A DNA stretch of 64,000 nt, from assembly GCF_011751885.2 (NCBI RefSeq), contig NZ_CP061771.1, positions 1-64,000 on the forward strand. Direction: 5' to 3'. The notes under the pieces were generated by a model that was not told the origin of the DNA, did not search any database, and was given only the letters and a program-made list of their open reading frames with translations. This document shows positions 1 through 64,000 of the stretch, one piece after another. The number at the start of each line of letters is the position of its first letter. Position 1 is the stretch's first letter. The DNA comes from Salinibacterium sp. ZJ450 (GTDB lineage Bacteria > Actinomycetota > Actinomycetes > Actinomycetales > Microbacteriaceae). A program made the position numbers and the translations under genes.

Positions 1-249
1 CAGGAAAGTATGTGGTAGCCGGAATTCGGCCGAGACAACTGATTAAATGTACGGCCTTATGGAGATTCGGTCAAACTTGGACCGGCCAAAGGAACATTAT
101 CCACATCTGGATAACTCACTGTTGGTAACGACACGGGGGAGCGAACTAAGGTGGTGGACATCCTGAGATTGCGGGGGCATCCGGGTAATTCACACTAGTC
201 ACGGGCGGTGGATAAGCCTGTGCATAAGTCTTTGAGGATGTGGGGAAAA
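1..249. promoter_or_regulatory. dnaA upstream region with DnaA box
   Basis: No gene is visible in this stretch upstream of dnaA. It holds one perfect DnaA box, TTATCCACA, at 97-105, followed at once by a second GGATAA-type half site, and a one-mismatch box (GGTGGATAA) at 207-215 just before the dnaA start. This suggests that dnaA is autoregulated by DnaA binding and that the origin region may extend to both sides of the gene. Confidence 0.6.
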
Positions 250-1668
250 ATGTCGGATGAACCGGACTCAACCGGAGCAATCTGGAGATCGGTACTCGCT
301 CGGCTCGGCACTGACGACCGCATCACCCCCCAGTTGCACGGTTTCATCAACCTGGTCGAGCCCAAGGGCGTACTGTCGGGCACTCTCTATCTGGAGGTGC
401 CGAACGAGCTGACGCGGGGCATGCTCGAGCAGCGCATCAGGGTTCCGCTGCTGAATGCCCTCGGCGAACTGGGCGATAACAGCGTGCAGAACTTCGCGAT
501 CGTGGTGAATCCCGAGATTCAACAGGACGTCCTGGAACAGCCGATCCGCGAGCAGCCTGAGCAGCCATACATCGAACCGGCCGTCGTGCCGGCGCTGCAC
601 GATACGGGCGCGAACCGGCGTTCCGACAGCCGGCTGAACCCGAAGTACAGCTTTGACAACTTCGTGATCGGCGGATCCAACCGGTTCGCCCATGCCGCGG
701 CCGTCGCTGTGGCCGAGGCGCCGGCGAAGGCATACAACCCGCTCTTCATTTATGGCGGGTCCGGGCTCGGCAAGACGCACCTTCTGCATGCGATCGGTCA
801 CTATTCCGAGTCGCTGTATCCCGGCATCCGGGTTCGGTATGTCTCCAGCGAAGAGTTCACCAACGACTTCATCAACTCGATCGCGAACAACCGGGCCTCG
901 GTGTTCCAGTCGCGCTACCGCGAGATCGACATCCTGCTGATCGACGACATCCAGTTCCTCCAGGGCAAGGACTCCACCCAGGAGGCCTTCTTCCACACCT
1001 TCAACACGCTGCACGATCACAACAAGCAGTTGGTGATCACCAGTGACCTGCCGCCGAAACACCTCACCGGCTTCGAAGACCGGATGCGGTCGCGGTTCGA
1101 GTGGGGTCTGATCACCGACGTGCAGGCACCTGATCTGGAGACCCGCATCGCGATCCTCCGGAAGAAGGCGCAGAGCGAGAAGCTCAAGGTGCCGGACGAC
1201 ATCCTCGAATTCATGGCATCGAAGGTGTCCTCGAACATCCGCGAGCTCGAGGGGACGCTGATTCGGGTCACCGCGTTCGCCAATCTCAATCGCACCCCGG
1301 TCGATATGCAGCTGGTGCAGACGGTGTTGAAAGACCTCATCACTCTTGACGACGACAATGTCATCGCGCCGGTCGACATCATCAATCACACGGCGGCCTA
1401 CTTCAAGCTCACCGTCGACGACCTGTATGGCTCGTCGCGGTCGCAGGCTGTCGCCACCGCGCGCCAGATTGCGATGTACCTCTGCCGTGAGATGACCAAT
1501 TTGTCATTGCCGAAAATCGGCCAGCTGTTCGGAAACCGCGACCACACCACGGTGATGTACGCGAACAAGAAGATCAGCGAGCTCATGAAGGAGCGGCGCT
1601 CGATCTACAACCAGGTGACCGAGCTCACCAGCCGCATCAAACAGAACCACCGCTTCAACAAGATGTAA
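250..1668 (+). CDS. dnaA: Chromosomal replication initiator DnaA
   Basis: DnaA binds DnaA boxes at oriC, melts the origin and loads the helicase. The 472-residue product has the family layout: an N-terminal interaction domain, a variable linker, an AAA+ domain with Walker A GGSGLGKT near residues 169-176 and Walker B LLIDD near 229-233, and a C-terminal box-binding domain with the signature GNRDHTTVMY. An in-frame GTG at 208 would add 14 residues. I chose ATG 250 because the product then begins MSDEPD and GGGG precedes the start. DnaA boxes lie on both sides of the gene. Identification is secure; only the start is open. Confidence 0.97.
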   Translation: MSDEPDSTGAIWRSVLARLGTDDRITPQLHGFINLVEPKGVLSGTLYLEVPNELTRGMLEQRIRVPLLNALGELGDNSVQNFAIVVNPEIQQDVLEQPIREQPEQPYIEPAVVPALHDTGANRRSDSRLNPKYSFDNFVIGGSNRFAHAAAVAVAEAPAKAYNPLFIYGGSGLGKTHLLHAIGHYSESLYPGIRVRYVSSEEFTNDFINSIANNRASVFQSRYREIDILLIDDIQFLQGKDSTQEAFFHTFNTLHDHNKQLVITSDLPPKHLTGFEDRMRSRFEWGLITDVQAPDLETRIAILRKKAQSEKLKVPDDILEFMASKVSSNIRELEGTLIRVTAFANLNRTPVDMQLVQTVLKDLITLDDDNVIAPVDIINHTAAYFKLTVDDLYGSSRSQAVATARQIAMYLCREMTNLSLPKIGQLFGNRDHTTVMYANKKISELMKERRSIYNQVTELTSRIKQNHRFNKM

Positions 1669-2006
1669 CCCCTTGTGGATAACCTGTGGAGAGCGGTGGA
1701 AAACGCCCGGGATTAATGGGGACGTTAATCACAACCCTGTGGAAACTCGGTTTGGGGCTCGCGCAGAGAATGACATGTTTTTGAGTATTCGCCCACAGCT
1801 CGTCAACAAGTCACACGGTTGTAGTTCCCTCTGTTTCAGCGGTATTAACAGGGTTATCCACATTGTGCACAGCGGTTAACACGATTAATCCTTTAAAACA
1901 GGATTGGGCAGCGAGATAACCTGAACTCCGTGGGTTCGGGCCGATCTTCGGCCTGTGCCAGTATTGATCCCGCTCTCCCAACCTTCTCCACGACAGGGGT
2001 GACTCA
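1669..2006. other. Replication origin oriC (dnaA-dnaN intergenic)
   Basis: A 338-base gene-free stretch between dnaA and dnaN, the usual place of oriC in Actinobacteria. Perfect DnaA boxes are at 1674-1682 (TGTGGATAA, minus orientation) and 1854-1862 (TTATCCACA). Weaker boxes of the type CTGTGGA occur near 1684-1690 and 1737-1745. A comparatively AT-rich run at about 1877-1905, just before dnaN, could serve as the unwinding element. A short open frame here is not a credible gene. Confidence 0.85.
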
Positions 2007-3152
2007 GTGAAGTTCCAGGTAAATCGCGATGTCTTCAGTGAGGCTGTTTCCTTCGCCGTGAAATTGCTTCCTCAGCGCACAACGCTGCCGATTTTGAGCG
2101 GTGTGCTGATCGAGGCAACCGAAACCGGGCTCACGCTGTCGTCATTCGACTACGAGGTCTCGGCGCAGACCCACATCGACGCTGACGTGCAGGAATCCGG
2201 CGTCGTCCTGGTCTCCGGCAGGCTGCTCGCCGACATCGCCAGCCGGCTGCCCAGTGCGCCGGTCAATTTCAGCACCGACAGCGGCCGGATCGTCGTGTCG
2301 TGCGGTTCCGCCAACTTCACCCTGCTGAGCATGCCGGTCGAGGAATATCCGACGCTTCCGCAGGTTGGCGGGCAGTCCGGACTGCTTCCGGCCGACAGTT
2401 TCTCGGCCGCCGTGTCCCAGGTCGCCGTGGCCGCATCCCGTGATGACGTCACCCCGGTGATCACTGGCGTGCAGCTCGAGGTCAGCGAAAATCACCTGTC
2501 ACTGGTGGCAACCGACCGCTACCGCGTCGCGGTCCGCGAGATCGAGTGGGATTCCGGGGACGCGCCAAGCGAGGCCGTCACCGCCCTGGTCCCGGCACGA
2601 ACCTTGACCGAGATCGGTAAGACGTTCGGCAACAGCGGCACCATTTCGGTCTCGATCACCAGCACGGATGACCGCGAGCTGATCGCGTTCAGCGCCGACC
2701 GGAAGACGGTCACATCGTTGCTGATCAAGGGCAACTTCCCGCCGGTCAAGCGCCTGTTCCCCGAGACCGTCGACAACTACGCGGTGCTGAACACCGCAGA
2801 GCTGATCGAGGCCACCCGTCGCGTTTCACTCGTGCTCGAGCGCGAGGCCGCACTCCGGTTCACGTTCACAGCTGACGGGCTTACCCTCGAGGCAATCGGA
2901 TCTGAACAGGCCCAGGCCTCTGAGACAATCGACGCCCACCTGGTCGGCAACGACATCGTGGTGTCTCTGAAGCCCGCGTTCCTGCTCGACGGCCTCGGCG
3001 CCGTGCACTCGGAATTCGTGCGCATCTCGTTCACCAAGACCGAGAACCCGAACAAGCCGGGACCGGTGCTGATCACGAGTCAAACCTCTCGCGAAGAGCC
3101 CGGCGCCGACAACTACAAGTACCTGCTGCAGCCCAACCTGCTGCTGCGCTAG
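2007..3152 (+). CDS. dnaN: DNA polymerase III beta sliding clamp
   Basis: The beta clamp is a ring dimer that tethers the replicative polymerase and also docks repair proteins. The product is 381 residues, the normal size, and begins MKFQVNRDVFSEAVSF as the family does. Three clamp folds follow one another, with conserved stretches such as LPILSGV (residues 27-33) and ATDRYRVA in the middle domain. The start is GTG at 2007, with AGGGGTGA just upstream as ribosome binding site. It follows oriC and precedes gnd and recF, the standard actinobacterial order. NucS, encoded at 36.4-37.1 kb, is a known clamp-dependent enzyme and a likely client. Confidence 0.97.
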   Translation: MKFQVNRDVFSEAVSFAVKLLPQRTTLPILSGVLIEATETGLTLSSFDYEVSAQTHIDADVQESGVVLVSGRLLADIASRLPSAPVNFSTDSGRIVVSCGSANFTLLSMPVEEYPTLPQVGGQSGLLPADSFSAAVSQVAVAASRDDVTPVITGVQLEVSENHLSLVATDRYRVAVREIEWDSGDAPSEAVTALVPARTLTEIGKTFGNSGTISVSITSTDDRELIAFSADRKTVTSLLIKGNFPPVKRLFPETVDNYAVLNTAELIEATRRVSLVLEREAALRFTFTADGLTLEAIGSEQAQASETIDAHLVGNDIVVSLKPAFLLDGLGAVHSEFVRISFTKTENPNKPGPVLITSQTSREEPGADNYKYLLQPNLLLR

Positions 3153-3166
3153 CCGAAGGATTTTCC

Positions 3167-4051
3167 ATGCACATCGGGCTGATCGGCCTCGGCAAAATGG
3201 GCAACAACATGCGTGCCCGGCTGAGGAACAACGGCATCGAGGTCACCGGCTACGACCCCAATCCGGATGTCACGGATGCCGCGACGCTGACCGACATGGT
3301 CGCCGCTCTGCCGGCTCCCCGCGTTGTCTGGGTGATGGTGCCGTCCGGTGCAATCACCACCGGCGTCATCGAGAACCTCGCCGAGGTGCTGGAATCCGGC
3401 GACCTGGTGATTGAGGGCGGCAACTCCCGCTTCACCGATGACGCCAAGCACGCCGCGATCCTGGCGCCGAAGGGCATTCACTACGTGGATGCCGGCGTTT
3501 CCGGCGGAGTCTGGGGCCTGGAAAACGGCTACGGACTCATGGTCGGCGGCGACGCGGCCGACGTGGAACGCGCCATGCCGGTGTTCGACGCACTGCGCCC
3601 GGAAGGCCCGCGCGACGAAGGCTTCGTGCACGCCGGCGAAATCGGCGCAGGCCACTACGCCAAGATGGTGCACAACGGCATCGAGTACGCGCTGATGCAG
3701 GCCTGGGCCGAAGGATTCGAGCTCCTCAGCAGCAAAGACGAGCTCATCAAGGACGTTCCCGGCACGTTCAAGGCGTGGCAGCGCGGCACTGTGGTGCGTA
3801 GCTGGCTACTCGAACTCCTGGTCAAGGCGCTCGAGGAAGACCCCGATTTCACCGACATCGAGGGGTACGTCGAAGACTCCGGTGAGGGCCGCTGGACCGT
3901 GGAGGAGGCGCTGCACAACGCCGTTCCGGTTCCCACGATCAGCGCGTCGATCTTCGCCCGCTTCGTTTCGCGTCAGGAGGACTCGCCGTCGATGAAGGCG
4001 GTCGCAGCGCTTCGCAAGCAGTTCGGTGGGCACGCGGTCCGCAAGGCGTGA
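3167..4051 (+). CDS. gnd: 6-phosphogluconate dehydrogenase, decarboxylating (short form)
   Basis: Oxidatively decarboxylates 6-phosphogluconate to ribulose 5-phosphate in the pentose phosphate pathway. The 294-residue product starts with a dinucleotide-binding loop (GLIGLGKMG, residues 4-12) and carries the family signature segments VIEGGNSRFTDD and DAGVSGGVWGLENG, where the substrate binds. The length fits the roughly 300-residue NAD-preferring GndA type rather than the 470-residue enterobacterial enzyme; cofactor preference is inferred. Its position between dnaN and recF is normal for Actinobacteria. The stop lies 7 bases before the chosen recF start, so the two are probably cotranscribed. 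Confidence 0.93.
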   Translation: MHIGLIGLGKMGNNMRARLRNNGIEVTGYDPNPDVTDAATLTDMVAALPAPRVVWVMVPSGAITTGVIENLAEVLESGDLVIEGGNSRFTDDAKHAAILAPKGIHYVDAGVSGGVWGLENGYGLMVGGDAADVERAMPVFDALRPEGPRDEGFVHAGEIGAGHYAKMVHNGIEYALMQAWAEGFELLSSKDELIKDVPGTFKAWQRGTVVRSWLLELLVKALEEDPDFTDIEGYVEDSGEGRWTVEEALHNAVPVPTISASIFARFVSRQEDSPSMKAVAALRKQFGGHAVRKA

Positions 4052-4058
4052 CCACCCC

Positions 4059-5225
4059 GTGATCGTCACCCACCTCAGCCTGACCGACTTCCGTAACTAT
4101 CAGCACGCCGACGTCGAACTGCGCCGCGGACCCAACCTGTTCGTCGGCAGCAACGGGCAGGGCAAGACCAACCTCGTGGAATCGCTCGGTTACCTGAGCA
4201 CCCTGGGGTCGCATCGGGTCTCGACCGACCATGCCTTGATCAGACAGGGAACGGATGCCGCGATCATCCGCGCCCGGCTGGAACACGCCGACCGATCGAT
4301 GCTCGCCGAGGTTCAGATCAACCGCACCGGCGCCAACCGCGCCCAGGTTAACCGGTCGGTGATCAAGACCCGCGACCTGCCGCGCTACTTCTCCAGCGTT
4401 CTGTTCGCGCCGGAAGACCTCGCCCTGGTCCGGGGCGAACCATCCGTGCGCCGACGGTTCCTCGACGAGCTGCTGGTGCTGCGGTTTCCGCGGCTGGCCG
4501 GAGTGCTCGCCGACTACGAGCGCGTCCTGAAACAGCGGAACACCCTGCTGAAGTCGGCCCGCGCCACGGGAGTGAAGACGAACCAGCTCACCACGCTCGA
4601 GATCTGGGACGACCGGCTGATCGCGCTCGGCTCGGAACTGATCGAAGCCAGATCCCAGCTCGTCCACGACCTGCAGCCCGAGGTCGAGCGCGCCTATGCC
4701 GCGATCGCCGGCGCCGAGCACGCGGCCAGCCTGACCGGGTACCTCAGCATCCTCGCCAGCGCAGCGGATGACGACGGGGAGCCGGCACCCGACGCCCTGC
4801 GCGCCGAACGCACCACCGCCGCCGAGGCGGCCGGCTGGTTCCGCAGCGCGCTGTCGCGGTTGCGCCGATCGGAACTGGAACGCGGCGTCACGCTGGCCGG
4901 ACCCCACCGCGACGACCTCGTCCTCACCTTGAACGGGCTGCCGGCGCGCGGCTACGCCAGCCACGGCGAATCCTGGTCGTTCGCGCTCTCGCTGAAGCTC
5001 GCCTCAGCGCAGGTGCTGCGGCGCGACTCGTCTGCCGGCGACCCGGTGATCATCCTCGATGATGTCTTCGCCGAGCTCGACGAAAATCGCCGCGGCCGCC
5101 TCGCCGCGGCGATCGGAGATTTCGAACAGGTCTTGATTACCGCCGCCGTCTTCGACGATGTTCCGGAACAGCTCGCCACGCACACGGTGCGCATTCGCGC
5201 CGGCGAGATCATGGAGACAGCATGA
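4059..5225 (+). CDS. recF: DNA replication and repair protein RecF
   Basis: RecF is an SMC-like ATPase that helps load RecA at gaps in the RecFOR pathway. The 388-residue product has Walker A GSNGQGKTNL at residues 30-39, a central coiled region and a C-terminal Walker B (VIILDDVFAELD). The open frame extends upstream to 4026 within gnd. GTG 4059 is preferred because the product then begins MIVTHLSLTDFRNY, the usual RecF N-terminus. It overlaps the next gene by 4 bases (ATGA), indicating translational coupling. Confidence 0.95.
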   Translation: MIVTHLSLTDFRNYQHADVELRRGPNLFVGSNGQGKTNLVESLGYLSTLGSHRVSTDHALIRQGTDAAIIRARLEHADRSMLAEVQINRTGANRAQVNRSVIKTRDLPRYFSSVLFAPEDLALVRGEPSVRRRFLDELLVLRFPRLAGVLADYERVLKQRNTLLKSARATGVKTNQLTTLEIWDDRLIALGSELIEARSQLVHDLQPEVERAYAAIAGAEHAASLTGYLSILASAADDDGEPAPDALRAERTTAAEAAGWFRSALSRLRRSELERGVTLAGPHRDDLVLTLNGLPARGYASHGESWSFALSLKLASAQVLRRDSSAGDPVIILDDVFAELDENRRGRLAAAIGDFEQVLITAAVFDDVPEQLATHTVRIRAGEIMETA

Positions 5226-5722
5226 GCGATCGCGAACCGGAGGACACCGAGGCCCGCATCGTCTACCAGCGGTTCCGCCGGGTGTTCGGCGATCCGTCGC
5301 TGCGGACAACGGATGCCCGTCGACGCCTGAAGAAGGCGAAGGAGCCGTCGGTTCCGTTCGGCTCCGGCAGGGACCCCGCCGGGGTCGGCGATGTGCTGGA
5401 TGCGCTCACCGCTAAGCTCGGCTGGAACTCGCCGCTGGCCCAGTCCGATCTGATCCTCGCCTGGCCAGACCTGGTCGGTGAGGAGACCGCCGCGCACTCC
5501 ACCCCGACTGGTATCACCGAGGGGCTGCTCACCGTGCAGTGCTCATCGACGGCATGGGCAACCCAGCTCAGGCTGATGCGCTCGGCCATCACCACGGAGA
5601 TCGCCGAACGCTACCCAGACGCCGGAATCACGTCGGTGCGTTTCGATGGACCCAACGCCCCCAGCTGGAAACGTGGCCCCAGAGCAATTCCAGGCCGTGG
5701 TCCTCGCGATACTTACGGGTGA
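5222..5722 (+). CDS. dciA: DUF721 protein, DciA-type helicase-associated factor
   Basis: This 166-residue protein lies between recF and gyrB, the position of the DUF721 gene in Actinobacteria. DUF721 proteins are known as DciA, which interacts with the replicative helicase DnaB and helps its loading in bacteria without DnaC or DnaI. The conserved part is the C-terminal half, roughly residues 60-145, with WPDLVGEETAAHS and LLTVQCSSTAWATQLRLM matching the compact KH-like domain of the family. The N-terminal 55 residues are basic and variable. The start overlaps the end of recF. Family assignment is firm; the helicase role is by homology. Confidence 0.88.
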   Translation: MSDREPEDTEARIVYQRFRRVFGDPSLRTTDARRRLKKAKEPSVPFGSGRDPAGVGDVLDALTAKLGWNSPLAQSDLILAWPDLVGEETAAHSTPTGITEGLLTVQCSSTAWATQLRLMRSAITTEIAERYPDAGITSVRFDGPNAPSWKRGPRAIPGRGPRDTYG

Positions 5723-5725
5723 TGA

Positions 5726-7774
<2,049 letters not shown>

Positions 7775-7819
7775 TCGAGCAGCGACCGTATCGAGAACGA
7801 CGACAAAGACTAGAGACAG

Positions 7820-10411
7820 ATGACAGACGACACGACACCGGTCGACACCCCAGACGACACGCACGACAAGATCAACCAGGTCGACCTGCAGCTCGAGATG
7901 CAGCGCAGCTACCTCGACTACGCGATGAGCGTGATCGTGGGTCGCGCCCTTCCCGAGGTGCGCGACGGTCTGAAGCCGGTACACCGTCGAGTGATCTATG
8001 CCATGTACGACGGCGGATACCGCCCAGACAAGGCCTTCTCGAAGTGCGCCCGCGTCGTCGGCGACGTGATGGGGCAGTTCCACCCGCACGGTGACTCCGC
8101 GATCTACGACGCGCTGGTGCGTCTGGTTCAGCCCTGGAGCATGCGCTACCCGCTCGCGCTCGGCCAGGGCAACTTTGGATCCCCGGGCAACGACGGTGCC
8201 GCCGCGCCCCGATACACCGAGACGAAGATGGCCCCGCTCGCGCTGGAGATGGTGCGCGACATTGACAAGGACACCGTCAACTTCCAGGACAACTACGACG
8301 GTCGCACCCAGGAGCCGAGCGTCCTGCCGGCGCGGTACCCGAACCTGCTGGTCAACGGCTCGGTCGGCATCGCGGTCGGCATGGCCACCAACATCCCTCC
8401 GCACAACCTTCGTGAGGTCGCGGATGCGGCGTTGTGGCACCTCGCCAACCCCGACGCCTCCCGCGAGGAGCTGCTCGACGCGCTGATGCACCGCATCAAG
8501 GGACCCGACTTCCCGACCGGGGCCCAGATCCTCGGCGTCAAGGGCATCACCGACATGTACACGACCGGGCGCGGGTCGATCACCATGCGCGCGGTGGTCA
8601 GTGTCGAAGAGCTGCAGGGCCGCACCTGCCTCGTCGTCACCGAACTGCCGTACCAGGTGAACCCCGACAACCTGGCCATCAAGATCGCCGACCTCGTCAA
8701 GGACGGCCGGCTGTCCGGGGTCGCCGACATCCGCGATGAGACCTCTGGCCGCACCGGCCAGCGTCTGGTGATCGTGCTGAAGCGCGACGCCGTCGCCAAG
8801 GTCGTGCTCAACAACCTGTACAAGCACACGCCGCTGCAAGACAACTTCGGCGCGAACATGCTCGCAATCGTCGACGGCGTGCCCCGCACCCTGCCACTCG
8901 ACGGATTCATCACCGCCTGGACCACCCACCAGATCGAAGTCATCGTACGGCGCACGCAGTACCTGCTGCGTGAAGCCGAGGAGCGCGCGCACATCCTGCG
9001 CGGCTACCTGAAGGCCCTCGACGCCCTCGACGACGTGATCGCGCTGATCCGCCGATCGGCCACCGTGGAAGACGCGCGTGACGGTCTGATGCTGCTGCTC
9101 GAGATCGACGAACTGCAGTCGCGCGCCATCCTGGACATGCAGCTGCGGCGCCTGGCCGCCCTCGAGCGCCAGAAGATCATCGACGAGCATGACAAACTCG
9201 AGCGTGAGATCGCGGACTACAACGACATCCTCGCCCGCCCGGACCGCCAGCGCACCATCGTCAGCGACGAGCTCACCGAAATCGTCGACAAGTTCGGCGA
9301 TGACCGCCGCACCGAGATCATGTACGGCTACGGCGGAGACATGAACGTCGAAGACCTGATCCCGGTTGAGGAGATGGTGGTGACCGTCACCCGCGACGGG
9401 TACGTCAAGCGCACCCGCAGCGACAACTACCGCAGCCAGCACCGCGGCGGTAAGGGCGTCAAGGGCGCCCAGCTGCGCGCGGATGACCTGGTCGAGCACT
9501 TCTTCGTGACGACCACGCACCACTGGCTGCTGTTTTTCACCAACAAGGGCCGTGTCTACCGCGCCAAGGCGTACGAACTGCAGGAGGCCGGCCGCGACGC
9601 CAAGGGCCAGCACGTCGCCAACCTGCTCGCGCTGCAGCCGGACGAAGAGATCGCCCAGATCCTTCCGATCCAGGACTACGGTGTGGCGCAGTACCTGGCG
9701 CTCGCCACGCGCGGCGGTCTGATCAAGAAGACCGCGCTCACCGAGTACGACACGAACCGCACCGGCGGCATCATCGCGATCAACCTGCGCGAGGGTGACG
9801 AACTGGTGTCGGCCATGCTCGTCGACGCCGATTCTGAGATCCTGCTCGTCTCCCGCAAGGGCATGTCGCTGCGATTCACGGCATCCGACGACGCCCTGCG
9901 CCCGATGGGTCGCTCGACGTCCGGCGTGATCGGAATGCACTTCCGCGGCGAAGACGAGCTGCTGAGCGCCTCGGTGGTCTCTGACGAAGGCTACGTCTTC
10001 GTGGTCACCCAGGGCGGCTATGCCAAGCGCACCGCCGTGGACCAGTACCGGGTGCAGAACCGTGGCGGCCTGGGCATCAAGGTCGCGAAACTTCAGGATT
10101 CCCGCGGCGACCTCGCCGGCGCCCTGATCGTGGAAGACGACGACGAGGTTCTTGTGGTTCTGGCCAGCGGCAAGGTGGTACGCTCTGCCGTGGCCGAGGT
10201 GCCAGCCAAGGGACGAGACACCATGGGTGTCGTCTTCGCCCGATTCGCAGACGATGACCGGATCATCGCCATCGCGAAGAACAGCGAACGTAATCTTGAT
10301 GAAGCGGATGTCGAAGAGGGCACCGTGACTGACGCCACAGCAGCCGAGTCCGTCGATGCTGAGGTGGCACCTGTCGACGAGCCCGGAGAGGACACCAATA
10401 CCAATGAGTAG
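7820..10411 (+). CDS. gyrA: DNA gyrase subunit A
   Basis: The DNA cleavage and religation subunit of gyrase, 863 residues. The catalytic tyrosine is Tyr132 in AAPRYTETK. The quinolone-resistance region reads [10 protein letters not shown] with Ser93 and Asp97, so both residues usually mutated in resistance are the sensitive-type ones. The C-terminal half holds repeated GyrA beta-pinwheel blades, including a GyrA-box-like segment RGGKGVKG. The last roughly 35 residues form an acidic tail. The stop overlaps the next gene. Confidence 0.98.
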
Positions 10412-10811
10412 CGTCGCGGAGAAACTCCAGCGCAAGGCGCAGCGTCAGCCCGCCACCAAGCAGGTGCGGCTGAAGCTCGTCTACGTCGACTTCTGGTCGG
10501 CGGTCAAGCTGTCGTTCCTGGTGATGGTGTGCGCCGGCATCGTGCTCATCGTCGCCGCCATCCTGGTCTGGATCGTCTTGCAGTCCACCGGTGTCTTCAG
10601 CGGCGTCGACACGCTGCTCCAGGATGTGCTGAGCGATCCCAGCTTCAGCGTCACCAGCGCGTTCGGTCTGGCGCAGGTGGCCATGTTCGCGGTCATCGTG
10701 GCCGTGCTCAACGTCGTCATCGGCACCGCGCTCGGAGCGATCATGAGCGCACTGTACAACCTCAGCGTCCGCATCACCGGCGGACTGCTGGTCGGCTTCA
10801 CTAATAGCTGA
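10404..10811 (+). CDS. DUF3566 transmembrane protein
   Basis: A 135-residue membrane protein encoded directly after gyrA, the standard position of DUF3566 genes in Actinobacteria. After a basic cytoplasmic N-terminus (about 30 residues) come two hydrophobic segments, near residues 38-60 ([20 protein letters not shown]) and 90-118, separated by a short loop. It ends with the conserved [12 protein letters not shown]. The ATG lies inside the gyrA 3' end with an 8-base overlap; a longer open frame starting at 10356 would be almost wholly inside gyrA. Function is unknown. Confidence 0.85.
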
Positions 10812-10869
10812 GACGACCTCTCGATTACGAGAAACCGGCCGTAATGCGGTAATGTCGTATGCGGCCCGG

Positions 10870-10943
10870 GGGGCTATAGCTCAGGCGGTTAGAGCGCTTC
10901 GCTGATAACGAAGAGGTCCGAGGTTCAAGTCCTCGTAGCCCCA
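10870..10943 (+). tRNA. tRNA-Ile (anticodon GAT)
   Basis: A full cloverleaf can be folded: acceptor stem GGGGCTA with TAGCCCC, anticodon stem CTTCG/CGAAG around CTGATAA, and T arm GAGGTTCAAGTCCTC. The anticodon GAT reads isoleucine. The 3' CCA is not encoded. It sits 58 bases after the DUF3566 gene and is followed by tRNA-Ala, as in many Actinobacteria. Confidence 0.97.
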
Positions 10944-10973
10944 CTGGAATCCTCACAAGGGATTCCGTCCCCC

Positions 10974-11046
10974 GGGGCCTTAGCTCAATTGGTAGAGCGC
11001 CTGCTTTGCAAGCAGGAGGTCAGGAGTTCGATTCTCCTAGGCTCCA
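10974..11046 (+). tRNA. tRNA-Ala (anticodon TGC)
   Basis: Cloverleaf with acceptor GGGGCCT paired to AGGCTCC (one G-T pair), anticodon stem CCTGC/GCAGG around TTTGCAA, and T arm AGGAGTTCGATTCTCCT. The anticodon TGC reads alanine. The 3' CCA is not encoded. It lies 30 bases after tRNA-Ile and is probably cotranscribed with it. Confidence 0.97.
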
Positions 11047-11065
11047 CCCTGCATCGTGTGAATGA

Positions 11066-11094
11066 CAGAACGCCCGCCTCTGGCGGGCGTTCTG
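11066..11094 (+). terminator. Terminator after the tRNA-Ile/tRNA-Ala unit
   Basis: A perfect 13-base-pair hairpin, CAGAACGCCCGCC with GGCGGGCGTTCTG around a TCT loop, lies 19 bases after tRNA-Ala and is followed by GCGTTTAA. The strong GC stem fits an intrinsic terminator with a weak U tract. Confidence 0.8.
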
Positions 11095-11146
11095 CGTTTA
11101 ACGGGCCTCGGCGGGGACACGGCCGACCTGTGCCATGATGTGCCCC

Positions 11147-11590
11147 ATGGACATCAGAGTGGCGGCCTATGCCGTGATCATCGATAACGGATCGGTGTTG
11201 CTCTCACACTGGAATCAGTACGGCGGGTCGGGCTGGAGCATGCCGGGTGGCGGTATCGACCCAGGCGAGGACCCAGCGGATGCCGCGGTGCGCGAGATCT
11301 TCGAGGAGACGGGCTACCACGCACAACTCGATGGGCTGCTCGGCGTTGACTCGCATGTCGTGCCCGCTGCGCAGCGCGCGATCGAGCACAGCAACGATCT
11401 GCACGCCATCCGCATCGTCTACCGCGCGCACATCATCGGCGGTGAACTCACCCACGAACTCGATGGAAGCTCGGACGAGGCACGCTGGGTGCCGCTCGAT
11501 CAGGTCGACCGCCTCAAGAGAGTCGGCCTCGTCGACATCGCGTTGGCGATGAACGAGACCAACAACGCCGCTGACAGCAGCAGCGGCTAA
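11147..11590 (+). CDS. Nudix hydrolase
   Basis: Member of the Nudix family, which cleaves nucleoside diphosphates linked to another group; the substrate cannot be told from sequence. The Nudix box is complete: [15 protein letters not shown] followed by REIFEETGY, with the metal-binding glutamates in REIFEE. The chosen ATG gives 147 residues beginning [15 protein letters not shown]; an upstream ATG at 11135 would add four. No ribosome binding site is seen, and a -10-like CATGAT ends 7 bases before the start, so translation may be leaderless. The stop overlaps the stop of the convergent next gene by 4 bases. Confidence 0.88.
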
Positions 11591-12078
11591 ATGTCGTCGA
11601 GGTGGGTCTCTTCTGGCTGGTCCTCGACCCACAGGTCGTCATCAGCACGGAGCGTCTGCCACACCGCATAGGCGAGGCCGGCCGCGGCGAGCACGCCGAC
11701 ACCGATCAACACGATACGACCGGCGCCGAAGCTGGGCTTCGGTGGCGCCTTCTTGGCGGTCTTCAGCAGAGCCTCACGCAGATGCGGGTCGCGGACTGCG
11801 TTCAGGACGGCGACGGCAGAGCCGACCACCGACGTGACGGCGGGCACGACATCGCTGACACGATCGCGGGTGGACGAGACAACCGGCTTCAACCGGGCTT
11901 CATACGCCCCGACAACCTTCGGCGATACTTCCTCGCGGGCGAAGTTGCCGGCCTGTCGGCGCGCCTCACGAATGACGTGGCTCGCGTGATCGAGTACGTC
12001 TCTCTGTTCTTCCCAGAGGCGTTCGGCATTCCCCTGAAGCTTCTTGAGCTCCCGCTTGCGCTTACGTGTCAATCCCAT
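11587..12078 (-). CDS. Small basic membrane-anchored protein, function unknown
   Basis: A 163-residue protein that I do not recognise. The N-terminus is very basic ([15 protein letters not shown]), followed by an amphipathic helical region of about 80 residues containing [20 protein letters not shown] single transmembrane segment follows near residues 124-144 ([19 protein letters not shown]), and then a short acidic tail with [13 protein letters not shown]. The helical part resembles loosely the YtxH-like proteins common in this phylum, as at 49.5 kb. It is convergent with the Nudix gene and stands alone on its strand. Confidence 0.7.
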
Positions 12079-12196
12079 GTCAACCTCCGTCGGACGTGAA
12101 CAGTCCCCATCGTGTCATGAAACCTGAGCGAGGCAAACAAGCGACTCCTGAATGGTCGCTGACAACCAGCGGGGAGTCCTGTGAAACAATTGCCCT

Positions 12197-12730
12197 ATGC
12201 ATACCGCAGTAGCGACCTTCCACACGACCCTCGGCGACATCAACGTCAATCTCTACGGGAACCACGCACCCAAGACGGTGAAGAACTTCACGGGCCTGGC
12301 GACTGGTCAGATCGAATGGACCCACCCGGGCACCGGGCAGACCACGACCGACAAGCTCTACGACGGTGTGATCTTCCACCGCATCATCAAAGACTTCATG
12401 ATCCAGGGCGGCGACCCGCTCGGCCAGGGCATCGGTGGCCCCGGCTACCAGTTCGACGACGAGATCCACCCTGAGCTCACCTTCTCCGAGCCGTACATCC
12501 TCGCGATGGCGAATGCCGGCGTCCAGTTCGGCCGCGGCACCAACGGCTCACAGTTCTTCATCACCACCGTTGCCACGCCGTGGCTGCAGGGCAAGCACAC
12601 CATCTTCGGCGCCGTCGCCGACGACGAATCCAAGAAGGTCGTCGACGCGATCGAGGCAGTGGCCACCGATGGCCGTGACAAGCCGCTTGAGGATGTCGTC
12701 ATCAAGAGCATCACGATCACCGAGGTCTAA
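12197..12730 (+). CDS. ppiA: Cyclophilin-type peptidyl-prolyl cis-trans isomerase
   Basis: A 177-residue single-domain cyclophilin, predicted cytoplasmic because no signal peptide is present. The isomerase motifs are clear: FHRIIKDFMIQGGDP with the catalytic arginine in FHR, then FEDE-equivalent FDDEIHPEL, LAMANAG, GSQFFIT and HTIFGAV. It accelerates proline isomerisation during folding. The first ATG at 12197 begins MHTAVATFHTTLGDINVNLY, which matches the family start. The rhomboid gene starts on the base after its stop codon, so the two are cotranscribed. Confidence 0.95.
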   Translation: MHTAVATFHTTLGDINVNLYGNHAPKTVKNFTGLATGQIEWTHPGTGQTTTDKLYDGVIFHRIIKDFMIQGGDPLGQGIGGPGYQFDDEIHPELTFSEPYILAMANAGVQFGRGTNGSQFFITTVATPWLQGKHTIFGAVADDESKKVVDAIEAVATDGRDKPLEDVVIKSITITEV

Positions 12731-13573
12731 GTGACCGAAGCGCCACAGACCCGCTCGGCGAGCTCCTGCTACCGGCATCCGGAGCGACCGAGTTGGGTTC
12801 TGTGCCAACGCTGCGGGCGTACGATTTGTCCTGACTGCCAGACGCAGGCTGCCGTGGGTGTCCATTGCCCCGAATGCACGCGCGAGGCCAGGCAAAGCAT
12901 TCCGCAGAGGAGGCCGTCAATGGCGCGCGCGATCCGCACCGGCCGCCGGATATCGAGCGGTGCGCCCGTGGTCACCTGGTCGCTGATCGCGATCAGCGTG
13001 ATCGTATTCGTGCTGAACGAGCTGAGCAACGATGCACTGAACCAGACGCTCTGGTACCGCCCGGTACTGACCTTGTTCGCGCCGTGGACGATGTTGACCG
13101 CCACGGTCGCGCACGCGTCATTCCTGCACCTCGCGGTGAACATGCTGTCCCTCTGGGTGCTCGGGCCCATGCTCGAGCACATGGTCGGTCGGGCGCGATT
13201 CCTCGGGCTGTACCTGGTGGCCGGCCTCGGCGGTTCCGTCGCCGTGCTCTGGCTCTCTGAACCCCTCGTGCCCGTGGTTGGCGCTTCCGGGGCGATATTC
13301 GGCCTGCTCGGCGCGCTGTTCGTGATTCAACGCGGGCTGGGCGGAAACTCCACGCAGCTGGTGGTCGTGATCGTGCTGAACCTGGCCATCGGGTTCTTCG
13401 TCTCGGGCATCTCCTGGCAGGCACACGTCGGCGGGCTCGTCACGGGTGCCCTTGTTGCGCTCGTCTACATGCGTACACGCAAGCGGCAGCAACGCCCGCT
13501 GCAGGCTGTGCTGGTGGCCGGGGTGGCGCTGCTGCTCGTGCTGCTGACGGTGGCCCGGTTCGTGCTGGCCTGA
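12731..13573 (+). CDS. Rhomboid family intramembrane serine protease
   Basis: A 280-residue membrane protein with two parts. Residues 11-55 form a B-box-like zinc-binding module with paired Cys/His (CYRHPERPSWVLC, CQRC, CPDC, CPEC). From about residue 80 on, six hydrophobic segments form the rhomboid core. The catalytic serine is Ser186 in GASGAIFG, the histidine is His232 in AHVGGL, and Asn137 in HLAVNM fits the oxyanion position. It would cut substrates within the membrane. The GTG start follows the ppiA stop directly. Such zinc-finger rhomboids are common in Actinobacteria. Confidence 0.93.
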   Translation: MTEAPQTRSASSCYRHPERPSWVLCQRCGRTICPDCQTQAAVGVHCPECTREARQSIPQRRPSMARAIRTGRRISSGAPVVTWSLIAISVIVFVLNELSNDALNQTLWYRPVLTLFAPWTMLTATVAHASFLHLAVNMLSLWVLGPMLEHMVGRARFLGLYLVAGLGGSVAVLWLSEPLVPVVGASGAIFGLLGALFVIQRGLGGNSTQLVVVIVLNLAIGFFVSGISWQAHVGGLVTGALVALVYMRTRKRQQRPLQAVLVAGVALLLVLLTVARFVLA

Positions 13574-13588
13574 GCCGCCGGCTGAAAG

Positions 13589-13619
13589 TTATCCACAGGT
13601 TAATCCACACTGGGGATAA
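13589..13619. promoter_or_regulatory. DnaA-box cluster outside oriC
   Basis: Three DnaA-box-like nonamers lie within 31 bases: TTATCCACA at 13589-13597 (perfect), TAATCCACA at 13601-13609 (one mismatch) and TGGGGATAA at 13611-13619 (one mismatch, minus orientation). They sit between the convergent rhomboid and crgA genes, so they are not an obvious promoter operator. Confidence 0.6.
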
Positions 13620-13666
13620 TTACAGCGGTGTAGTTCACCCCCGATGAGGGGACCGGATCCGTGCGA

Positions 13667-13915
13667 TCAGCGCCAGCGCGTGGTCATCAGGAAGCCGATG
13701 AACATGATGCCGAAGCCGACCAGGATGTTCAGGTTTCCGAGGTCAGGAATCGGGAACCGGGTCTCGCTGACGTAGTACACGATGATCCAGATCAGCCCGA
13801 GCAGCATGAAGCCGAACATGATCGGCTTGAACCACACCGGGTTCGGCGCGTTCTCACCCGAAGGGGTGTCGGGCGAGCGGTCGTCTTTGCTGGTGCGTGC
13901 ATTCGTTCGAGCCAT
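13667..13915 (-). CDS. crgA: Cell division protein CrgA
   Basis: A small 82-residue membrane protein of the CrgA family, which interacts with FtsZ-ring and septal wall-synthesis proteins and tunes septation in Actinobacteria. It has a hydrophilic N-terminus of about 30 residues, two transmembrane segments (PIMFGFMLLGLIWIIVYYVS and ILVGFGIMFIGFLMT) joined by a loop with PIPDLGNLN, and ends MTTRWR. Its place next to the pknA/pknB/pbpA/rodA cluster matches other Actinobacteria. Promoter element TAGAAT ends 7 bases before the ATG with no ribosome binding site. Confidence 0.93.
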   Translation of the reverse strand: MARTNARTSKDDRSPDTPSGENAPNPVWFKPIMFGFMLLGLIWIIVYYVSETRFPIPDLGNLNILVGFGIMFIGFLMTTRWR

Positions 13916-13922
13916 GCGCCAG

Positions 13923-13928
13923 ATTCTA
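13923..13928 (-). promoter_or_regulatory. crgA -10 element (leaderless start)
   Basis: On the minus strand TAGAAT lies exactly 7 bases before the crgA ATG, without any Shine-Dalgarno sequence between them. This fits leaderless transcription starting at the start codon. Confidence 0.6.
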
Positions 13929-14036
13929 TCCTGTCGACCTTGACGGCCCGGTGTTGGCGGCCTCCGGTGGTTCGTGGCTCCGGATGCTGCCCCGTCTACA
14001 ATTGATCAACCCCCGAAGGAAAGTGACGGTCGACCA

Positions 14037-14675
14037 GTGACCCGCGTGCTCGTCATCGACAACTACGACAGCTTCGTCTACACGCTGAACGGCTACCTGC
14101 TGCAGCTCGGTGCCGAAACCGAGGTCGTCCGCAACGACGCGTTCACCGCAGACGAGGCAGCCGCTGTGATCGCCGGGTACGACGCGGTGCTGCTGTCGCC
14201 AGGTCCCGGCGCCCCCGCTGCGGCCGGCGTCTCCATCCCGGTCGTGCACGCGGCCTTGGCGGCGGGCATCCCGTTGCTCGGAGTCTGCCTCGGCCACCAG
14301 GCGATCGCGGAGGCGCTCGGCGCCACAGTCACCCATGCCGACGAACTGATGCACGGCAAGACCTCACAGGTCAGCCACGATGACAGCGCGTTCTATGAGG
14401 GTGTTCCGCAGCCGTTCACGGCGACCCGCTACCACTCGCTCGCCGTGGTGAACGACACCGTGCCCGCTGAACTGATCGTCACCTCGCACACCGAAGGCGG
14501 CGTGATCATGGGCGTGCGGCACGCCACCGCTCCGGTGTTCGGCGTGCAGTTCCACCCGGAGTCGGTGCTCACCGAGGGCGGCTACCGCATGCTGGGCAAC
14601 TGGCTCGCCGTCGCTGGCCTGCCGGAGGCTGCAGAGGTCGCGAAGGGCCTCACCCCGCTCGTTACGCTGCGCTGA
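14037..14675 (+). CDS. Glutamine amidotransferase, anthranilate/aminodeoxychorismate synthase component II
   Basis: A class-I glutamine amidotransferase of the TrpG/PabA family that supplies ammonia to chorismate for anthranilate or 4-amino-4-deoxychorismate. The 212-residue protein begins TRVLVIDNYDSFVYTL, has the nucleophile cysteine in GVCLGHQAIAEA and the His-Glu pair in FGVQFHPESVL. No component I gene is nearby, so trp or folate use cannot be decided. The gene next to pknB in related genomes is usually annotated this way. GTG 14037 was chosen because the product then begins just before the conserved core; GAAGGAAAG at 14015-14023 is the likely but slightly distant ribosome binding site, and TACAAT at 13997-14002 the likely -10. 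Confidence 0.9.
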   Translation: MTRVLVIDNYDSFVYTLNGYLLQLGAETEVVRNDAFTADEAAAVIAGYDAVLLSPGPGAPAAAGVSIPVVHAALAAGIPLLGVCLGHQAIAEALGATVTHADELMHGKTSQVSHDDSAFYEGVPQPFTATRYHSLAVVNDTVPAELIVTSHTEGGVIMGVRHATAPVFGVQFHPESVLTEGGYRMLGNWLAVAGLPEAAEVAKGLTPLVTLR

Positions 14676-14720
14676 GGTCCAACCCGTCGTTTCAGTCGAC
14701 GAACGTTCCCAGCGGGGATG

Positions 14721-16427
14721 CTAGTTGACGCAGTAGCGCAGCGTCACGTCGGAGCGCTGCGGCTGGTCACCCGGGCTCAGCGACTGTCCGGACACGATCT
14801 GGCCGGAGCATCCGTAGTCGGCCACGACGTCAACCGTGAGCCCCAGTTCCTGACCGAGCACGGTGCTCGCCTCGGCCACGGTGCGGCCAACGACGTCCGG
14901 CACGCTGACCATTCCGTTGCTGACGGTGAGATTGACCGTGTCACCGGCGCGTACCCGCTGACCGCCGGCGGGGTCGGAACTGATCACGACACCGCTCGGG
15001 ATGTTGGTGGAGTACGACTGTTCGGTGGAGCCGTAGATCAGCCCAGCGTCGGTGATCGCGGTGATCGCGGCATCCTCTTCGACTCTGGCGACATGGGGAA
15101 CGTCGACCTGCCGTTTGCCGAGTGAGACGAAGACTTCGACCTCCATGCCGGGTGACACGGTGACATCCGCCGCCGGTTGGGTGCGGATCACGTCGCCCTC
15201 GGCGACGGTGTCGCTGATCTCGCTGAAGCGCTGCGGAATGAGGTCGTTGCCCTCGAGCACCTTCGCGGCGTCGTCGTACGTCTGGCCGGCCACATTGGGA
15301 ATGGCGACAGAGACTGCGCCGGTGAGCCGGGTTCCCTCGAGCGAGAACGTCCAGTACAGCACGGCTGCGACGATCACGGCCATGACGGCGATGCCCGCCC
15401 AGATCCACGCCACCGGAGGCCGGCTCTGGGAACGCACGGGTCGATCCGGCGCCACGGTGAGCTGGCGGATGGCGGCCTCTGAGCCGGCGGTTGCGCTCGG
15501 GTTCACTCCGAACAGTGTGGAGCTCGCGTCGTGCTGCGATTCGATCCGGCGGGTGGGCACCTGGCCGGCATCGGCTGCCTCGACATCCGTGCGGAAATCT
15601 GCGGCGCTCTGGAACCGCTCGAAGCGGTCCTTCGCGAGTGCGTGCAGCACGACCGCGTCGAGAGCCGGTGACACCCGCGGGTTGAAGGCGCTGGGCGGAA
15701 CCGGAGCCTCGCTGACGTGCTGGTAGGCGACGGCAACCGGGCTGTCGCCGCGGAACGGCGGGCGGCCGGTGAGCATTTCGAACAGCACCACACCGGTGGA
15801 GTACAGGTCGGTGCGGGCGTCGACGGACTCGCCGCGGGCCTGCTCCGGCGAGAAGTACTGCGCGGTGCCGAGGATGACGCTGGTCTGCGCGACGGTTGCC
15901 GACGAGTCGGAGATGGCGCGGGCGATCCCGAAGTCCATCACCTTCACCTGGCCGTTCGGCGTGACCATGATGTTGCCCGGCTTGATGTCGCGGTGCACGA
16001 CACCGGCGCGGTGCGAGTACTCGAGGGCAGTGAGCACGCCCTCGGTGATGCGGGTGGCCTCGTGGGGATCCATCGGGCCGTCGGCGATGATGTCCTTCAG
16101 CAGGCGGCCGTCGACGAACTCCATCACGATGAACGGCAGTTGCCGTTCGATGCCGTTCTGGTCGGTGACGGTTTCTTCGCCGGCGTCGAAGACGCGCACG
16201 ATCGTGGGATGCGCCATCCGGGCCGCAGCCTGGGCTTCCTGGCGGAATCGGGTGCGGAACGACGGGTCGTCGGCGAGGGTGGGCTTGAGTAGCTTGATGG
16301 CGACGCGGCGCCCGAGACGCGAGTCGGTGCCGACGTGCACGTCGGCCATTCCGCCGTGCCCGATGAGCTCGCCAACCTGGTATCGCCCAGCCAACTGGCG
16401 CAACGAGTGGGTTCCGCCTTCAATCAC
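14721..16427 (-). CDS. pknB: Ser/Thr protein kinase PknB with PASTA domains
   Basis: A transmembrane kinase that couples peptidoglycan state to cell division and growth. Residues 1-280 form a Hanks-type kinase with a glycine loop (LIGHGGMADV), Lys45 in VAIKLL, catalytic Asp147 in HRDIKPGN, and DFGIARA. A transmembrane helix follows near residues 343-365. The extracellular part has three PASTA repeats from about residue 380 to the end (each starting like VAIPNVAGQTYDDA, VPHVARVEEDA and VPDVVGRTVAEA), which bind muropeptides. It is the last gene of the cluster, separated from pknA by 95 bases that contain a hairpin, so it may also have its own promoter. Confidence 0.95.
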   Translation of the reverse strand: MIEGGTHSLRQLAGRYQVGELIGHGGMADVHVGTDSRLGRRVAIKLLKPTLADDPSFRTRFRQEAQAAARMAHPTIVRVFDAGEETVTDQNGIERQLPFIVMEFVDGRLLKDIIADGPMDPHEATRITEGVLTALEYSHRAGVVHRDIKPGNIMVTPNGQVKVMDFGIARAISDSSATVAQTSVILGTAQYFSPEQARGESVDARTDLYSTGVVLFEMLTGRPPFRGDSPVAVAYQHVSEAPVPPSAFNPRVSPALDAVVLHALAKDRFERFQSAADFRTDVEAADAGQVPTRRIESQHDASSTLFGVNPSATAGSEAAIRQLTVAPDRPVRSQSRPPVAWIWAGIAVMAVIVAAVLYWTFSLEGTRLTGAVSVAIPNVAGQTYDDAAKVLEGNDLIPQRFSEISDTVAEGDVIRTQPAADVTVSPGMEVEVFVSLGKRQVDVPHVARVEEDAAITAITDAGLIYGSTEQSYSTNIPSGVVISSDPAGGQRVRAGDTVNLTVSNGMVSVPDVVGRTVAEASTVLGQELGLTVDVVADYGCSGQIVSGQSLSPGDQPQRSDVTLRYCVN

Positions 16428-16465
16428 AAGCCACTACTCCTGATCAACTGCCATCCAACCCTTTA

Positions 16466-16497
16466 AGCCCTCGCCAGTTTAGCTGCTGGCGAGGGCT
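16466..16497 (-). terminator. Hairpin between pknA and pknB
   Basis: Twelve-base arms AGCCCTCGCCAG and CTGGCGAGGGCT are perfectly complementary around an 8-base loop. On the minus strand the hairpin follows pknA and precedes pknB by 38 bases. It could be a terminator or attenuator that lowers pknB expression relative to upstream genes. Confidence 0.6.
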
Positions 16498-16522
16498 CTC
16501 CCGACGAGGTCAGGGAGGGTTA

Positions 16523-18259
16523 CTAAAGGACCGGTGCCACGGTGGCGGGAGCCCCGTTGGTGGGAGAGGGTGTGGGCGCCTGGCCTGCCTCAACCGGAAT
16601 TGTGAGCGTCGGCGAAGTCTCCGAAACGAACTCGCCGCAGTTTGCCGTGTAGCTGATGGTGACCGGCTGGGTGGCCTCCATGATCTGCACGACGGCGCTG
16701 GTGCGTCCAGGGCCCGCCACATTGTCTTGCATGTCCTCGAACCGGCCGTTCGATGAGATGGTGAAGCTGTACCCGGTCAGGGAGGTTCCGTTCGAGCATC
16801 CGGTGTACTGCGGCCAGGAGATATCCACCGTGCCACCGGTTTCGGCCCGCGCCGGATCGGCCGTTGCCGCGCCCGGGGCGCCCGGTGACGGAATCTCCGA
16901 GTAGAACGTGACGCGGATCGTGGTGCCCGGCTGCACGTTGCCGGTGGGGGTGGCGTCGTATGACAGGCCCTGTTGCGCGGGGGTCGGCGCCGTGCTGCCA
17001 CTGACGGGGTCGAGCGACAGCCCGAGTGAGTCGATCAGCTGCTGCACCTCATCGCGGTTCTTGCCGAGCAGCTCATCCCGGTCGGCGAAGACGGTGCTGC
17101 TCGTCGGTGATGGGGTCGGCGTCGGAGTGGGCGTAGGCGTTTGCGGCGCGGCCGACGTGCTGGTTTCGGTCGGAGTCTCGTCGCCGGGGTTGGCGAACAG
17201 GGCGATCAGCACCCCGATCAGCACGATGGCCAGCAGTGTGACGATGGCGATCAGCGGCCAGGTCCACGGATTGCGCTTCTTCTCCTCCACCGGAACCTGG
17301 GCGGTGTCGGTGGGGCCGGCGGCGGTCATCGTGGGGGTCGTCAGCACGCGGGTGGCGGCATCCGACCCTGCTGCACCTGTGAGGGTGGAGATCGCGGCAC
17401 CGCCGGCGACCGCGGGCACGGCGAGGGCGGCACCGGCGACATCGCCGCGACGCAGAGCCTGCGCGGCGCGGGCCAGGTGGGCCGCCGAGGCGGGACGCTC
17501 GTCCGGGCGCTTGGCGATGCTGGAGTACACGAGGTTGCGCACCGGCTCGGCCACCGTTGCAGGCAGCTCCGGCGGTGCCTCGTTGATCTGCGCCATCGCG
17601 ATCGCGACCTGCGACTCACCGGTGAACGGGCGACGCCCGGCGAGGGCCTCGTACGCCACGATGCCGAGCGAGTAGATGTCGGTGGACGGAGACGCCGGGT
17701 GGCCGCTCGCCTGTTCCGGCGAGAGGTACTGCACGGTGCCCATCACCTGACCGGTGGCGGTCAGCGGCACCTGATCGGCGATCCGCGCGATGCCGAAGTC
17801 GGTGATCTTGACGCGACCCTCCGGCGTGATCAGCAGGTTGCCGGGCTTGATGTCGCGGTGCACCAGCCCGACGGCGTGCGCCGCCTGCAGCGCGTTCGCG
17901 GTTTGCGCCACGATGTCGAGAACTCGATCGGTGGACAGCACGCGTTCGCGTTCGATGATGGCGCTGAGCGCCTCACCGGGAACGAGCTCCATCACCAGGT
18001 AGGCGCTGCCCTCCTCCTCGCCGTAGTCGAAGACGTTGGCGATGCCCTCGTGGCTGACCAGGGCGGCGTGCCGGGCCTCGGCGCGGAAGCGCTCGAGGAA
18101 CCCGGGGTCTCCCATGTACTCGTCTTTGAGGATCTTGATCGCGACGGTGCGTCCGATCACCAGGTCAGTTGCCTGCCAGACCTCACCCATACCGCCAATG
18201 GCAATACGGGATGAGAGCTGGTACCGACCCCCGAAGGTGAGCCCGCTTGTGGGTCTCAT
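16523..18259 (-). CDS. pknA: Ser/Thr protein kinase PknA
   Basis: Second transmembrane kinase of the cell-wall cluster, 578 residues. The kinase domain spans about residues 10-270, with glycine loop IAIGGMGEVWQ, Lys42, catalytic Asp136 in HRDIKPGN, and DFGIARI. After a juxtamembrane linker comes one transmembrane helix near residues 335-360, then a Thr-Pro repeat spacer and a single PASTA-like domain (ELLGKNRDEVQQLIDSLGL onward). The C-terminal 120 residues look like an extracellular beta-sandwich and end in a Pro-rich tail. It overlaps pbpA by 4 bases. Classical mycobacterial PknA lacks such an extended ectodomain, so this version may sense wall signals itself. Confidence 0.92.
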   Translation of the reverse strand: MRPTSGLTFGGRYQLSSRIAIGGMGEVWQATDLVIGRTVAIKILKDEYMGDPGFLERFRAEARHAALVSHEGIANVFDYGEEEGSAYLVMELVPGEALSAIIERERVLSTDRVLDIVAQTANALQAAHAVGLVHRDIKPGNLLITPEGRVKITDFGIARIADQVPLTATGQVMGTVQYLSPEQASGHPASPSTDIYSLGIVAYEALAGRRPFTGESQVAIAMAQINEAPPELPATVAEPVRNLVYSSIAKRPDERPASAAHLARAAQALRRGDVAGAALAVPAVAGGAAISTLTGAAGSDAATRVLTTPTMTAAGPTDTAQVPVEEKKRNPWTWPLIAIVTLLAIVLIGVLIALFANPGDETPTETSTSAAPQTPTPTPTPTPSPTSSTVFADRDELLGKNRDEVQQLIDSLGLSLDPVSGSTAPTPAQQGLSYDATPTGNVQPGTTIRVTFYSEIPSPGAPGAATADPARAETGGTVDISWPQYTGCSNGTSLTGYSFTISSNGRFEDMQDNVAGPGRTSAVVQIMEATQPVTISYTANCGEFVSETSPTLTIPVEAGQAPTPSPTNGAPATVAPVL

Positions 18260-19710
18260 CTACTCAGCACCGCCTCAATCACCTGTCGTGCAATGGGCGC
18301 GGCAACAGTGTTCCCGTAGGCGTTCTGCCCACGACCCCCACGATCTTCCACGACCACCGCTACCGCTACTTCCGGGTCGCTCGCTGGAGCGAATCCGGTG
18401 AACCAGAGCGTGTACGGCTCGCCCACGGCGTTTTCAGCCGTGCCCGTCTTCCCCGCCACTTCAACCCCACTTATTCTTGCATTGTTCGACACACCATCGC
18501 TCACGGCCGCGACCATCATCTGCTTGACCGCCTCCGCTGTTTCCGGGCTGATCGGCTCGTTGTACACCTCGACCTGCGGTCCCTGCAGTTCGGTCAAGTC
18601 TGGGGCAGTGATGCTCTCGACCAGGGTGGGCGTCATCAGCGTCCCGCCGTTGCCGACCGCGGCCGAGACCATGGCCATCTGCAACGGGGTCACGCGAGTG
18701 CTGGCCTGGCCAAAGGACGACAGCATCAGTTCCGGTTCGTCATCCGGCATGGGGTATTGACTCGGCGTGGTCGACATCGGGATATCGAGGCTGTCACCGA
18801 ACCCGAAGGCTTCGGCGTAATCGGAGAGCGTCTCGGCACCGATCGTCTGACCGATCTGCGCGAAAGCGACGTTGCAACTCAGGCGCAGCGCATCGGTGAC
18901 CGACACAGTTTCGGCGCCGCCGCAGTTGCTGTCGCCGGAGTTGCGGACGACGGACGAGGTTCCGGGCAACGTCAGCGTCGGCGGGTTCGGGATCTGGCTG
19001 TCGGCGGCGAGCTTGCCACTGTCGATCGCGGCGGCCGCCACCAGCACCTTGAACACCGACCCGGGGTGGTAAAGGTCGCCGGAGATGGCCCGATTCTGCA
19101 GAGGGTCGGCCGGGTCGTTGAGCAGGGCGTCGTACTGCGCGATGACATCGCGGGTGTTGTGTGAGGCGAGCAGATTCGGGTCGTAACTCTTCTTCGAGAC
19201 CATGGCGAGAATCGCACCGGTCTTCGGGTCGAGCGCCACCACGGCTCCCGAGTTGTCGCCGAGGGCGTCCCAGGCCGCCTGCTGAACCACCGGGTCGATG
19301 GTCAGCTCAACCGAGGCGCCCTTCGGGGTCTGCCCGGTGAACACCGAGGTGATGTTGTCGAGGAACTGCTCGTTGGCGGTTCCACTCAGGTAGTCGTTGA
19401 GCGCGCCCTCGACCCCGCTGTTGCCCTGGTTCAGGGTGAAGTACCCGGTGACGTGCGCGTACAGATCGGGTTGCGGGTACTGGCGCAGGAACTTGTACGG
19501 CGAATCCACCGGCATCGACTGCGCGACCGGCACCCCGTCGACGAGGATCGGCCCGCGTTCCGCGGAGTAGCTGTCGTACAGGGTGCGAACGTTGCGGTCA
19601 TCGGCTTGCAGGGTGTCGGCCTGCACCACCTGAATCATGGTGCTGGAGCCGAACAGGGCAAGGAACATGATCAGCACGGCCGCGCTGACGCGACGGAGTT
19701 CTTTGTTCAT
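18256..19710 (-). CDS. pbpA: Penicillin-binding protein, transpeptidase PbpA
   Basis: A class-B penicillin-binding protein that cross-links peptidoglycan. The 484-residue product begins with a short cytoplasmic tail and one transmembrane helix (AAVLIMFLALFGSSTMI), then a pedestal domain and the transpeptidase domain with SXXK in HPGSVFK, SXN in SCNVAF and KTG in VAGKTGTAE. It pairs with RodA (next upstream), whose stop overlaps its start, giving the glycosyltransferase-transpeptidase pair normal for this locus. Probable targets of PknA/PknB control are inferred from the operon. Confidence 0.95.
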   Translation of the reverse strand: MNKELRRVSAAVLIMFLALFGSSTMIQVVQADTLQADDRNVRTLYDSYSAERGPILVDGVPVAQSMPVDSPYKFLRQYPQPDLYAHVTGYFTLNQGNSGVEGALNDYLSGTANEQFLDNITSVFTGQTPKGASVELTIDPVVQQAAWDALGDNSGAVVALDPKTGAILAMVSKKSYDPNLLASHNTRDVIAQYDALLNDPADPLQNRAISGDLYHPGSVFKVLVAAAAIDSGKLAADSQIPNPPTLTLPGTSSVVRNSGDSNCGGAETVSVTDALRLSCNVAFAQIGQTIGAETLSDYAEAFGFGDSLDIPMSTTPSQYPMPDDEPELMLSSFGQASTRVTPLQMAMVSAAVGNGGTLMTPTLVESITAPDLTELQGPQVEVYNEPISPETAEAVKQMMVAAVSDGVSNNARISGVEVAGKTGTAENAVGEPYTLWFTGFAPASDPEVAVAVVVEDRGGRGQNAYGNTVAAPIARQVIEAVLSR

Positions 19711-21107
19711 GATTCCACCACCAGTTGCGGTTGATTGCGGACGGTGTCAGACAGGCGAAGTAACAAAATGGCGATGATCCAGTTGGCGAGCAGGGACGAC
19801 CCGCCCGCAGCGAGGAACGGCGTGGTGAGTCCGGTGAGCGGGATGACGCGGGTGACACCGCCGATCACGATGAACACCTGCAACGCGATCACGAACGACA
19901 GCCCGACCGCGAGCAGGCGACCGAAGTCGTCCTGGCCGAGGAACGCGATGCGGAAGCCACGCGAGACCAGCAGCAGGTACAGGCACAGAATGGCGAAGAT
20001 GCCGACGAGGCCCAGTTCCTCACCGAGCGAGGCGACGATGAAGTCGCTGTCGGCGAGAGGGGTGATGTCGGGCCGGCCACTGCCGAGGCCGGAGCCGATC
20101 ATGCCGCCGTTGGCCATGCCGAACAGCCCTTGCACGAGCTGGTAGCTGCCGTGCAGTGCGGCATCGTAGTTGTCCTGGTTGAACGGGTTCAGCCAGGCGT
20201 CGAATCGGCCGTTGACATAGGTGAGCGCCTGGCTGGCGACCAGTGCTCCGCCGAGGAACAGCACGAGACCGAGCACGATCCAGCTGGCGCGGCCGGTGGC
20301 GACGTAGATCATCACCAGGAACAGGCCGAAGTACAGCAGTGAGGTACCGAGGTCGCGCTGGAACACCAGCACTGCCATGGCGGCCGCCCAGATGATGAGG
20401 ATCGGCCCCAGATCGCGCATCCGCGGGAAACGCATGCCGAGGAACTTGGTGCCCATTAGTGACAGGTTGTCGCGCGCGGTCACCAGATAACCGGCGAAGA
20501 AGACCGCGAGGGCGATCTTGGCGATCTCACCGGGCTGGAACGAGAACGGGCCGACGCTGATCCACACCCTGGCACCGAACACCTCCCGGCCGATGCCCGG
20601 CAGCATGGGCAGAAGCAGCAGCACGATGCCGGTGAACATGGCGATGTAGCGGTAGCGCTGCAGCACCCGATGGTTGCGGATGAGGAGCAGCACCGCCAGC
20701 GACACGAGGATCGCCAGCGCCGTCCAGACGATCTGACGCACTCCGGCGCTTCCCCATCCGACGTCGCCGTCGGCAAGGCTGAGCCGGTAGATCATCGCGA
20801 TCCCGAGCCCGTTCAGCGTGGTGACGATGGGGAGGATGAACGGATCCGCCTCGGGTGCGGTCACCCGCAAGGCCACGTGGGTTCCGAGGATCAGCACGGC
20901 GAGACCCGACGCGAGCCACAGTACGCTCCAGTCGATCTGGTCGGTGACTCCGAGTTGCGAGAGGGCGATCGCCGCCCCGCCGATCGCGAACGCGACGAAC
21001 AGCAGCACCAGTTCGAGGTTGCGGAGCTTCGCCGGCTGCCTCAGTTTGATGCGGATCGTCTCGGAGATTGTTGTGCGTGGCCCGGCGTCTGGACTGACTT
21101 TACTCAT
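19707..21107 (-). CDS. rodA: SEDS peptidoglycan glycosyltransferase RodA/FtsW
   Basis: A polytopic membrane protein of the SEDS family that polymerises lipid II into glycan strands. The 466 residues contain about 10-12 hydrophobic segments. Family marks include YFGLFLVMIYVATGRA, the extracellular SGLGSGRPDITPLADSDFIVASLGEELG, and RVIPLTGLTTPFLAAGGSSLLANW near the C-terminus. Placement between pstP and pbpA identifies it as RodA of the growth cluster rather than the divisome FtsW. It overlaps pstP by 8 bases and pbpA by 4. Confidence 0.94.
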   Translation of the reverse strand: MSKVSPDAGPRTTISETIRIKLRQPAKLRNLELVLLFVAFAIGGAAIALSQLGVTDQIDWSVLWLASGLAVLILGTHVALRVTAPEADPFILPIVTTLNGLGIAMIYRLSLADGDVGWGSAGVRQIVWTALAILVSLAVLLLIRNHRVLQRYRYIAMFTGIVLLLLPMLPGIGREVFGARVWISVGPFSFQPGEIAKIALAVFFAGYLVTARDNLSLMGTKFLGMRFPRMRDLGPILIIWAAAMAVLVFQRDLGTSLLYFGLFLVMIYVATGRASWIVLGLVLFLGGALVASQALTYVNGRFDAWLNPFNQDNYDAALHGSYQLVQGLFGMANGGMIGSGLGSGRPDITPLADSDFIVASLGEELGLVGIFAILCLYLLLVSRGFRIAFLGQDDFGRLLAVGLSFVIALQVFIVIGGVTRVIPLTGLTTPFLAAGGSSLLANWIIAILLLRLSDTVRNQPQLVVES

Positions 21108-22344
21108 CCGCCATCACCTCCAGCCGATCGACGATTGCCCTGGCGTCGGGGAGATCATCGGCGTTGATTGTGGACTCGACGCTGGATAGCCAGTACGGCG
21201 GCAGGTCGTCGAGCGGGATTCCGGTCTCTTCGTACACATTCGAGAGCCGGATGGGGCCGAGGCCCTGCTGCACCCCTTGGTAGATTGCCACTTCACCGTC
21301 ATAGGCGCCGACGTAGAACCGTGTCTGCGTCCACTGGTACGCGGCCACGATACCGGTGGCCACCACCGCGAGCACGAGCGCAAGCGCCACTAGCCAGGTG
21401 ATGCGGCGGCGCCGGGCTCGGCGCCGATCCTCGTCGATCAGCGCGGTGAGGTACTCCTCGCTCTCCGGCTCGAAGTGGCTGGGGTCGGGTTTGGTCGCCT
21501 TCAGCGGATGCAGCAGCAGGGTGGGCAGACGCAGCGCCGATCGTCCCGCCTCGCTTTCGTAGGTGAGCGGCTGTGCCGCGGATCCCACGATTACCGGAGT
21601 GTGCGCCGACGACTCGCCTGACTCGTCGATGTCGACGAGCACCACGGTGACATTGTCCGGCGCGCCCTGGTCGAGGCTCTCCTTCACCAGTCGGTTGGCG
21701 GCATCCTTCGTGTTCGGGTGGTGGCTGAGCGCCGATCGGATTCTGTCGTCTGTGACGTAACTGGAGAGCCCGTCGGAGCAGATCAGCCAGCGATCGCCCG
21801 GCCGGGTACGCACGATCGTGGTGTCGATCTCGGGGGAGGCGTCCACGTCGCCGAGCACGCGCATCAGCACTGATCGTCGGGGATGCACCGCCGCCTCCTC
21901 TGGCGTGATGCGGCCGCTGTCGACGAGGCGTTGCACGAACGTGTGGTCGGCGGTGACCTGGGTCAGTTCGCCGTCCCGGTAGAGGTAGATGCGCGAGTCG
22001 CCGATGTGGGCGAGCGCCATTTCGTCGCCGACCCGTAGCAGACCACTCACGGTTGTGCCCATGCCGGTGAGTTCCTGGTGCTCGAACACCGCTTCGGCGA
22101 GCAGCGAGTTAGCGGCGATCAGCGCGGATTTGAGCGCGAACTCGGCGTCTGCGGCGGACTCATACGCCTTGTCCGCGTCGATGATGCGCTTGATCGCGAT
22201 CGCCGACGCGACGTCGCCGCCGGCGTGGCCCCCCATTCCGTCGGCCACGACGAAGAGGTGCGCGCCCGCATAGCCGGAATCCTGGTTATTCGACCGGATC
22301 TTGCCGACATGCGAGACGGCGACGCTCTTGGGGTTGCTGGCCAT
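21100..22344 (-). CDS. pstP: PP2C-type Ser/Thr phosphatase PstP
   Basis: Dephosphorylates PknA, PknB and their substrates. The 414-residue product has a PPM phosphatase domain over residues 1-235 with the metal-binding motifs ADGMGGHAGGDVAS, GDSRIYLY, CSDGLSSYVTD and DNVTVVLVD. A basic linker (RRRARRRRI) precedes a transmembrane helix near residues 318-340, and an extracellular tail of about 75 residues follows. I chose ATG 22344, directly after the fhaB stop; a TTG one codon upstream is also possible. The order fhaB-pstP-rodA is standard. Confidence 0.95.
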   Translation of the reverse strand: MASNPKSVAVSHVGKIRSNNQDSGYAGAHLFVVADGMGGHAGGDVASAIAIKRIIDADKAYESAADAEFALKSALIAANSLLAEAVFEHQELTGMGTTVSGLLRVGDEMALAHIGDSRIYLYRDGELTQVTADHTFVQRLVDSGRITPEEAAVHPRRSVLMRVLGDVDASPEIDTTIVRTRPGDRWLICSDGLSSYVTDDRIRSALSHHPNTKDAANRLVKESLDQGAPDNVTVVLVDIDESGESSAHTPVIVGSAAQPLTYESEAGRSALRLPTLLLHPLKATKPDPSHFEPESEEYLTALIDEDRRRARRRRITWLVALALVLAVVATGIVAAYQWTQTRFYVGAYDGEVAIYQGVQQGLGPIRLSNVYEETGIPLDDLPPYWLSSVESTINADDLPDARAIVDRLEVMADE

Positions 22345-22347
22345 CAA

Positions 22348-22914
22348 CTACCGCCGGAGCTCAAACGTTGTGGTGCCGATCTTGACTGGCGTGTTCAACG
22401 GGACCTTGGTGGGCACGGTCACGCGGGTGCCGGCGAGGAAGGTTCCGTTGGTTGAGTCGAGATCCTGCACCATCCACTCGTTGTTCCAGAGCATCAGGCG
22501 GGCGTGGTGGGTGGATGTGTAGTCGTCGCGGATGACGAGGCCTGACTCGCTAGAGCGGCCGATGGTCACCTGTTCGCCGCCGAGTGTGATCTCCATGCCC
22601 TCCTTCGGACCGGATGTGATCACCAACCGGCTCGCCGGGGCATCGTTGGAGAATGACAGCGCTTCAGTGGGTTCGGATGCCGCGGAGGCGCGCGCCGCGA
22701 CCGGAGTGGGAGCCGGCACGGGGGCGGGCGCCGGCACCGGTGCGGCCTGCGCCGACGGGAACTGGGCGGCCGACGGCACCTCGCCGGGCGGCAGCTTGCG
22801 CGCCTTGTGCCCGAACATGTCGGTGCGCAAGGCATAGACGACGGCGAAGACGAACAGCCAGAGCAACGCCAGGAAACCCAGGCGCAGCACAAGCAGCGTC
22901 AGTTCGCTAGTCAC
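22348..22914 (-). CDS. fhaB: FHA domain membrane protein FhaB
   Basis: A 188-residue adaptor that binds phosphothreonine peptides, linking the kinases to wall-synthesis enzymes. A transmembrane helix lies near residues 8-28 (LRLGFLALLWLFVFAVVYAL), followed by an Ala/Pro-rich linker rich in PVPAPAP repeats and a C-terminal FHA domain, residues about 100-188, with GRSSESGLVI, STHHARL and DLDSTNGTFL. It overlaps fhaA by 4 bases and precedes pstP directly. Confidence 0.93.
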   Translation of the reverse strand: MTSELTLLVLRLGFLALLWLFVFAVVYALRTDMFGHKARKLPPGEVPSAAQFPSAQAAPVPAPAPVPAPTPVAARASAASEPTEALSFSNDAPASRLVITSGPKEGMEITLGGEQVTIGRSSESGLVIRDDYTSTHHARLMLWNNEWMVQDLDSTNGTFLAGTRVTVPTKVPLNTPVKIGTTTFELRR

Positions 22915-23603
22915 CGTCGGGTGTCCTGATCGGTGGGGGTGGACTGGGCAAGCACCCTGAACACAATACGGGTGCGGCCGATGTCGATGACCGAGTCGGG
23001 CTCGAGCAGGGCGCTGCGCAGCGGCTCCCCGTTCAGCTTCGAGCCGTTGGTGGAGTTCAGGTCGTTGGCCTGACCGCGGGTGCCGTCCCAGAGCACCTCG
23101 ACGTGTTTGCGCGAAATTCCGGGGTCATCCACGGTGATGTCGGCTTCGGAGCCGCGGCCGATGACCGTGCGGCCCTTGGCGAGCGGATAGCGCTTGCCCG
23201 CGACATCCAGAACCGGCGTCCAAGCCACCTGACCCTGCACGCTCACGGAGTCGACCTGCAGGATGCCCTCTGTGAGGTTGTCGCGCTCGACCAGCTTGAT
23301 CGAGATGCCGCCGGAGAAGGAGTAGTGCTGGGCGGTGGCGTGTCGCTGCACCTGCCCGATGAGTTCGTCGATCAGCGCCGGCCCGAGGTTCGCCATGCGC
23401 GCATAGTCGTGGCGCGACAGGCCGACCGTGAACTGGTTTGGCACCAGAATGCGGTCGCGCGCGACGACCGCGGCCTTCGTGTCGAGCTCGCGTCGGAGCG
23501 CGCTTGTGATCTCGAGAGGCTGCAGTCCGCTTTTGAACGTCTTCGCAAAGGCGCCGTTGACAGCCCTCTCGAGACCTCGTTCGAAATTGTCCAGTAGACC
23601 CAA
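22911..23603 (-). CDS. fhaA: DUF3662 and FHA domain protein FhaA
   Basis: First gene of the growth operon. The 230-residue product has an N-terminal DUF3662 domain (MGLLDNFERGLERAVNGAF, ALRRELDTKA, VPNQFTVGLS) and a C-terminal FHA domain with IGRGSEADITVDDPGISRKH and DLNSTNGSKLNG. In mycobacteria FhaA binds phosphorylated MviN and influences wall synthesis; the same role is inferred here. The start is a TTG with GGGGAAG just upstream. It is cytoplasmic and divergent from the tRNA-Leu gene. Confidence 0.92.
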   Translation of the reverse strand: MGLLDNFERGLERAVNGAFAKTFKSGLQPLEITSALRRELDTKAAVVARDRILVPNQFTVGLSRHDYARMANLGPALIDELIGQVQRHATAQHYSFSGGISIKLVERDNLTEGILQVDSVSVQGQVAWTPVLDVAGKRYPLAKGRTVIGRGSEADITVDDPGISRKHVEVLWDGTRGQANDLNSTNGSKLNGEPLRSALLEPDSVIDIGRTRIVFRVLAQSTPTDQDTRR

Positions 23604-23677
23604 AGACTTCCCCGCTCGGCCAGATGTTCCTCACTGATGTTAGTGGGTAGCGCTGAAAGCGAGGCTGAAGACTGTGG

Positions 23678-23683
23678 TAATCT
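23678..23683 (+). promoter_or_regulatory. Possible tRNA-Leu -10 element
   Basis: TAATCT, preceded by TGG as an extended -10, lies 29 bases before tRNA-Leu. A weak CTGAAA -35 candidate lies at 23653-23658. The assignment rests only on consensus match and position. Confidence 0.35.
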
Positions 23684-23712
23684 CGCTGAGTTGGTTCGTA
23701 AGGGCCATGTGA

Positions 23713-23796
23713 GCGCGAGTGGCGGAATTGGCAGACGCGCTGGCTTCAGGTGCCAGTGCTCGAAAGGGCGTGGGGGTTCAAGTCCCCCCTCGCGCA
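23713..23796 (+). tRNA. tRNA-Leu (anticodon CAG)
   Basis: An 84-base class-II tRNA: acceptor GCGCGAG with CTCGCGC, anticodon stem CTGGC/GCCAG around TTCAGGT, a long variable arm, and T arm GGGGGTTCAAGTCCCCC. The anticodon CAG reads leucine CTG codons, the main leucine codon in this GC-rich window. The 3' CCA is not encoded. Confidence 0.97.
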
Positions 23797-23806
23797 CTCA
23801 CAGATT

Positions 23807-23838
23807 AGAAGGCCGACCGGGTTCCCGGTCGGCCTTCT
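23807..23838 (+). terminator. Terminator after tRNA-Leu
   Basis: A perfect 15-base inverted repeat, AGAAGGCCGACCGGG and CCCGGTCGGCCTTCT, starts 10 bases after tRNA-Leu and is followed by TGCATTT. The pattern fits an intrinsic terminator; it could also serve the converging kinase gene on the other strand. Confidence 0.8.
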
Positions 23839-23869
23839 TGCATTTCGGTCGATGGGTCGATTGTGGGGG

Positions 23870-24559
23870 CTAGCCGCCGGAGACGACCAGGTCGGCGCGG
23901 TCGCGCGTTGACTCGATCAGCAGCGCGTTGACACCATCGACCGATTCGGCCCAGGCTTGTGCGGCTTCGGGGGAGCGGCCGTGGCGTTCGTGCCGGTCGA
24001 CCAGTCGGCGCAACCGTTCGTCGGAGGACGTGTCGCAGTACCAGGCTTCGGCGAGCAGCCCGTGGATGGCAGACCAGGGTTTCTGATCGACGAGCAGGTA
24101 GTTGCCCTCCACCACGACGATCTCGGCCTCCGGCAGCACGACAAGCTCGGCCGCGATCCCTTCGTCGACTCTCCGGTCAAAGCTCGGCGCATAGACCGGG
24201 TGATCGAGTTCCACCAGCAGCCGGCCGAGCAGGGCGACGAAGCCCCAGCCGTCGAAGGTGTCGATGGCGCCCTTGCGGTCGTGGTTGCCGAGCCGGTCGA
24301 GGGTCGCGTTGGCCAGGTGGAAGCCGTCCATCGGCAGGTAGGCGGCACGTTCGATCGACGACTGCTCGCCAGCGAGCAGCTGGTTCAGCCGCTCCACCAG
24401 CCCCCGCGCAACCGTGGTCTTGCCGGCCCCCGGGCTCCCGGTGATGCCGAGGATCACCCGCTGCCCCGGACGCATCAGCCCGATCGCCCGCTGGGCGAGC
24501 GCATCCAATTGTGCGACGGGGATGACGGATGCCGCGGCCTCCTGATCAGGATGAGACAC
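23870..24559 (-). CDS. P-loop nucleoside/sugar kinase, FrcK/uridine-kinase-like
   Basis: A 229-residue P-loop kinase of the uridine kinase/pantothenate kinase superfamily. Walker A is GITGSPGAGKTTVA; further family marks are PMDGFHLANATLD, YAPSFDRRVDEG and VVVEGNYLLVDQ. The same type of gene ends the frcBCAK fructose operon of Sinorhizobium meliloti, where FrcK is a putative kinase. Here it is the last gene after an ABC importer and an epimerase, so phosphorylation of the imported or epimerised sugar is a reasonable inference. The open frame runs upstream into the epimerase gene; GTG 24559, giving a 14-base overlap, yields the natural start MSHPDQEAA. Confidence 0.8.
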   Translation of the reverse strand: MSHPDQEAAASVIPVAQLDALAQRAIGLMRPGQRVILGITGSPGAGKTTVARGLVERLNQLLAGEQSSIERAAYLPMDGFHLANATLDRLGNHDRKGAIDTFDGWGFVALLGRLLVELDHPVYAPSFDRRVDEGIAAELVVLPEAEIVVVEGNYLLVDQKPWSAIHGLLAEAWYCDTSSDERLRRLVDRHERHGRSPEAAQAWAESVDGVNALLIESTRDRADLVVSGG

Positions 24560-25418
24560 GGTTGCCGCCCAGGGCGGTGCGCAGGTAGTCGTGCGCGTGC
24601 GCGGCCAGCTCCGGGCCGTCGTCCCACAGGTTGCGCCAGATGGCGAGGTCGTTGGACAGGGTGGGCGACACGATCGCGGACGAGAACGACTCGAAGGTAA
24701 TCGCACCGGTGTAGCCGATGTCGACCAGGGCGTGGAAGAACGAGATGAAGTCCAGGTGCCCGCTGCCGAGGTAGCCGCGGTGGTTCTCGCCGACGTGCAC
24801 GTAGCCGAGCCGGTCGCCGGCGAGCATGATCGGCCGCACGAAATCGTCCTCCTCGATGTTCATGTGATAGCTGTCGAGGTGGATCAGCACGTTGTCCTCC
24901 CCGATGTCATCGGCGAGGGCGAGGGCCTGGCTCGCCGTGTTGACCACGTTGGTCTCGTACCGGTTGCAGACCTCGAGGCCGAGCGTCATGTTCTTCGTCG
25001 CCGCCTCCTTGGCGAGGTCGCGCAGCACGGCGACGACGTTGTTGCGGCCGGCCGTGCTGAGCGGGTGCCCGTACTTACCGAGCGCGCTGTAGAGCGCCCC
25101 GGTGAAGTGGGTGCCGCCCAGCTCGTGGGTGATCCGCAGCGAGTCCTCGAGCAGCTTCGCGCCGCGGGCGACCACGGCAGAATCCTCGCTTGATACGTCG
25201 GCGTCGAAGGCGAGTCCGCGAGAGCAGACGATGCCGAGCGAGGCGGCCTCGAGCGCCGACTTCGCCGCCGCGACATCCAGATTCACCGCGTCATGCAGTG
25301 ACAGCTCGAGCAGGTCGAAGCCGGCTTTCTTCGCCTCACCGACGGTGTACTCGACCTCGGCGGGCGTGGTTCCGCCGGAGAAAACGAGCGCGTGGACACC
25401 CAATTTGTTGTTCAACAT
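24546..25418 (-). CDS. Sugar phosphate isomerase/epimerase, ketose 3-epimerase-like
   Basis: A 290-residue TIM-barrel enzyme of the AP-endonuclease-2 fold. It resembles the D-tagatose/D-psicose 3-epimerases: metal and catalytic ligands appear as the Glu in GLEVCNRYE, Asp-Ser-Tyr-His in HLDSYHMN, a His in HVGENHRG and the last Glu in AITFESFSSA. The start MLNNKLGVHALVFSGG fits the family. It lies between the ATPase and the kinase of the sugar import operon, 31 bases from the ATPase. The likely reaction is C3 epimerisation of an imported ketose such as allulose or tagatose; the true substrate is unknown. Confidence 0.82.
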   Translation of the reverse strand: MLNNKLGVHALVFSGGTTPAEVEYTVGEAKKAGFDLLELSLHDAVNLDVAAAKSALEAASLGIVCSRGLAFDADVSSEDSAVVARGAKLLEDSLRITHELGGTHFTGALYSALGKYGHPLSTAGRNNVVAVLRDLAKEAATKNMTLGLEVCNRYETNVVNTASQALALADDIGEDNVLIHLDSYHMNIEEDDFVRPIMLAGDRLGYVHVGENHRGYLGSGHLDFISFFHALVDIGYTGAITFESFSSAIVSPTLSNDLAIWRNLWDDGPELAAHAHDYLRTALGGNRVSS

Positions 25419-25449
25419 GTGGTTCCTTCGTGACTGGTGGGCAGGTGCC

Positions 25450-26235
25450 CTAGGCGGCTTTCGCGCCGGTGATCAGGGCGACGAGTTCGTCGCCGGATGT
25501 CTCTGTGGTGCGGCGCTCAGCCACGGCCAGCCCGCCGCGCATCACCCAGACATGGTTCGACAGGCGCATCACCTGTTCGAAGTTGTGGCTGATCAGCAGC
25601 ACCGCGACCCCGGAATCACGGAGGGTGTTGATGACCTTCTCCACGCGTGCGGTCTCCTGCACGCCGAGAGCCGCCGTGGGCTCATCCATGATCACGATCC
25701 TGCTGCCGTAGCCGGCCGCCCGGGCGATGGCAACGGCCTGCCGCTGGCCGCCGGACAGCCGTCGAACTCTGTTGCTAACGGGTGGTGCATTGACCGCGAG
25801 ATTACCGAGCTGGGTGCTGGCGCTGGCTTTCATCTGTTTGCGGTCCAGCGTGCGGAACGGTCCGAAGCCGCGGGTGATCTCGCGCCCGAGGAAGAAGTTC
25901 TGCCAGACGGCGAGCTCCTCGACCAGCGCGAGGTTCTGGTGCACGGTCTCGATACCGTGCTTGCGCGCCAGGTTGGGGGTTTCAAACGTGACATCCTCAC
26001 CATCCAGCCGGATGGTGCCGGAGTCGGGCCGGTGCACGCCGGAGAGGCAGCGCACGAGGGTCGACTTGCCGGCCCCGTTGTCGCCGATGAGTGCGGTGAT
26101 CTCGCCGCGCCGCATCTGGATCGAGGCGCCCTTCAGGGCGTGTACCCCGCCGAACGACTTGGTGATCTCGGTTGCCGACAGGATGATGTCGGAGCCGGCC
26201 TTGGTCGGCGTGGCCGCTGCTGCTGTATCGGTCAT
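25450..26235 (-). CDS. Sugar ABC transporter ATP-binding protein (FrcA-like)
   Basis: A single-domain ABC ATPase of 261 residues that powers the sugar importer. Walker A is GDNGAGKSTLVRCL, the signature is LSGGQRQAVAIARA, Walker B is RIVIMDEPTAALG and the switch histidine is in LLISHNFEQ. The single domain, instead of the doubled RbsA type, matches the FrcA subgroup. The frame extends far upstream inside the permease gene, but ATG 26235 with AGAAGA just before it overlaps the permease stop by 4 bases and gives MTDTAAAATP. Confidence 0.92.
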   Translation of the reverse strand: MTDTAAAATPTKAGSDIILSATEITKSFGGVHALKGASIQMRRGEITALIGDNGAGKSTLVRCLSGVHRPDSGTIRLDGEDVTFETPNLARKHGIETVHQNLALVEELAVWQNFFLGREITRGFGPFRTLDRKQMKASASTQLGNLAVNAPPVSNRVRRLSGGQRQAVAIARAAGYGSRIVIMDEPTAALGVQETARVEKVINTLRDSGVAVLLISHNFEQVMRLSNHVWVMRGGLAVAERRTTETSGDELVALITGAKAA

Positions 26236-27212
26236 TTCTTCTGGTACCTCGTGAGTAGGGCTGCCAGGACCACGACGAGTCCGACGGCGAGCGGCTGGTA
26301 GAACTGGGACACGCCGAGCAGAGTGAGGCCGTTGGCGAGGGCCGTCAGCAGCAGGGCGCCGATGATGGGCCCGCCGATCCGTGCCTTGCCGCCGGTGAGG
26401 CTCACGCCGCCAAGTACCACTGCGGCAATGGAGTTGAGCAGGAAGCCCGTGTTGATCGCCGGTTCCGCGGCGCCCACTCTCGCCACCAGCAGGATCGCGG
26501 CGACACCCGCGAGCCCGGCGGAGATGAGGTAGACCACAATGCGAACCTTGGCCACGGCGATGCCGTTGGCCACGGAACTCTCCTCGTTCCCACCGACCGC
26601 TTGCACGTGCAGGCCGAACCGAGTTCGGAACATCACCCACCAGGTGAGAACCCCGATGATCGCGGCGAGGATGATCGGGAATCCGAAGATCCCGATCGAT
26701 CCGGTGGTCAGGGTCAGCAGTTCGGTGCTGTTGACGGTGATCGGCTTGCCGTCTGACACGATGAGTGAGAGACCTGTGGCCACCCCCAGGGTTCCTAACG
26801 TGGCGATGAAGTCAGTGACTTTGCCCTTGGCAATCAGTAAGCCGTTGATCAACCCGATGGCCCCGGCCGCCACGAGAGCCACGAGCGCCGCGAGCCAAAA
26901 GCCGAGTCCGGCTTGCCAAGCCAGCCCGAAGCTGATCGCGCCGAAGGTCATCGTTGCCGCGATCGACAGGTCGATACCGCCGGTGGTGATGACGAACGCC
27001 TGGGCGATCGCCAGCACCACCAGGATGGCGGCGGCCACGAGCATGGCGCGGATGTTGCCGAGCGTCAGGAAGGTCGGGCTGAGGATCGAGAAGACGATCA
27101 CCAGCACCACCAGCCCGATCGGGGCGGCGTGCTCTGCCCAGAAACTGAGCTGTCGTGCGTTGTCGACCAGTGAGGTCATCGCTTTCGGTCGTGTTGCTTC
27201 AGCGGTACTCAT
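26232..27212 (-). CDS. Sugar ABC transporter permease (FrcC/RbsC-like)
   Basis: An integral membrane permease of the BPD_transp_2 (branched-chain/ribose) type, about 326 residues and 8-10 hydrophobic segments. Characteristic stretches are VITTGGIDLSIAATMTFGAI, GLINGLLIAKGKVTDFIATLG, and the C-terminal AVVLGGVSLTGGKARIGGP. It forms the channel for the ATPase encoded next. ATG 27212 was chosen; an in-frame GTG three codons upstream is possible. The binding protein gene ends 31 bases upstream. Confidence 0.92.
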   Translation of the reverse strand: MSTAEATRPKAMTSLVDNARQLSFWAEHAAPIGLVVLVIVFSILSPTFLTLGNIRAMLVAAAILVVLAIAQAFVITTGGIDLSIAATMTFGAISFGLAWQAGLGFWLAALVALVAAGAIGLINGLLIAKGKVTDFIATLGTLGVATGLSLIVSDGKPITVNSTELLTLTTGSIGIFGFPIILAAIIGVLTWWVMFRTRFGLHVQAVGGNEESSVANGIAVAKVRIVVYLISAGLAGVAAILLVARVGAAEPAINTGFLLNSIAAVVLGGVSLTGGKARIGGPIIGALLLTALANGLTLLGVSQFYQPLAVGLVVVLAALLTRYQKK

Positions 27213-27242
27213 GATGTTCACCGTTCTCGATGCTCGGCGAGG

Positions 27243-28292
27243 CTACTCGGCCAGCAGGTCGGTCAGCGGGTTCTCGAACTCTTCGAACGGCTGCGGGAAT
27301 GCCGCGATGGCGTCGGCAGCGACATCCTTCGTGACCAGGGCGGTCGGCGATTCGATGTTCTCCGGCAGGGTCTCGCCGCCGGCGACCACCTCGCAGGCCT
27401 GGACGCCGAGCGATCCGATGGCGTACGGGTACTGGGCGACGGTTGCGGTCAGGCCGCCCGCCTCCACAGACTCGAGCGCGTCCTGGTTGCCGTCCACGCT
27501 GACCACGACGATCTGGCCGGTGAGTCCGGCATTCTCGATTGCCTTCACAATGCCGAGACCCATGTCGTCATTCGCGGCGAAGAACGCCGTGACGTTCGGG
27601 TTGGCGGCAATGATGTCGGTCGCCGCGGTGAGAGCCAGCTCGCGCTTCCAATCCGCTGCGGATTCCTGCACAACGGTGAGTGTGTCGCCGACCGCCTCCT
27701 TGAACCCGTCGATTCGGGCGGCGCTGGTCACGTCTCCGGCGATGCCGCCGATGATGGCAACTTCAGAGGATGCCGGCACCTGCTCCACCACGAAGTCGCC
27801 GGCCTTGCCGCCGGCCGCACCGTTGTCGGTGCCGATGTATGTCGCAATGTCGAGGTTCGCGGTCTCCGCAGCGTCGGGATCGATGGGGCTGTCGATGTTG
27901 ACGATGGCCTTACCGGCGGAGGAGATCTGGCTGAGTGCCTGCACCAGGTTGGTGCCGCTGATGGGATTCACGATGTAGCAGCCGAAGTCCTGCCCGGCGA
28001 GGGCGGTGAGCTTGTCGGCCTGGCCGGTAGTGTCGCCGATATCGGCGGCGGCCTGCACCGTGACGTCCACGCCGTCTTGCTCCGCAGTGTCGTTGATGCC
28101 GTCTTCCATCGCCTGGAAGAACGGGTTGTCGAGGCCCTTGATCACGGCGGCGACCTTGTCCGAGGAGGGAGCTTCGGTGGTGCCGCCCCCGCCGTCACCT
28201 CCCGTCGCGCAGCCCGCCAGGACGAGAGCGAGAGCTCCGATTGGAACGGTGACGCGCATGAGGTGCGTCCATCTTGCATCTTTGCTTGACAT
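27243..28292 (-). CDS. Sugar ABC transporter substrate-binding lipoprotein (FrcB-like)
   Basis: A 349-residue periplasmic-binding-type lipoprotein. The signal peptide ends with the lipobox LVLAGC, followed by a Gly-rich linker and the mature domain starting near KVAAVIKGLDNPFFQAMEDG, typical of the RbsB/FrcB family of sugar-binding proteins. Further family features are YIVNPISGTNLVQAL and FFAANDDMGLGIVKAI. It delivers the sugar to the permease. ATG 28292 is preferred because GAGG lies 9 bases upstream. It is the first gene of the import operon and is divergent from the ROK regulator gene. Confidence 0.92.
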   Translation of the reverse strand: MSSKDARWTHLMRVTVPIGALALVLAGCATGGDGGGGTTEAPSSDKVAAVIKGLDNPFFQAMEDGINDTAEQDGVDVTVQAAADIGDTTGQADKLTALAGQDFGCYIVNPISGTNLVQALSQISSAGKAIVNIDSPIDPDAAETANLDIATYIGTDNGAAGGKAGDFVVEQVPASSEVAIIGGIAGDVTSAARIDGFKEAVGDTLTVVQESAADWKRELALTAATDIIAANPNVTAFFAANDDMGLGIVKAIENAGLTGQIVVVSVDGNQDALESVEAGGLTATVAQYPYAIGSLGVQACEVVAGGETLPENIESPTALVTKDVAADAIAAFPQPFEEFENPLTDLLAE

Positions 28293-28354
28293 CTTCTTCA
28301 TCCTCAGCGAGGTCAGTGGCACCACTATGTGCCGGTGGAGTCAAACTACGACAC

Positions 28355-28379
28355 CTTTTGTGTGGACGCAACCCAAAAG
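28355..28379. promoter_or_regulatory. Candidate ROK operator between binding protein and regulator
   Basis: CTTTTG at 28355-28360 and CAAAAG at 28374-28379 form a 6-base inverted repeat with a 13-base spacer in the divergent promoter region. The layout suits a dimeric ROK repressor. TAATAT at 28407-28412 is a likely -10 for the regulator gene. Confidence 0.4.
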
Positions 28380-28417
28380 TAGCGGTAAGTTTTCTCGTGA
28401 AACGGCTAATATGCCGA

Positions 28418-29623
28418 ATGATCACCCCGACAGCAATGGAGCTTTTCTTGACTTCAATCGATGGCCGACCGCTGATGGGGGACGTCCTCACGCTCTTCCG
28501 CAAGCACGGGGAGCTGAGCCGCACCGACGTGATCGAGATGTCCGGCCTGTCCAGGTCGACCGTGAACCAGCGATTGACCGCGCTCTTCGCGTCGAATCTC
28601 ATCACGCCGATCGAAGGGGGAGAGTCGACCGGCGGCCGCCCGTCCAGTCGGTTCGTGTTCAACAAGAACCGTGGGGTGCTGCTCACCGCGGACATCGGCG
28701 CCTCGGGGTTCACGGTCGCGGTCTGCGATCTGGCCGGCACACCGCTGCGGAGCGCCGCAGGGGTGATCAACGTGTGGGAGGGCCCAGCGCGCGTGCTGCA
28801 GACGGTGCAGGATGCCGTCGAGAGTCTGCGTGATGACGCCGAAGTCTGTGGGATCGGGATCGGGGTTCCCGGTCCGGTCGAGTTCGCGGCGGGGCGGGTG
28901 GTCAATCCGCCGATCATGACCGGCTGGGACCGGTTCGACATCGCCGGCTGGTTCTCCCAGCGGTATTCCGGGCCGGTGATCGTCGAGAACGACGCCAATG
29001 CCCGCGCCGTGGCGGAGTCGCGCACCCGGCAGGTCGACAATCTGATCAGCCTGAAAATCGGCACCGGAATCGGCGCGGGTCTCGTGTTCAACGGTCAGAT
29101 CATCCGGGGCAGCGAGGGCGCAGCCGGAGACATCGGTCACACCAGGGCGGCGCCGGCGAACGACAGCTCTGCTCCGCACTGCCGCTGCGGGAACGTCGGC
29201 TGCGTGGAGGCATATGCCGGTGGGTGGGCGATCATGCGGGATCTCGCCGAGCACGGCATCGCCACCGAACACACCGCCGACGTGGTCGCGCTGGTGCGGC
29301 AAGGCAACTTCGATGCGGTGCGGCTGGTGCGGCAGGCGGGGCGGGTGCTCGGCGATGCGGTTGCCGGGCTGGTCAGCATCCTGAACCCGGCGATGATCGT
29401 GGTGTCTGGGCAACTGGCCGAATGCGACGAAGTGCTGCTGTCTGGGGTGCGCGAACGGGTCTACCAGCGGGCGCTGCCGCTCGCCACCCGCAATCTGCAG
29501 ATCGCGACATCCGACCTGCGAGAACTGGCCGGGGTCTCGGGGCTCGCGCTCATCGCGGCCGATCAGATCTTCGGCACGGCGGCCGTCGACGACCTGCTCG
29601 GCGCCGCGTCGCTGGCGCGCTGA
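28418..29623 (+). CDS. ROK family transcriptional regulator
   Basis: A NagC/XylR-type repressor of about 401 residues. The N-terminus has a winged helix-turn-helix (LSRTDVIEMSGLSRSTVNQR), followed by a ROK sugar-kinase-like domain with DIGASGFTVAVCDLAG, GVPGPVEF, ENDANARAVAE and KIGTGIGAGL. The zinc site CXCGXXGCXE appears as CRCGNVGCVEAY. It is divergent from the sugar ABC operon, as FrcR is from frcBCAK, so it probably represses that operon until the sugar binds. ATG 28418 is preferred because TAATAT ends 5 bases before it; ATG 28436 is the alternative. Confidence 0.88.
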   Translation: MITPTAMELFLTSIDGRPLMGDVLTLFRKHGELSRTDVIEMSGLSRSTVNQRLTALFASNLITPIEGGESTGGRPSSRFVFNKNRGVLLTADIGASGFTVAVCDLAGTPLRSAAGVINVWEGPARVLQTVQDAVESLRDDAEVCGIGIGVPGPVEFAAGRVVNPPIMTGWDRFDIAGWFSQRYSGPVIVENDANARAVAESRTRQVDNLISLKIGTGIGAGLVFNGQIIRGSEGAAGDIGHTRAAPANDSSAPHCRCGNVGCVEAYAGGWAIMRDLAEHGIATEHTADVVALVRQGNFDAVRLVRQAGRVLGDAVAGLVSILNPAMIVVSGQLAECDEVLLSGVRERVYQRALPLATRNLQIATSDLRELAGVSGLALIAADQIFGTAAVDDLLGAASLAR

Positions 29624-29673
29624 GCGTTGTCTCGTCGGGACTTCATGGATGTCGCAAGCCTTATGTTTATGAC

Positions 29674-30138
29674 ATGACAACTGTTCCGGATGCGCCGGCT
29701 GGACCCGCGGTGGACCATCGAGCCCTCGCGGTGGCGTTGCATGACATTTCCTCGGAGGTGCGCCGAAAGTCGCTCGAGGGAACCGACGTCAAGCCGCTGC
29801 CGAACGGCGCGATTGAGATCATCCGAGTCATCGAATCGAATCCCGGCATCACCGTGGCTGAGGTGGCCGCGAGGCTCGGCCGTCAGTTCAGCAATGTGAG
29901 CACGCAATTGCGTGAGCTGGTGGCGCTGGGCCTCGTCACCCGCACCCGCGACATCGCCGACAAGCGGTACGTGTCGCTGTATCCGACGCCGGAGAGCCTG
30001 CGAGTCAAGACTCTTCTGGAAACGGCGTGGGGCGAGGCGCTCGAGATCGCCGTCTCGCAACTGTCACCGGTGGAACAGGCGCAGATCCAGGCCAGCCTTC
30101 CAGCATTCCGGCGGATCGCGGCGAACCTCGGTCACTGA
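29674..30138 (+). CDS. MarR-type winged-helix transcriptional regulator
   Basis: A 154-residue regulator with a central winged helix (PGITVAEVAARLGRQFSNVS, LRELVALGLVTR, ADKRYVSLYPT) flanked by helices, the MarR arrangement. TATGTT ends 6 bases before ATG 29674, suggesting a leaderless start. MarR genes often control an adjacent efflux pump. Here the sequence directly downstream is a remnant of such a pump, so its original target may be lost. The ligand is unknown. Confidence 0.8.
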   Translation: MTTVPDAPAGPAVDHRALAVALHDISSEVRRKSLEGTDVKPLPNGAIEIIRVIESNPGITVAEVAARLGRQFSNVSTQLRELVALGLVTRTRDIADKRYVSLYPTPESLRVKTLLETAWGEALEIAVSQLSPVEQAQIQASLPAFRRIAANLGH

Positions 30139-30189
30139 GAAAAAACACTTACGCTTCGACTGGTCCCCGGAGCCATCCTGATGGCCGTC

Positions 30190-30488
30190 GGCTCGGCTCG
30201 CTGCCGCGTCGCCTGTACCCGCACGGCAGCGCGATCATGAACACCCTGCAGCAGCTCGCCGGTGCGGCGGGCACCGCGGTGCTCATCGCAGGGATGACCA
30301 TCGGGGCGGCGATCGCTGCCACCGCCGGGGCCGACGCCGCGCTCGCCCAGGCCGAGGGTGCGCAGACCGCGTTCATGGTCGGCGGAGTCATCGCGCTGAT
30401 CGGTGTGGTGTTCTCGTTCTTCGTGCGTCGCATCCGTGAGGATGCCGCCGACGGTGCCGACCGGCCCTTTTCGCGTACGGCGGAGTAA
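30190..30488 (+). pseudogene. C-terminal remnant of a DHA2-type MFS drug exporter
   Basis: The frame from about 30190 encodes LGSLPRRLYPHGSAIMNTLQ, QQLAGAAGTAVLIAGMT and a last transmembrane helix (FMVGGVIALIGVVFSFFVRR), which match the last two helices of EmrB/QacA-type (DHA2) exporters. Nothing of the preceding 12 helices is present: 51 bases upstream the MarR gene ends. Between 30139 and 30190 another frame reads LVPGAILMAVGSA, which may be a frameshifted piece of the same gene. It is best read as a deletion remnant. Confidence 0.65.
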
Positions 30489-30547
30489 GTTGGTCGGCAA
30501 ACAGACGGGCACTCGATGTGGGAGAGAGCCGAGGCACAGTGGCATCC

Positions 30548-31936
30548 ATGGATCGGCGGACCTTCCTGATCGCGTCGGCATCGAGCCTTGCCATCGCCGG
30601 CCTCGTCGGCTGCACCGACCAGCGGCCGCCCACGCCGTCCCCGACAGCCACCGCGTCACCGACGCCCGCCCTGGTGCCTACGCCCGCCGCGTTCCGGCGC
30701 ACCGCCTGGTCGACCGACCCGTTCTCGCGGGGCGCGGCCAGCTTCTACGCCACAGGGTCGAATCCGGATGACCGCGCGACGCTGCAGACCGCCGTCGAGG
30801 ATCGACTGTTCTTCTCTGGGGAGGCGGTATCCGCGAACCCCGGCACCGTGACCGGGGCGATCGGATCGGGGCGCGCCGCCGCGCAGCAGGTGGCCGATCT
30901 GGCAGCCGTCGGCGAGCGGATCGGCGTGATCGGCGCCGGGGCGGCCGGCCTTGCTGCCGCGCGGGCACTCGCGGACGCCGGGTTCGAGGTGGTGGTGATC
31001 GAGGCACGCGACCGCATCGGCGGACGCATCGCCACCTACGAGTCCGACGACTGGCCGTTCCCGATCGAGTTGGGCGCGTCATTCCTGCAGAACGGCACCG
31101 GCGACCCCCTGGTCGAGGAGCTGAAGAACGGCGGGCTGACCGTGCGCGCACTGCCGGAGACCGTTGAGACCCGCGCCCCGGACGGCGCCGTAGTGGAGCA
31201 GTCGCCGGTGCCTGCGGAGGTCGTGGCCGAGGCCGTCGCTTGGGCCGCCGCGGGCCGCCGGGACGTCTCAGTGGACACGGCGATCGCCGACTCCGGCGCG
31301 GGCGAGGTGTCGACAACCGGCGCCATCTCCGAGGCCGACTGGCTGGCGCAATACCTGCAGACGCAGCTGGCGGCGGATGTCGGCGCGCCCGCGGACGAGT
31401 TGTCGGCCTGGTACGGGGTGAGCGAACAGGCGGGCGATGGTCAGATCGTGCTCGGCGGCATGATGGCAGTGCTCGAGCGCGAGGCGGAGGGGCTGGACGT
31501 CGTGAGCTCGAGCGTGGTCACCCGCATCGTGCACACCGAGGCGGGGGTCAGCATGCGCCTCGCAACCGGTCAGTCGCTGACCGTGGACCGGGTGATCATC
31601 ACCGCTCCGCTCGGCGTCCTCAAGTCGAGCGCACTCGAGTTCGACCCGCCACTGCCGTTCGGCCACCGTGCGGCGATCGACGCGCTGGGAATGGGCGCCC
31701 TCGAGAAAGTCTGGCTGCGGTTCGACGAACCGTTCTGGCAGGCCACCACCGCGCTCTGGCGCACGGTGGGCACCGAAACCGACTTCGCCATGTGGGTCAA
31801 CCTGCAGCCATTCACCGGCGACCCCGTGCTGATGGGGATCGCCACCGGTGACGCCGCCCGCCGGGTCGCCGAGTTGACCGACGACGACGTGCTGCGCGGG
31901 GCTCTGCTCAGTCTCGAACCCTTCGCTCGGCCGTGA
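30548..31936 (+). CDS. Tat-exported flavin amine oxidase with permuted domain order
   Basis: A 462-residue FAD-dependent oxidase of the monoamine/polyamine oxidase fold. The start MDRRTFLIASAS is a twin-arginine signal, with lipobox LVGC at Cys22, then a Pro/Thr linker to about residue 48. FAD dinucleotide binding lies at 126-160 (GVIGAGAAGLAAARAL, EARDRIGGR). In normal family members the motif WSTDPFSRGAASF...LFFSGEAVS...PGTVTGA...SG lies at the C-terminus. Here it is at residues 54-109, before the FAD motif, and the protein ends where that segment would begin (TDDDVLRGALLSLEPFARP). It appears circularly permuted. Substrate unknown. Confidence 0.85.
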   Translation: MDRRTFLIASASSLAIAGLVGCTDQRPPTPSPTATASPTPALVPTPAAFRRTAWSTDPFSRGAASFYATGSNPDDRATLQTAVEDRLFFSGEAVSANPGTVTGAIGSGRAAAQQVADLAAVGERIGVIGAGAAGLAAARALADAGFEVVVIEARDRIGGRIATYESDDWPFPIELGASFLQNGTGDPLVEELKNGGLTVRALPETVETRAPDGAVVEQSPVPAEVVAEAVAWAAAGRRDVSVDTAIADSGAGEVSTTGAISEADWLAQYLQTQLAADVGAPADELSAWYGVSEQAGDGQIVLGGMMAVLEREAEGLDVVSSSVVTRIVHTEAGVSMRLATGQSLTVDRVIITAPLGVLKSSALEFDPPLPFGHRAAIDALGMGALEKVWLRFDEPFWQATTALWRTVGTETDFAMWVNLQPFTGDPVLMGIATGDAARRVAELTDDDVLRGALLSLEPFARP

Positions 31937-32576
31937 CCGAACGACTGCGGGTGACCGGGTCCCACCGGGTGGTCGCGGCAAGCAGGGCGGCGACGCCGGC
32001 GATCACGGCGAGGGCTCCGACGCAGTACAGCGCCGTCTCCCAGGGGTTCACCTGAACCGGGTCGAGGAAGAAGTACGGATACCACCCCACGAGCGGACTG
32101 CGGATGAAGGTGAAGACGCCCCAGACCAGCGGAAACGGCACGGACAGCAGCGCGGTCACGCCGCTCACATGCACCCGGCCGGGCGCGAACAGCCAGTCGG
32201 CAAGAGCCGCGAGCGGCAGCCAGAAGTGCAGCAGCTGGCTCGAGAACGGCACATCCACCCGCACGTCGTTGACCGCCCACTGGCTGAGAATCACCACCGA
32301 GACCAGGCCAGAGGACACCGTGTACGTGGTCACCAGCGCGCGCAGCACGTCGAACCACAGTGGATCCGACATCCGCAATTCGGCGAGAATGCCGCCGGCG
32401 ATGAAGACGGCCACCGCAATAATCGCGCTCTGCACCGTGAAATAACTGAAAAAGTTGCCGATCACGGATGCCGGAAAGCCCAGCGTGTACTCGATATCGC
32501 CGATCAGCGCGAACACCCAGACGCCGGCGAGCAGAAAGCGCGCGGCCCCGAACACCCGACGAGTCGTGCCGCTCAT
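31908..32576 (-). CDS. Pr6Pr-type integral membrane protein
   Basis: A 222-residue protein with about six hydrophobic segments, including FLLAGVWVFALIGDIEYTLG, NFFSYFTVQSAIIAVAVFIA and AVIAGVAALLAA. The conserved FSYFTVQS and the YPYFFLDP segment between the last two helices match what is called the Pr6Pr membrane family in Actinobacteria; function unknown. ATG 32576 gives a natural start (MSGTTRRVFGAARFLL); the frame continues upstream but without conserved content. Its 3' end overlaps the amine oxidase 3' end by 29 bases, convergently. Confidence 0.72.
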   Translation of the reverse strand: MSGTTRRVFGAARFLLAGVWVFALIGDIEYTLGFPASVIGNFFSYFTVQSAIIAVAVFIAGGILAELRMSDPLWFDVLRALVTTYTVSSGLVSVVILSQWAVNDVRVDVPFSSQLLHFWLPLAALADWLFAPGRVHVSGVTALLSVPFPLVWGVFTFIRSPLVGWYPYFFLDPVQVNPWETALYCVGALAVIAGVAALLAATTRWDPVTRSRSVTAERRVRD

Positions 32577-32783
32577 CCGGTCGGGATGGGACTCGTGCGC
32601 TCGGCCATGCAGCCACGCTACGCGCGATCGGGCGAAGCCGTCATTCAGCAACCACTCGGCACGGCTGGCGTAACGTCGGTGTCGGCTCGCCGGTGGGCCG
32701 GGGGACTTGCCGAGAAGCTGCTCCATACGCGCACCCCCGCCGCCCACGCGACGCCGGTGCCACGCCAGTGAAAGTGATCCACC

Positions 32784-33032
32784 ATGTCTCCGACCGAACT
32801 CCTTCTGGGCGGCCTACTCGCAGCAGTCGGCTACTTCCTCGGCTTCGTGCTCCCCGCGCAGGGCAAGGCCCGCGGCGAAGTCGCCGTGGCCTCGCACACC
32901 TACACACACGAACTGACCGGCCTGCCCGGGGAATTCCACGAGCACACATACTCGGCGAAGGTGCCCGCCGTGGTTCGCCGGATGCTGTTCCGTCGCGACT
33001 CCGCCGGCTGCATCGGCGGACCCAAGCGCTGA
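32784..33032 (+). CDS. Small membrane protein, unknown
   Basis: An 82-residue product starting MSPTELLLGGLLAAVGYFLG, with one N-terminal transmembrane segment and a 55-residue polar part rich in His and Thr (SHTYTHELTGLPGEFHEHTY). I do not recognise a family. The ATG at 32784 has a weak ribosome binding site (GTGATCC). A hairpin downstream (33046-33074) supports a real transcript. The alternative is a spurious frame. Confidence 0.5.
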   Translation: MSPTELLLGGLLAAVGYFLGFVLPAQGKARGEVAVASHTYTHELTGLPGEFHEHTYSAKVPAVVRRMLFRRDSAGCIGGPKR

Positions 33033-33045
33033 ACCTGCGCTGAGG

Positions 33046-33074
33046 GAAGCCACCCCTCGCGGTGGCGAGGCTTC
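33046..33074 (+). terminator. Probable terminator
   Basis: Stem CCTCGC/GCGAGG with a GGTG loop, extended by GAAG/CTTC across a 5-base bulge, lies 13 bases after the small membrane protein gene and 48 bases before the VOC gene. No T-run follows, so support is moderate. Confidence 0.45.
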
Positions 33075-33121
33075 TGACCGAGAATGGGGATCGAACACCC
33101 ACCGATCGGAAGGAACGACAC

Positions 33122-33544
33122 ATGAGCACGCTTCTTAATCCGTATCTGAGCTTTCGCGATTCCGCGAGGGACGCGATGACCTTTTACCAGTCGGTATTCG
33201 GCGGTGACCTGACCCTCAGCACGTTCGGCGAGTATCAGGCGTCCGAGGATCCGGCCGAGCAGGACAAGATCATGCACGCCCAGTTGACCACCGACAACGG
33301 CTTCACCCTGATGGGCGCAGACACCCCGAACGGCATGGACTACACCGCCGGCACGAACTACGCGGTGTCGCTGAGTGGCGACGATGACTCCGCGCTGCGC
33401 GGCTACTGGGAGCGGCTGAGCGAGGGAGGCACGGTGTCGATGCCGCTCGAGAAGGCGCCGTGGGGCGACAGCTTCGGCCAACTGGTCGACAAGTACGGCG
33501 TCAGCTGGCTGGTCAACATTGCGGGAGCGCCCGCTCAGGGCTGA
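33122..33544 (+). CDS. VOC superfamily protein (PhnB-like glyoxalase fold)
   Basis: A 140-residue protein of the vicinal oxygen chelate fold, PhnB-like subgroup. It starts MSTLLNPYLSFRDSARDAMT, with the typical features FYQSVFGGDLTLSTFGEY, IMHAQLTTDNGFTLMGAD and PWGDSFGQLVDKYGVSWLV. Such proteins are often annotated as 3-demethylubiquinone-9 3-methyltransferase by error; the real function is unknown. GGAAGGA precedes the ATG. The DUF1918 gene begins 24 bases downstream. Confidence 0.88.
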   Translation: MSTLLNPYLSFRDSARDAMTFYQSVFGGDLTLSTFGEYQASEDPAEQDKIMHAQLTTDNGFTLMGADTPNGMDYTAGTNYAVSLSGDDDSALRGYWERLSEGGTVSMPLEKAPWGDSFGQLVDKYGVSWLVNIAGAPAQG

Positions 33545-33568
33545 GCGGGCGAGAGGAAGGAAACGCTC

Positions 33569-33763
33569 ATGCGCGCTCAACAAGGAGACCGCATCATCAT
33601 TCGCGGTAAGACAGTGGAGTCGTCAGACCGACATGGCGAGATCATCGAGGTTCGCGGGCCCGATGGCGGGCCGCCGTACACCGTGCGATTCGACGACGGA
33701 CATGAAAGCGTGGTGTACCCGGGAGGCGACTTCATGGTGGAGCGGCCGGAGCACCAGAGCTAG
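33569..33763 (+). CDS. DUF1918 domain protein
   Basis: A 64-residue SH3-like protein of the DUF1918 family. It begins MRAQQGDRIIIRGKTVESSD, then GEIIEVRGPDGGPPYTVRF and DDGHESVVYPGGDF, the full extent of the family. GAGAGGAAGGAAA upstream gives a good ribosome binding site. Function is unknown. A bidirectional terminator follows before the convergent HAD gene. Confidence 0.88.
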   Translation: MRAQQGDRIIIRGKTVESSDRHGEIIEVRGPDGGPPYTVRFDDGHESVVYPGGDFMVERPEHQS

Positions 33764-33772
33764 CAGGGCAGG

Positions 33773-33813
33773 GGAGCGCGCGGATGTCGCATCAGTTGGC
33801 GACCGCGCGCTCC
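33773..33813. terminator. Bidirectional terminator between DUF1918 and HAD genes
   Basis: Perfect 11-base arms GGAGCGCGCGG and CCGCGCGCTCC, extended inward by TCGC/GCGA, form a strong hairpin between two convergent genes. The right arm overlaps the last codons of the HAD gene. Confidence 0.6.
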
Positions 33814-34481
33814 TCCTCTTCCTCGATCTCTTGGGCGAACAGCAGCATCCACAGCTCGGCCGGGGTGTTCGCGAGCGCCACGGCGCCCACGTACTCGACC
33901 GGTGATCCGTAACCCCATTCGACCGCGATCGTGGGAACCCCGTTCGCGGCGGCGCCCGCGATGTCGTGTTCGCGGTCACCGACCATCACCGGGTTCGAGA
34001 TGTCGACACCGAGACGGTCGAGCCTGATCAGGGCCTCGGCGACGACATCCGCCTTCGCACTTCGGGTTTCGTCCTCTGACGCCCCGGTGATCACGGTGAA
34101 GTGCCGGGCAAGGTCGAAGTGCTCAAGCATGAGCGTGGCGGGCAGTTCCGGCTTGCTCGTGGCGAGCGAGAGCGGGATCCCGTGCCGGTGGATGTCGCGG
34201 ATGATCGACGGCATCCCGGGGAACAGGGTGGCGTCGTATGCGCCGTCATCCAGGTACTTCTCGCGGTAAACGGCGAGGGCGTGCTCGGATTCTGCCGGGT
34301 TCAGGCCGGCGAGGTCACGGAATGAATCCATGATCGGGGGGCCGACCCACTTGAGCAGCTCGGCGGGGCCGGGGATCGGCCGACCGATGCGCTCGAGCGT
34401 GAACTCAAGGGTCTTGATGATGCCGGGTGCGGAATCGAGGATCGTTCCGTCGAGGTCGAGCAGGATGCAACTGTAGGTCAT
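33792..34481 (-). CDS. HAD hydrolase, phosphoglycolate phosphatase-like
   Basis: A 229-residue haloacid dehalogenase-type phosphatase. Motif I is LLDLDGTILDSA (nucleophile Asp10), motif II lies in SLATSKPEL, the lysine motif near SAKADVVAEAL and motif IV in MVGDREHDIAGAAANG. The helical cap includes LLKWVGPPIMDSF. It resembles Gph/PpaX enzymes that dephosphorylate 2-phosphoglycolate or pyrophosphate, but the substrate is not certain. The last residues are unusually Glu-rich (EIEEEEERAVAN). Confidence 0.85.
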   Translation of the reverse strand: MTYSCILLDLDGTILDSAPGIIKTLEFTLERIGRPIPGPAELLKWVGPPIMDSFRDLAGLNPAESEHALAVYREKYLDDGAYDATLFPGMPSIIRDIHRHGIPLSLATSKPELPATLMLEHFDLARHFTVITGASEDETRSAKADVVAEALIRLDRLGVDISNPVMVGDREHDIAGAAANGVPTIAVEWGYGSPVEYVGAVALANTPAELWMLLFAQEIEEEEERAVAN

Positions 34482-34506
34482 GGTGGGTTCAGCCTAGGCT
34501 TCCTTC

Positions 34507-34896
34507 TCACTTCGCCATGCGAACCAGCACGACGAACACGATGTAGGCGATCACCGTGGCGATGGCGCCGATGACGAACGGCACCGCCGAGCCGAGCACG
34601 GCCGCGAGCAGGATGGTCAGCAGGCTGACCCCCAGTGCGACGCCGAAGCACCACCGGTAGACCTTGAGCTGCGCGATGCGACGGCCGCTGCCGCTGCTCG
34701 GTTCGCTGAGCAGCAGGTAGCTGGCGCCGAATGCGACGAGCAGGCCGCCGATCGCCAGCGGGATCCCGAACGCGGTGACGTCGGCGAGACCGGCCGCGAT
34801 GAGTGCCGCGCCGACCTGGATGACGGCGATCACCAAGAAGGTGAGGCCGAAACCGAGGTGCCGCATCCGCTCCCGGGGATGGTCGACGTCAGTCAC
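34507..34896 (-). CDS. Four-helix membrane protein, unknown
   Basis: A 129-residue protein with four hydrophobic segments arranged in two pairs (FGLTFLVIAVIQVGAALIAA, FGIPLAIGGLLVAFGASYLL, CFGVALGVSLLTILLAAVLG, FVIGAIATVIAYIVFVVLV) separated by a polar loop SEPSSGSGRRIAQLKVYRW. I do not recognise a family. It is upstream of the HAD gene on the same strand, 25 bases apart, and may be cotranscribed. Confidence 0.65.
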   Translation of the reverse strand: MTDVDHPRERMRHLGFGLTFLVIAVIQVGAALIAAGLADVTAFGIPLAIGGLLVAFGASYLLLSEPSSGSGRRIAQLKVYRWCFGVALGVSLLTILLAAVLGSAVPFVIGAIATVIAYIVFVVLVRMAK

Positions 34897-35054
34897 ATCA
34901 CACCAGCTTTCGTCGGGTGGACGGTGTCGGGTCGTGAACGCCGTGACTCGGCCGAGGGACGGCCGATGGGATGCTCAGAATAGTTACCGAGCGGCGTCGC
35001 GTCAATCGGTCGGCGCAGCTGCCAATCGCGGGGCTTTCCCAACCGCGCGGGGTT

Positions 35055-35096
35055 TCTCACACCATGCGGGGCTACGTACCGCCGCATGGTGTGAGA
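35055..35096. repeat. Large intergenic palindrome
   Basis: Perfect 15-base arms TCTCACACCATGCGG and CCGCATGGTGTGAGA are separated by 12 bases that contain the self-complementary TACGTA. It lies 12 bases after the coiled-coil gene's stop on the minus strand, so it may be its terminator, but no T-run follows. CGCGGGG-type words repeat just to the left. Confidence 0.6.
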
Positions 35097-35108
35097 CGCT
35101 CCGCATGG

Positions 35109-36428
35109 TCAGCGGTGCAGGGCGTCGTAGCGGGCCAGGGCGTCGGCGTCGATCGCCCGGGTGGAGGCCCGGCGCGCGGCATCGAGCGCTGCGACAGGGT
35201 CGGCCTCGGCGCGGGCCAGGTCGAGCTGGCGTTCGGCTTCGGCGAGCCGGGTGCGGGCGTCCGGTCCGACGCGGCCGCGGTGGGCCGCAATGAAGTCGGT
35301 GGCCGCCGCGATGTGGCTGACCGCCTGATGCAGTGCGCCATCCAGCGCGTCCCTGGCCTGAGCGAGTCGCCGCTCGGCGCTGCGTGCACCGGCGAGGGCG
35401 GTGTCGAGTCGGTCGACCGCGCGGTGCAGACGGTCGATCGATGCCCGCGCCTCGTTGTGGTCCACGGCGGCGAGCTCGTCCTCCACCTCGGCGATCGCGG
35501 CGTTCACGCTGTCGCGCTGGTCAGGATCAGGGTTGCGGTCGCGCTCAAGTTTGGCTTCACTCAGGTTGTCGCGGGTGCGCGCGATGAAGGTACCGAGCTC
35601 CGCCGTCGCGCGGCGGGCATCCTGCTCGGCCCGCTGGACCGCGTCGAGCACCCGGTCGGCGGCGGTCGCGCTCCGTTCGGCCTGCCAGATGAGGGGGCTC
35701 ACCGGCTCACGTCCGCCGAGTAACCCCTCAGCACGGTTAGCGGTGCCATCGGCCTCGGCGAGTAGGCGCTCAACCTGCGCGAAGCGCGGGCCAGCGACAT
35801 CCGGTACCGCGCCGGCATCCGGAACCGCATCCGCAACTGCGCCGGCATCCGGTACCGCGCCGGCATCTGGGACTGCATCCGGACCTGCGCCGAGCGCCTC
35901 GAGCCTGGCGCGGGTCGCGGTTATCCGGTCGCGCACCCGCTCGAGGTCTGCGGGGGCACTCGATTCCCGCCGGCGGCGTGCTTCAAAGTCGCGCTCGTGC
36001 TCGCCGAGCGCCGCCTCGGCCGCCGCGCAGAGCACCAGGATGCGACGGTTCCAGTCGCGCTGCTGCCGGTCGGTGTCGGGCACCGCGTCGTCGAGCCGCT
36101 GCTTGAGGGCGAAGGCTTCACGCACGTCACGCTTTGCCTCGCCGATCGCCCGAGCGAAGTCGCGCGTCTCCCGTTCACCGAATTGCGCGAGGGCGAAGCC
36201 GAGCTCGTCCTCGGCATCATGGATCAGATCATCGACGCGCACCAGGGCACTGCCGGCGTCAAGCTCGAGCGATCGGATGCTCTCGCGCTCCGGAGCACCG
36301 GCCACGCTCGGGCGTGCCGCTTTGGACCGGGACCGCCGCGCGATCACGATGACCGCGGTGACCGTGCCCGTCACCGCCAGCACGCCGACCGTTCCCACGG
36401 CGGTGATCAGGGCGCTGAAGACATCCAT
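35109..36428 (-). CDS. Membrane-anchored coiled-coil protein, TPM-protein tail without TPM domain
   Basis: A 439-residue protein with a transmembrane helix at about residues 7-30 (AVGTVGVLAVTGTVTAVIVI) and a long, highly charged helical region predicted to form coiled coils. The stretch RVDDLIHDAEDELGFALAQF through FALKQRLDDAVPDTD and ILVLCAAAEAAL resembles the C-terminal coiled region of actinobacterial TPM-domain proteins, but the N-terminal TPM domain is absent. A tandem PDAGAV repeat sits near residues 178-210. Nine bases separate it from nucS upstream, which suggests cotranscription. Function unknown. Confidence 0.75.
   Translation of the reverse strand: MDVFSALITAVGTVGVLAVTGTVTAVIVIARRSRSKAARPSVAGAPERESIRSLELDAGSALVRVDDLIHDAEDELGFALAQFGERETRDFARAIGEAKRDVREAFALKQRLDDAVPDTDRQQRDWNRRILVLCAAAEAALGEHERDFEARRRRESSAPADLERVRDRITATRARLEALGAGPDAVPDAGAVPDAGAVADAVPDAGAVPDVAGPRFAQVERLLAEADGTANRAEGLLGGREPVSPLIWQAERSATAADRVLDAVQRAEQDARRATAELGTFIARTRDNLSEAKLERDRNPDPDQRDSVNAAIAEVEDELAAVDHNEARASIDRLHRAVDRLDTALAGARSAERRLAQARDALDGALHQAVSHIAAATDFIAAHRGRVGPDARTRLAEAERQLDLARAEADPVAALDAARRASTRAIDADALARYDALHR
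35798..35893. repeat. Tandem repeat inside coiled-coil gene
   Basis: Six units of 18, 12, 18, 18, 12 and 18 bases, each beginning CATC and mostly of the form CATCCGGTACCGCGCCGG or its 12-base short version, lie head to tail. On the minus strand they encode PDAGAV and PDAV-type peptides. The in-frame unit lengths would allow copy-number change without frameshift. Confidence 0.75.
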
Positions 36429-36437
36429 CGCGTCTCG

Positions 36438-37133
36438 CTAGAACAATCGCGAGTGGCTGTCGTCGAGGCCGCGCATCGCGTCGTAGTCGAGGGTGACGCA
36501 ACGGATGCCGCGATCCAGCGCCAGCGTTCTGGCCTGCGGTTTGATCTCCTGCGCCGCGAACACGCCCTGCACCGGGGAGAGGTGCGGGTCACGGTTCATC
36601 AGCTCCAGGTAGCGGGTGAGCTGCTCGACGCCGTCGATGTCGCCGCGGCGCTTGATCTCGACCGCGACGCTCGAGCCGTTCTCGTCGCGCGCCAGGATGT
36701 CGACCGGGCCGATCGCCGTCATGTACTCGCGGCGCACCAGGGTGTGGCCGTCGCCGAGAAGCTCGATCTGCTCGGCCAGCAGCTTCTGCAGGTGCGCCTC
36801 GACGCCGTCTTTCTGCAGGCCGGGGTCGACGCCCAGGTCGTGGGCGCTGTCGTGGATGGTCTCGTAGATACTCACCAGCAGCACGTCGCCGGTCTTGGTC
36901 TGGGTGACCTTCCAGACCTCGGCGATGCCGGCATCCGCCTGCTCCTCGTCGGGAGCCTGCGCGGTGATCGTGCACGGCGGGCTCATCCAGTTGAGCGGCT
37001 TGTAGCTTCCGCCGTCGCTGTGTACCAGCAGGCTGCCGTCGCTTTTCAGCATCAGCAGTCGGGTTGCGAGGGGGAGATGCGCGCTCAGACGACCGGCATA
37101 GTCGACGGAGCAGCGGGCAATGACGAGACGCAC
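36438..37133 (-). CDS. nucS: Mismatch-specific endonuclease NucS/EndoMS
   Basis: A 231-residue endonuclease that starts the non-canonical mismatch repair of Actinobacteria and Archaea, cutting both strands at mismatches. It begins [16 protein letters not shown] and has the N-terminal DNA-binding domain, then the RecB-like nuclease domain with [18 protein letters not shown] and [13 protein letters not shown], covering the catalytic Asp and Glu-x-Lys. The tail ends SHSRLF, like the clamp-binding C-terminus of other NucS proteins, so it likely works with the dnaN product. It replaces MutS/MutL in this phylum. The next gene follows after 9 bases. Confidence 0.95.
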
Positions 37134-37251
37134 CCCCAGAGTTTACGGGGCGTCCCTGCGAGCGCGGCCATAACGGCCGAGATGCGGTGCCGCGGCGGCC
37201 GCGGTCGGCCGATTTCGCCGCGGTCGCCGCGGGAGGTGGGCTCCGGCGCGC

Positions 37252-38481
37252 TTACCGCGGGTCGGCGGGTTCCCGCGCGGCCCCCGCCACCGCCCCGGCC
37301 GCGGCGACCAGCACCAGCACCACCAGCAGAGCGCTCAGCAGGCCCACCTGTTCGCCGAGGAAGCCGATCACCGGGGGCCCGACCAGAAACGCGCAGTAGC
37401 CGACCGTGGCGACCGCGCTGACGGTGGCCGCTGCGGTACGCGGGTCGTCTGCGGCGGCGGACATGCCCACCGGGAAGCCGAGCGCCGAGCCGAGCCCCCA
37501 GAGCACCACGCCGAATCCGGCGACCCAGGCGTTCGGCACCAGGATCACGATCAGCAGGCCGACCGAGGCGAGCACGGCCGAGCCGCGCAGCACCGGCACC
37601 CGGCCGTACCGGTCGAGCACCTTGACCCCGACGATCCTGCCGACGGTCATCGCCGTCACGAACACCCCGAACACGAACGCCCCGGTGGCATTGTCGACGC
37701 CGTGCCCGTCGACCATGGCCAGTGCCAGCCAGTCGTTCGCGGAGCCCTCAGCGAACGCCATCCCGAGCACGATCACGCCGATCAGCAGAGTGCGCGAGTG
37801 CCGCCAGACGCCGAGCCGCTCCCGCCAGGTGGTCGGCGGCGGCGCCGTCTGCCCTGGCCCGATCACGTGCTCGGAGTGCGCGTAGCGGGCGGCGATCACC
37901 GCACCGATCGCCATCACCAAGGCGACGCTGCCGATGTGCGTGGCGAGGGGAAGGTCGGCCAGTTCGGCCAGTCCGCCGAGGGCGGCGCCGATCATGGTGC
38001 CGAAGCTGAAGAACGCGTGATAGATCGGCATCACGGTGCGGCCCAGGGCCCGTTCGTTGGCGGCACCAGACACGTTCATCGCCACGTCGCAGACTGCCAT
38101 GCCGATACCGAGGATGGCGAGCCCGGCGAAGGCGAGCCAGAAGTTGGCGGTCAGGGTGACGACCAGGCCGGTCAGCGCGAGGCCCGCCGCGCCGAGTGCG
38201 GTGGCCGCGGCCATGGTGGAGCGAGCCCCGAAGGTGGCGACGATGTGACCGGATGCCGTGAGTCCCAGGATCGACCCCGCAGACAGTCCGAAGATCAGCC
38301 AGCCCATCTCGGCGGTCGACGCACCGAGCACATCGCGCACGGCGGGCACCCTGGCCATCCAACTGGCCATGCCGAGCCCGGACAGCCCAAAGATCACGAA
38401 CAGGGCGTTTCGCCAGGCGGTCAGCTGGCCTCTGGTGAGGCCACCAGCTGAGCCGCGGCGGTGCGAGGGTTGTTCGGTCAT
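37252..38481 (-). CDS. MFS transporter
   Basis: A 409-residue major facilitator protein with about 12 hydrophobic segments. The first loop has LGMASWMARVPAVRD, and later GLSAGSILGLTASGHIVATF and GRIVGVKVLDRYGRVPVLRG fit loop 2-3 and 8-9 motifs. A further mark is AICDVAMNVSGAANE-type sequence (AVCDVAMNVSGAANE), seen in the fucose/sugar-like MFS proteins YbjJ. Substrate is unknown. It has a short interval to nucS and to the MATE gene, but all three could be separate units. Confidence 0.85.
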   Translation of the reverse strand: MTEQPSHRRGSAGGLTRGQLTAWRNALFVIFGLSGLGMASWMARVPAVRDVLGASTAEMGWLIFGLSAGSILGLTASGHIVATFGARSTMAAATALGAAGLALTGLVVTLTANFWLAFAGLAILGIGMAVCDVAMNVSGAANERALGRTVMPIYHAFFSFGTMIGAALGGLAELADLPLATHIGSVALVMAIGAVIAARYAHSEHVIGPGQTAPPPTTWRERLGVWRHSRTLLIGVIVLGMAFAEGSANDWLALAMVDGHGVDNATGAFVFGVFVTAMTVGRIVGVKVLDRYGRVPVLRGSAVLASVGLLIVILVPNAWVAGFGVVLWGLGSALGFPVGMSAAADDPRTAAATVSAVATVGYCAFLVGPPVIGFLGEQVGLLSALLVVLVLVAAAGAVAGAAREPADPR

Positions 38482-38565
38482 GCGGATCCTCGGTCGAGTG
38501 GTGCGCCCAACGCTAGCGCGCCCAATCGGGCGGCGTCGCTGCCCGGTGCATCTCGCGGCGCAGGC

Positions 38566-39891
38566 TCAGGCGCCGGTGAGGATCCAGTGCGGGCTGCGGG
38601 CGCGCAGCCCGAGCGTCAGCGCGCGGGCGCCGATGTAACCGAGGCCGAACGCGAGCCACAGCCAGACAAGCGCACTGTCGCCGGTGGGCTGCAGCCAGGC
38701 CAGCACGCCGAGCATCGGCAGGTACGCGACCAGGTTGAGGATGCCGGTGAGCGCAAGGTATTTGGCATCGCCGGCACCGATCAGCACCCCGTCCAGCACG
38801 AACACGTAGCCGGCGAGGGGCACGCCCACCGCCATCACCAGCAGCACCACCGACAGCGACTGGTGGATCGCGGCATCCGAGGTGAACACCGGGCCGATGA
38901 CCCCGCTGGTGAGCGCGATCACGGCACCGATGGCGAGCCCGGCGAGGATGCCGAGCTGGATCAGGCGGGTGGTGATCGCCCGCACTCGGTCGACGTCGGA
39001 GGCGCCCAGCCCGTGGCCGATCATCGCCTGCCCGGCGATGGCCAGAGCGTCCAGGGCGAATGCCGCGGTGGAGAACAGGGTGAGGGCGATCTGCATCGTG
39101 GCGAGTTCTTCGACGCCGAGGCCGGTGGCGACGACCACGGTGGCGAGCATGGCGATGCGCAGCGACAGCGTGCGCAACAGCAGCCAGCCGCCCGAGCTGG
39201 CGGCCCCGGTGACACCGGCAAGGCCCGGCCGCAGCGACACCGCGGTGGCACGGGCGGCGCGCACCGCGATCACCAGGTACACGGCGGCCATGCCCCACTG
39301 CGCGAGAACGGTTCCCATCGCCGAGCCGGCGATGCCCCAGCCGAACCCGTAGATGAACAGCGCGTTGAGCCCGGCGTTCGCGGCGAACCCGACGGTGGCG
39401 ACGACGAGCGGGGTGCGGGTGTCTTGGAGGCCGCGCAGCAGGCCGGTGGCGGCGAGCACCAGCAGCATCGCGGGCATGCCCCAGAGCGAGATGGCCAGGT
39501 AGGTGGTGGCCGCCTGGTTCACGGCATCCGTCGACCCGAACGCGGTGACGATCGGTTCCACGCTCGGTGCACCGATCATCACGAGCAGCGCGCCGACGAT
39601 CACCGCGAGCCACAGGCCGTCGATGCCCGCCCGGATCGCACCGGGAGTGTCGCCCGCGCCGAGCCGTCTCGCCACGGCAGGAGTGGTGGCATAGGCGAGA
39701 AAGACGAGCAGGCCGAGGGCGGTCTGCAGCACAATGCTCGCGATGCCGAGCCCGGCCAGCGCGTTCTCGCCGAGATGGCCGACCAGCGCGGTGTCGGTGA
39801 GCAGGAACAACGGTTCCGCGATCAGCGCGCCGAGGGCCGGCAGTGCCAGACGCAGGATGTCGCGGTCGAGGGGGTTCTTCAGGAGCGGCAT
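38566..39891 (-). CDS. MATE family efflux transporter (DinF-like)
   Basis: A 441-residue member of the multidrug and toxin extrusion family, with 12 predicted helices in two halves. It begins DRDILRLALPALGALIAEPL and then FLLTDTALVGHLGENALAGL, the typical MATE/DinF start. It would export organic cations or oxidised compounds using a sodium or proton gradient; substrate and ion are unknown. No regulator is encoded directly beside it. The gene is 84 bases from the MFS gene on the same strand. Confidence 0.88.
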   Translation of the reverse strand: MPLLKNPLDRDILRLALPALGALIAEPLFLLTDTALVGHLGENALAGLGIASIVLQTALGLLVFLAYATTPAVARRLGAGDTPGAIRAGIDGLWLAVIVGALLVMIGAPSVEPIVTAFGSTDAVNQAATTYLAISLWGMPAMLLVLAATGLLRGLQDTRTPLVVATVGFAANAGLNALFIYGFGWGIAGSAMGTVLAQWGMAAVYLVIAVRAARATAVSLRPGLAGVTGAASSGGWLLLRTLSLRIAMLATVVVATGLGVEELATMQIALTLFSTAAFALDALAIAGQAMIGHGLGASDVDRVRAITTRLIQLGILAGLAIGAVIALTSGVIGPVFTSDAAIHQSLSVVLLVMAVGVPLAGYVFVLDGVLIGAGDAKYLALTGILNLVAYLPMLGVLAWLQPTGDSALVWLWLAFGLGYIGARALTLGLRARSPHWILTGA

Positions 39892-39904
39892 GGCATCTGC
39901 GACC

Positions 39905-40927
39905 CTACCCGCCGCCGGGCGCGGGCTCGCCCTCGCATCTCAGGTGGTGCACGCTCGGCTCGGTGCCGTCTTCGACCACGACGGTGGCCAGGCTAGCCCG
40001 GCCCGCCGGAAGCAGCCGCACCACCGCGCTGCCGGTGAGCGTCGACTCCAGCTTGTCGGTCACCCACTCCGACATCCGCTCGCCGTCGAAGTCGGTGAGG
40101 GGCGTTGCCCGATCATCGAGCAGCGTGACCGCGACCCCGCGCCGCCGGGCGCCGATCACGGCGGCGTCCAGGGTCGCGGTGGAGAGCAGGCGGGCTCGCA
40201 CGGAATCGCGCAGCGTGGCCTCGATCACCCGGCACTCGTCGCGTTCGGCCGCATCAAGCGGCCGGCCGGAGGCGATCGTCTCGAGCATCGGCCGCGCGAT
40301 CGCCTCAACCCGCGCGATCCGGGTGCGACGCTCATCGAGCGACGCCCGTGCGACCGCCTCGTCGGTGGCCCGGCGCTCCTCGATGGCGTGAAAGCGCGCG
40401 ATCCGCTGCGCGGTGCGGCGCAGCATGACCGCGACGAGCGACCCGATGAACAGTGTGGCCGCGTGCCGTGCGACTAACTCGAGGCTGTCGAGCACCCCGC
40501 GTCCTGACCAGGCCACCCAGCCGAGGGTGATGGCGCCCATCAGCGCGAAGCCCGCCCAGGCCCAGCCGATGCGGCCACGCAAGGCGAGCAGCATCAACAG
40601 GAAGGTGTCGGCTCCGAGGTACCAGGCGGCATAGGAGATCGGCCCGGTGAGCGGGAGTTGCGTGCACACCACCACCGTTGAGGCAACCACGGCTGCGACG
40701 ATCACGAGCGTGCGCCAGAGCCCGAGCTTCGCTGGCGCGGGGTGGATGCTGACCACCGCGGCCGAGCAGACCAGCACCAGCGCGACGAGGCTCGGCCAGG
40801 TCGACTCTGCCGACCGCAGCGAGCTGAGCGCGATCATGGTGTGCACCACGACGAACAGGACGAGCAGCAGCCGCGCGCCCCACGAGCCGAACTCGAGCAT
40901 GGCGCCGAAGTCCCGCGCCGCGGTCAT
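39905..40927 (-). CDS. Membrane protein resembling a degenerate histidine kinase
   Basis: A 340-residue protein with five or six transmembrane segments over residues 15-170, then a helical segment (FHAIEERRATDEAVARASLD) where a kinase dimerisation domain would be, and a C-terminal domain of about 130 residues. No phospho-accepting histidine, N box or glycine-rich ATP boxes can be seen, in contrast to the true kinase encoded upstream. It overlaps that gene's stop (ATGA). It is probably a partner or inhibitor of the kinase; this is inference from layout. Confidence 0.75.
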   Translation of the reverse strand: MTAARDFGAMLEFGSWGARLLLVLFVVVHTMIALSSLRSAESTWPSLVALVLVCSAAVVSIHPAPAKLGLWRTLVIVAAVVASTVVVCTQLPLTGPISYAAWYLGADTFLLMLLALRGRIGWAWAGFALMGAITLGWVAWSGRGVLDSLELVARHAATLFIGSLVAVMLRRTAQRIARFHAIEERRATDEAVARASLDERRTRIARVEAIARPMLETIASGRPLDAAERDECRVIEATLRDSVRARLLSTATLDAAVIGARRRGVAVTLLDDRATPLTDFDGERMSEWVTDKLESTLTGSAVVRLLPAGRASLATVVVEDGTEPSVHHLRCEGEPAPGGG

Positions 40928-42120
40928 GACCTGCTCCACTGCAGGATGACCCGAGTTCCGCCGGCCGGCGTGGAGCGAACGGCGGCGTCGCCGCCCGCGA
41001 CCGAGCGCATCCGCTCGATGATGCTGATCGCGATGCCGAGCCGGTTGGAGGGGACCGCGGCGGGGTCGAAGCCGGGGCCGTTGTCGTCGACGAGGATTCG
41101 GACGCCCCGTTCGGTTGCCGTGATCTGCACCGACCGTCGGGCGAGCGGCGCGTGCCGCACGCTGTTGCGCAGCGCTTCGGTGAGCGCCTCACCGAGTGCC
41201 AGGGCGGCGTCGCCGTGCACCTCAGCTGTGGCATCCGTTTGCACACTGAGTGCCGTGTCCGGGGCGATCTGCCTGATCGTCTCGGTTTGCAGCGCGGCGA
41301 AATCGGGGGCGTCGATGGGCACCCCGGCGGCGTCGTGGGCTTTCAGCCGGTCGAGCTCGGCGAGGGTCTGGCGAGCGTGCGATGCCGACGCGGGCGGGGG
41401 CACCGCCGACTCGGCAGTCATCAACAGGGCGGTGAACACGGAGTCGTGCAGCAGGCCGTCGACGCGGGCGCGCTGTCGCTCCCGTGCCGCGGCCGCCGCG
41501 GCGTTCGCGGTCTCGGCGCGTGCCGCGGCCGCCGCGACATCGAGCCGCGCGCTGGCGTTGATCATGGCGATGGCCAGCGCCGTCATGATCGCGGAGAACA
41601 TCGCCCCGTACAGGGTGTCCTGCAGCGCGACAACCAGGGCGCTGCCCCCGGACGCGAAGAAGCGCAGCAGCCCGAGGGCCGCGCTGGCGACGCCGACGTA
41701 CGCCCAGGCGATCGCCGGCCGCCAGGCGATCGCGGCGGCGACGGTGGGCAGAGCGAGGAACCCGAGCACCCACGGTGACTCGCCGGACGGCAGGGCGGGC
41801 GGTGTCATGGCGGGCATCCAGAGAACCAGCACGACGAGGTAGCCGATGCCGATGCATCCGGCCAGTACCTTCAGTACGCCGACCGGTAGCCGCCGGGACA
41901 GGATGCTGAGTGCCACGGGAAGCACCGGCGTCACCAGCAGCGCAAGCAGACCGAACCAGGGCTGTAGCACGGGCAACTGGGTGGTGATGGACGGGATGGC
42001 GAGGGCGATGAACACCACGCCGGATGCCCCGAGACCCACCGACAGCACGCGCACGATGCGTATGTAGCGAGCCCCGTGCGGCGGCGCGGCAGTACCGCGC
42101 GTCGGGGTCACCCCCGTCAC
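40924..42120 (-). CDS. Two-component sensor histidine kinase
   Basis: A 398-residue kinase of the HisKA_3-like type. Residues 20-190 hold about six transmembrane segments with no large sensor domain, followed by a helical linker. The H box is VDGLLHDSVFTALL, the N box EALTEALRNSVRHA and the G boxes VDDNGPGFDP and NRLGIAIS. It likely phosphorylates the LuxR-type regulator encoded just upstream, with a 4-base overlap. The signal is unknown; sensing at or in the membrane is likely given the short loops. Confidence 0.9.
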   Translation of the reverse strand: MTGVTPTRGTAAPPHGARYIRIVRVLSVGLGASGVVFIALAIPSITTQLPVLQPWFGLLALLVTPVLPVALSILSRRLPVGVLKVLAGCIGIGYLVVLVLWMPAMTPPALPSGESPWVLGFLALPTVAAAIAWRPAIAWAYVGVASAALGLLRFFASGGSALVVALQDTLYGAMFSAIMTALAIAMINASARLDVAAAAARAETANAAAAAARERQRARVDGLLHDSVFTALLMTAESAVPPPASASHARQTLAELDRLKAHDAAGVPIDAPDFAALQTETIRQIAPDTALSVQTDATAEVHGDAALALGEALTEALRNSVRHAPLARRSVQITATERGVRILVDDNGPGFDPAAVPSNRLGIAISIIERMRSVAGGDAAVRSTPAGGTRVILQWSRS

Positions 42121-42764
42121 GCGTGCGGTGTGGGCAACAGGCCGTCTTCGACGGCGCGCTTGTACAGGTCGATCTTGGTCGGCGCCGCCCGCCCGGCTCT
42201 GGCGTACTTGGCCCGGATTCGCCGCACGTAGTCCTCGACGGTGTCCACGGCAATGCCGGTCTGCGACGCCACGCTGTGCGTTTTCAGGCCCGACGCGTAG
42301 AGCGCGAGCACTTCCTCTTCCCGCGGGCTGAGCAGTGCGCCGGCGAGCTCCGGGTCGCCGTCGATCGCCGCCGCCCAGTCGGTGGACACCACGAGTTCGC
42401 CGCGGGCGACCCGCTCAACGGCATCGACCAGCGTGGCCAAGGGCTGTGACTTGCGCAGCACCGCCAGTGCGCCGGCCCTGGCCGCCCGCCGGATCATGTG
42501 CGCGTCGTCGCCCGCCGTGTAAATCAGCACCTCCGCGCCCGCGGCGTTCAGCGCCGCCACGTTGTCGTCCGGCGTTGACGCATCGGCCAACCGAAGGTCG
42601 AGCACGACGAGATCCGGGTGGGGATGCCGCTTCAGCAGTTCGGCGACGGTGCGGGCGCTGCCCACGACGTCGATGCCCACCACGCCCTCAAACGCCTGAC
42701 GGAAGGCGAGGCAGACGATTTCGTGGTCATCGACTATCGCGATCTCGCATCGACGATCGACCAT
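42117..42764 (-). CDS. LuxR-family response regulator
   Basis: A 215-residue regulator with an N-terminal receiver domain (EIAIVDDHEIVCLAF, with phospho-acceptor Asp in LVVLDLRLAD, and the conserved Lys in LRKSQPL) and a C-terminal helix-turn-helix (LLSPREEEVLALYASGLKTH, SVASQTGIAVDTVEDYVRRI). It is the first gene of the signalling operon. The target genes are unknown; the DNA between it and the divergent M13 peptidase gene (225 bases) may hold its own sites. Confidence 0.92.
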   Translation of the reverse strand: MVDRRCEIAIVDDHEIVCLAFRQAFEGVVGIDVVGSARTVAELLKRHPHPDLVVLDLRLADASTPDDNVAALNAAGAEVLIYTAGDDAHMIRRAARAGALAVLRKSQPLATLVDAVERVARGELVVSTDWAAAIDGDPELAGALLSPREEEVLALYASGLKTHSVASQTGIAVDTVEDYVRRIRAKYARAGRAAPTKIDLYKRAVEDGLLPTPHA

Positions 42765-42989
42765 GATTCCCCCACTCAGTCCTGCGTTCCTAGGATACTC
42801 ACAGCGTCTATCCCCCGTTGGGGTGCCGCGAAAAACCGGGCTGTGAAAACTCTTTCACTTTCGGCAGACTGGTGATTGCAACCCGAATGCACCTCCGGGG
42901 GGAGGGGAGATGAGGGGTAGGGCGTGGACGCCTCGCGGCTCCGCCCCCTCCTCGTCTCTGGGTCGGCGGCCGCAACTAGGCTGGAGCGC

Positions 42990-44936
42990 ATGACGCTGTC
43001 CTCCGGTATTAACACCTCAGAGCTCGACCCCGCGATCCGCCCCCAGGACGACCTGTTCCGGCACGTCAACGGCAAATGGATCAGCCGAACCACAATCCCC
43101 AGCGACAAGGCACGGTATGGCTCGTTCTACCTGCTCGCCGAGGAGGCGGAGCAGGCGGTGCGCGACATCATCACCGACTCGCAGTCGGCCGAACCCGGCT
43201 CAGAGCCGCGCAAGATCGGCGACCTGTTCACGAGCTTCATGGACGACGAGCGCATCGAACAGCTGGGCACCGCCCCGATCCAGCCGCTGCTGGCATCCAT
43301 TGACGGCATCGACTCCGTCCAGTCCCTGCTGGCGACGATCGGCCGGTTGGAGCGGGCGGGCACCACGGGTTTCTTCCAGCTGTTCGTCGATAACGACCCG
43401 GGCAACCCGGAGCGGTACCTGGTCTTCGTGGAACAGGGCGGACTCGGGCTCCCAGACGAGTCGTACTACCGCGAAGACAAGTTCAGCGACATCCGTTCGT
43501 CGTATCAGCAGCTGATCAGCAAGATGTTCGGCCTGGTCGGCGTCGACGACGGCGCCGCCCGCGCCCAGCGCGTGTTCGAGCTGGAGACCGAGTTCGCCAG
43601 TCACCACTGGGACAACGTGCACTCCCGTGACAGCCAGGCCACATACAACCCGATGGCCTGGCACGACGTGCCCGGTGCCGAGACCTTCGGCGGCTGGCTC
43701 GCCGCGCTCGACGTTCCGGCCGGCTCGTTCGACGAGGTCGTGGTGCGTCAGCCCAGCTTCGCTGAGGGCCTGGCGCGGGTGTTCTCCGACGACCGGCTCG
43801 ACGCCTGGCGCGACTGGCTGCGCTGGCAGATCATCCGGTCGAACGCGGCATACCTGACCAAGGAGATCGTCGAGACCAACTTCGACTTCTACGGCAAGAC
43901 GCTGTCCGGCACCCCGGAGCTGCGAGCACGCTGGAAGCGCGGCGTCTCACTGGTCGAGGGCGCACTCGGTGAGGCGGTCGGCAAGGTGTACGTGGATCGG
44001 CACTTCAAGCCGACCGCGAAGACCGCGATGGATGAGCTCGTCGGCAACCTGGTCGAGGCGTACCGGCAGAGCATCACCACCCTCGACTGGATGACCGAAC
44101 AGACCCGGGCGCGCGCGCTCGACAAGCTCGACAAGTTCACGCCGAAGATCGGGTACCCGGTGAAGTGGCGCGACTACTCGACCCTGGCGATCGACGCCAG
44201 CGACCTGATCGGCAACGTGCGCGCGACCAGCGAGTTCGAGTTCCAGCGCGAGCTCGGCAAGATCGGCAAGCCGATCGACCGCGACGAGTGGTTCATGACC
44301 CCGCAGACGATCAACGCGTATTACAACCCCGGCTTCAACGAGATCGTCTTTCCCGCAGCGATCCTGCAGTTCCCGTTCTTCGACGAGACACGGGATGCCG
44401 CGGCCAATTACGGCGCCATCGGTGCGGTGATCGGGCACGAGATCGGTCACGGGTTCGATGATCAGGGCTCCCGCTACGACGGCGACGGCCGGCTGCTCGA
44501 CTGGTGGACCGAAGCCGACCGCGCCGCGTTCGAGCAGCGCACCGCCTCGCTGATCGAGCAGTACAACGCGCTATCGCCGGACCAGCTGCCCGACCACACC
44601 GTCAACGGGGCACTCACCATCGGCGAGAACATCGGCGACCTCGGCGGACTGTCGATCGCCTGGAAGGCGTACCTGCTGTCGCTACACGGCGAGGAACCCG
44701 CCGTGGTCGACGGCATGACCGGCGCCGAGCGGTTCTTCCTGTCCTGGGCCCAGGCCTGGCAGGTGAAGCTGCGCGACGAGGAGGCACTGCGACTGCTCTC
44801 CATCGACTCGCACTCGCCGAACGAGTTCCGCTGCAACCAGATCGTTCGCAACATCAACGAGTTCTACAGCACCTTCTCGGTCACTGAGGCTGACGCGCTG
44901 TGGCTCGACCCTGCCGAGAGGGTGACGATCTGGTAG
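42990..44936 (+). CDS. pepO: M13 family zinc metallopeptidase (PepO/neprilysin-like)
   Basis: A 648-residue oligopeptidase of the neprilysin family that cleaves short peptides. It starts near LDPAIRPQDDLFRHVNGKW, the usual N-terminus without a signal peptide, so it is probably cytoplasmic. The zinc site HEXXH is HEIGH at residues 483-487 and the third ligand is the Glu in ENIGDLGGLS. The NAY motif-like INAYYNPGFNEIVFPAAIL is also present. TAGGCT lies 7 bases before the ATG, with GGAG in between, so the gene may be read from a very short leader. Confidence 0.93.
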   Translation: MTLSSGINTSELDPAIRPQDDLFRHVNGKWISRTTIPSDKARYGSFYLLAEEAEQAVRDIITDSQSAEPGSEPRKIGDLFTSFMDDERIEQLGTAPIQPLLASIDGIDSVQSLLATIGRLERAGTTGFFQLFVDNDPGNPERYLVFVEQGGLGLPDESYYREDKFSDIRSSYQQLISKMFGLVGVDDGAARAQRVFELETEFASHHWDNVHSRDSQATYNPMAWHDVPGAETFGGWLAALDVPAGSFDEVVVRQPSFAEGLARVFSDDRLDAWRDWLRWQIIRSNAAYLTKEIVETNFDFYGKTLSGTPELRARWKRGVSLVEGALGEAVGKVYVDRHFKPTAKTAMDELVGNLVEAYRQSITTLDWMTEQTRARALDKLDKFTPKIGYPVKWRDYSTLAIDASDLIGNVRATSEFEFQRELGKIGKPIDRDEWFMTPQTINAYYNPGFNEIVFPAAILQFPFFDETRDAAANYGAIGAVIGHEIGHGFDDQGSRYDGDGRLLDWWTEADRAAFEQRTASLIEQYNALSPDQLPDHTVNGALTIGENIGDLGGLSIAWKAYLLSLHGEEPAVVDGMTGAERFFLSWAQAWQVKLRDEEALRLLSIDSHSPNEFRCNQIVRNINEFYSTFSVTEADALWLDPAERVTIW

Positions 44937-45838
44937 ACGCAACCCCTCTCAGACAACGGCGGGATCGGACGCGTGCGGAGCACGCGCCGCGGCACCGCGC
45001 GCCCGGTGACGTCGAGAACTTCGCCAGAAGCTTCGGCGCGCTCGGCGACATCGCCTATCAGGGCGCCCAGGTGTCGGCGAGCGTCATCGACCTCGACAAC
45101 TCTCGAAACCTGGTGGCGATCGATGACCGCATCGCCCTGCCGACGGCGAGCGTGGGCAAGGTGCTACTGCTGATCGAGGTGTCCGCGCAACTGTCCGACG
45201 GCTCGTTGCAGCCGTTCGCGACCGTCGACAAGCACGCCGTCGGGCCGGTGGGCGACTCCGGGGTGTGGCAGCACCTGCAGGTTCCGGCACTGCCGGTGCT
45301 GGATGTCGCGAGCCTGGTGGGCGCGACCAGCGACAACCTCGCCACCAACGTGCTGCTCGAGCACGTGGGCCTCGAGGCGGTGCGCCGTCGCACCGACGCG
45401 CTCGGCCTGGCCCGCACCGCCCTGCTCGACCTGGTGCGCGACAGCCGTGGCCCCGACGATGCGCCGCAGCTCTCGATCGGCTCGGCGGCGGAACTGTCCT
45501 GGTTGTTCGCCGCGCTCGCCCGCGGCCAGATCATCGACTCGGTCACCAGCAACCGGGTGATCGGCTGGCTCTCGCTGAACACCGACCTGTCGCTGGTGGC
45601 CTCCGCATTCGGCCTCGACCCGCTGGCACACCGCGCCACCGACCACGGCACGCTGCTGATCAACAAGACCGGAACGGATGTCGGCGTGCGCTCCGAGGCC
45701 GGCGTGCTGCGCGGGACGCGGGCGGGTGTCTCCTACGCACTGACCGTGCAGTTCGACGACGCGAGTCTGCCCGCACGGCTGCAGGTGCTCGACGCGATGC
45801 GCTCATTCGGCACGGACCTGCTGGAGTACGTGCACTGA
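44900..45838 (+). CDS. Class-A beta-lactamase-like serine hydrolase
   Basis: A serine hydrolase of the beta-lactamase class-A/PBP fold, about 312 residues from GTG 44900. The active-site motifs are clear: SXXK in LPTASVGKVLLL, SDN in GATSDNLATNVLLEHVG and KTG in LLINKTGTDVG. No secretion signal is visible in the N-terminal 40 residues, which are Arg-rich and poorly conserved. The start overlaps the pepO 3' end by 37 bases, and no better start is available in frame. Without a signal it is unlikely to act on cell-wall beta-lactams. A hydrolase or esterase role is possible. Confidence 0.78.
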   Translation: MARPCREGDDLVDATPLRQRRDRTRAEHAPRHRAPGDVENFARSFGALGDIAYQGAQVSASVIDLDNSRNLVAIDDRIALPTASVGKVLLLIEVSAQLSDGSLQPFATVDKHAVGPVGDSGVWQHLQVPALPVLDVASLVGATSDNLATNVLLEHVGLEAVRRRTDALGLARTALLDLVRDSRGPDDAPQLSIGSAAELSWLFAALARGQIIDSVTSNRVIGWLSLNTDLSLVASAFGLDPLAHRATDHGTLLINKTGTDVGVRSEAGVLRGTRAGVSYALTVQFDDASLPARLQVLDAMRSFGTDLLEYVH

Positions 45839-45855
45839 GTTTCGTGCGGCCAGCG

Positions 45856-47070
45856 TCAGGCTGTGGCGGGCTCCGCGGCCTCGCCGGCAGCGGCCGGGGC
45901 CTCCACCTGCACCCCGAACAGGGTCTCGAGCGCGGCGGTCACGTCGCTGGCGCGGCCCTCAAGCGCGAGCTCCCTGGCGCGCACCGACGGGCCGTGCAGC
46001 AGGACCCCTGCGAAGTGGCGCAGGGCGGCCTCGGCCTCGGGGGTGGCGGCGCGGCCGCGGGCCAGTTCCGCGTCGAGGATGCCCAGCACATGGGTGCGCA
46101 GCGCAACAACGGCGGGGGCGATCGCTACGTCGGCGACGAATTCGGATGCGGCGCTGCCCACTAGCTCGCGGGCGTCTGCGGTGGCCGTGATCTCGTCGAG
46201 CGGGGCGTGCAGGCTGATGGTCTCGAGATCGAGCAGCTCGACACCGGCCACGCCCACCACCAGAGGGTCGACGTTGCGGGGCAGGCCGAGGTCCACGATC
46301 ATGCGGCGCGCCCCGGCGGCGAGCACCTCGGGGGTGATGACCGGCTCGGCTCCCGAGGTGCAGGTGATCACAACGTCGGCGGCAGTGAGTGCCAACGCCA
46401 GATCGACCTCGGCCGAGAGGGTGTGCTTGGTGGCGAACGGCAGTGCCCGCCCGCTGGGGGAGTACACGCTGATCTGCTCGGCGCCGCGGTCGCGCAGCGC
46501 GACCACGGTGGTTGCCGCGTACTGACCGGTGCCGACGAGCAGCACGCGGGTCTCGGCCCAGTCGGTGATGCGGCTGGAGACCAGCTCAAGGGCCAGCCGA
46601 ACCAGTGAGCGACCGGCACCGCCCAGCGCGGTCTGCGTCTTCACGCCGCGGCTGGTCTTGGTGGCGCGCTGGAACAGTTTCTCCAGCGCGGGCGAGGTGC
46701 TGCCGGTGTCGCGGGCGTCGAGCAGCGCGCGGCTGACCTGGCCGGAGATCTCGTCCTCACCGACGACCACCGATTCGAGCCCTGAGCTGACCGAGAACAG
46801 GTGCTGGGCCACCGAGTCGCCGTGCAGCTGCGTGGCCGAGCTGCGCAGGATGTCGGCATCCAAGCCGGCCGCGCTGGCAATGAGATCAACGGCATCCGTC
46901 GCGTCCGTGTCGAGGTACACCTCGAACCGGTTGCAGGTCGAGAGCACCACCGCACCGGCGATGTCGGCGTGGGCGCCGAGTGTGCTTGCCACCGCAGAAG
47001 CGCCGACCGTCAGCTGTTCGAGCACGTCGAAGCTGGTGGTGCGGTGGCTGGCAGTGAGGCAGAGAAGCAC
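45856..47070 (-). CDS. hemA: Glutamyl-tRNA reductase
   Basis: First committed enzyme of the C5 heme pathway; reduces glutamyl-tRNA(Glu) to glutamate 1-semialdehyde with NADPH. The 404-residue protein has the catalytic cysteine Cys46 in [12 protein letters not shown], a substrate-binding segment [12 protein letters not shown], the NADPH loop [13 protein letters not shown] and a C-terminal dimerisation helix. The GTG start is divergent from hemE. TAAAAT on the minus strand ends 6 bases before it, suggesting a leaderless start. HemA is usually controlled by heme; no site is visible. Confidence 0.95.
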
Positions 47071-47076
47071 ACGGTC

Positions 47077-47107
47077 ATTTTAGCCTACAGATTTCTGTGC
47101 CTAGGCT
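47077..47107. promoter_or_regulatory. Divergent hemA/hemE promoter region
   Basis: In a 44-base gap between hemA and hemE, TAAAAT (minus strand, 47082-47077) ends 6 bases before the hemA GTG and TAGGCT (47102-47107) ends 7 bases before the hemE GTG. Both fit TANNNT -10 boxes placed for leaderless transcripts. Confidence 0.45.
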
Positions 47108-47114
47108 TAGGGGC

Positions 47115-48170
47115 GTGCCCCTCGCTCCCACGCATCCCCTCGTCGACGGCCGTACCGCCGAATCCCCGCTGATCCGCGCCTATCGGGGTGACCGACCCGA
47201 CACGCCTCCGGTGTGGTTCATGCGCCAGGCCGGACGCTCGCTGCCCGAGTACCGCGCGCTCCGTCAGGACGGCGACATGCTCGAGGCCTGCCTGACGCCG
47301 AGCCTGGCGAGCGAGATCACCCTGCAGCCGGTGCGCCGGCACGCGGTCGACGCCGCGATCTACTTCAGCGACATCGTGGTTCCGGTGAAGCTCGGCGGCG
47401 TCGCCGTCGACATCGTGCCGGGCCGCGGTCCGGTACTGGAGAACCCCATTCGTAGCGCAGCGGATGTCGCGGCCCTGCGCCCGATCGACCCTGCAGTCTT
47501 CGCGCCGATCAGCGAGGCCGTCGCCATGACGGTCGCCGAGCTGGGCTCCACTCCGTTGATCGGATTCGCCGGGGCGCCGTTCACCCTGGCCGCCTACCTG
47601 GTCGAGGGCGGCCCGTCGAAGGAGCACCTGCGCGCCCGCACAATGATGCACTCCGACCCGCACACCTGGGCGGCGCTGCTCAACTGGGCAGCCGACGCCA
47701 GCGGAATGTTCCTGCGCGCCCAAGTTGAGGCCGGGGCATCCGCTGTTCAGCTGTTCGACTCCTGGGTCGGCTCGCTGAGCGAGAACGACTACGTGCGCAG
47801 GGTTCGCCCGCACTCGAAGCGCGCCATCGACCACCTGCGCGGCCTCGACGTGCCGAAGGTGCACTTCGGCGTCGGCTCCGGCGAACTACTGCCCGCGATG
47901 CGGTCGATCGGCGCCGACGTGATGGGCGTGGACTGGCGCCTGCCGCTGGACGAGGCGAACCGCCGACTGGGCGGCACCACGCCGCTGCAGGGCAACATCG
48001 ACCCGGCACTGCTGGCCGCACCGTGGCCCGTGCTCGAAGCGCACGTGCGCGCGGTGATCGAGGCCGGCCGGGCGGCGCCCGCCCACGTGGTGAACCTCGG
48101 CCACGGCGTTCCGCCGGACACCGACCCCGACGTGCTCACCCGGATCGTGCAGCTCGTCCACTCGTTATGA
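47115..48170 (+). CDS. hemE: Uroporphyrinogen III decarboxylase
   Basis: Converts uroporphyrinogen III to coproporphyrinogen III. The 351-residue product contains PPVWFMRQAGRSLPEYR, the family signature with the catalytic Arg pair, then YFSDIVVPVKLGG (Asp for substrate binding) and later VQLFDSWVGSLSENDY and VNLGHGVPPDTDP. The start used is GTG 47115; TAGGCT lies 7 bases upstream and a ribosome binding site is poor. Its stop overlaps the start of hemY by 4 bases. Confidence 0.96.
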   Translation: MPLAPTHPLVDGRTAESPLIRAYRGDRPDTPPVWFMRQAGRSLPEYRALRQDGDMLEACLTPSLASEITLQPVRRHAVDAAIYFSDIVVPVKLGGVAVDIVPGRGPVLENPIRSAADVAALRPIDPAVFAPISEAVAMTVAELGSTPLIGFAGAPFTLAAYLVEGGPSKEHLRARTMMHSDPHTWAALLNWAADASGMFLRAQVEAGASAVQLFDSWVGSLSENDYVRRVRPHSKRAIDHLRGLDVPKVHFGVGSGELLPAMRSIGADVMGVDWRLPLDEANRRLGGTTPLQGNIDPALLAAPWPVLEAHVRAVIEAGRAAPAHVVNLGHGVPPDTDPDVLTRIVQLVHSL

Positions 48171-49423
48171 CCCGCGACTTCGTGGTCGTCGGGGGCGGCG
48201 TCGGCGGACTCGTCGTCGCCCGTGACCTGGCCGCGGCCGGGGCACGGGTCACCCTGCTCGAGGCGAGCGACCGCCTCGGCGGCCAGGTGCGCCGCCACAC
48301 GGTGGCCGGCATCGACCTCGACACCGGTGCCGAAGCCTTCGCGGTACGCGGGGGAGCGGTGCAGCAGCTGGCCACGCTGCTCGGGCTCGGCGGCGACATC
48401 GTGCCGCCGGCACCGGCCGGCGCCTGGCTGCAGCCCGCACAGGGCGCCGCCATCCCGCTGCCCGCGACGAGCCTGCTCGGCATCCCCGGCTCACCGCTCG
48501 CCACCGATGTGATCGCGGTGGTCGGCGGCGCGACCGCCTTCCGCGCCTACCTGGAGACGCTGCTGCCGGCCACGGTCGGCGCCAAGGCGCAGACGCTCGG
48601 CGAGCTGGTGCGCACCCGGATGGGCGCCGGCATCCTGAACAAACTCGTGGCGCCCGTGGTGACCGGCGTGCACAGCGCTCACCCCGACGACCTGCCGCTC
48701 GATCGGGTGGCGCCCGGACTGCGCAACGCGCTGCTGCGCGAGGGCTCGCTTGCCCGCGGCGTGCGCGACCTGCGCGAGAAGGCGCCGGCCGGATCGGCTG
48801 TGCTGGGCATCCGGGGCGGGATGGCGAGGCTCGTCGACGAGCTCACCGCCGACCTCGACCGGTACCAGGTGGACGTGCGACTCGGCCAGCCGGCCTCCGA
48901 CGTGACGCCGGACGGCGCGCGCGTCGGCACCGAGATGCTTGCCGGCACCGTGATCGTGGCAGCGCCCGGCGTGCTCGCCCCGGCCACGCTGCGCCGGGCG
49001 GTGGTCGCCACCCTGGTCGTCGACGCGCCCGCGCTCGACTCCGCCCCGCGCGGCTCCGGGGTGCTGGTCGCCACCGGGGCGCCCGGCATCCAGGCCCGCG
49101 CGCTCACCCATGCGACGGCGAAGTGGCCGTGGCTGGCCGACCGGGCCGAGGGCCGTCACGTGATCCGGCTGTCCTATGACCGAGCCCACGACCGGTTCCG
49201 CGAGGTGGCCACCGCCGACGCGCAGACACTGCTCGGCGTGTCGATTCCGGCATCCGCGGTTCTGGGATTCGCTCACGTCGAATGGCAGCGCGCGGCCGCC
49301 CAGACGTATGCCGATACTGGAATACAGGTGGTTGGCGAGACTGCGGCGGGCACCGGGCTCGCCAGCGTGGTGGCGCAGGCCCGTTCCACCGCCCAGAATC
49401 TTCTTCAGGAGAACGGCCCCTGA
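48167..49423 (+). CDS. hemY: Coproporphyrinogen III oxidase, HemY/CgoX type
   Basis: FAD enzyme that oxidises coproporphyrinogen III to coproporphyrin III in the coproporphyrin-dependent heme pathway of Gram-positive bacteria. The 418-residue product begins MTRDFVVVGGGVGGLVVARD and has the Rossmann motif GGGVGGL, EASDRLGGQVRR, and the C-terminal ETAAGTGLASVVAQ. Length is at the short end of the family (about 450-470), with some cap loops shortened. ATG 48167 overlaps the hemE stop. The operon, which also has hemQ and hemH, supports the coproporphyrin route. Confidence 0.92.
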   Translation: MTRDFVVVGGGVGGLVVARDLAAAGARVTLLEASDRLGGQVRRHTVAGIDLDTGAEAFAVRGGAVQQLATLLGLGGDIVPPAPAGAWLQPAQGAAIPLPATSLLGIPGSPLATDVIAVVGGATAFRAYLETLLPATVGAKAQTLGELVRTRMGAGILNKLVAPVVTGVHSAHPDDLPLDRVAPGLRNALLREGSLARGVRDLREKAPAGSAVLGIRGGMARLVDELTADLDRYQVDVRLGQPASDVTPDGARVGTEMLAGTVIVAAPGVLAPATLRRAVVATLVVDAPALDSAPRGSGVLVATGAPGIQARALTHATAKWPWLADRAEGRHVIRLSYDRAHDRFREVATADAQTLLGVSIPASAVLGFAHVEWQRAAAQTYADTGIQVVGETAAGTGLASVVAQARSTAQNLLQENGP

Positions 49424-49465
49424 TCGGGGCTAGTGTTGAAATCCACACAACGAACGGAGAACACC

Positions 49466-49888
49466 GTGAAAGGCAAGATTCTCTTTGCGACCGGGTTGGC
49501 GGTCGGATACGTTCTCGGCAGCAAGGCCGGCCGCAAGCGCTACGACCAGATCAAGGCAGCCGCAGACAAGTTCTGGGGCGACCCCCGCGTGCACGAGCGC
49601 GTTGTGCAGGTCGAAGAATTCGTCAAGGACAAGGCTCCGGATGTCGCGGACCTCGTCGCTGAGGGCGCCAAGAAGGTCGCCGGCCAGGTGTCTTCGCTGA
49701 AGGACAAGCAGGCCGCCAAGAAGTCGAACGGCAGCGCCGCATCGAAGGGCGGCACCGCTTCCTCCTCCCCAACTGAGGGCAGCACCATCACCTCAAAGCC
49801 CGCCCCGGTGATCCCGAGCGGCACGTCGCAGTCCATCCCGCCTTCCCCGGACTTGTCGATTCCGCCGTCCGCGGGAAACCCCGGGTAG
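49466..49888 (+). CDS. YtxH-like single-helix protein
   Basis: A 140-residue protein beginning MKGKILFATGLAVGYVLGSK, with one short transmembrane segment, then a charged amphipathic helix region (RKRYDQIKAAADKFWGDP, VQVEEFVKDKAPDVADLVAE) and a Ser/Pro-rich C-terminal tail of about 50 residues. The GSKAGRKRYDQ stretch matches small YtxH-like envelope proteins of Actinobacteria. Start GTG 49466 has GGAGA upstream. It lies between hemY and the holin-family gene in the heme operon. Function unknown. Confidence 0.8.
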   Translation: MKGKILFATGLAVGYVLGSKAGRKRYDQIKAAADKFWGDPRVHERVVQVEEFVKDKAPDVADLVAEGAKKVAGQVSSLKDKQAAKKSNGSAASKGGTASSSPTEGSTITSKPAPVIPSGTSQSIPPSPDLSIPPSAGNPG

Positions 49889-49894
49889 GACGAC

Positions 49895-50380
49895 ATGACG
49901 GAACCGAACGCGCAGCCGCGCGCCCGGCAACGATCGCTGTTCGCCCTGCTCGGCGACGTACCCACCCTGGTCAGTGACCTCGTTCGCAGCGAGTTCGAAC
50001 TGCTCAAGGCCGAGATCGTCGGCAAGCTGAAGCTCGCAGGTGTCGGCGCCGGCCTGATCCTGATCGCCGCGGTGATCCTGCTGCTGTTCCTGGGCGTGCT
50101 GCTCACGGCGGCAATCTTTGCCCTGTCGCTGGTGATGCCGGGCTGGCTGGCCGCCCTGCTGGTGGCGCTGGTGCTGCTCATCATCATCGCGATTCTGGCC
50201 TTCATCGGATACCGCGAGATCAAGAAGGCCATGCCGCCCACTCCGACCGAGACGATTGACAGCGTCAAGCGCGATTACTTCGCCATCCGCGGAATCGTCG
50301 CCCGAAACGCACCCAACCGACAGCCGGCGAGCACACGCACCCGGTACGGCAGCACCCCAGCGGAGACGGAGCCCCGATGA
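49895..50380 (+). CDS. Phage holin family (DUF1469-like) membrane protein
   Basis: A 161-residue protein with two adjacent transmembrane segments (GLILIAAVILLLFLGVLLTA and LLVALVLLIIIAILAFIGYR), preceded by an amphipathic helix (LVRSEFELLKAEIVGKLKLA). This is the Pfam Phage_holin_3_6 family, which despite its name is common in bacterial chromosomes and is not evidence of a prophage. Seven bases separate it from the YtxH-like gene, and it overlaps the next gene by 4 bases. Function unknown; envelope or stress role is commonly suspected. Confidence 0.85.
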   Translation: MTEPNAQPRARQRSLFALLGDVPTLVSDLVRSEFELLKAEIVGKLKLAGVGAGLILIAAVILLLFLGVLLTAAIFALSLVMPGWLAALLVALVLLIIIAILAFIGYREIKKAMPPTPTETIDSVKRDYFAIRGIVARNAPNRQPASTRTRYGSTPAETEPR

Positions 50381-50607
50381 GTGATACCACCGAGCTTCAG
50401 GCGAAGGCCGCGGCATCCCGCGCCGAACTCACCGCCACGCTCGACGCGATCGAAGATAAATTCAACATTCCCAAGCAGTCGAAGCTGATGGTGGAGCGGG
50501 CTCAGGCGTCGTACGAGCGCAACCCGGTGCCATGGATCATTGGCGCAACTGCTGCGTCTATCGTGGTGGTTGGACTGATGGCATGGGCCATCTTCTCCGA
50601 CGACTAA
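50377..50607 (+). CDS. DUF3618 protein
   Basis: A 76-residue protein starting MSDTTELQAKAAASRAELTA, with an N-terminal amphipathic helix and one C-terminal transmembrane segment (WIIGATAASIVVVGLMAWAI). This matches the DUF3618 family, which regularly accompanies phage_holin_3_6 and YtxH-like genes in Actinobacteria. ATG overlaps the upstream stop. Function unknown. Confidence 0.83.
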   Translation: MSDTTELQAKAAASRAELTATLDAIEDKFNIPKQSKLMVERAQASYERNPVPWIIGATAASIVVVGLMAWAIFSDD

Positions 50608-50638
50608 TTTCTGCAATACAAGGAGCGTCGCGATCACC

Positions 50639-51307
50639 GTGGCAACTGATACACCCGAACTTGGTTACACCCTCTGGGCAGTGTTGCGGCGGGACCCGCT
50701 GCGACCGGCCGCCGGATCACTGGACGACCTCGCCGACCGCGTGACTCAGGTCGACGCGGCGGGGGTGGACATCCGGGGCTTCTACGACGTCTCAGGCATG
50801 CGCGCCGACGCCGACCTGATGGTGTGGCTGCACGGCCCCGACCCGCAGCAGCTGCAGTGGGCGCTGCGCGAACTGCGCCGGGCCGGGCTGCTCAGCACCC
50901 TGCTGCCGACCTGGAACGTGATGGGCGTGCACCGCGACGCCGAGTTCACCGCCAACCACCTGCCGGCGTTCATGCGCGGCAAGGAGCCCAAGCAGTGGTT
51001 GACGGTGTACCCGTTCGTGCGCTCATACGAGTGGTACCTGCTGCCAGACGACGAGCGTCGGGCGATGCTCGGCAGCCACGGACGCAAGGGCGCCGAATTC
51101 CCGCAGGTGCTCGCCAACACGGTCGCGAGCTTCGCGCTCGGCGACTACGAGTGGATCCTGGCGCTCGAGGCCGACGATCTGGTCGACCTGGTCGACCTGA
51201 TGCGCCACCTGCGGCAGACCGAGGCCCGCCGGCACGTGCGCGAGGAGGTGCCGTTCTACACCGGGCGGCGGATCGAACTCGCCGAGATCGCGGAGTTGCT
51301 GTCGTGA
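50639..51307 (+). CDS. hemQ: Coproheme decarboxylase HemQ/ChdC
   Basis: Last enzyme of the coproporphyrin route: oxidatively decarboxylates coproheme to heme b using hydrogen peroxide. The 222-residue product, in the chlorite dismutase fold, has TLWAVLRRDPLRP, ADLMVWLHGPDPQQ, SYEWYLLPDDERR (Tyr region used in catalysis) and VASFALGDYEWILALEADD. GTG 50639 is the start; AAGGAG lies upstream with a long gap. The hemH start overlaps its stop by 4 bases (GTGA). Heme iron ligand His is expected in the family but was not assigned with certainty. Confidence 0.93.
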   Translation: MATDTPELGYTLWAVLRRDPLRPAAGSLDDLADRVTQVDAAGVDIRGFYDVSGMRADADLMVWLHGPDPQQLQWALRELRRAGLLSTLLPTWNVMGVHRDAEFTANHLPAFMRGKEPKQWLTVYPFVRSYEWYLLPDDERRAMLGSHGRKGAEFPQVLANTVASFALGDYEWILALEADDLVDLVDLMRHLRQTEARRHVREEVPFYTGRRIELAEIAELLS

Positions 51308-52515
51308 CCATCACCAACGGTCACACGCCGAGCACGGCAACCGGGCCGGTACTGGGGGCGACGGATGTCTGTGCAACCGGTCACCCGTACGTCACCGAGC
51401 CCGTGGCCTACGACGCGATCCTGCTCGCCGGCTTCGGCGGCCCCGAGGGGCAGGATGATGTCATCCCGTTCCTCCGCAATGTCACCGGGGGCCGCGGAAT
51501 CCCCGAGGAACGTCTCGAAGAGGTGGCCACGCACTACCGGCACTTCGGCGGCATCAGCCCGATCAACGAACACAACCGGCAGCTGAAGGCCGCACTCGAG
51601 GCCGAGCTCGCCTCGCGCGGCATCACCCTGCCCGTGGTGTGGGGCAACCGCAACTGGGCGCCGTACATGAAGGACGCCGTCGTCGAGGCGCACGAGCGGG
51701 GCTTCCGCAACCTGATCGCCGTGGCCACCAGCGCGTACAGCTCGTACTCCAGCTGTCGCCAGTATCGCGAGGACTTCGCGAAGGCGCTGGATGAGACCGG
51801 ACTGCTCGGCACGGTGCACATCGACAAGGTGCGCCAGTTCTTCGACCACCCCGGCTTCGTCGAACCGTTCATCGAGGGCGTGCGCGCCGCGATGCTCGAC
51901 CTCGCCGCGCAAGGCATCGGCCCGGCCGAGACGCACGTCATGTTCGCCACGCACAGCATTCCCACCACGGATGCCGAGCGCAGCGGGCCGTCGGACATCG
52001 ATTTCGGTGACGGTGGCGCCTATGCGGCGCAGCACCGCGCCGTCGCCGCCGTGGTGATGGCCGCCGCCGCCGCGACCCCTTCGCTGGTTGAGCCTGTCGA
52101 AACCCCCTGGTCCCTCGTCTACCAGTCCCGGTCCGGGCCGCCCAGCATGCCGTGGCTCGAGCCCGACATCAACGACGCCATCGCGGAACTCGACAAGAGC
52201 ACCGTCAAGGCCGTCATCATCGTGCCGCTCGGCTTCGTCAGCGACCACATGGAAGTGATGTGGGACCTCGACAATGAGGCCTTGGAAACCGCACAGCAGA
52301 ACGGCTTCACCGCCATCCGCGTGCCTACCCCCGGCGTCAACCCGCGATACGTGACCGGTCTCGTCGACCTGGTCATGGAGCGGGTCACCGGCACCCCTGT
52401 CGCCGAGCGTCCGGCGCTCACCGAGCTCGGCCCCTGGTACGACATCTGCAGGCCGGGCTGCTGTGAGAACGTGCGTGCCGGGTTCAAGCCGGCCGCGGCA
52501 GGAGTTGCACCATGA
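51304..52515 (+). CDS. hemH: Coproporphyrin ferrochelatase HemH/CpfC
   Basis: Inserts ferrous iron into coproporphyrin III to give coproheme. The 403-residue product has the ferrochelatase segments LLAGFGGPEGQDDVIPFLRN, GGISPINEHNRQL, VMFATHSIPTTD and VVPLGFVSDHMEVMWD. The C-terminus carries a Cys cluster, CRPGCC, which may hold the 2Fe-2S cluster known in actinobacterial enzymes. Residues 260-267 read SLVEPVET and are encoded by a palindromic repeat, an insertion relative to what the family needs. GTG 51304 overlaps hemQ. The hemC start overlaps its end. Confidence 0.93.
   Translation: MTITNGHTPSTATGPVLGATDVCATGHPYVTEPVAYDAILLAGFGGPEGQDDVIPFLRNVTGGRGIPEERLEEVATHYRHFGGISPINEHNRQLKAALEAELASRGITLPVVWGNRNWAPYMKDAVVEAHERGFRNLIAVATSAYSSYSSCRQYREDFAKALDETGLLGTVHIDKVRQFFDHPGFVEPFIEGVRAAMLDLAAQGIGPAETHVMFATHSIPTTDAERSGPSDIDFGDGGAYAAQHRAVAAVVMAAAAATPSLVEPVETPWSLVYQSRSGPPSMPWLEPDINDAIAELDKSTVKAVIIVPLGFVSDHMEVMWDLDNEALETAQQNGFTAIRVPTPGVNPRYVTGLVDLVMERVTGTPVAERPALTELGPWYDICRPGCCENVRAGFKPAAAGVAP
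52086..52104. repeat. Small palindromic repeat inside hemH
   Basis: GGTTGAGCCTGTCGAAACC is an imperfect inverted repeat (GGTTTCGACAGGCTCAACC on the other strand). Its like is familiar as a small interspersed element in actinobacterial genomes, here in frame and translated as LVEPVET. Only one copy was found in this window. Confidence 0.5.
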
Positions 52516-53429
52516 CCATCCGCATCGGAACGCGCGCCAGCGCGCTCGCCATGGCCCAAACCGGGATGATGGCCGAGCTGCTCGCGAAGAAGAGTGGTCA
52601 GGATGTCGAGATCATCCCGATCACAACCGAGGGCGACCGCAACAAGGCCTCGCTCGCCGAGATCGGCGGCACCGGCGTGTTCGCCGCGGCCCTGCGCGAA
52701 GCCCTGCTCGCCGGCGAATGCGACGTGGTGGTGCACTCCCTGAAGGACCTGCCGACCCAGCCGCTGCCAGGGCTCGCCATCGCCGCCATCCCGAAGCGGG
52801 CCGACGCCCGTGACGCGGTCTGCGCCCGCGACGGCTTCACCCTGGAGACCCTGCCGCAGGGCGCGCGCATCGGCACCGGCTCGCCGCGTCGCCAGGCGCA
52901 GCTGCGGTCTCGCCGTCCGGATGTCGAAGTGCTCGACATCCGCGGCAATGTGGACACGCGGCTCGGGCGCGTGGCATCCGGTGATCTGGATGCCGTGATC
53001 CTGTCGGTCGCCGGCCTCACCAGGCTCGGCCGCACCGAGGCCATCACCGAGTACCTGGACCTGTCCAGCTGGCCGACCGCCCCCGGCCAGGGAGCGCTCG
53101 CGCTCGAGACGCGCGCCGGCGAGGAGAAGCTCGTCGCGGCGCTGGACCACGGGCCCACCCGCACCATGGTCGAGTCCGAGCGTGGCGTGCTGCACCGGCT
53201 CGAGGCCGGATGCGCGGCACCCATCGGCGCGACCGCGATGATCGAGGACGGCATGCTGTTCGTCTCGGCCCGCGTGTACCGGCCAGACGGCACGGCCCAC
53301 CTCACCAGCTCGCACGCCCTGTACGTGTCGGACTCTGCGGAGCCATCCGTCGAGGTATCGGCCCGCATCGCCGACGAATTGCTCGCAAACGGCGCCGCGG
53401 AGTTCGCTCCGCTCGGCGGCCAGTCATGA
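52512..53429 (+). CDS. hemC: Hydroxymethylbilane synthase (porphobilinogen deaminase)
   Basis: Joins four porphobilinogens to hydroxymethylbilane. The 305-residue protein begins MTIRIGTRASALAMAQTGMM and has GGTGVFAAALREALLAGECD, VVHSLKDLPT, the Arg-rich RIGTGSPRRQAQLR, and the dipyrromethane cofactor cysteine in LEAGCAAPIGA. ATG 52512 overlaps the hemH stop (ATGA), and the gene ends overlapping hemD. All of this fits a tight operon. Confidence 0.96.
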   Translation: MTIRIGTRASALAMAQTGMMAELLAKKSGQDVEIIPITTEGDRNKASLAEIGGTGVFAAALREALLAGECDVVVHSLKDLPTQPLPGLAIAAIPKRADARDAVCARDGFTLETLPQGARIGTGSPRRQAQLRSRRPDVEVLDIRGNVDTRLGRVASGDLDAVILSVAGLTRLGRTEAITEYLDLSSWPTAPGQGALALETRAGEEKLVAALDHGPTRTMVESERGVLHRLEAGCAAPIGATAMIEDGMLFVSARVYRPDGTAHLTSSHALYVSDSAEPSVEVSARIADELLANGAAEFAPLGGQS

Positions 53430-54193
53430 CGGTAATCCCCACAAAACCTCTCGCTGGCTGGCGCGTGCTCGTGCCGCGCGGCGGGCGATGGGGTGACTCC
53501 GTCGCGGCGTCGCTGCGCGGCCTCGGCGCGGTTCCGGTGGTGGCCCCGATCATCAACTTCGCCAGCACCGACAACCCCGAAGCGCTGCAGGGCGCGCTGC
53601 GCGAGCTCGAGGCGGGCGCCTTTGCCTGGCTCGTCGTGACCAGCGCCACCACGGTGGACGTGCTCGCCAGCCACGGCACCACAGTGCCGGAGGGCACCCG
53701 GATCGCCGCGGTCGGCGAGACCACGGCCGGGGCGCTCAGCCTGGCCGGCTACGAGGTGGACTTCGTGCCGCAGGGCGACTACTCCGCCCGCGGCCTCTTC
53801 AAGGAGTGGCCCGGCGGCCACGGCTCCGGCCGCGTGCTGCTGCCGCAATCCGACATCGCGGAACCCACGCTGCTCGCCGGGCTCACCAAGCTCGGCTTTA
53901 ACGTCACCTTCATCTCGGCGTACCGCACCGTCGGCGTGCCGGTTTCCGACGAGGTGGCGGCGGATGTCGCTTCCGGACGCATCAACGCCGTGCTCGTCTC
54001 CTCCGGCAGCGTCGCCCGGCAATTGGCCGCGCAGCTCGCCCCGCTGCCACCCGCCACCGTCGTCGCCTGCATCGGACCGCGCACAGCGTTCGACACCCGC
54101 TCGGCCGGGCTCACTGTGCACACCATCGCCGAAACCCGTTCGGCCCAGTCCCTCATCGAAGCTCTCGTCGAATATGCGGAGGTCCAGGCGTAA
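53426..54193 (+). CDS. hemD: Uroporphyrinogen-III synthase
   Basis: Closes hydroxymethylbilane with inversion of ring D. HemD proteins diverge widely; this 255-residue one is recognised by the bilobed pattern, [20 protein letters not shown] at the start, [37 protein letters not shown] and [17 protein letters not shown], and by its position between hemC and hemB. ATG 53426 overlaps the hemC stop. The last base of its stop is the first base of hemB. Confidence 0.9.
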
Positions 54194-55170
54194 TGGCCAT
54201 CGTGGAACGTCCCCGGCGGTTGCGCGCCACAGCGCCGCTCCGCCGCCTGGTCGCGGAAACCCGGCTCAACCCGGCCGAACTCATCCTGCCGATGTTCGTG
54301 CGGGAAGGCATCGACGCACCGGTGCCGATCTCCTCGATGCCCGGGGTCGTGCAGCACAGTCTCGACTCGTTCAAGAGCGCGCTGCAGGATGCCGCGTCGG
54401 CCGGTATCGGCGGAGTGATGCTGTTCGGCGTCCCCGTGCACAAGGACGCCGTCGGCAGCGGCGCGACCGACGAGAACGGCATCCTCAACGTCGCTACCCG
54501 CGCGGCGGTCGCCGAGGTGGGTGACGCGCTCGTCGTGCAGACCGACCTGTGCCTCGACGAGTTCACCGACCACGGACACTGCGGTGTGCTGGACGCTGCC
54601 GGCCGGGTCGACAACGATGCAACGTTGCTGCGCTACCAGGAGATGGCGCTCGCTCACGCGGCCGCCGGTTCGGCGTTGATCGGACTGTCCGGAATGATGG
54701 ACAACCAGGTCGAAGCGGTGCGGGAAGCGCTCGACGGCGCCGGATATTCCGACACCGCCATACTCGGATACGCCGCCAAGTACGCCTCATCGTTCTACGG
54801 GCCGTTCCGCGAGGCGGTCGACTCCTCGCTGCAGGGCGACCGGCGAACCTACCAGCAGGACCCGGCGAACCGTCGCGAGGGACTGCGCGAAGCGCGGCTC
54901 GACATCGAGCAGGGCGCCGACGTGATCATGGTCAAGCCGGCGTTGAGCTATCTCGACGTGCTCTCCGACGTGAGCGCCATCAGTGATATTCCGGTCTGGG
55001 CATATCAGGTGAGCGGCGAGTACGCGATGATCGAGGCCGCCGCGGCGCACGGATGGATCGACCGGGAGCGGGCGATCCTCGAGAGCATTGTCAGCATTCG
55101 GCGTGCGGGTGCCGACGCCGTGCTGACCTATTGGGCAACAGAAGTGGCTAGGTCACTGAATGGACACTAA
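54193..55170 (+). CDS. hemB: Delta-aminolevulinic acid dehydratase (porphobilinogen synthase)
   Basis: Condenses two 5-aminolevulinates to porphobilinogen. The 325-residue product begins [20 protein letters not shown]. The Schiff-base lysines lie in [20 protein letters not shown] and in [13 protein letters not shown]. The metal-site loop reads [20 protein letters not shown], with its two or three Cys indicating a Zn-type or mixed site; the full three-Cys site is incomplete. The end overlaps hemL by 11 bases. Confidence 0.96.
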
Positions 55171-56521
55171 CGAGCAGCAGTTCGAGCAGGCACGGCAGCT
55201 GATCCCTGGCGGCGTGAACTCACCGGTTCGCGCCTTCGGGTCGGTCGGCGGAACACCCCGGTTCTTCGTCAGCGCGAACGGGCCGTACATCACCGACGTC
55301 GAGGGTCGCGAGTATGTCGACCTGGTCGCGTCGTGGGGTCCTGCCCTGCTCGGCCACGCACATCCGGACGTGGTGGCCGCCGTGCAGGACGCTGCGGCGC
55401 GCGGGTTGTCGTTCGGGGCGTCCACCCCGGGCGAGACCGAGTTGGCCGAGCTGATCCACAGCCGGGTGAGCGACAGCCGTCAGCCGTTCGGCGGCGCGCA
55501 GTCTGCCGTGCACCCGGTCGAGAAGGTGCGCCTGGTGTCCACCGGCACCGAGGCCACCATGACCGCGATCCGGCTGGCCCGTGGATTCACCGGCCGCGAT
55601 CTGCTGGTCAAGTTCGCCGGCCATTACCACGGGCACTCCGACTCGCTGCTGGCCGAGGCGGGCTCCGGTGTCGCCACGCTGGCGCTGCCCGGTTCCGCTG
55701 GCATCACCGCCGCGACCGCCGCGCAGACTCTCGTGCTGCCGTATAACGACCTCGACGCGGTGCGGGCCGCGTTCGCCGAGCACGGCGACCACATCGCCGC
55801 CATCATCGTCGAGGCGGCATCCGCCAACATGGGCGTGGTGCCTCCGGCGCCTGGCTTCAACCGGGAACTCTCCCGCATCACCCGCGAGCACGGCGCGCTG
55901 CTGATCCTCGACGAGGTGCTCACCGGATTCCGCTCGGGCCCCGCCGGCTGGTGGGGTCTGGAAGCCTCCGGACAGGTGCCCGATGGCACCGGCTGGGTGC
56001 CCGACCTGATGACATTCGGCAAGGTCGTCGGCGGCGGGATGCCGCTGGCCGCCCTCGGCGGACGCGCCGACGTGATGGACTACCTGGCCCCGGTCGGCCC
56101 GGTGTACCAGGCCGGCACCCTGAGCGGCAATCCGCTCGCCGTGGCGGCGGGCATTGCCACACTGCGTGCCGCGGATGCCGCCGTCTACGAGCGGCTCAGC
56201 ACGGTCGCCGATCAGGTGGCGTCCGCGACATCCGCCGCCCTCGCCGCCGAAGGCGTCGCGCACTCGGTGCAGCGCGCCGGAACCCTGTTCTCCTTCGCGT
56301 TCAGCGCGAATGCCCCGCACAACTATGCCGGCGTGAAGGCGCAGGATGCCTTCCGCTACCCGCCGTTCTTCCACGCGATGCTCGACGCGGGCGTGAACCT
56401 GCCGCCGTCGGTTTTCGAGGCCTGGTTCGTGACCTCAGCGCACGACGACGCAGCGGTGACCCGCATCCTCAACGCCCTGCCGGCCGCGGCGCGCGCGGCG
56501 GCGGCCGCACGGCCCGAGTAA
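55160..56521 (+). CDS. hemL: Glutamate-1-semialdehyde 2,1-aminomutase
   Basis: PLP enzyme that isomerises glutamate 1-semialdehyde to 5-aminolevulinate, next step after HemA. The 453-residue product has [66 protein letters not shown] and the PLP lysine in [16 protein letters not shown]. The end is Ala-rich ([15 protein letters not shown]). ATG 55160 lies inside the hemB 3' end. It is the last gene of the heme operon; a hairpin follows at 56534-56567. Confidence 0.96.
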
Positions 56522-56533
56522 CCCGCCAAGCGG

Positions 56534-56567
56534 CTGAGGTACGGCCTTTGGTTCTTCCCGACCTCAG
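56534..56567 (+). terminator. Possible terminator of the heme operon
   Basis: CTGAGGT at 56534-56540 pairs with ACCTCAG at 56561-56567, with three further pairs (CGG/CCG) inside across a one-base bulge. It lies 12 bases after hemL. No clear T-run follows, so the call is moderate. Confidence 0.45.
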
Positions 56568-56590
56568 GGAAGGACTAAAGGACAGACCTC

Positions 56591-56642
56591 ACGCGCCCGA
56601 ACGGGGTTGAAGGGAGCTGAACGCGCCCGAACGGGCTTGAAG
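56591..56642 (+). repeat. Direct repeat upstream of gntR
   Basis: Two 22-base copies, ACGCGCCCGAACGGGGTTGAAG at 56591 and one differing at a single base at 56621, lie 30 bases apart. Each contains the short hairpin GCCCG-AA-CGGG. The spacing of about three helical turns could suit paired protein binding, or they may be part of the hemL 3' end. Confidence 0.55.
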
Positions 56643-56667
56643 CGTCCGGTGACGCTCTGCGACGAAC

Positions 56668-56690
56668 TACAGTAATCGCATGCCTATAGG
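56668..56690 (+). promoter_or_regulatory. gntR -10 element and overlapping GntR site A
   Basis: TACAGT at 56668-56673 is a -10 that ends 6 bases before the gntR ATG (leaderless). The palindrome CCTATAGG at 56683-56690 lies inside the first codons of the gene. It matches sites B and C upstream of the catabolic genes, so GntR probably represses itself there. Confidence 0.5.
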
Positions 56691-57369
56691 ATCTTCCATC
56701 CGCAGCGTCGCGTCGAGGCAGGTGCTCGCGGACCACGTCTACGACGAGCTCATGGTGGCGCTCATCGACGGCCGCCTCGAAGCGGATGAGCCGCTCAACA
56801 TCGACGCGCTCGCCCGCGGCATGGAAATCTCGCAGACCCCGATCCGCGAGGCGCTGGCCAGGCTTGAGGCCACCGGCCTGGTGGTGCGCGCGGCGCTCAA
56901 GGGCTACCGGGTCGCCCCACTGTTCACCGTCGACGAGGTCACCGAGCTGATGGACGCCCGGCACCTGCTCGAGCCCGAGAACGCCTACCGCGCGTGCGCC
57001 CGCACCAGCACCGACCTCGTCGGAGAGCTCGCCCGCAGCATCGACGACCTCCGGCACTCCCCGACCGATCCCACCACCGGCACGATCAGGCCGTACTGGG
57101 AAGCGGACGAGCGCTTCCACCGGCTAATCGCCGAGAACGCGGGCAACCGGTTCCTGCTGGCGGCATACACCGCCCTTGGCGGCCACGTGCAACGCTTCCG
57201 CCTGTTCGGAGGGCTCGGGGTGAGTGACGCCGACCACGCCATCGCCGAGCACACCACGATCCTCGAGGCGTTCCAAGCGGGTGACGCGGATGCCGCGCGC
57301 CACCAGATGGAGCTGCACATCGAGAGCGTGAAGCGCCGCGCCATCGCCGATCAGGCGCACCACCACTGA
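56680..57369 (+). CDS. GntR family regulator, FCD domain
   Basis: A 229-residue FadR/FCD-type repressor. The N-terminal winged helix is VYDELMVALIDGRLEADEPL with LARGMEISQTPIREALARLE as its recognition helices. The all-helical FCD ligand domain follows, with likely metal ligands Asp and His in ADERFHRLIAENAGN, and His in EHTTILEAF and HQMELHIES. The gene starts the catabolic cluster. The operator-like palindrome CCTATAGG sits just inside the gene, before the isomerase and before tctC. The effector is probably a pathway intermediate, unknown. Confidence 0.9.
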   Translation: MPIGSSIRSVASRQVLADHVYDELMVALIDGRLEADEPLNIDALARGMEISQTPIREALARLEATGLVVRAALKGYRVAPLFTVDEVTELMDARHLLEPENAYRACARTSTDLVGELARSIDDLRHSPTDPTTGTIRPYWEADERFHRLIAENAGNRFLLAAYTALGGHVQRFRLFGGLGVSDADHAIAEHTTILEAFQAGDADAARHQMELHIESVKRRAIADQAHHH

Positions 57370-57401
57370 CGCTCGGCTGATCCTTCCGTGGGTTTCGCGA
57401 C

Positions 57402-57438
57402 TTGACATCGCCCCCCGGATGCTCTTTCCTATAGGAAA
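57402..57438 (+). promoter_or_regulatory. Promoter and GntR site B before the isomerase gene
   Basis: A perfect -35 TTGACA at 57402-57407 is followed by the perfect 14-base palindrome TTTCCTATAGGAAA at 57425-57438, which covers the expected -10 position. A repressor bound there would block RNA polymerase directly. Confidence 0.65.
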
Positions 57439-57488
57439 CAGGATTGAGCATTCGGCGCAGCCGAACGCCCACACAACGAGGTGTCGAT

Positions 57489-58448
57489 TTGCCCCACACG
57501 AGCGAGAGCTGGCCCATCGCGGCCGCCCTGCATCAGTTCGCCCATCCCCGCGTGCAGGACGCCCCGGCCGAGGACTGGCTGCGCGACCTGCGCGAGGTCG
57601 CCCATGTCGGCTTCCAGCACGTCGACCTCACCGACAACTGGCTGCGCGTCGGCGATCTCACCCCCGAGCGCCTGGCCGAGTTCGAGCTGACTTTGGTCGC
57701 CGCCGGTCTCCGCCTGCCCGCGATCTCGATTACCCGTCGCAGCATCATCGACCCCGACACCGCGGCCGATAACCTGGCCTACACGCACCGCACCATCGAG
57801 GCCGGGGCGGCGCTCGGCGTCGAGGTGCTCTCGCTCGGCCTGCACCGCCCATTCACGCCGGCGCAACAGCAGCAGCTCTGGTTCTGGAACGCCCCCGGCG
57901 CCAGCGACCCCGAGCACGACGCCGACACCTGGGCGCTCGCGGTCTCCCGGTTCCGTGAGATCGGCAAGCACGCGGCCGAGGTCGGGATGATCGTGTCGCT
58001 GGAGATGTACGAGGACACCTACCTCGGCACCGCAGACAGCGCCGTGCGCCTGATTCAGGACATCGACCTGCCGAACGTCGGCCTCGACCCCGACATCGGC
58101 AACCTGGTGCGCCTGCACCGGCCGATCGAGGACTGGCGCGAGATGCTCGCCAAGACCCTGCCGTACACCAACTACTGGCAGGTCAAGAACTACTACCGCG
58201 ACGAAGACCCGGCCACCGGCGCCATCGTCACCCACCCCGCGCCGCTCGCGCTCGGCTTCATCAACTACCGCGACGCCATTCGCGAGGCCCTCGCGCTCGG
58301 CTTCCAGGGCGTGCTCTGCTGCGAGCACTACGGCGGAGATGGCCTCGGCGTCAGCGCCATGAACATGCAGTACCTGCGCACGCTGCTGCCGCAGACCGCG
58401 CAGGCACCGGATGTCGCAACCCAGCCACAGCGGGAGGCCCAGCCGTGA
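57489..58448 (+). CDS. TIM-barrel sugar isomerase/epimerase (AP-endonuclease-2 fold)
   Basis: A 319-residue TIM-barrel enzyme of the PF01261 fold, whose members include sugar isomerases, epimerases and decarboxylases such as OiaC. Visible conserved parts are HQFAHPRVQDAPAEDWLRD, VDLTDNWLRVGDLT, IVSLEMYEDTYLGTADSAV, VGLDPDIGNLVRLH, YWQVKNYYRD and LCCEHYGGDGLG; acidic and His residues there suit metal binding. A TTG at 57489 with GAGGTG 8 bases upstream was preferred over TTG 57444, which would lie almost on the operator. It is the first gene of the five-gene operon and overlaps the kinase gene by 4 bases. Substrate unknown. Confidence 0.75.
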   Translation: MPHTSESWPIAAALHQFAHPRVQDAPAEDWLRDLREVAHVGFQHVDLTDNWLRVGDLTPERLAEFELTLVAAGLRLPAISITRRSIIDPDTAADNLAYTHRTIEAGAALGVEVLSLGLHRPFTPAQQQQLWFWNAPGASDPEHDADTWALAVSRFREIGKHAAEVGMIVSLEMYEDTYLGTADSAVRLIQDIDLPNVGLDPDIGNLVRLHRPIEDWREMLAKTLPYTNYWQVKNYYRDEDPATGAIVTHPAPLALGFINYRDAIREALALGFQGVLCCEHYGGDGLGVSAMNMQYLRTLLPQTAQAPDVATQPQREAQP

Positions 58449-60169
58449 CCCACCTGATCACCGACGCCACCACCTTCGCCGACACCGCCATCGACGGCTT
58501 TGTGGCCGCCAACCGACGCTACGTGCGCCGCGTCGACGGCGGCGTCGTGCGATCCACCGTGATCCCCGACGGCCGGGTCGGCGTCGTCGTCGGCGGCGGA
58601 TCCGGCCACTACCCGGCCTTCGCCGGCCTCGTCGGGCCTGGCCTGGCCGCCGGAGCCGTCTGCGGCAACATCTTCGCCTCACCGGCGACCGGACAGGTGT
58701 ACCGGGTCGCCAAGTCGGTCGAGCGCGGCGCCGGCATCCTGCTCAGCTTCGGCAACTACGCCGGCGACGTGCTGCAGTTCGGCCTGGCCGAGGAAAGGCT
58801 GCGCGGCGAAGGCCTGGACGTGCGCACCGTGGTCGTCACCGACGACATCGCCAGCGCCGGGCCCGACGAGATCGAGAAGCGCCGCGGCGTCGCTGGCGAT
58901 CTCACCGTGTTCAAGATCGCCGGCGCCGCGGCAGAGACCGGCGCGAGCCTGGACGAGGTGGAACGCCTCGCCCGCAAGGCGAACGCCCGCACCCGCTCGC
59001 TCGGCGTCGCGTTCTCGGGCTGCACGCTGCCCGGGGCATCCGAGCCGCTGTTCACGGTGGCGCCGGGAATGATGGCCATCGGCCTCGGCATCCACGGAGA
59101 GCCCGGCCTCAGCGAGAGCGCCGTCAGCACCGCCCCGGAGCTTGCCGACCTGCTGACCGCACGCCTGCTCGACGAGATCCCGGCTGACGTCACCGAGCGT
59201 CGCGCCGTCGTCATCCTGAACGGACTCGGTTCCTTCAAGTACGAGGAGCTGTTCGTGCTCTTCTCCGCCGTGTCGGAGCGCCTGACCGCCGCCGGCGTCG
59301 AGATCGTCGAACCGGAGTGCGGCGAACTGGTCACCAGCCTCGACATGGCCGGCGTCTCGCTCACCCTGTTCTGGGTCGACGACGAGCTGGAACGGCTCTG
59401 GCGCGCTCCCGCCGACACCCCGGCCTTCCGCAAGGGCGAGGTCATCCCGACCGAGCCGGACAACCGCGCCGCCGAGTCGGATGTCGCGACCGCAACCATC
59501 GCGCCCGCCAGTGCCGATCAGGCCGCCGCCGCCGCGGCAGCCCTGGAACTGCTGCGCGCGGTGCGCCAGGTCGTGCTCGACGGTGAGGACGAGTTCGGTC
59601 GCATCGACGCCATCGCCGGCGACGGTGACCACGGCATCGGCATGAGCCGCGGTGTCACCGGGGCCCTCTCCGCCGCCGAACGCGTGGTCGCCCACCACGG
59701 TGACGTGGTGCGGCTGCTACACGATGCCGGCGAAGGCTGGTCGGAGCACGGCGGCGGCACGTCGGGCGCACTCTGGGGGATCACCCTCACCGGCGCCGGC
59801 AGCAGCCTCGCCGCGGCATCCGCCCTGGACGCCCGCGCGATCGCCGACGCCGTCACCGCCGGACTCGCCGGCGTGCAGCGTCTCGGCAAGGCCCAGATTG
59901 GCGACAAGACCCTCGTCGACGCCTTCGTGCCGTTCGCCGAGGAGCTCGGCCGCGCCGTCGAGGGAGGGCAGCCCCTCCCGGCCGCCTGGCGGTCCGCCGC
60001 CGAGGCCGCGAACACCGCCGCGGCCGCCACCGCCACGCTGAAGCCCAGGCTCGGGCGAGCCCGCCCGCACGTCGAGCGAAGCGTGGGACATCCGGATGCC
60101 GGCGCCGTCTCGTTCGCCCGCATCGTCACCACCATCGGTGAGCGGCTCTCGGCCGCCACGGCAGAATAG
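58445..60169 (+). CDS. Fused DhaK-DhaL family kinase (dihydroxyacetone/erythrulose kinase type)
   Basis: A 574-residue ATP-dependent kinase with a DhaK (DAK1) domain at about residues 10-330 and a DhaL (DAK2) domain at 355-574. In Dha[18 protein letters not shown] replaces the usual GHEPAHAG, keeping the His that lies near the substrate; GIHGEPG keeps the His that holds the hydroxyketone. In Dha[15 protein letters not shown] binds ATP and magnesium. Fused DAK kinases phosphorylate dihydroxyacetone or, in tetritol pathways, L- or D-erythrulose. Its operon partners (RpiB-like, TPI-like) fit the erythrulose kinases LerK/DerK better than a glycerol route. Substrate is inferred. Confidence 0.85.
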
Positions 60170-60182
60170 GCAAGAAGGAATC

Positions 60183-60668
60183 ATGACCGCGCACCTGCAC
60201 AGCACCGCCCCACTGCACATTGTCATCGGATCGGATGACGCCGGCTTCGACTACAAGGAAGCCCTGAAGAAGGACCTCGAGGCCGACCCCCGTGTGGCCT
60301 CCGTCACCGACGTCGGCGTCGACGCTGACGGCCACACCGCATACCCGCACGTCGCGGTGACCGCGGCCCGCAAGGTGCGGGCCGGAGACGCCGACCGCGC
60401 CCTGCTGTTCTGCGGCACCGGACTCGGCGTGGCCATCGCAGCGAACAAGGTCCCCGGCATCCGTGCCGTCACCGCCCACGACAGCTACTCGGTGGAGCGC
60501 GGCGTGCTCAGCAACAACGCGCAGGTGCTCACCATGGGGCAGCGCGTCATCGGCCTGGAACTGGCCAGGCGGCTGGTTGGCGAATGGCTCGACTACCGCT
60601 TCGACACCACCTCCGCGTCGGCCGACAAGGTCGACGCCATCTCCAGCTACGAAAGGCCCGCACTGTGA
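60183..60668 (+). CDS. RpiB/LacAB-family sugar-phosphate isomerase
   Basis: A 161-residue isomerase of the RpiB family. It has [55 protein letters not shown] with the catalytic Cys, and [17 protein letters not shown]. RpiB relatives act on ribose 5-phosphate, allose 6-phosphate or, in erythritol/erythrulose catabolism, interconvert erythrulose 4-phosphate and erythrose 4-phosphate (EryI/DerI). The operon favours the C4 role. A good ribosome binding site (AGAAGGAA) precedes ATG 60183. It overlaps the PdxA-like gene by 4 bases. Confidence 0.88.
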
Positions 60669-61705
60669 GTACCTCGACCAGCACCTCCATCAGCACCGCC
60701 CCCAGCGCCGGCACCGCGACGCGCCTGCCGCGGATCGCGCTGACTCTGGGCGACCCTGCCGGCATCGGCCCGGAACTGGCCGCCAAGCTGCTCGCGCGCC
60801 CCGGAAGCCTGGATGCCGCCGAGGTCTACGTGCTCGCCGACGCATCGGAGCTGGAAGCCGCCGCGCGAATCGCCGGCGTGCAGATCCCGCTCGCCGACGA
60901 GCCCACGCCCGGGCACGCGGTGCTGCTGGATGACTCCTCCGCACCGACCGAGCCGATCCCGGCCCAGCAGGTCAGCGTCGAGGCCGGTGCCCGCGTGATG
61001 CACCAGCTCACCCGCGCGCTGCAGCTGGCGAACGAGGGCAAGATCGACGCCATCGTCTTCACCCCGCTCAACAAGACCAGCCTCAAGCTCGCCGGCATGA
61101 ACCACGAAGACGAACTGCGCTGGTTCGCGCACGAGCTGGGCCACACCGGCGTCACCAGTGAGCTCAACGTGCTCGAGGACCTCACCACCGCCAGGGTCAC
61201 CTCGCACATCCCGATCTCCGAGGTGGCGCAGCACATCAAGGCCCCCGCGGTCACCGCCGCGATCGAGCTACTGAACGAGACCCTGCTCGGCTCGGGCCTG
61301 GCGGCGCCGCGCATCGGCGTCTGCGCGCTCAACCCGCACGGCGGCGAGAACGGCAACTTCGGCCGCGAGGAGATTGACGAGATCGCTCCCGGCGTGGAAG
61401 CCGCGCGCGAACTCGGCATCGGCGTCGAGGGCCCGTTCCCGTCCGACACCATCTTCGCCGCCAAGCGCCACGACTTCGACGGCATCGTCACGATGTACCA
61501 CGACCAGGGTCAGATCGCGATGAAGCTCATCGGCTTCGACCGAGGCGTCACCATTCAGGGCGGGCTGCCCGTGGTGATCGCCACGCCCGCGCACGGCACC
61601 GCGTTCGACATCGTCGGCAAGGGAATCGCCGGCACCGGCGCCACCGAGCACGCCTTCGACCTCGCGGTCAGCATCGCCGCCCGCAAGCTCGTCGCCGCGG
61701 TCTAG
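60665..61705 (+). CDS. PdxA2-like 4-hydroxythreonine-4-phosphate dehydrogenase family protein
   Basis: A 346-residue NAD-dependent dehydrogenase of the PdxA family. It has [72 protein letters not shown] and [15 protein letters not shown], with three His in the zinc-binding positions. The classical PdxA makes pyridoxal phosphate, but no other vitamin B6 gene is near. PdxA2 enzymes oxidise and decarboxylate 4-phospho-D-threonate or -erythronate to dihydroxyacetone phosphate. That reaction would fit the operon, though the usual DUF1537 kinase is missing. The first 18 residues are Ser/Thr-rich. Confidence 0.85.
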
Positions 61706-61707
61706 GC

Positions 61708-62457
61708 ATGGGTAAGCAGTACGTCGGGGTCAGCACCAAGGCCTACCTCGGATACCACCAGACACTCGACTGGCTCGCCGAGTCCCGGGAGGCGGTGCTG
61801 GCTCGCCCCGGCCTTGCCGATGCCGGGGTGGTGCCGTTCGTCATCCCGTCGTTCCCGCTCCTTCCCGCCGCCCTGCAAACCTTCCGCGACACCGGCGTGA
61901 TCGTCGGCGCGCAGAACGTGGCATGGGGCGACGGCCCACTCACCGGCGAGGTGTCGGCATCCATGCTGGCCGAACTCGGCGTCGGCCTCGCCGAGATCGG
62001 CCACGCCGAGCGCCGCGACCTGTTCGGCGAAACCGACGACGTGGTGGCGCTGAAGTACCGGGCGAGTTCGCAGGCCGGGGTCACCGCCCTGCTCTGCGTG
62101 GGAGAGCCGCAGCGGCTGTCACCAGCGGATGCCGCGGAGCACTGTGCGCGGCAGGTGACCGCCGCGGTGCCGACCGGCGCGCGCGGTGACCTGCTGCTCG
62201 CCTACGAACCGATTTGGGCGATCGGCGCGGACGCGCCGGCCGACCCCGACTACGTCACCGCGGTGGTGCGCGAACTCCGCGCCCGTCTGGAGCCGGCGTA
62301 CCCCGACCTCGCCCTCAGTATCCTCTACGGCGGCAGCGCCGGACCGGGGCTGATCGCCCGGCTCGACGGGGTGGACGGCCTCTTCCTCGGCCGCTTCGCG
62401 CACGACGCCGCGAACTTCGCGCAGGTGCTCGACGAGGCATCCGCGCGTCGCCCATGA
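61708..62457 (+). CDS. Triosephosphate isomerase-family protein, non-glycolytic type
   Basis: A 249-residue member of the triosephosphate isomerase fold. The catalytic His is in IGHAERRDLFGET and the Glu in YEPIWAIGADAPADPDY; the phosphate loop is YGGSAGPG. The N-terminal NWKMN of housekeeping TpiA reads GVSTKAYLGY here, so Lys is kept but the surrounding residues differ, as in the EryH/LerI isomerases of erythritol and threitol pathways (L-erythrulose 1-phosphate isomerase). It follows the PdxA-like gene after 2 bases. It could act on dihydroxyacetone phosphate or a C4 ketose phosphate. Confidence 0.85.
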   Translation: MGKQYVGVSTKAYLGYHQTLDWLAESREAVLARPGLADAGVVPFVIPSFPLLPAALQTFRDTGVIVGAQNVAWGDGPLTGEVSASMLAELGVGLAEIGHAERRDLFGETDDVVALKYRASSQAGVTALLCVGEPQRLSPADAAEHCARQVTAAVPTGARGDLLLAYEPIWAIGADAPADPDYVTAVVRELRARLEPAYPDLALSILYGGSAGPGLIARLDGVDGLFLGRFAHDAANFAQVLDEASARRP

Positions 62458-62500
62458 CCATGTTGCGTCGCTGTCGTGGTTCTGCCACACTGCGAGTCAT

Positions 62501-62516
62501 AGATCCAATAGGATCT
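62501..62516 (+). promoter_or_regulatory. GntR site C before tctC
   Basis: AGATCC-AATA-GGATCT is a perfect 6-base inverted repeat with a CCAATAGG core like sites A and B, 50 bases before the tctC start. It suggests that the transporter is controlled by the same GntR regulator. Confidence 0.55.
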
Positions 62517-62566
62517 TTGATTGCCAACCAACCCCACTGGTATTCATCAAAGGAGATAGACAGACA

Positions 62567-63538
62567 ATGGTGTCAACCACAGCAAAGGTGACCGCGATCG
62601 GCGCAGCCGCCATCCTGGCCCTCACCGCCTGCAGCTCGGGCGCATCCTCGGCCGACAGCGAAGGCGGAGCATTCAGCCTCTCCGGCGACGCGCGCATGAT
62701 CGTTCCGTTCAGCGCCGGCGGCGGCAGCGACCTCAGCGGCCGCGCCATCGCCGCTGGGCTCGAATCGGTCACCGGAACCAACGTCAGTGTGGAGAACCGC
62801 GAGGGCGGCTCCGGCGCGGTGGGCTACTCGCACTTCCTCGCGCAGGAGGGCAAGGACAACTACCTGCTCGCCTCCGAGACGGCGATGCTCGCCCTGCCGC
62901 TCACCCAGGACGTCGAATTCGACTTCACCAGCTTCACCCCGATCATGAAGCTCGGCGATGACTACACCCTGCTCGTGGTCGCACCCGACTCGCCGTTCGA
63001 GACCTGCACCGACGTCGTCGACCAGGCGAAGACCGACCGCGTCGTCGCGGCCGTGTCCGGCGCCACCAGCCTCGACGAGATCGTCTTCACGCTGGTTGAG
63101 GACGAAATGGACGTCAAGTTCGACCGCGTTCCGTTCGAATCGGGCAGCGAAGTGCTCGCGTCCCTGCTCGGCGGCCAGATCGACATCGCCTCGCTGAACC
63201 CGGGCGAGGTGCTCGGCCAGCTGGAATCCGGCGACCTGAAGGCGCTCTGCGCGTTCTCGGATGAGCGCTACGAGTACGACCAGCTCGCCGACATCCCCAC
63301 CGCCAAGGAGCAGGGCATCGACGTGGCGTTCGCGCAGTTCCGTGGCTTCATCGCCCCGGGCGGCATCAGCGACGACGCCAAGGAGTTCTGGATCAACGCG
63401 GCCAAGGAGTTCGAGAAGTCGGACGCCTACGCCGAGTACATCGAGCAGAATGTGATGCAGGCCAACGCCGTTTACGGCGACGACTTCGTCACGTACCTCG
63501 AGGGCAACAACGAAGACCTCAAGAAGGTACTGAAGTAG
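62567..63538 (+). CDS. Tripartite tricarboxylate transporter substrate-binding lipoprotein (TctC family)
   Basis: A 323-residue extracytoplasmic solute receptor of the TTT (TctC/Bug) family. The signal has lipobox ALTAC with the lipid cysteine at residue 22. The mature domain has MIVPFSAGGGSDLSGRAIAA, VENREGGSGAVGYSHFLAQ, VSGATSLDEIVFTLVEDEM and FRGFIAPGGISDDAKEFWIN. Receptors of this family bind carboxylates such as citrate or sugar acids, so the imported substrate is probably an acid. AAAGGAG lies upstream of ATG 62567. TctB starts overlapping its stop. Confidence 0.92.
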   Translation: MVSTTAKVTAIGAAAILALTACSSGASSADSEGGAFSLSGDARMIVPFSAGGGSDLSGRAIAAGLESVTGTNVSVENREGGSGAVGYSHFLAQEGKDNYLLASETAMLALPLTQDVEFDFTSFTPIMKLGDDYTLLVVAPDSPFETCTDVVDQAKTDRVVAAVSGATSLDEIVFTLVEDEMDVKFDRVPFESGSEVLASLLGGQIDIASLNPGEVLGQLESGDLKALCAFSDERYEYDQLADIPTAKEQGIDVAFAQFRGFIAPGGISDDAKEFWINAAKEFEKSDAYAEYIEQNVMQANAVYGDDFVTYLEGNNEDLKKVLK

Positions 63539-64000
63539 TGGAATCTGCACGACTCAAGGTCGCCGGGATCGCGTTCACCGCGGTCCTGGCGGCCGTCGGC
63601 GTTGCCGCCGTCATCGGCGGCATCGGCTATGGCGCATTCGGCGAGGAAGGCCGCATCGGGCCGGGCTTCCTGCCCGTCCTGGCAGGCGGCCTCGTCGCCG
63701 CATTCGCCGTGATCGACATCATCGGCCGGCTGCTCGAGCGGCGCCAACACAACTACGACGCCGAACTCGCGCTCGACACCGAAGCCATCGACGCACTGCA
63801 GGCCGAGGTCGACACCGAGAAGGCGACGGATGTCGACATCTTCGGTCGCACCCAGAAGCAGCGCAACCGCATGCTCGTCGCGGTCACCGGCATCCTGATC
63901 GTGGCGCTGCTACTGGTCAACGTGATTGGCTTCCTGCTCGCCTTCGGTCTCATGCTGTTCGTGATCGCCGTGGTCATCGAGAAGCGCAAGATGCTCTCCT
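63538..64000 (+). CDS. TctB-like small membrane subunit of the TTT transporter (partial)
   Basis: An open frame from GTG 63538 (overlapping the tctC stop by one base) runs past the window end, 154 codons so far. It encodes an N-terminal transmembrane helix (LKVAGIAFTAVLAAVGVAAV), then FGEEGRIGPGFLPVLAGGLV with a second helix, a charged loop of about 50 residues, and two more helices (VAVTGILIVALLLVNVIGFL and LAFGLMLFVIAVVIEKRK). This is the TctB layout. The large TctA subunit should follow outside the window. Confidence 0.85.
   Translation, partial: MESARLKVAGIAFTAVLAAVGVAAVIGGIGYGAFGEEGRIGPGFLPVLAGGLVAAFAVIDIIGRLLERRQHNYDAELALDTEAIDALQAEVDTEKATDVDIFGRTQKQRNRMLVAVTGILIVALLLVNVIGFLLAFGLMLFVIAVVIEKRKMLS

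Follow-up and report, generated by a model that had tools for sequence, protein, structure and literature searches.

A probable natural circular permutation of the flavin amine oxidoreductase fold in a predicted lipoprotein of Salinibacterium sp. ZJ450 and its relatives

The oxidase gene and its neighborhood

The window analyzed here is the stretch of 64,000 nucleotides that opens contig NZ_CP061771.1 of Salinibacterium sp. ZJ450 (positions 1 to 64,000, forward strand); the genome is a single contig of 3.83 Mb. An intact gene for a flavin amine oxidase lies within it, as seen in Table 1. Alternative in-frame GTG starts at 30539 or 30518 lie a few codons upstream of the ATG at 30548, and the claim of a permuted domain is indifferent to which of the three is used. 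No close paralog was found in the 3.83 Mb of the organism's own genome, where the other six matches scored at most 34 bits, and no plasmid copies were found at 1e-10.

The N terminus carries a twin arginine (RR-x-F-L) and then a lipobox ending at Cys22, both read directly in the sequence. R3, R4, and C22 were invariant in all 13 aligned proteins (the window protein and 12 homologs). In the first structure model, pLDDT was below 50 at residues 1-28 and 30-38. These motifs suggest that the window protein, a relative of monoamine oxidase, is probably exported and anchored to the membrane.

A gene for a Pr6Pr family membrane protein converges on the oxidase gene, and the 3' ends of the two overlap by 29 bases. 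A second Pr6Pr gene is present elsewhere in the same genome. The term Pr6Pr had no occurrence in the open-access literature searched. Between the oxidase and a MarR-like gene (named by eye), positions 30222-30488 (+) encode an apparent C-terminal end of an MFS transporter, with a weak PF07690 match below the cut-off. Since the rest of the transporter is absent there, this stretch is probably a gene remnant.

Table 1. Features of the permuted oxidase locus (positions of the window; residues of the oxidase)
Feature	Position	Strand	Evidence
Circularly permuted flavin amine oxidase gene, 462 aa	30548..31936	+	Intact ORF; PF01593 207.3 bits, two stretches
Predicted Tat lipoprotein signal, residues 1-22 (RRTFL ... 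LVGC)	30548..30613	+	Sequence
Pro/Thr/Ser-rich tether, residues 23-42	30614..30673	+	Sequence; low model confidence
Displaced C-terminal FAD block, residues 43-118 (RTAWSTDPFSRGA, FFSGE, PGTVTGA, terminal helix)	30674..30901	+	PF01593, KDM1B, shuffles
New junction, ~5 residues, from last block helix (101-118) to first Rossmann strand (124-128)	30902..30916	+	Model secondary structure
FAD dinucleotide-binding beta-alpha-beta motif, residues 124-160	30917..31027	+	NAD_binding_8 58.8 bits
Catalytic core, residues 123-457, ordinary internal order	30914..31918	+	KDM1B 337-692
Lys359 in LGVLK, aligned with the lysine near flavin N5	31622..31624	+	Alignments
Pr6Pr family membrane protein gene, convergent (ORF open to 32747)	31908..32576	-	NF038065 80.7 bits, cut-off 30

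Order of the amine oxidase domain

The initial annotation had placed the C-terminal motif of the amine oxidases ahead of the FAD motif, and this reading was borne out. The segment WSTDPFSRGAASF begins at residue 54, FFSGEAVS and PGTVTGAIGSG then run up to residue 109, and the GxGxxG...E motif for FAD follows at about residues 124-160. The protein ends where the ordinary C-terminal block would begin, as had also been proposed, and the homologs end alike. All the motifs of the C-terminal FAD block (W..DPF..G, GE, and GTVxGA) are present, at residues 43-118. The linear order of the family, with the Rossmann motif first and the C-terminal block last, is swapped, and the protein was therefore filed as a permuted variant and not as an ordinary PF01593 member.

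Searches with profiles and solved structures gave the permuted alignment that the initial annotation had proposed to look for. In native order, the PF01593 score of 207.3 bits (cut-off 19.8) was made up of two stretches, of which the best aligned residues 133-457 with profile positions 2-362 of 443. The N-terminal 122 residues alone scored 52.2 bits, with residues 41-115 on positions 367-442 of 443. Once the protein was rotated, a single PF01593 match covered positions 2-442 with 227.9 bits, so joining the ends does restore the family order. The two stretches and their fusion into one match on rotation indicate that the domain is nearly complete, that nearly nothing is doubled, and that the order alone differs. 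With phmmer against the PDB, residues 123-457 aligned with KDM1B (4gu0) 337-692 and residues 43-116 with 700-774, again in swapped order; the i-Evalue of the latter stretch was 7.6e-6. As a control for chance, a profile of 424 positions was built from 21 ordinary homologs. Against this profile, residues 43-122 scored 86.4 bits (positions 345-420), and the best of 200 shuffled versions of the segment scored 6.6 bits. The N-terminal segment is thus alignable to the amine oxidase C terminus in each of these comparisons.

Apart from the oxidase domain, Pfam returned matches of the Rossmann type and some weak ones, PASTA for example, that stayed below cut-off. Among the best 25 of 75 NCBIfam families matched, none scored above its own cut-off. 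By these alignments, the ~75 residues that normally close the domain (the GE strand, the GTVxGA turn, and the final helix) are placed before the Rossmann strand, and the new termini, as aligned, separate the end of the core from the displaced block. Very probably, the flavin amine oxidoreductase fold has been circularly permuted in the window protein, and the change is natural and inherited.

Predicted structure and solved relatives

The first model, built with 13 sequences, had a pLDDT of 78.3 and a pTM of 0.78. A second model of residues 40-462 in native order, built with 45 permuted sequences, was confident (pLDDT 95.4, pTM 0.93). The alignment for the second model was free of ordinary sequences; the network itself was trained on ordinary structures. 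VIA-align 2 matched second-model residues 78-423 (117-462 of the protein) to LSD1 273-737 with Z 26.5 and rmsd 2.9 over 334 aligned residues, and residues 84-423 (123-462) to ZmPAO 5-379 with Z 25.2 and rmsd 2.8 over 332; these values describe the core, since the displaced block (second-model 4-79, residues 43-118 of the protein) fell outside the aligned range in most rows. The models support a permuted chain that would fold as one compact amine oxidase domain. The displaced segment would presumably lie beside the FAD.

The best solved match, by both sequence and fold, was the amine oxidase domain of LSD1/LSD2 (KDM1A/KDM1B), which has the same FAD motifs. LSD1 and LSD2 have the ordinary order, whereas the window protein is bacterial, carries an export signal, and is permuted. 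LSD1 and LSD2 are histone demethylases with extra domains, and the LSD1/KDM1 proteins carry SWIRM and tower or zinc-finger domains. No SWIRM, tower, or zinc-finger domain was found in the window protein with Pfam. The plant polyamine oxidase ZmPAO (1b37) shares the fold but has the ordinary order, and the counterpart of its C-terminal block stands at the front of the window protein.

Distribution of the permuted order

An initial search of genome contigs returned 20 loci. Twelve Microbacteriaceae proteins (from Salinibacterium, Herbiconiux, Frigoribacterium, Microbacterium, and Agromyces) had the order of the window protein. The ordinary order was found among those 20 loci at four from Pseudonocardiaceae, one from Planctomycetota, and two that were gammaproteobacterial, with L027 left unclassified. 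The Pseudonocardiaceae proteins of ordinary order L019, L020, L022, and L024 have a long C-terminal extension that looks, by eye, of the cyclic-nucleotide-binding type.

Larger genome samples were searched with a junction-only profile (A2), which consists of the C block and the Rossmann motif, and matches spanning the junction were counted by eye from the rows listed; the samples overlap and their thresholds differ (1e-15 to 1e-20). Among the matches listed, at least 134 of 398 Microbacteriaceae genomes had a junction-spanning match, counting G370 and G363, whose matches start at positions 27 and 40, and G012, whose match ends at 110. The class sample gave 28 of 394 genomes, 14 of them outside Microbacteriaceae, with G434 (2-112, at a contig end) included. 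The phylum sample gave 11 of 396, six of them outside the family; The match in G463 was left out of this count: by position it crosses the junction, but it is interrupted by a stop and was classed as ordinary. In two other classes of this phylum, the counts were 3 of 148, all three genomes being already among those of the phylum sample, and 4 of 149, with two new genomes. In Pseudomonadota, the phylum of the Xanthobacteraceae genome G1134, three of 200 genomes had such a match. None of 149 genomes did at 1e-18 in the phylum of a Planctomycetota genome, where the sole match, L105, was ordinary. In the class of G1270 (142 genomes), a match starting at the profile front was found in G1270 only; another row, G1493 (15-416), has two stops. 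The initial annotation had left it to related genomes to tell a conserved subfamily from a single case, and the occurrences in Microbacteriaceae, its class and phylum, and Pseudomonadota identify a conserved subfamily.

ORFs were sorted with a local profile made from three ordinary sequences (L093, L094, and L095), which gave 86 permuted and 31 ordinary ORFs. Removal of five duplicate loci left 81 permuted ORFs, all distinct; the 31 ordinary ORFs represent 28 distinct ones. These loci were the best-scoring or hand-picked ones rather than a random sample. Ordinary ORFs mostly matched in a single stretch from ~2 to 410, and permuted ORFs matched ~341-411 first and the remainder after it. The block started at positions 333-345 in 77 of the 81 permuted ORFs and at 308, 324, 364, and 373 in the others. 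The match ended at or before position 336 in 80 of the 81 and at 353 in one; some ended well before 336, two of these in short ORFs. The cut point is therefore nearly uniform across the permuted ORFs. The junction from the last block helix to the first strand was short in the homolog rows inspected.

These ends also bear on whether the order could be an error. The initial annotation had considered that homologs might keep an ordinary C-terminal motif that was lost here by a frameshift after 31936. None of the ORFs scanned had the C block twice, and the permuted ORFs end about alike. A frameshift or missing C terminus was rejected, since the homologs end at the same place. An artefact of sequencing, assembly, or frameshift is refuted by these homologs, since 81 ORFs of distinct sequence agree in order and, very nearly, in cut point; we give this reading almost no weight. 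The gene is a real protein variant and not a broken gene, because the same rearrangement recurs in many related bacteria.

The RR and lipobox pattern was matched in 66 of the 81 permuted ORFs, and some of the remainder were Tat-like and had no lipobox. The Tat lipoprotein form described in the initial annotation thus holds as a motif in the window protein and in these 66, but it is not universal. A clear signal peptide is missing from two permuted amine oxidases of Pseudomonadota, L102 and L103, so a permuted protein need not be an exported one.

A Pr6Pr homolog was found near 49 of the 81 permuted loci vs none of the 28 distinct ordinary loci (0/31 ordinary ORFs), where misses are upper bounds, since most loci had only ~1.5 kb of flank, and the contrast is not a clean control, since the ordinary loci come partly from other families. 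All 49 fall among the 56 loci of the main Microbacteriaceae clade, by the author's sorting. Shared descent alone could hold the pair together.

Flavin site and predicted activity

Residue conservation was counted over 45 permuted and 25 ordinary rows, three distant ordinary rows (L025, L026, and L097) having been removed before this count and before the quick tree below. The three glycines of the FAD motif and GGR were present in all 45 permuted rows and the E in 44. Most FAD-motif residues were about equally conserved in permuted and ordinary homologs, and we infer that the window protein would bind FAD. By alignment, Lys359 is the counterpart of LSD1 K661, which we take to be the lysine near flavin N5. 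A lysine occupies this position in 20 of the 45 permuted rows and in 15 of the 25 ordinary ones. The residue is Q, R, H, A, or N in the other 25 permuted rows (L012, L013, L018, and others) and Q, R, T, or N in the other 10 ordinary rows.

The lysine near N5 is described as nearly universal in the FAO superfamily and is tied to O2 reactivity in PMC12224317. The frequent replacement in our rows contrasts with that statement. Since the lysine is replaced in more than half of the permuted rows, O2 as the acceptor is unsure for the subfamily. Tat-exported bacterial FAO enzymes of the NicA2/Pnao type resemble the window protein in joining the superfamily to a Tat signal, and they have a cytochrome c gene as a partner nearby (PMC12224317). 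The window protein has the Tat motif, but a scan of the window from 20 to 42 kb for CxxCH (haem c) motifs found none in any ORF with at least 80 residues, so the cytochrome c arrangement given in PMC12224317 was not seen here. Of the Tat-bearing members without a cytochrome c neighbor, most of those tested react well with O2, with one exception (PMC12224317). This behavior points to the window protein as a putative extracytoplasmic amine oxidase.

It is moderately likely that the window protein oxidizes an amine. It is quite unlikely that the fold is kept in a non-catalytic or altered form, as an FAD-binding or redox-sensing lipoprotein without amine oxidation. Loss of the lysine in 25 permuted rows fits such a protein, as does the poor conservation of the middle region among the 13 aligned Microbacteriaceae proteins. 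However, ordinary rows replace the lysine as well, the window protein retains it, the FAD motif hardly varies at most of its residues, and the genes stay open across wide distances.

Origin of the permutation

A tree of 73 rows, with 45 of the 81 permuted and 28 of the 31 ordinary ORFs, put the permuted rows in several groups with five changes of order. They formed a single clade in 0 of 200 bootstrap trees, and the starred branches force at least two changes. A quick tree without the three distant ordinary rows had four changes, only one of which is forced by starred branches. A tree of 39 rows (23 permuted and 16 ordinary) also had four changes, with a single clade in 0 of 200 bootstrap trees and only one change forced. 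A single permuted clade was not rejected by the AU test on these 39 rows (p-AU 0.274).

The core and the moved block were also compared. Their identities correlate at 0.76 over all pairs and at 0.50 over permuted-ordinary pairs. For each of nine permuted rows, the three ordinary rows nearest to the core were compared with the three nearest to the block, and in eight cases the two sets had at least one row in common. For the window protein they had none, the nearest rows being L121, L120, and L095 for the core and L092, L084, and L105 for the block. The ordinary rows L092, L105, L120, and L121 were among the nearest to the nine permuted rows; L120 and L121 have 35% of core residues in common with the window protein. 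All four give one full-length profile match in ordinary order, unlike the window protein.

We favor one origin from one parental gene as the probable course, and several origins are possible. Independent permutations could have arisen at one structural site, where the ordinary ends are close together and the loop tolerates new ends; we regard this as possible, if rather less probable. The scatter of permuted rows among ordinary ones in all three trees, the lack of one clade in the bootstraps of the 73-row and 39-row trees, and the two forced changes in the former are what repeated origins would give. The nearly identical cut point and the short junction in all groups speak against them. The forced changes drop to one when the three distant rows are removed, many deep branches are weak, and the AU test leaves one clade standing.

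Another possible explanation is fusion, in which the C-terminal block of one amine oxidase gene came to lie ahead of a second, tail-truncated one. Neighboring amine oxidase genes do exist, as at the L093 locus, where the end of a second amine oxidase was read by eye upstream of the ordinary gene. L093 itself was rejected as a tandem-duplication intermediate: the gene has the ordinary order, and its match extended upstream past a stop. No duplication intermediate was found among the ORFs scanned, which would agree with fusion, as would the different nearest rows of core and block in the window protein. However, the shared neighbors in eight of nine rows and the correlated identities speak against it, and a tree of so short a block would not be decisive. 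We consider fusion of two different genes unlikely, and a single origin from one parental gene remains our preferred reading.

Discussion

A history consistent with these findings would start from a parental gene that was duplicated in tandem or fused, with the outer pieces then lost, probably once. Vertical descent plus some transfer would have followed. The protein would fold and take up FAD in the cytosol, and the loaded protein would be exported by Tat. The lipid on Cys22 would anchor it on the outer side of the membrane, where the C-N bond of a small amine may be oxidized. The reduced flavin would most likely be reoxidized by O2, because the lysine is kept in the window protein and no haem c motif is nearby. 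The permutation may also have been selected. By shifting the lipid anchor from the Rossmann strand to the junction by the substrate domain, it would turn the active-site entrance toward the membrane, where a membrane-bound amine would be oxidized together with the Pr6Pr protein; we regard this idea as speculative and quite unlikely.

Few flavoenzyme families have been studied as closely as the one that includes monoamine oxidase, LSD1, and polyamine oxidase. To our knowledge, this family is known in a single linear domain order. Among the papers listed in searches of open-access literature, none dealt with permuted members of the flavin amine oxidase family. No paper in the open-access literature searched had 'circularly permuted' together with 'amine oxidoreductase'. 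The string 'permut' was absent from the main text of PMC12224317.

Linear profile searches report permuted proteins as split matches, as in the PF01593 result above. A permuted branch that is natural and widespread would demonstrate that exchanged ends can still form the FAD site. It would also offer natural new termini for engineering and would give many sequence pairs for examining how and why enzymes permute.
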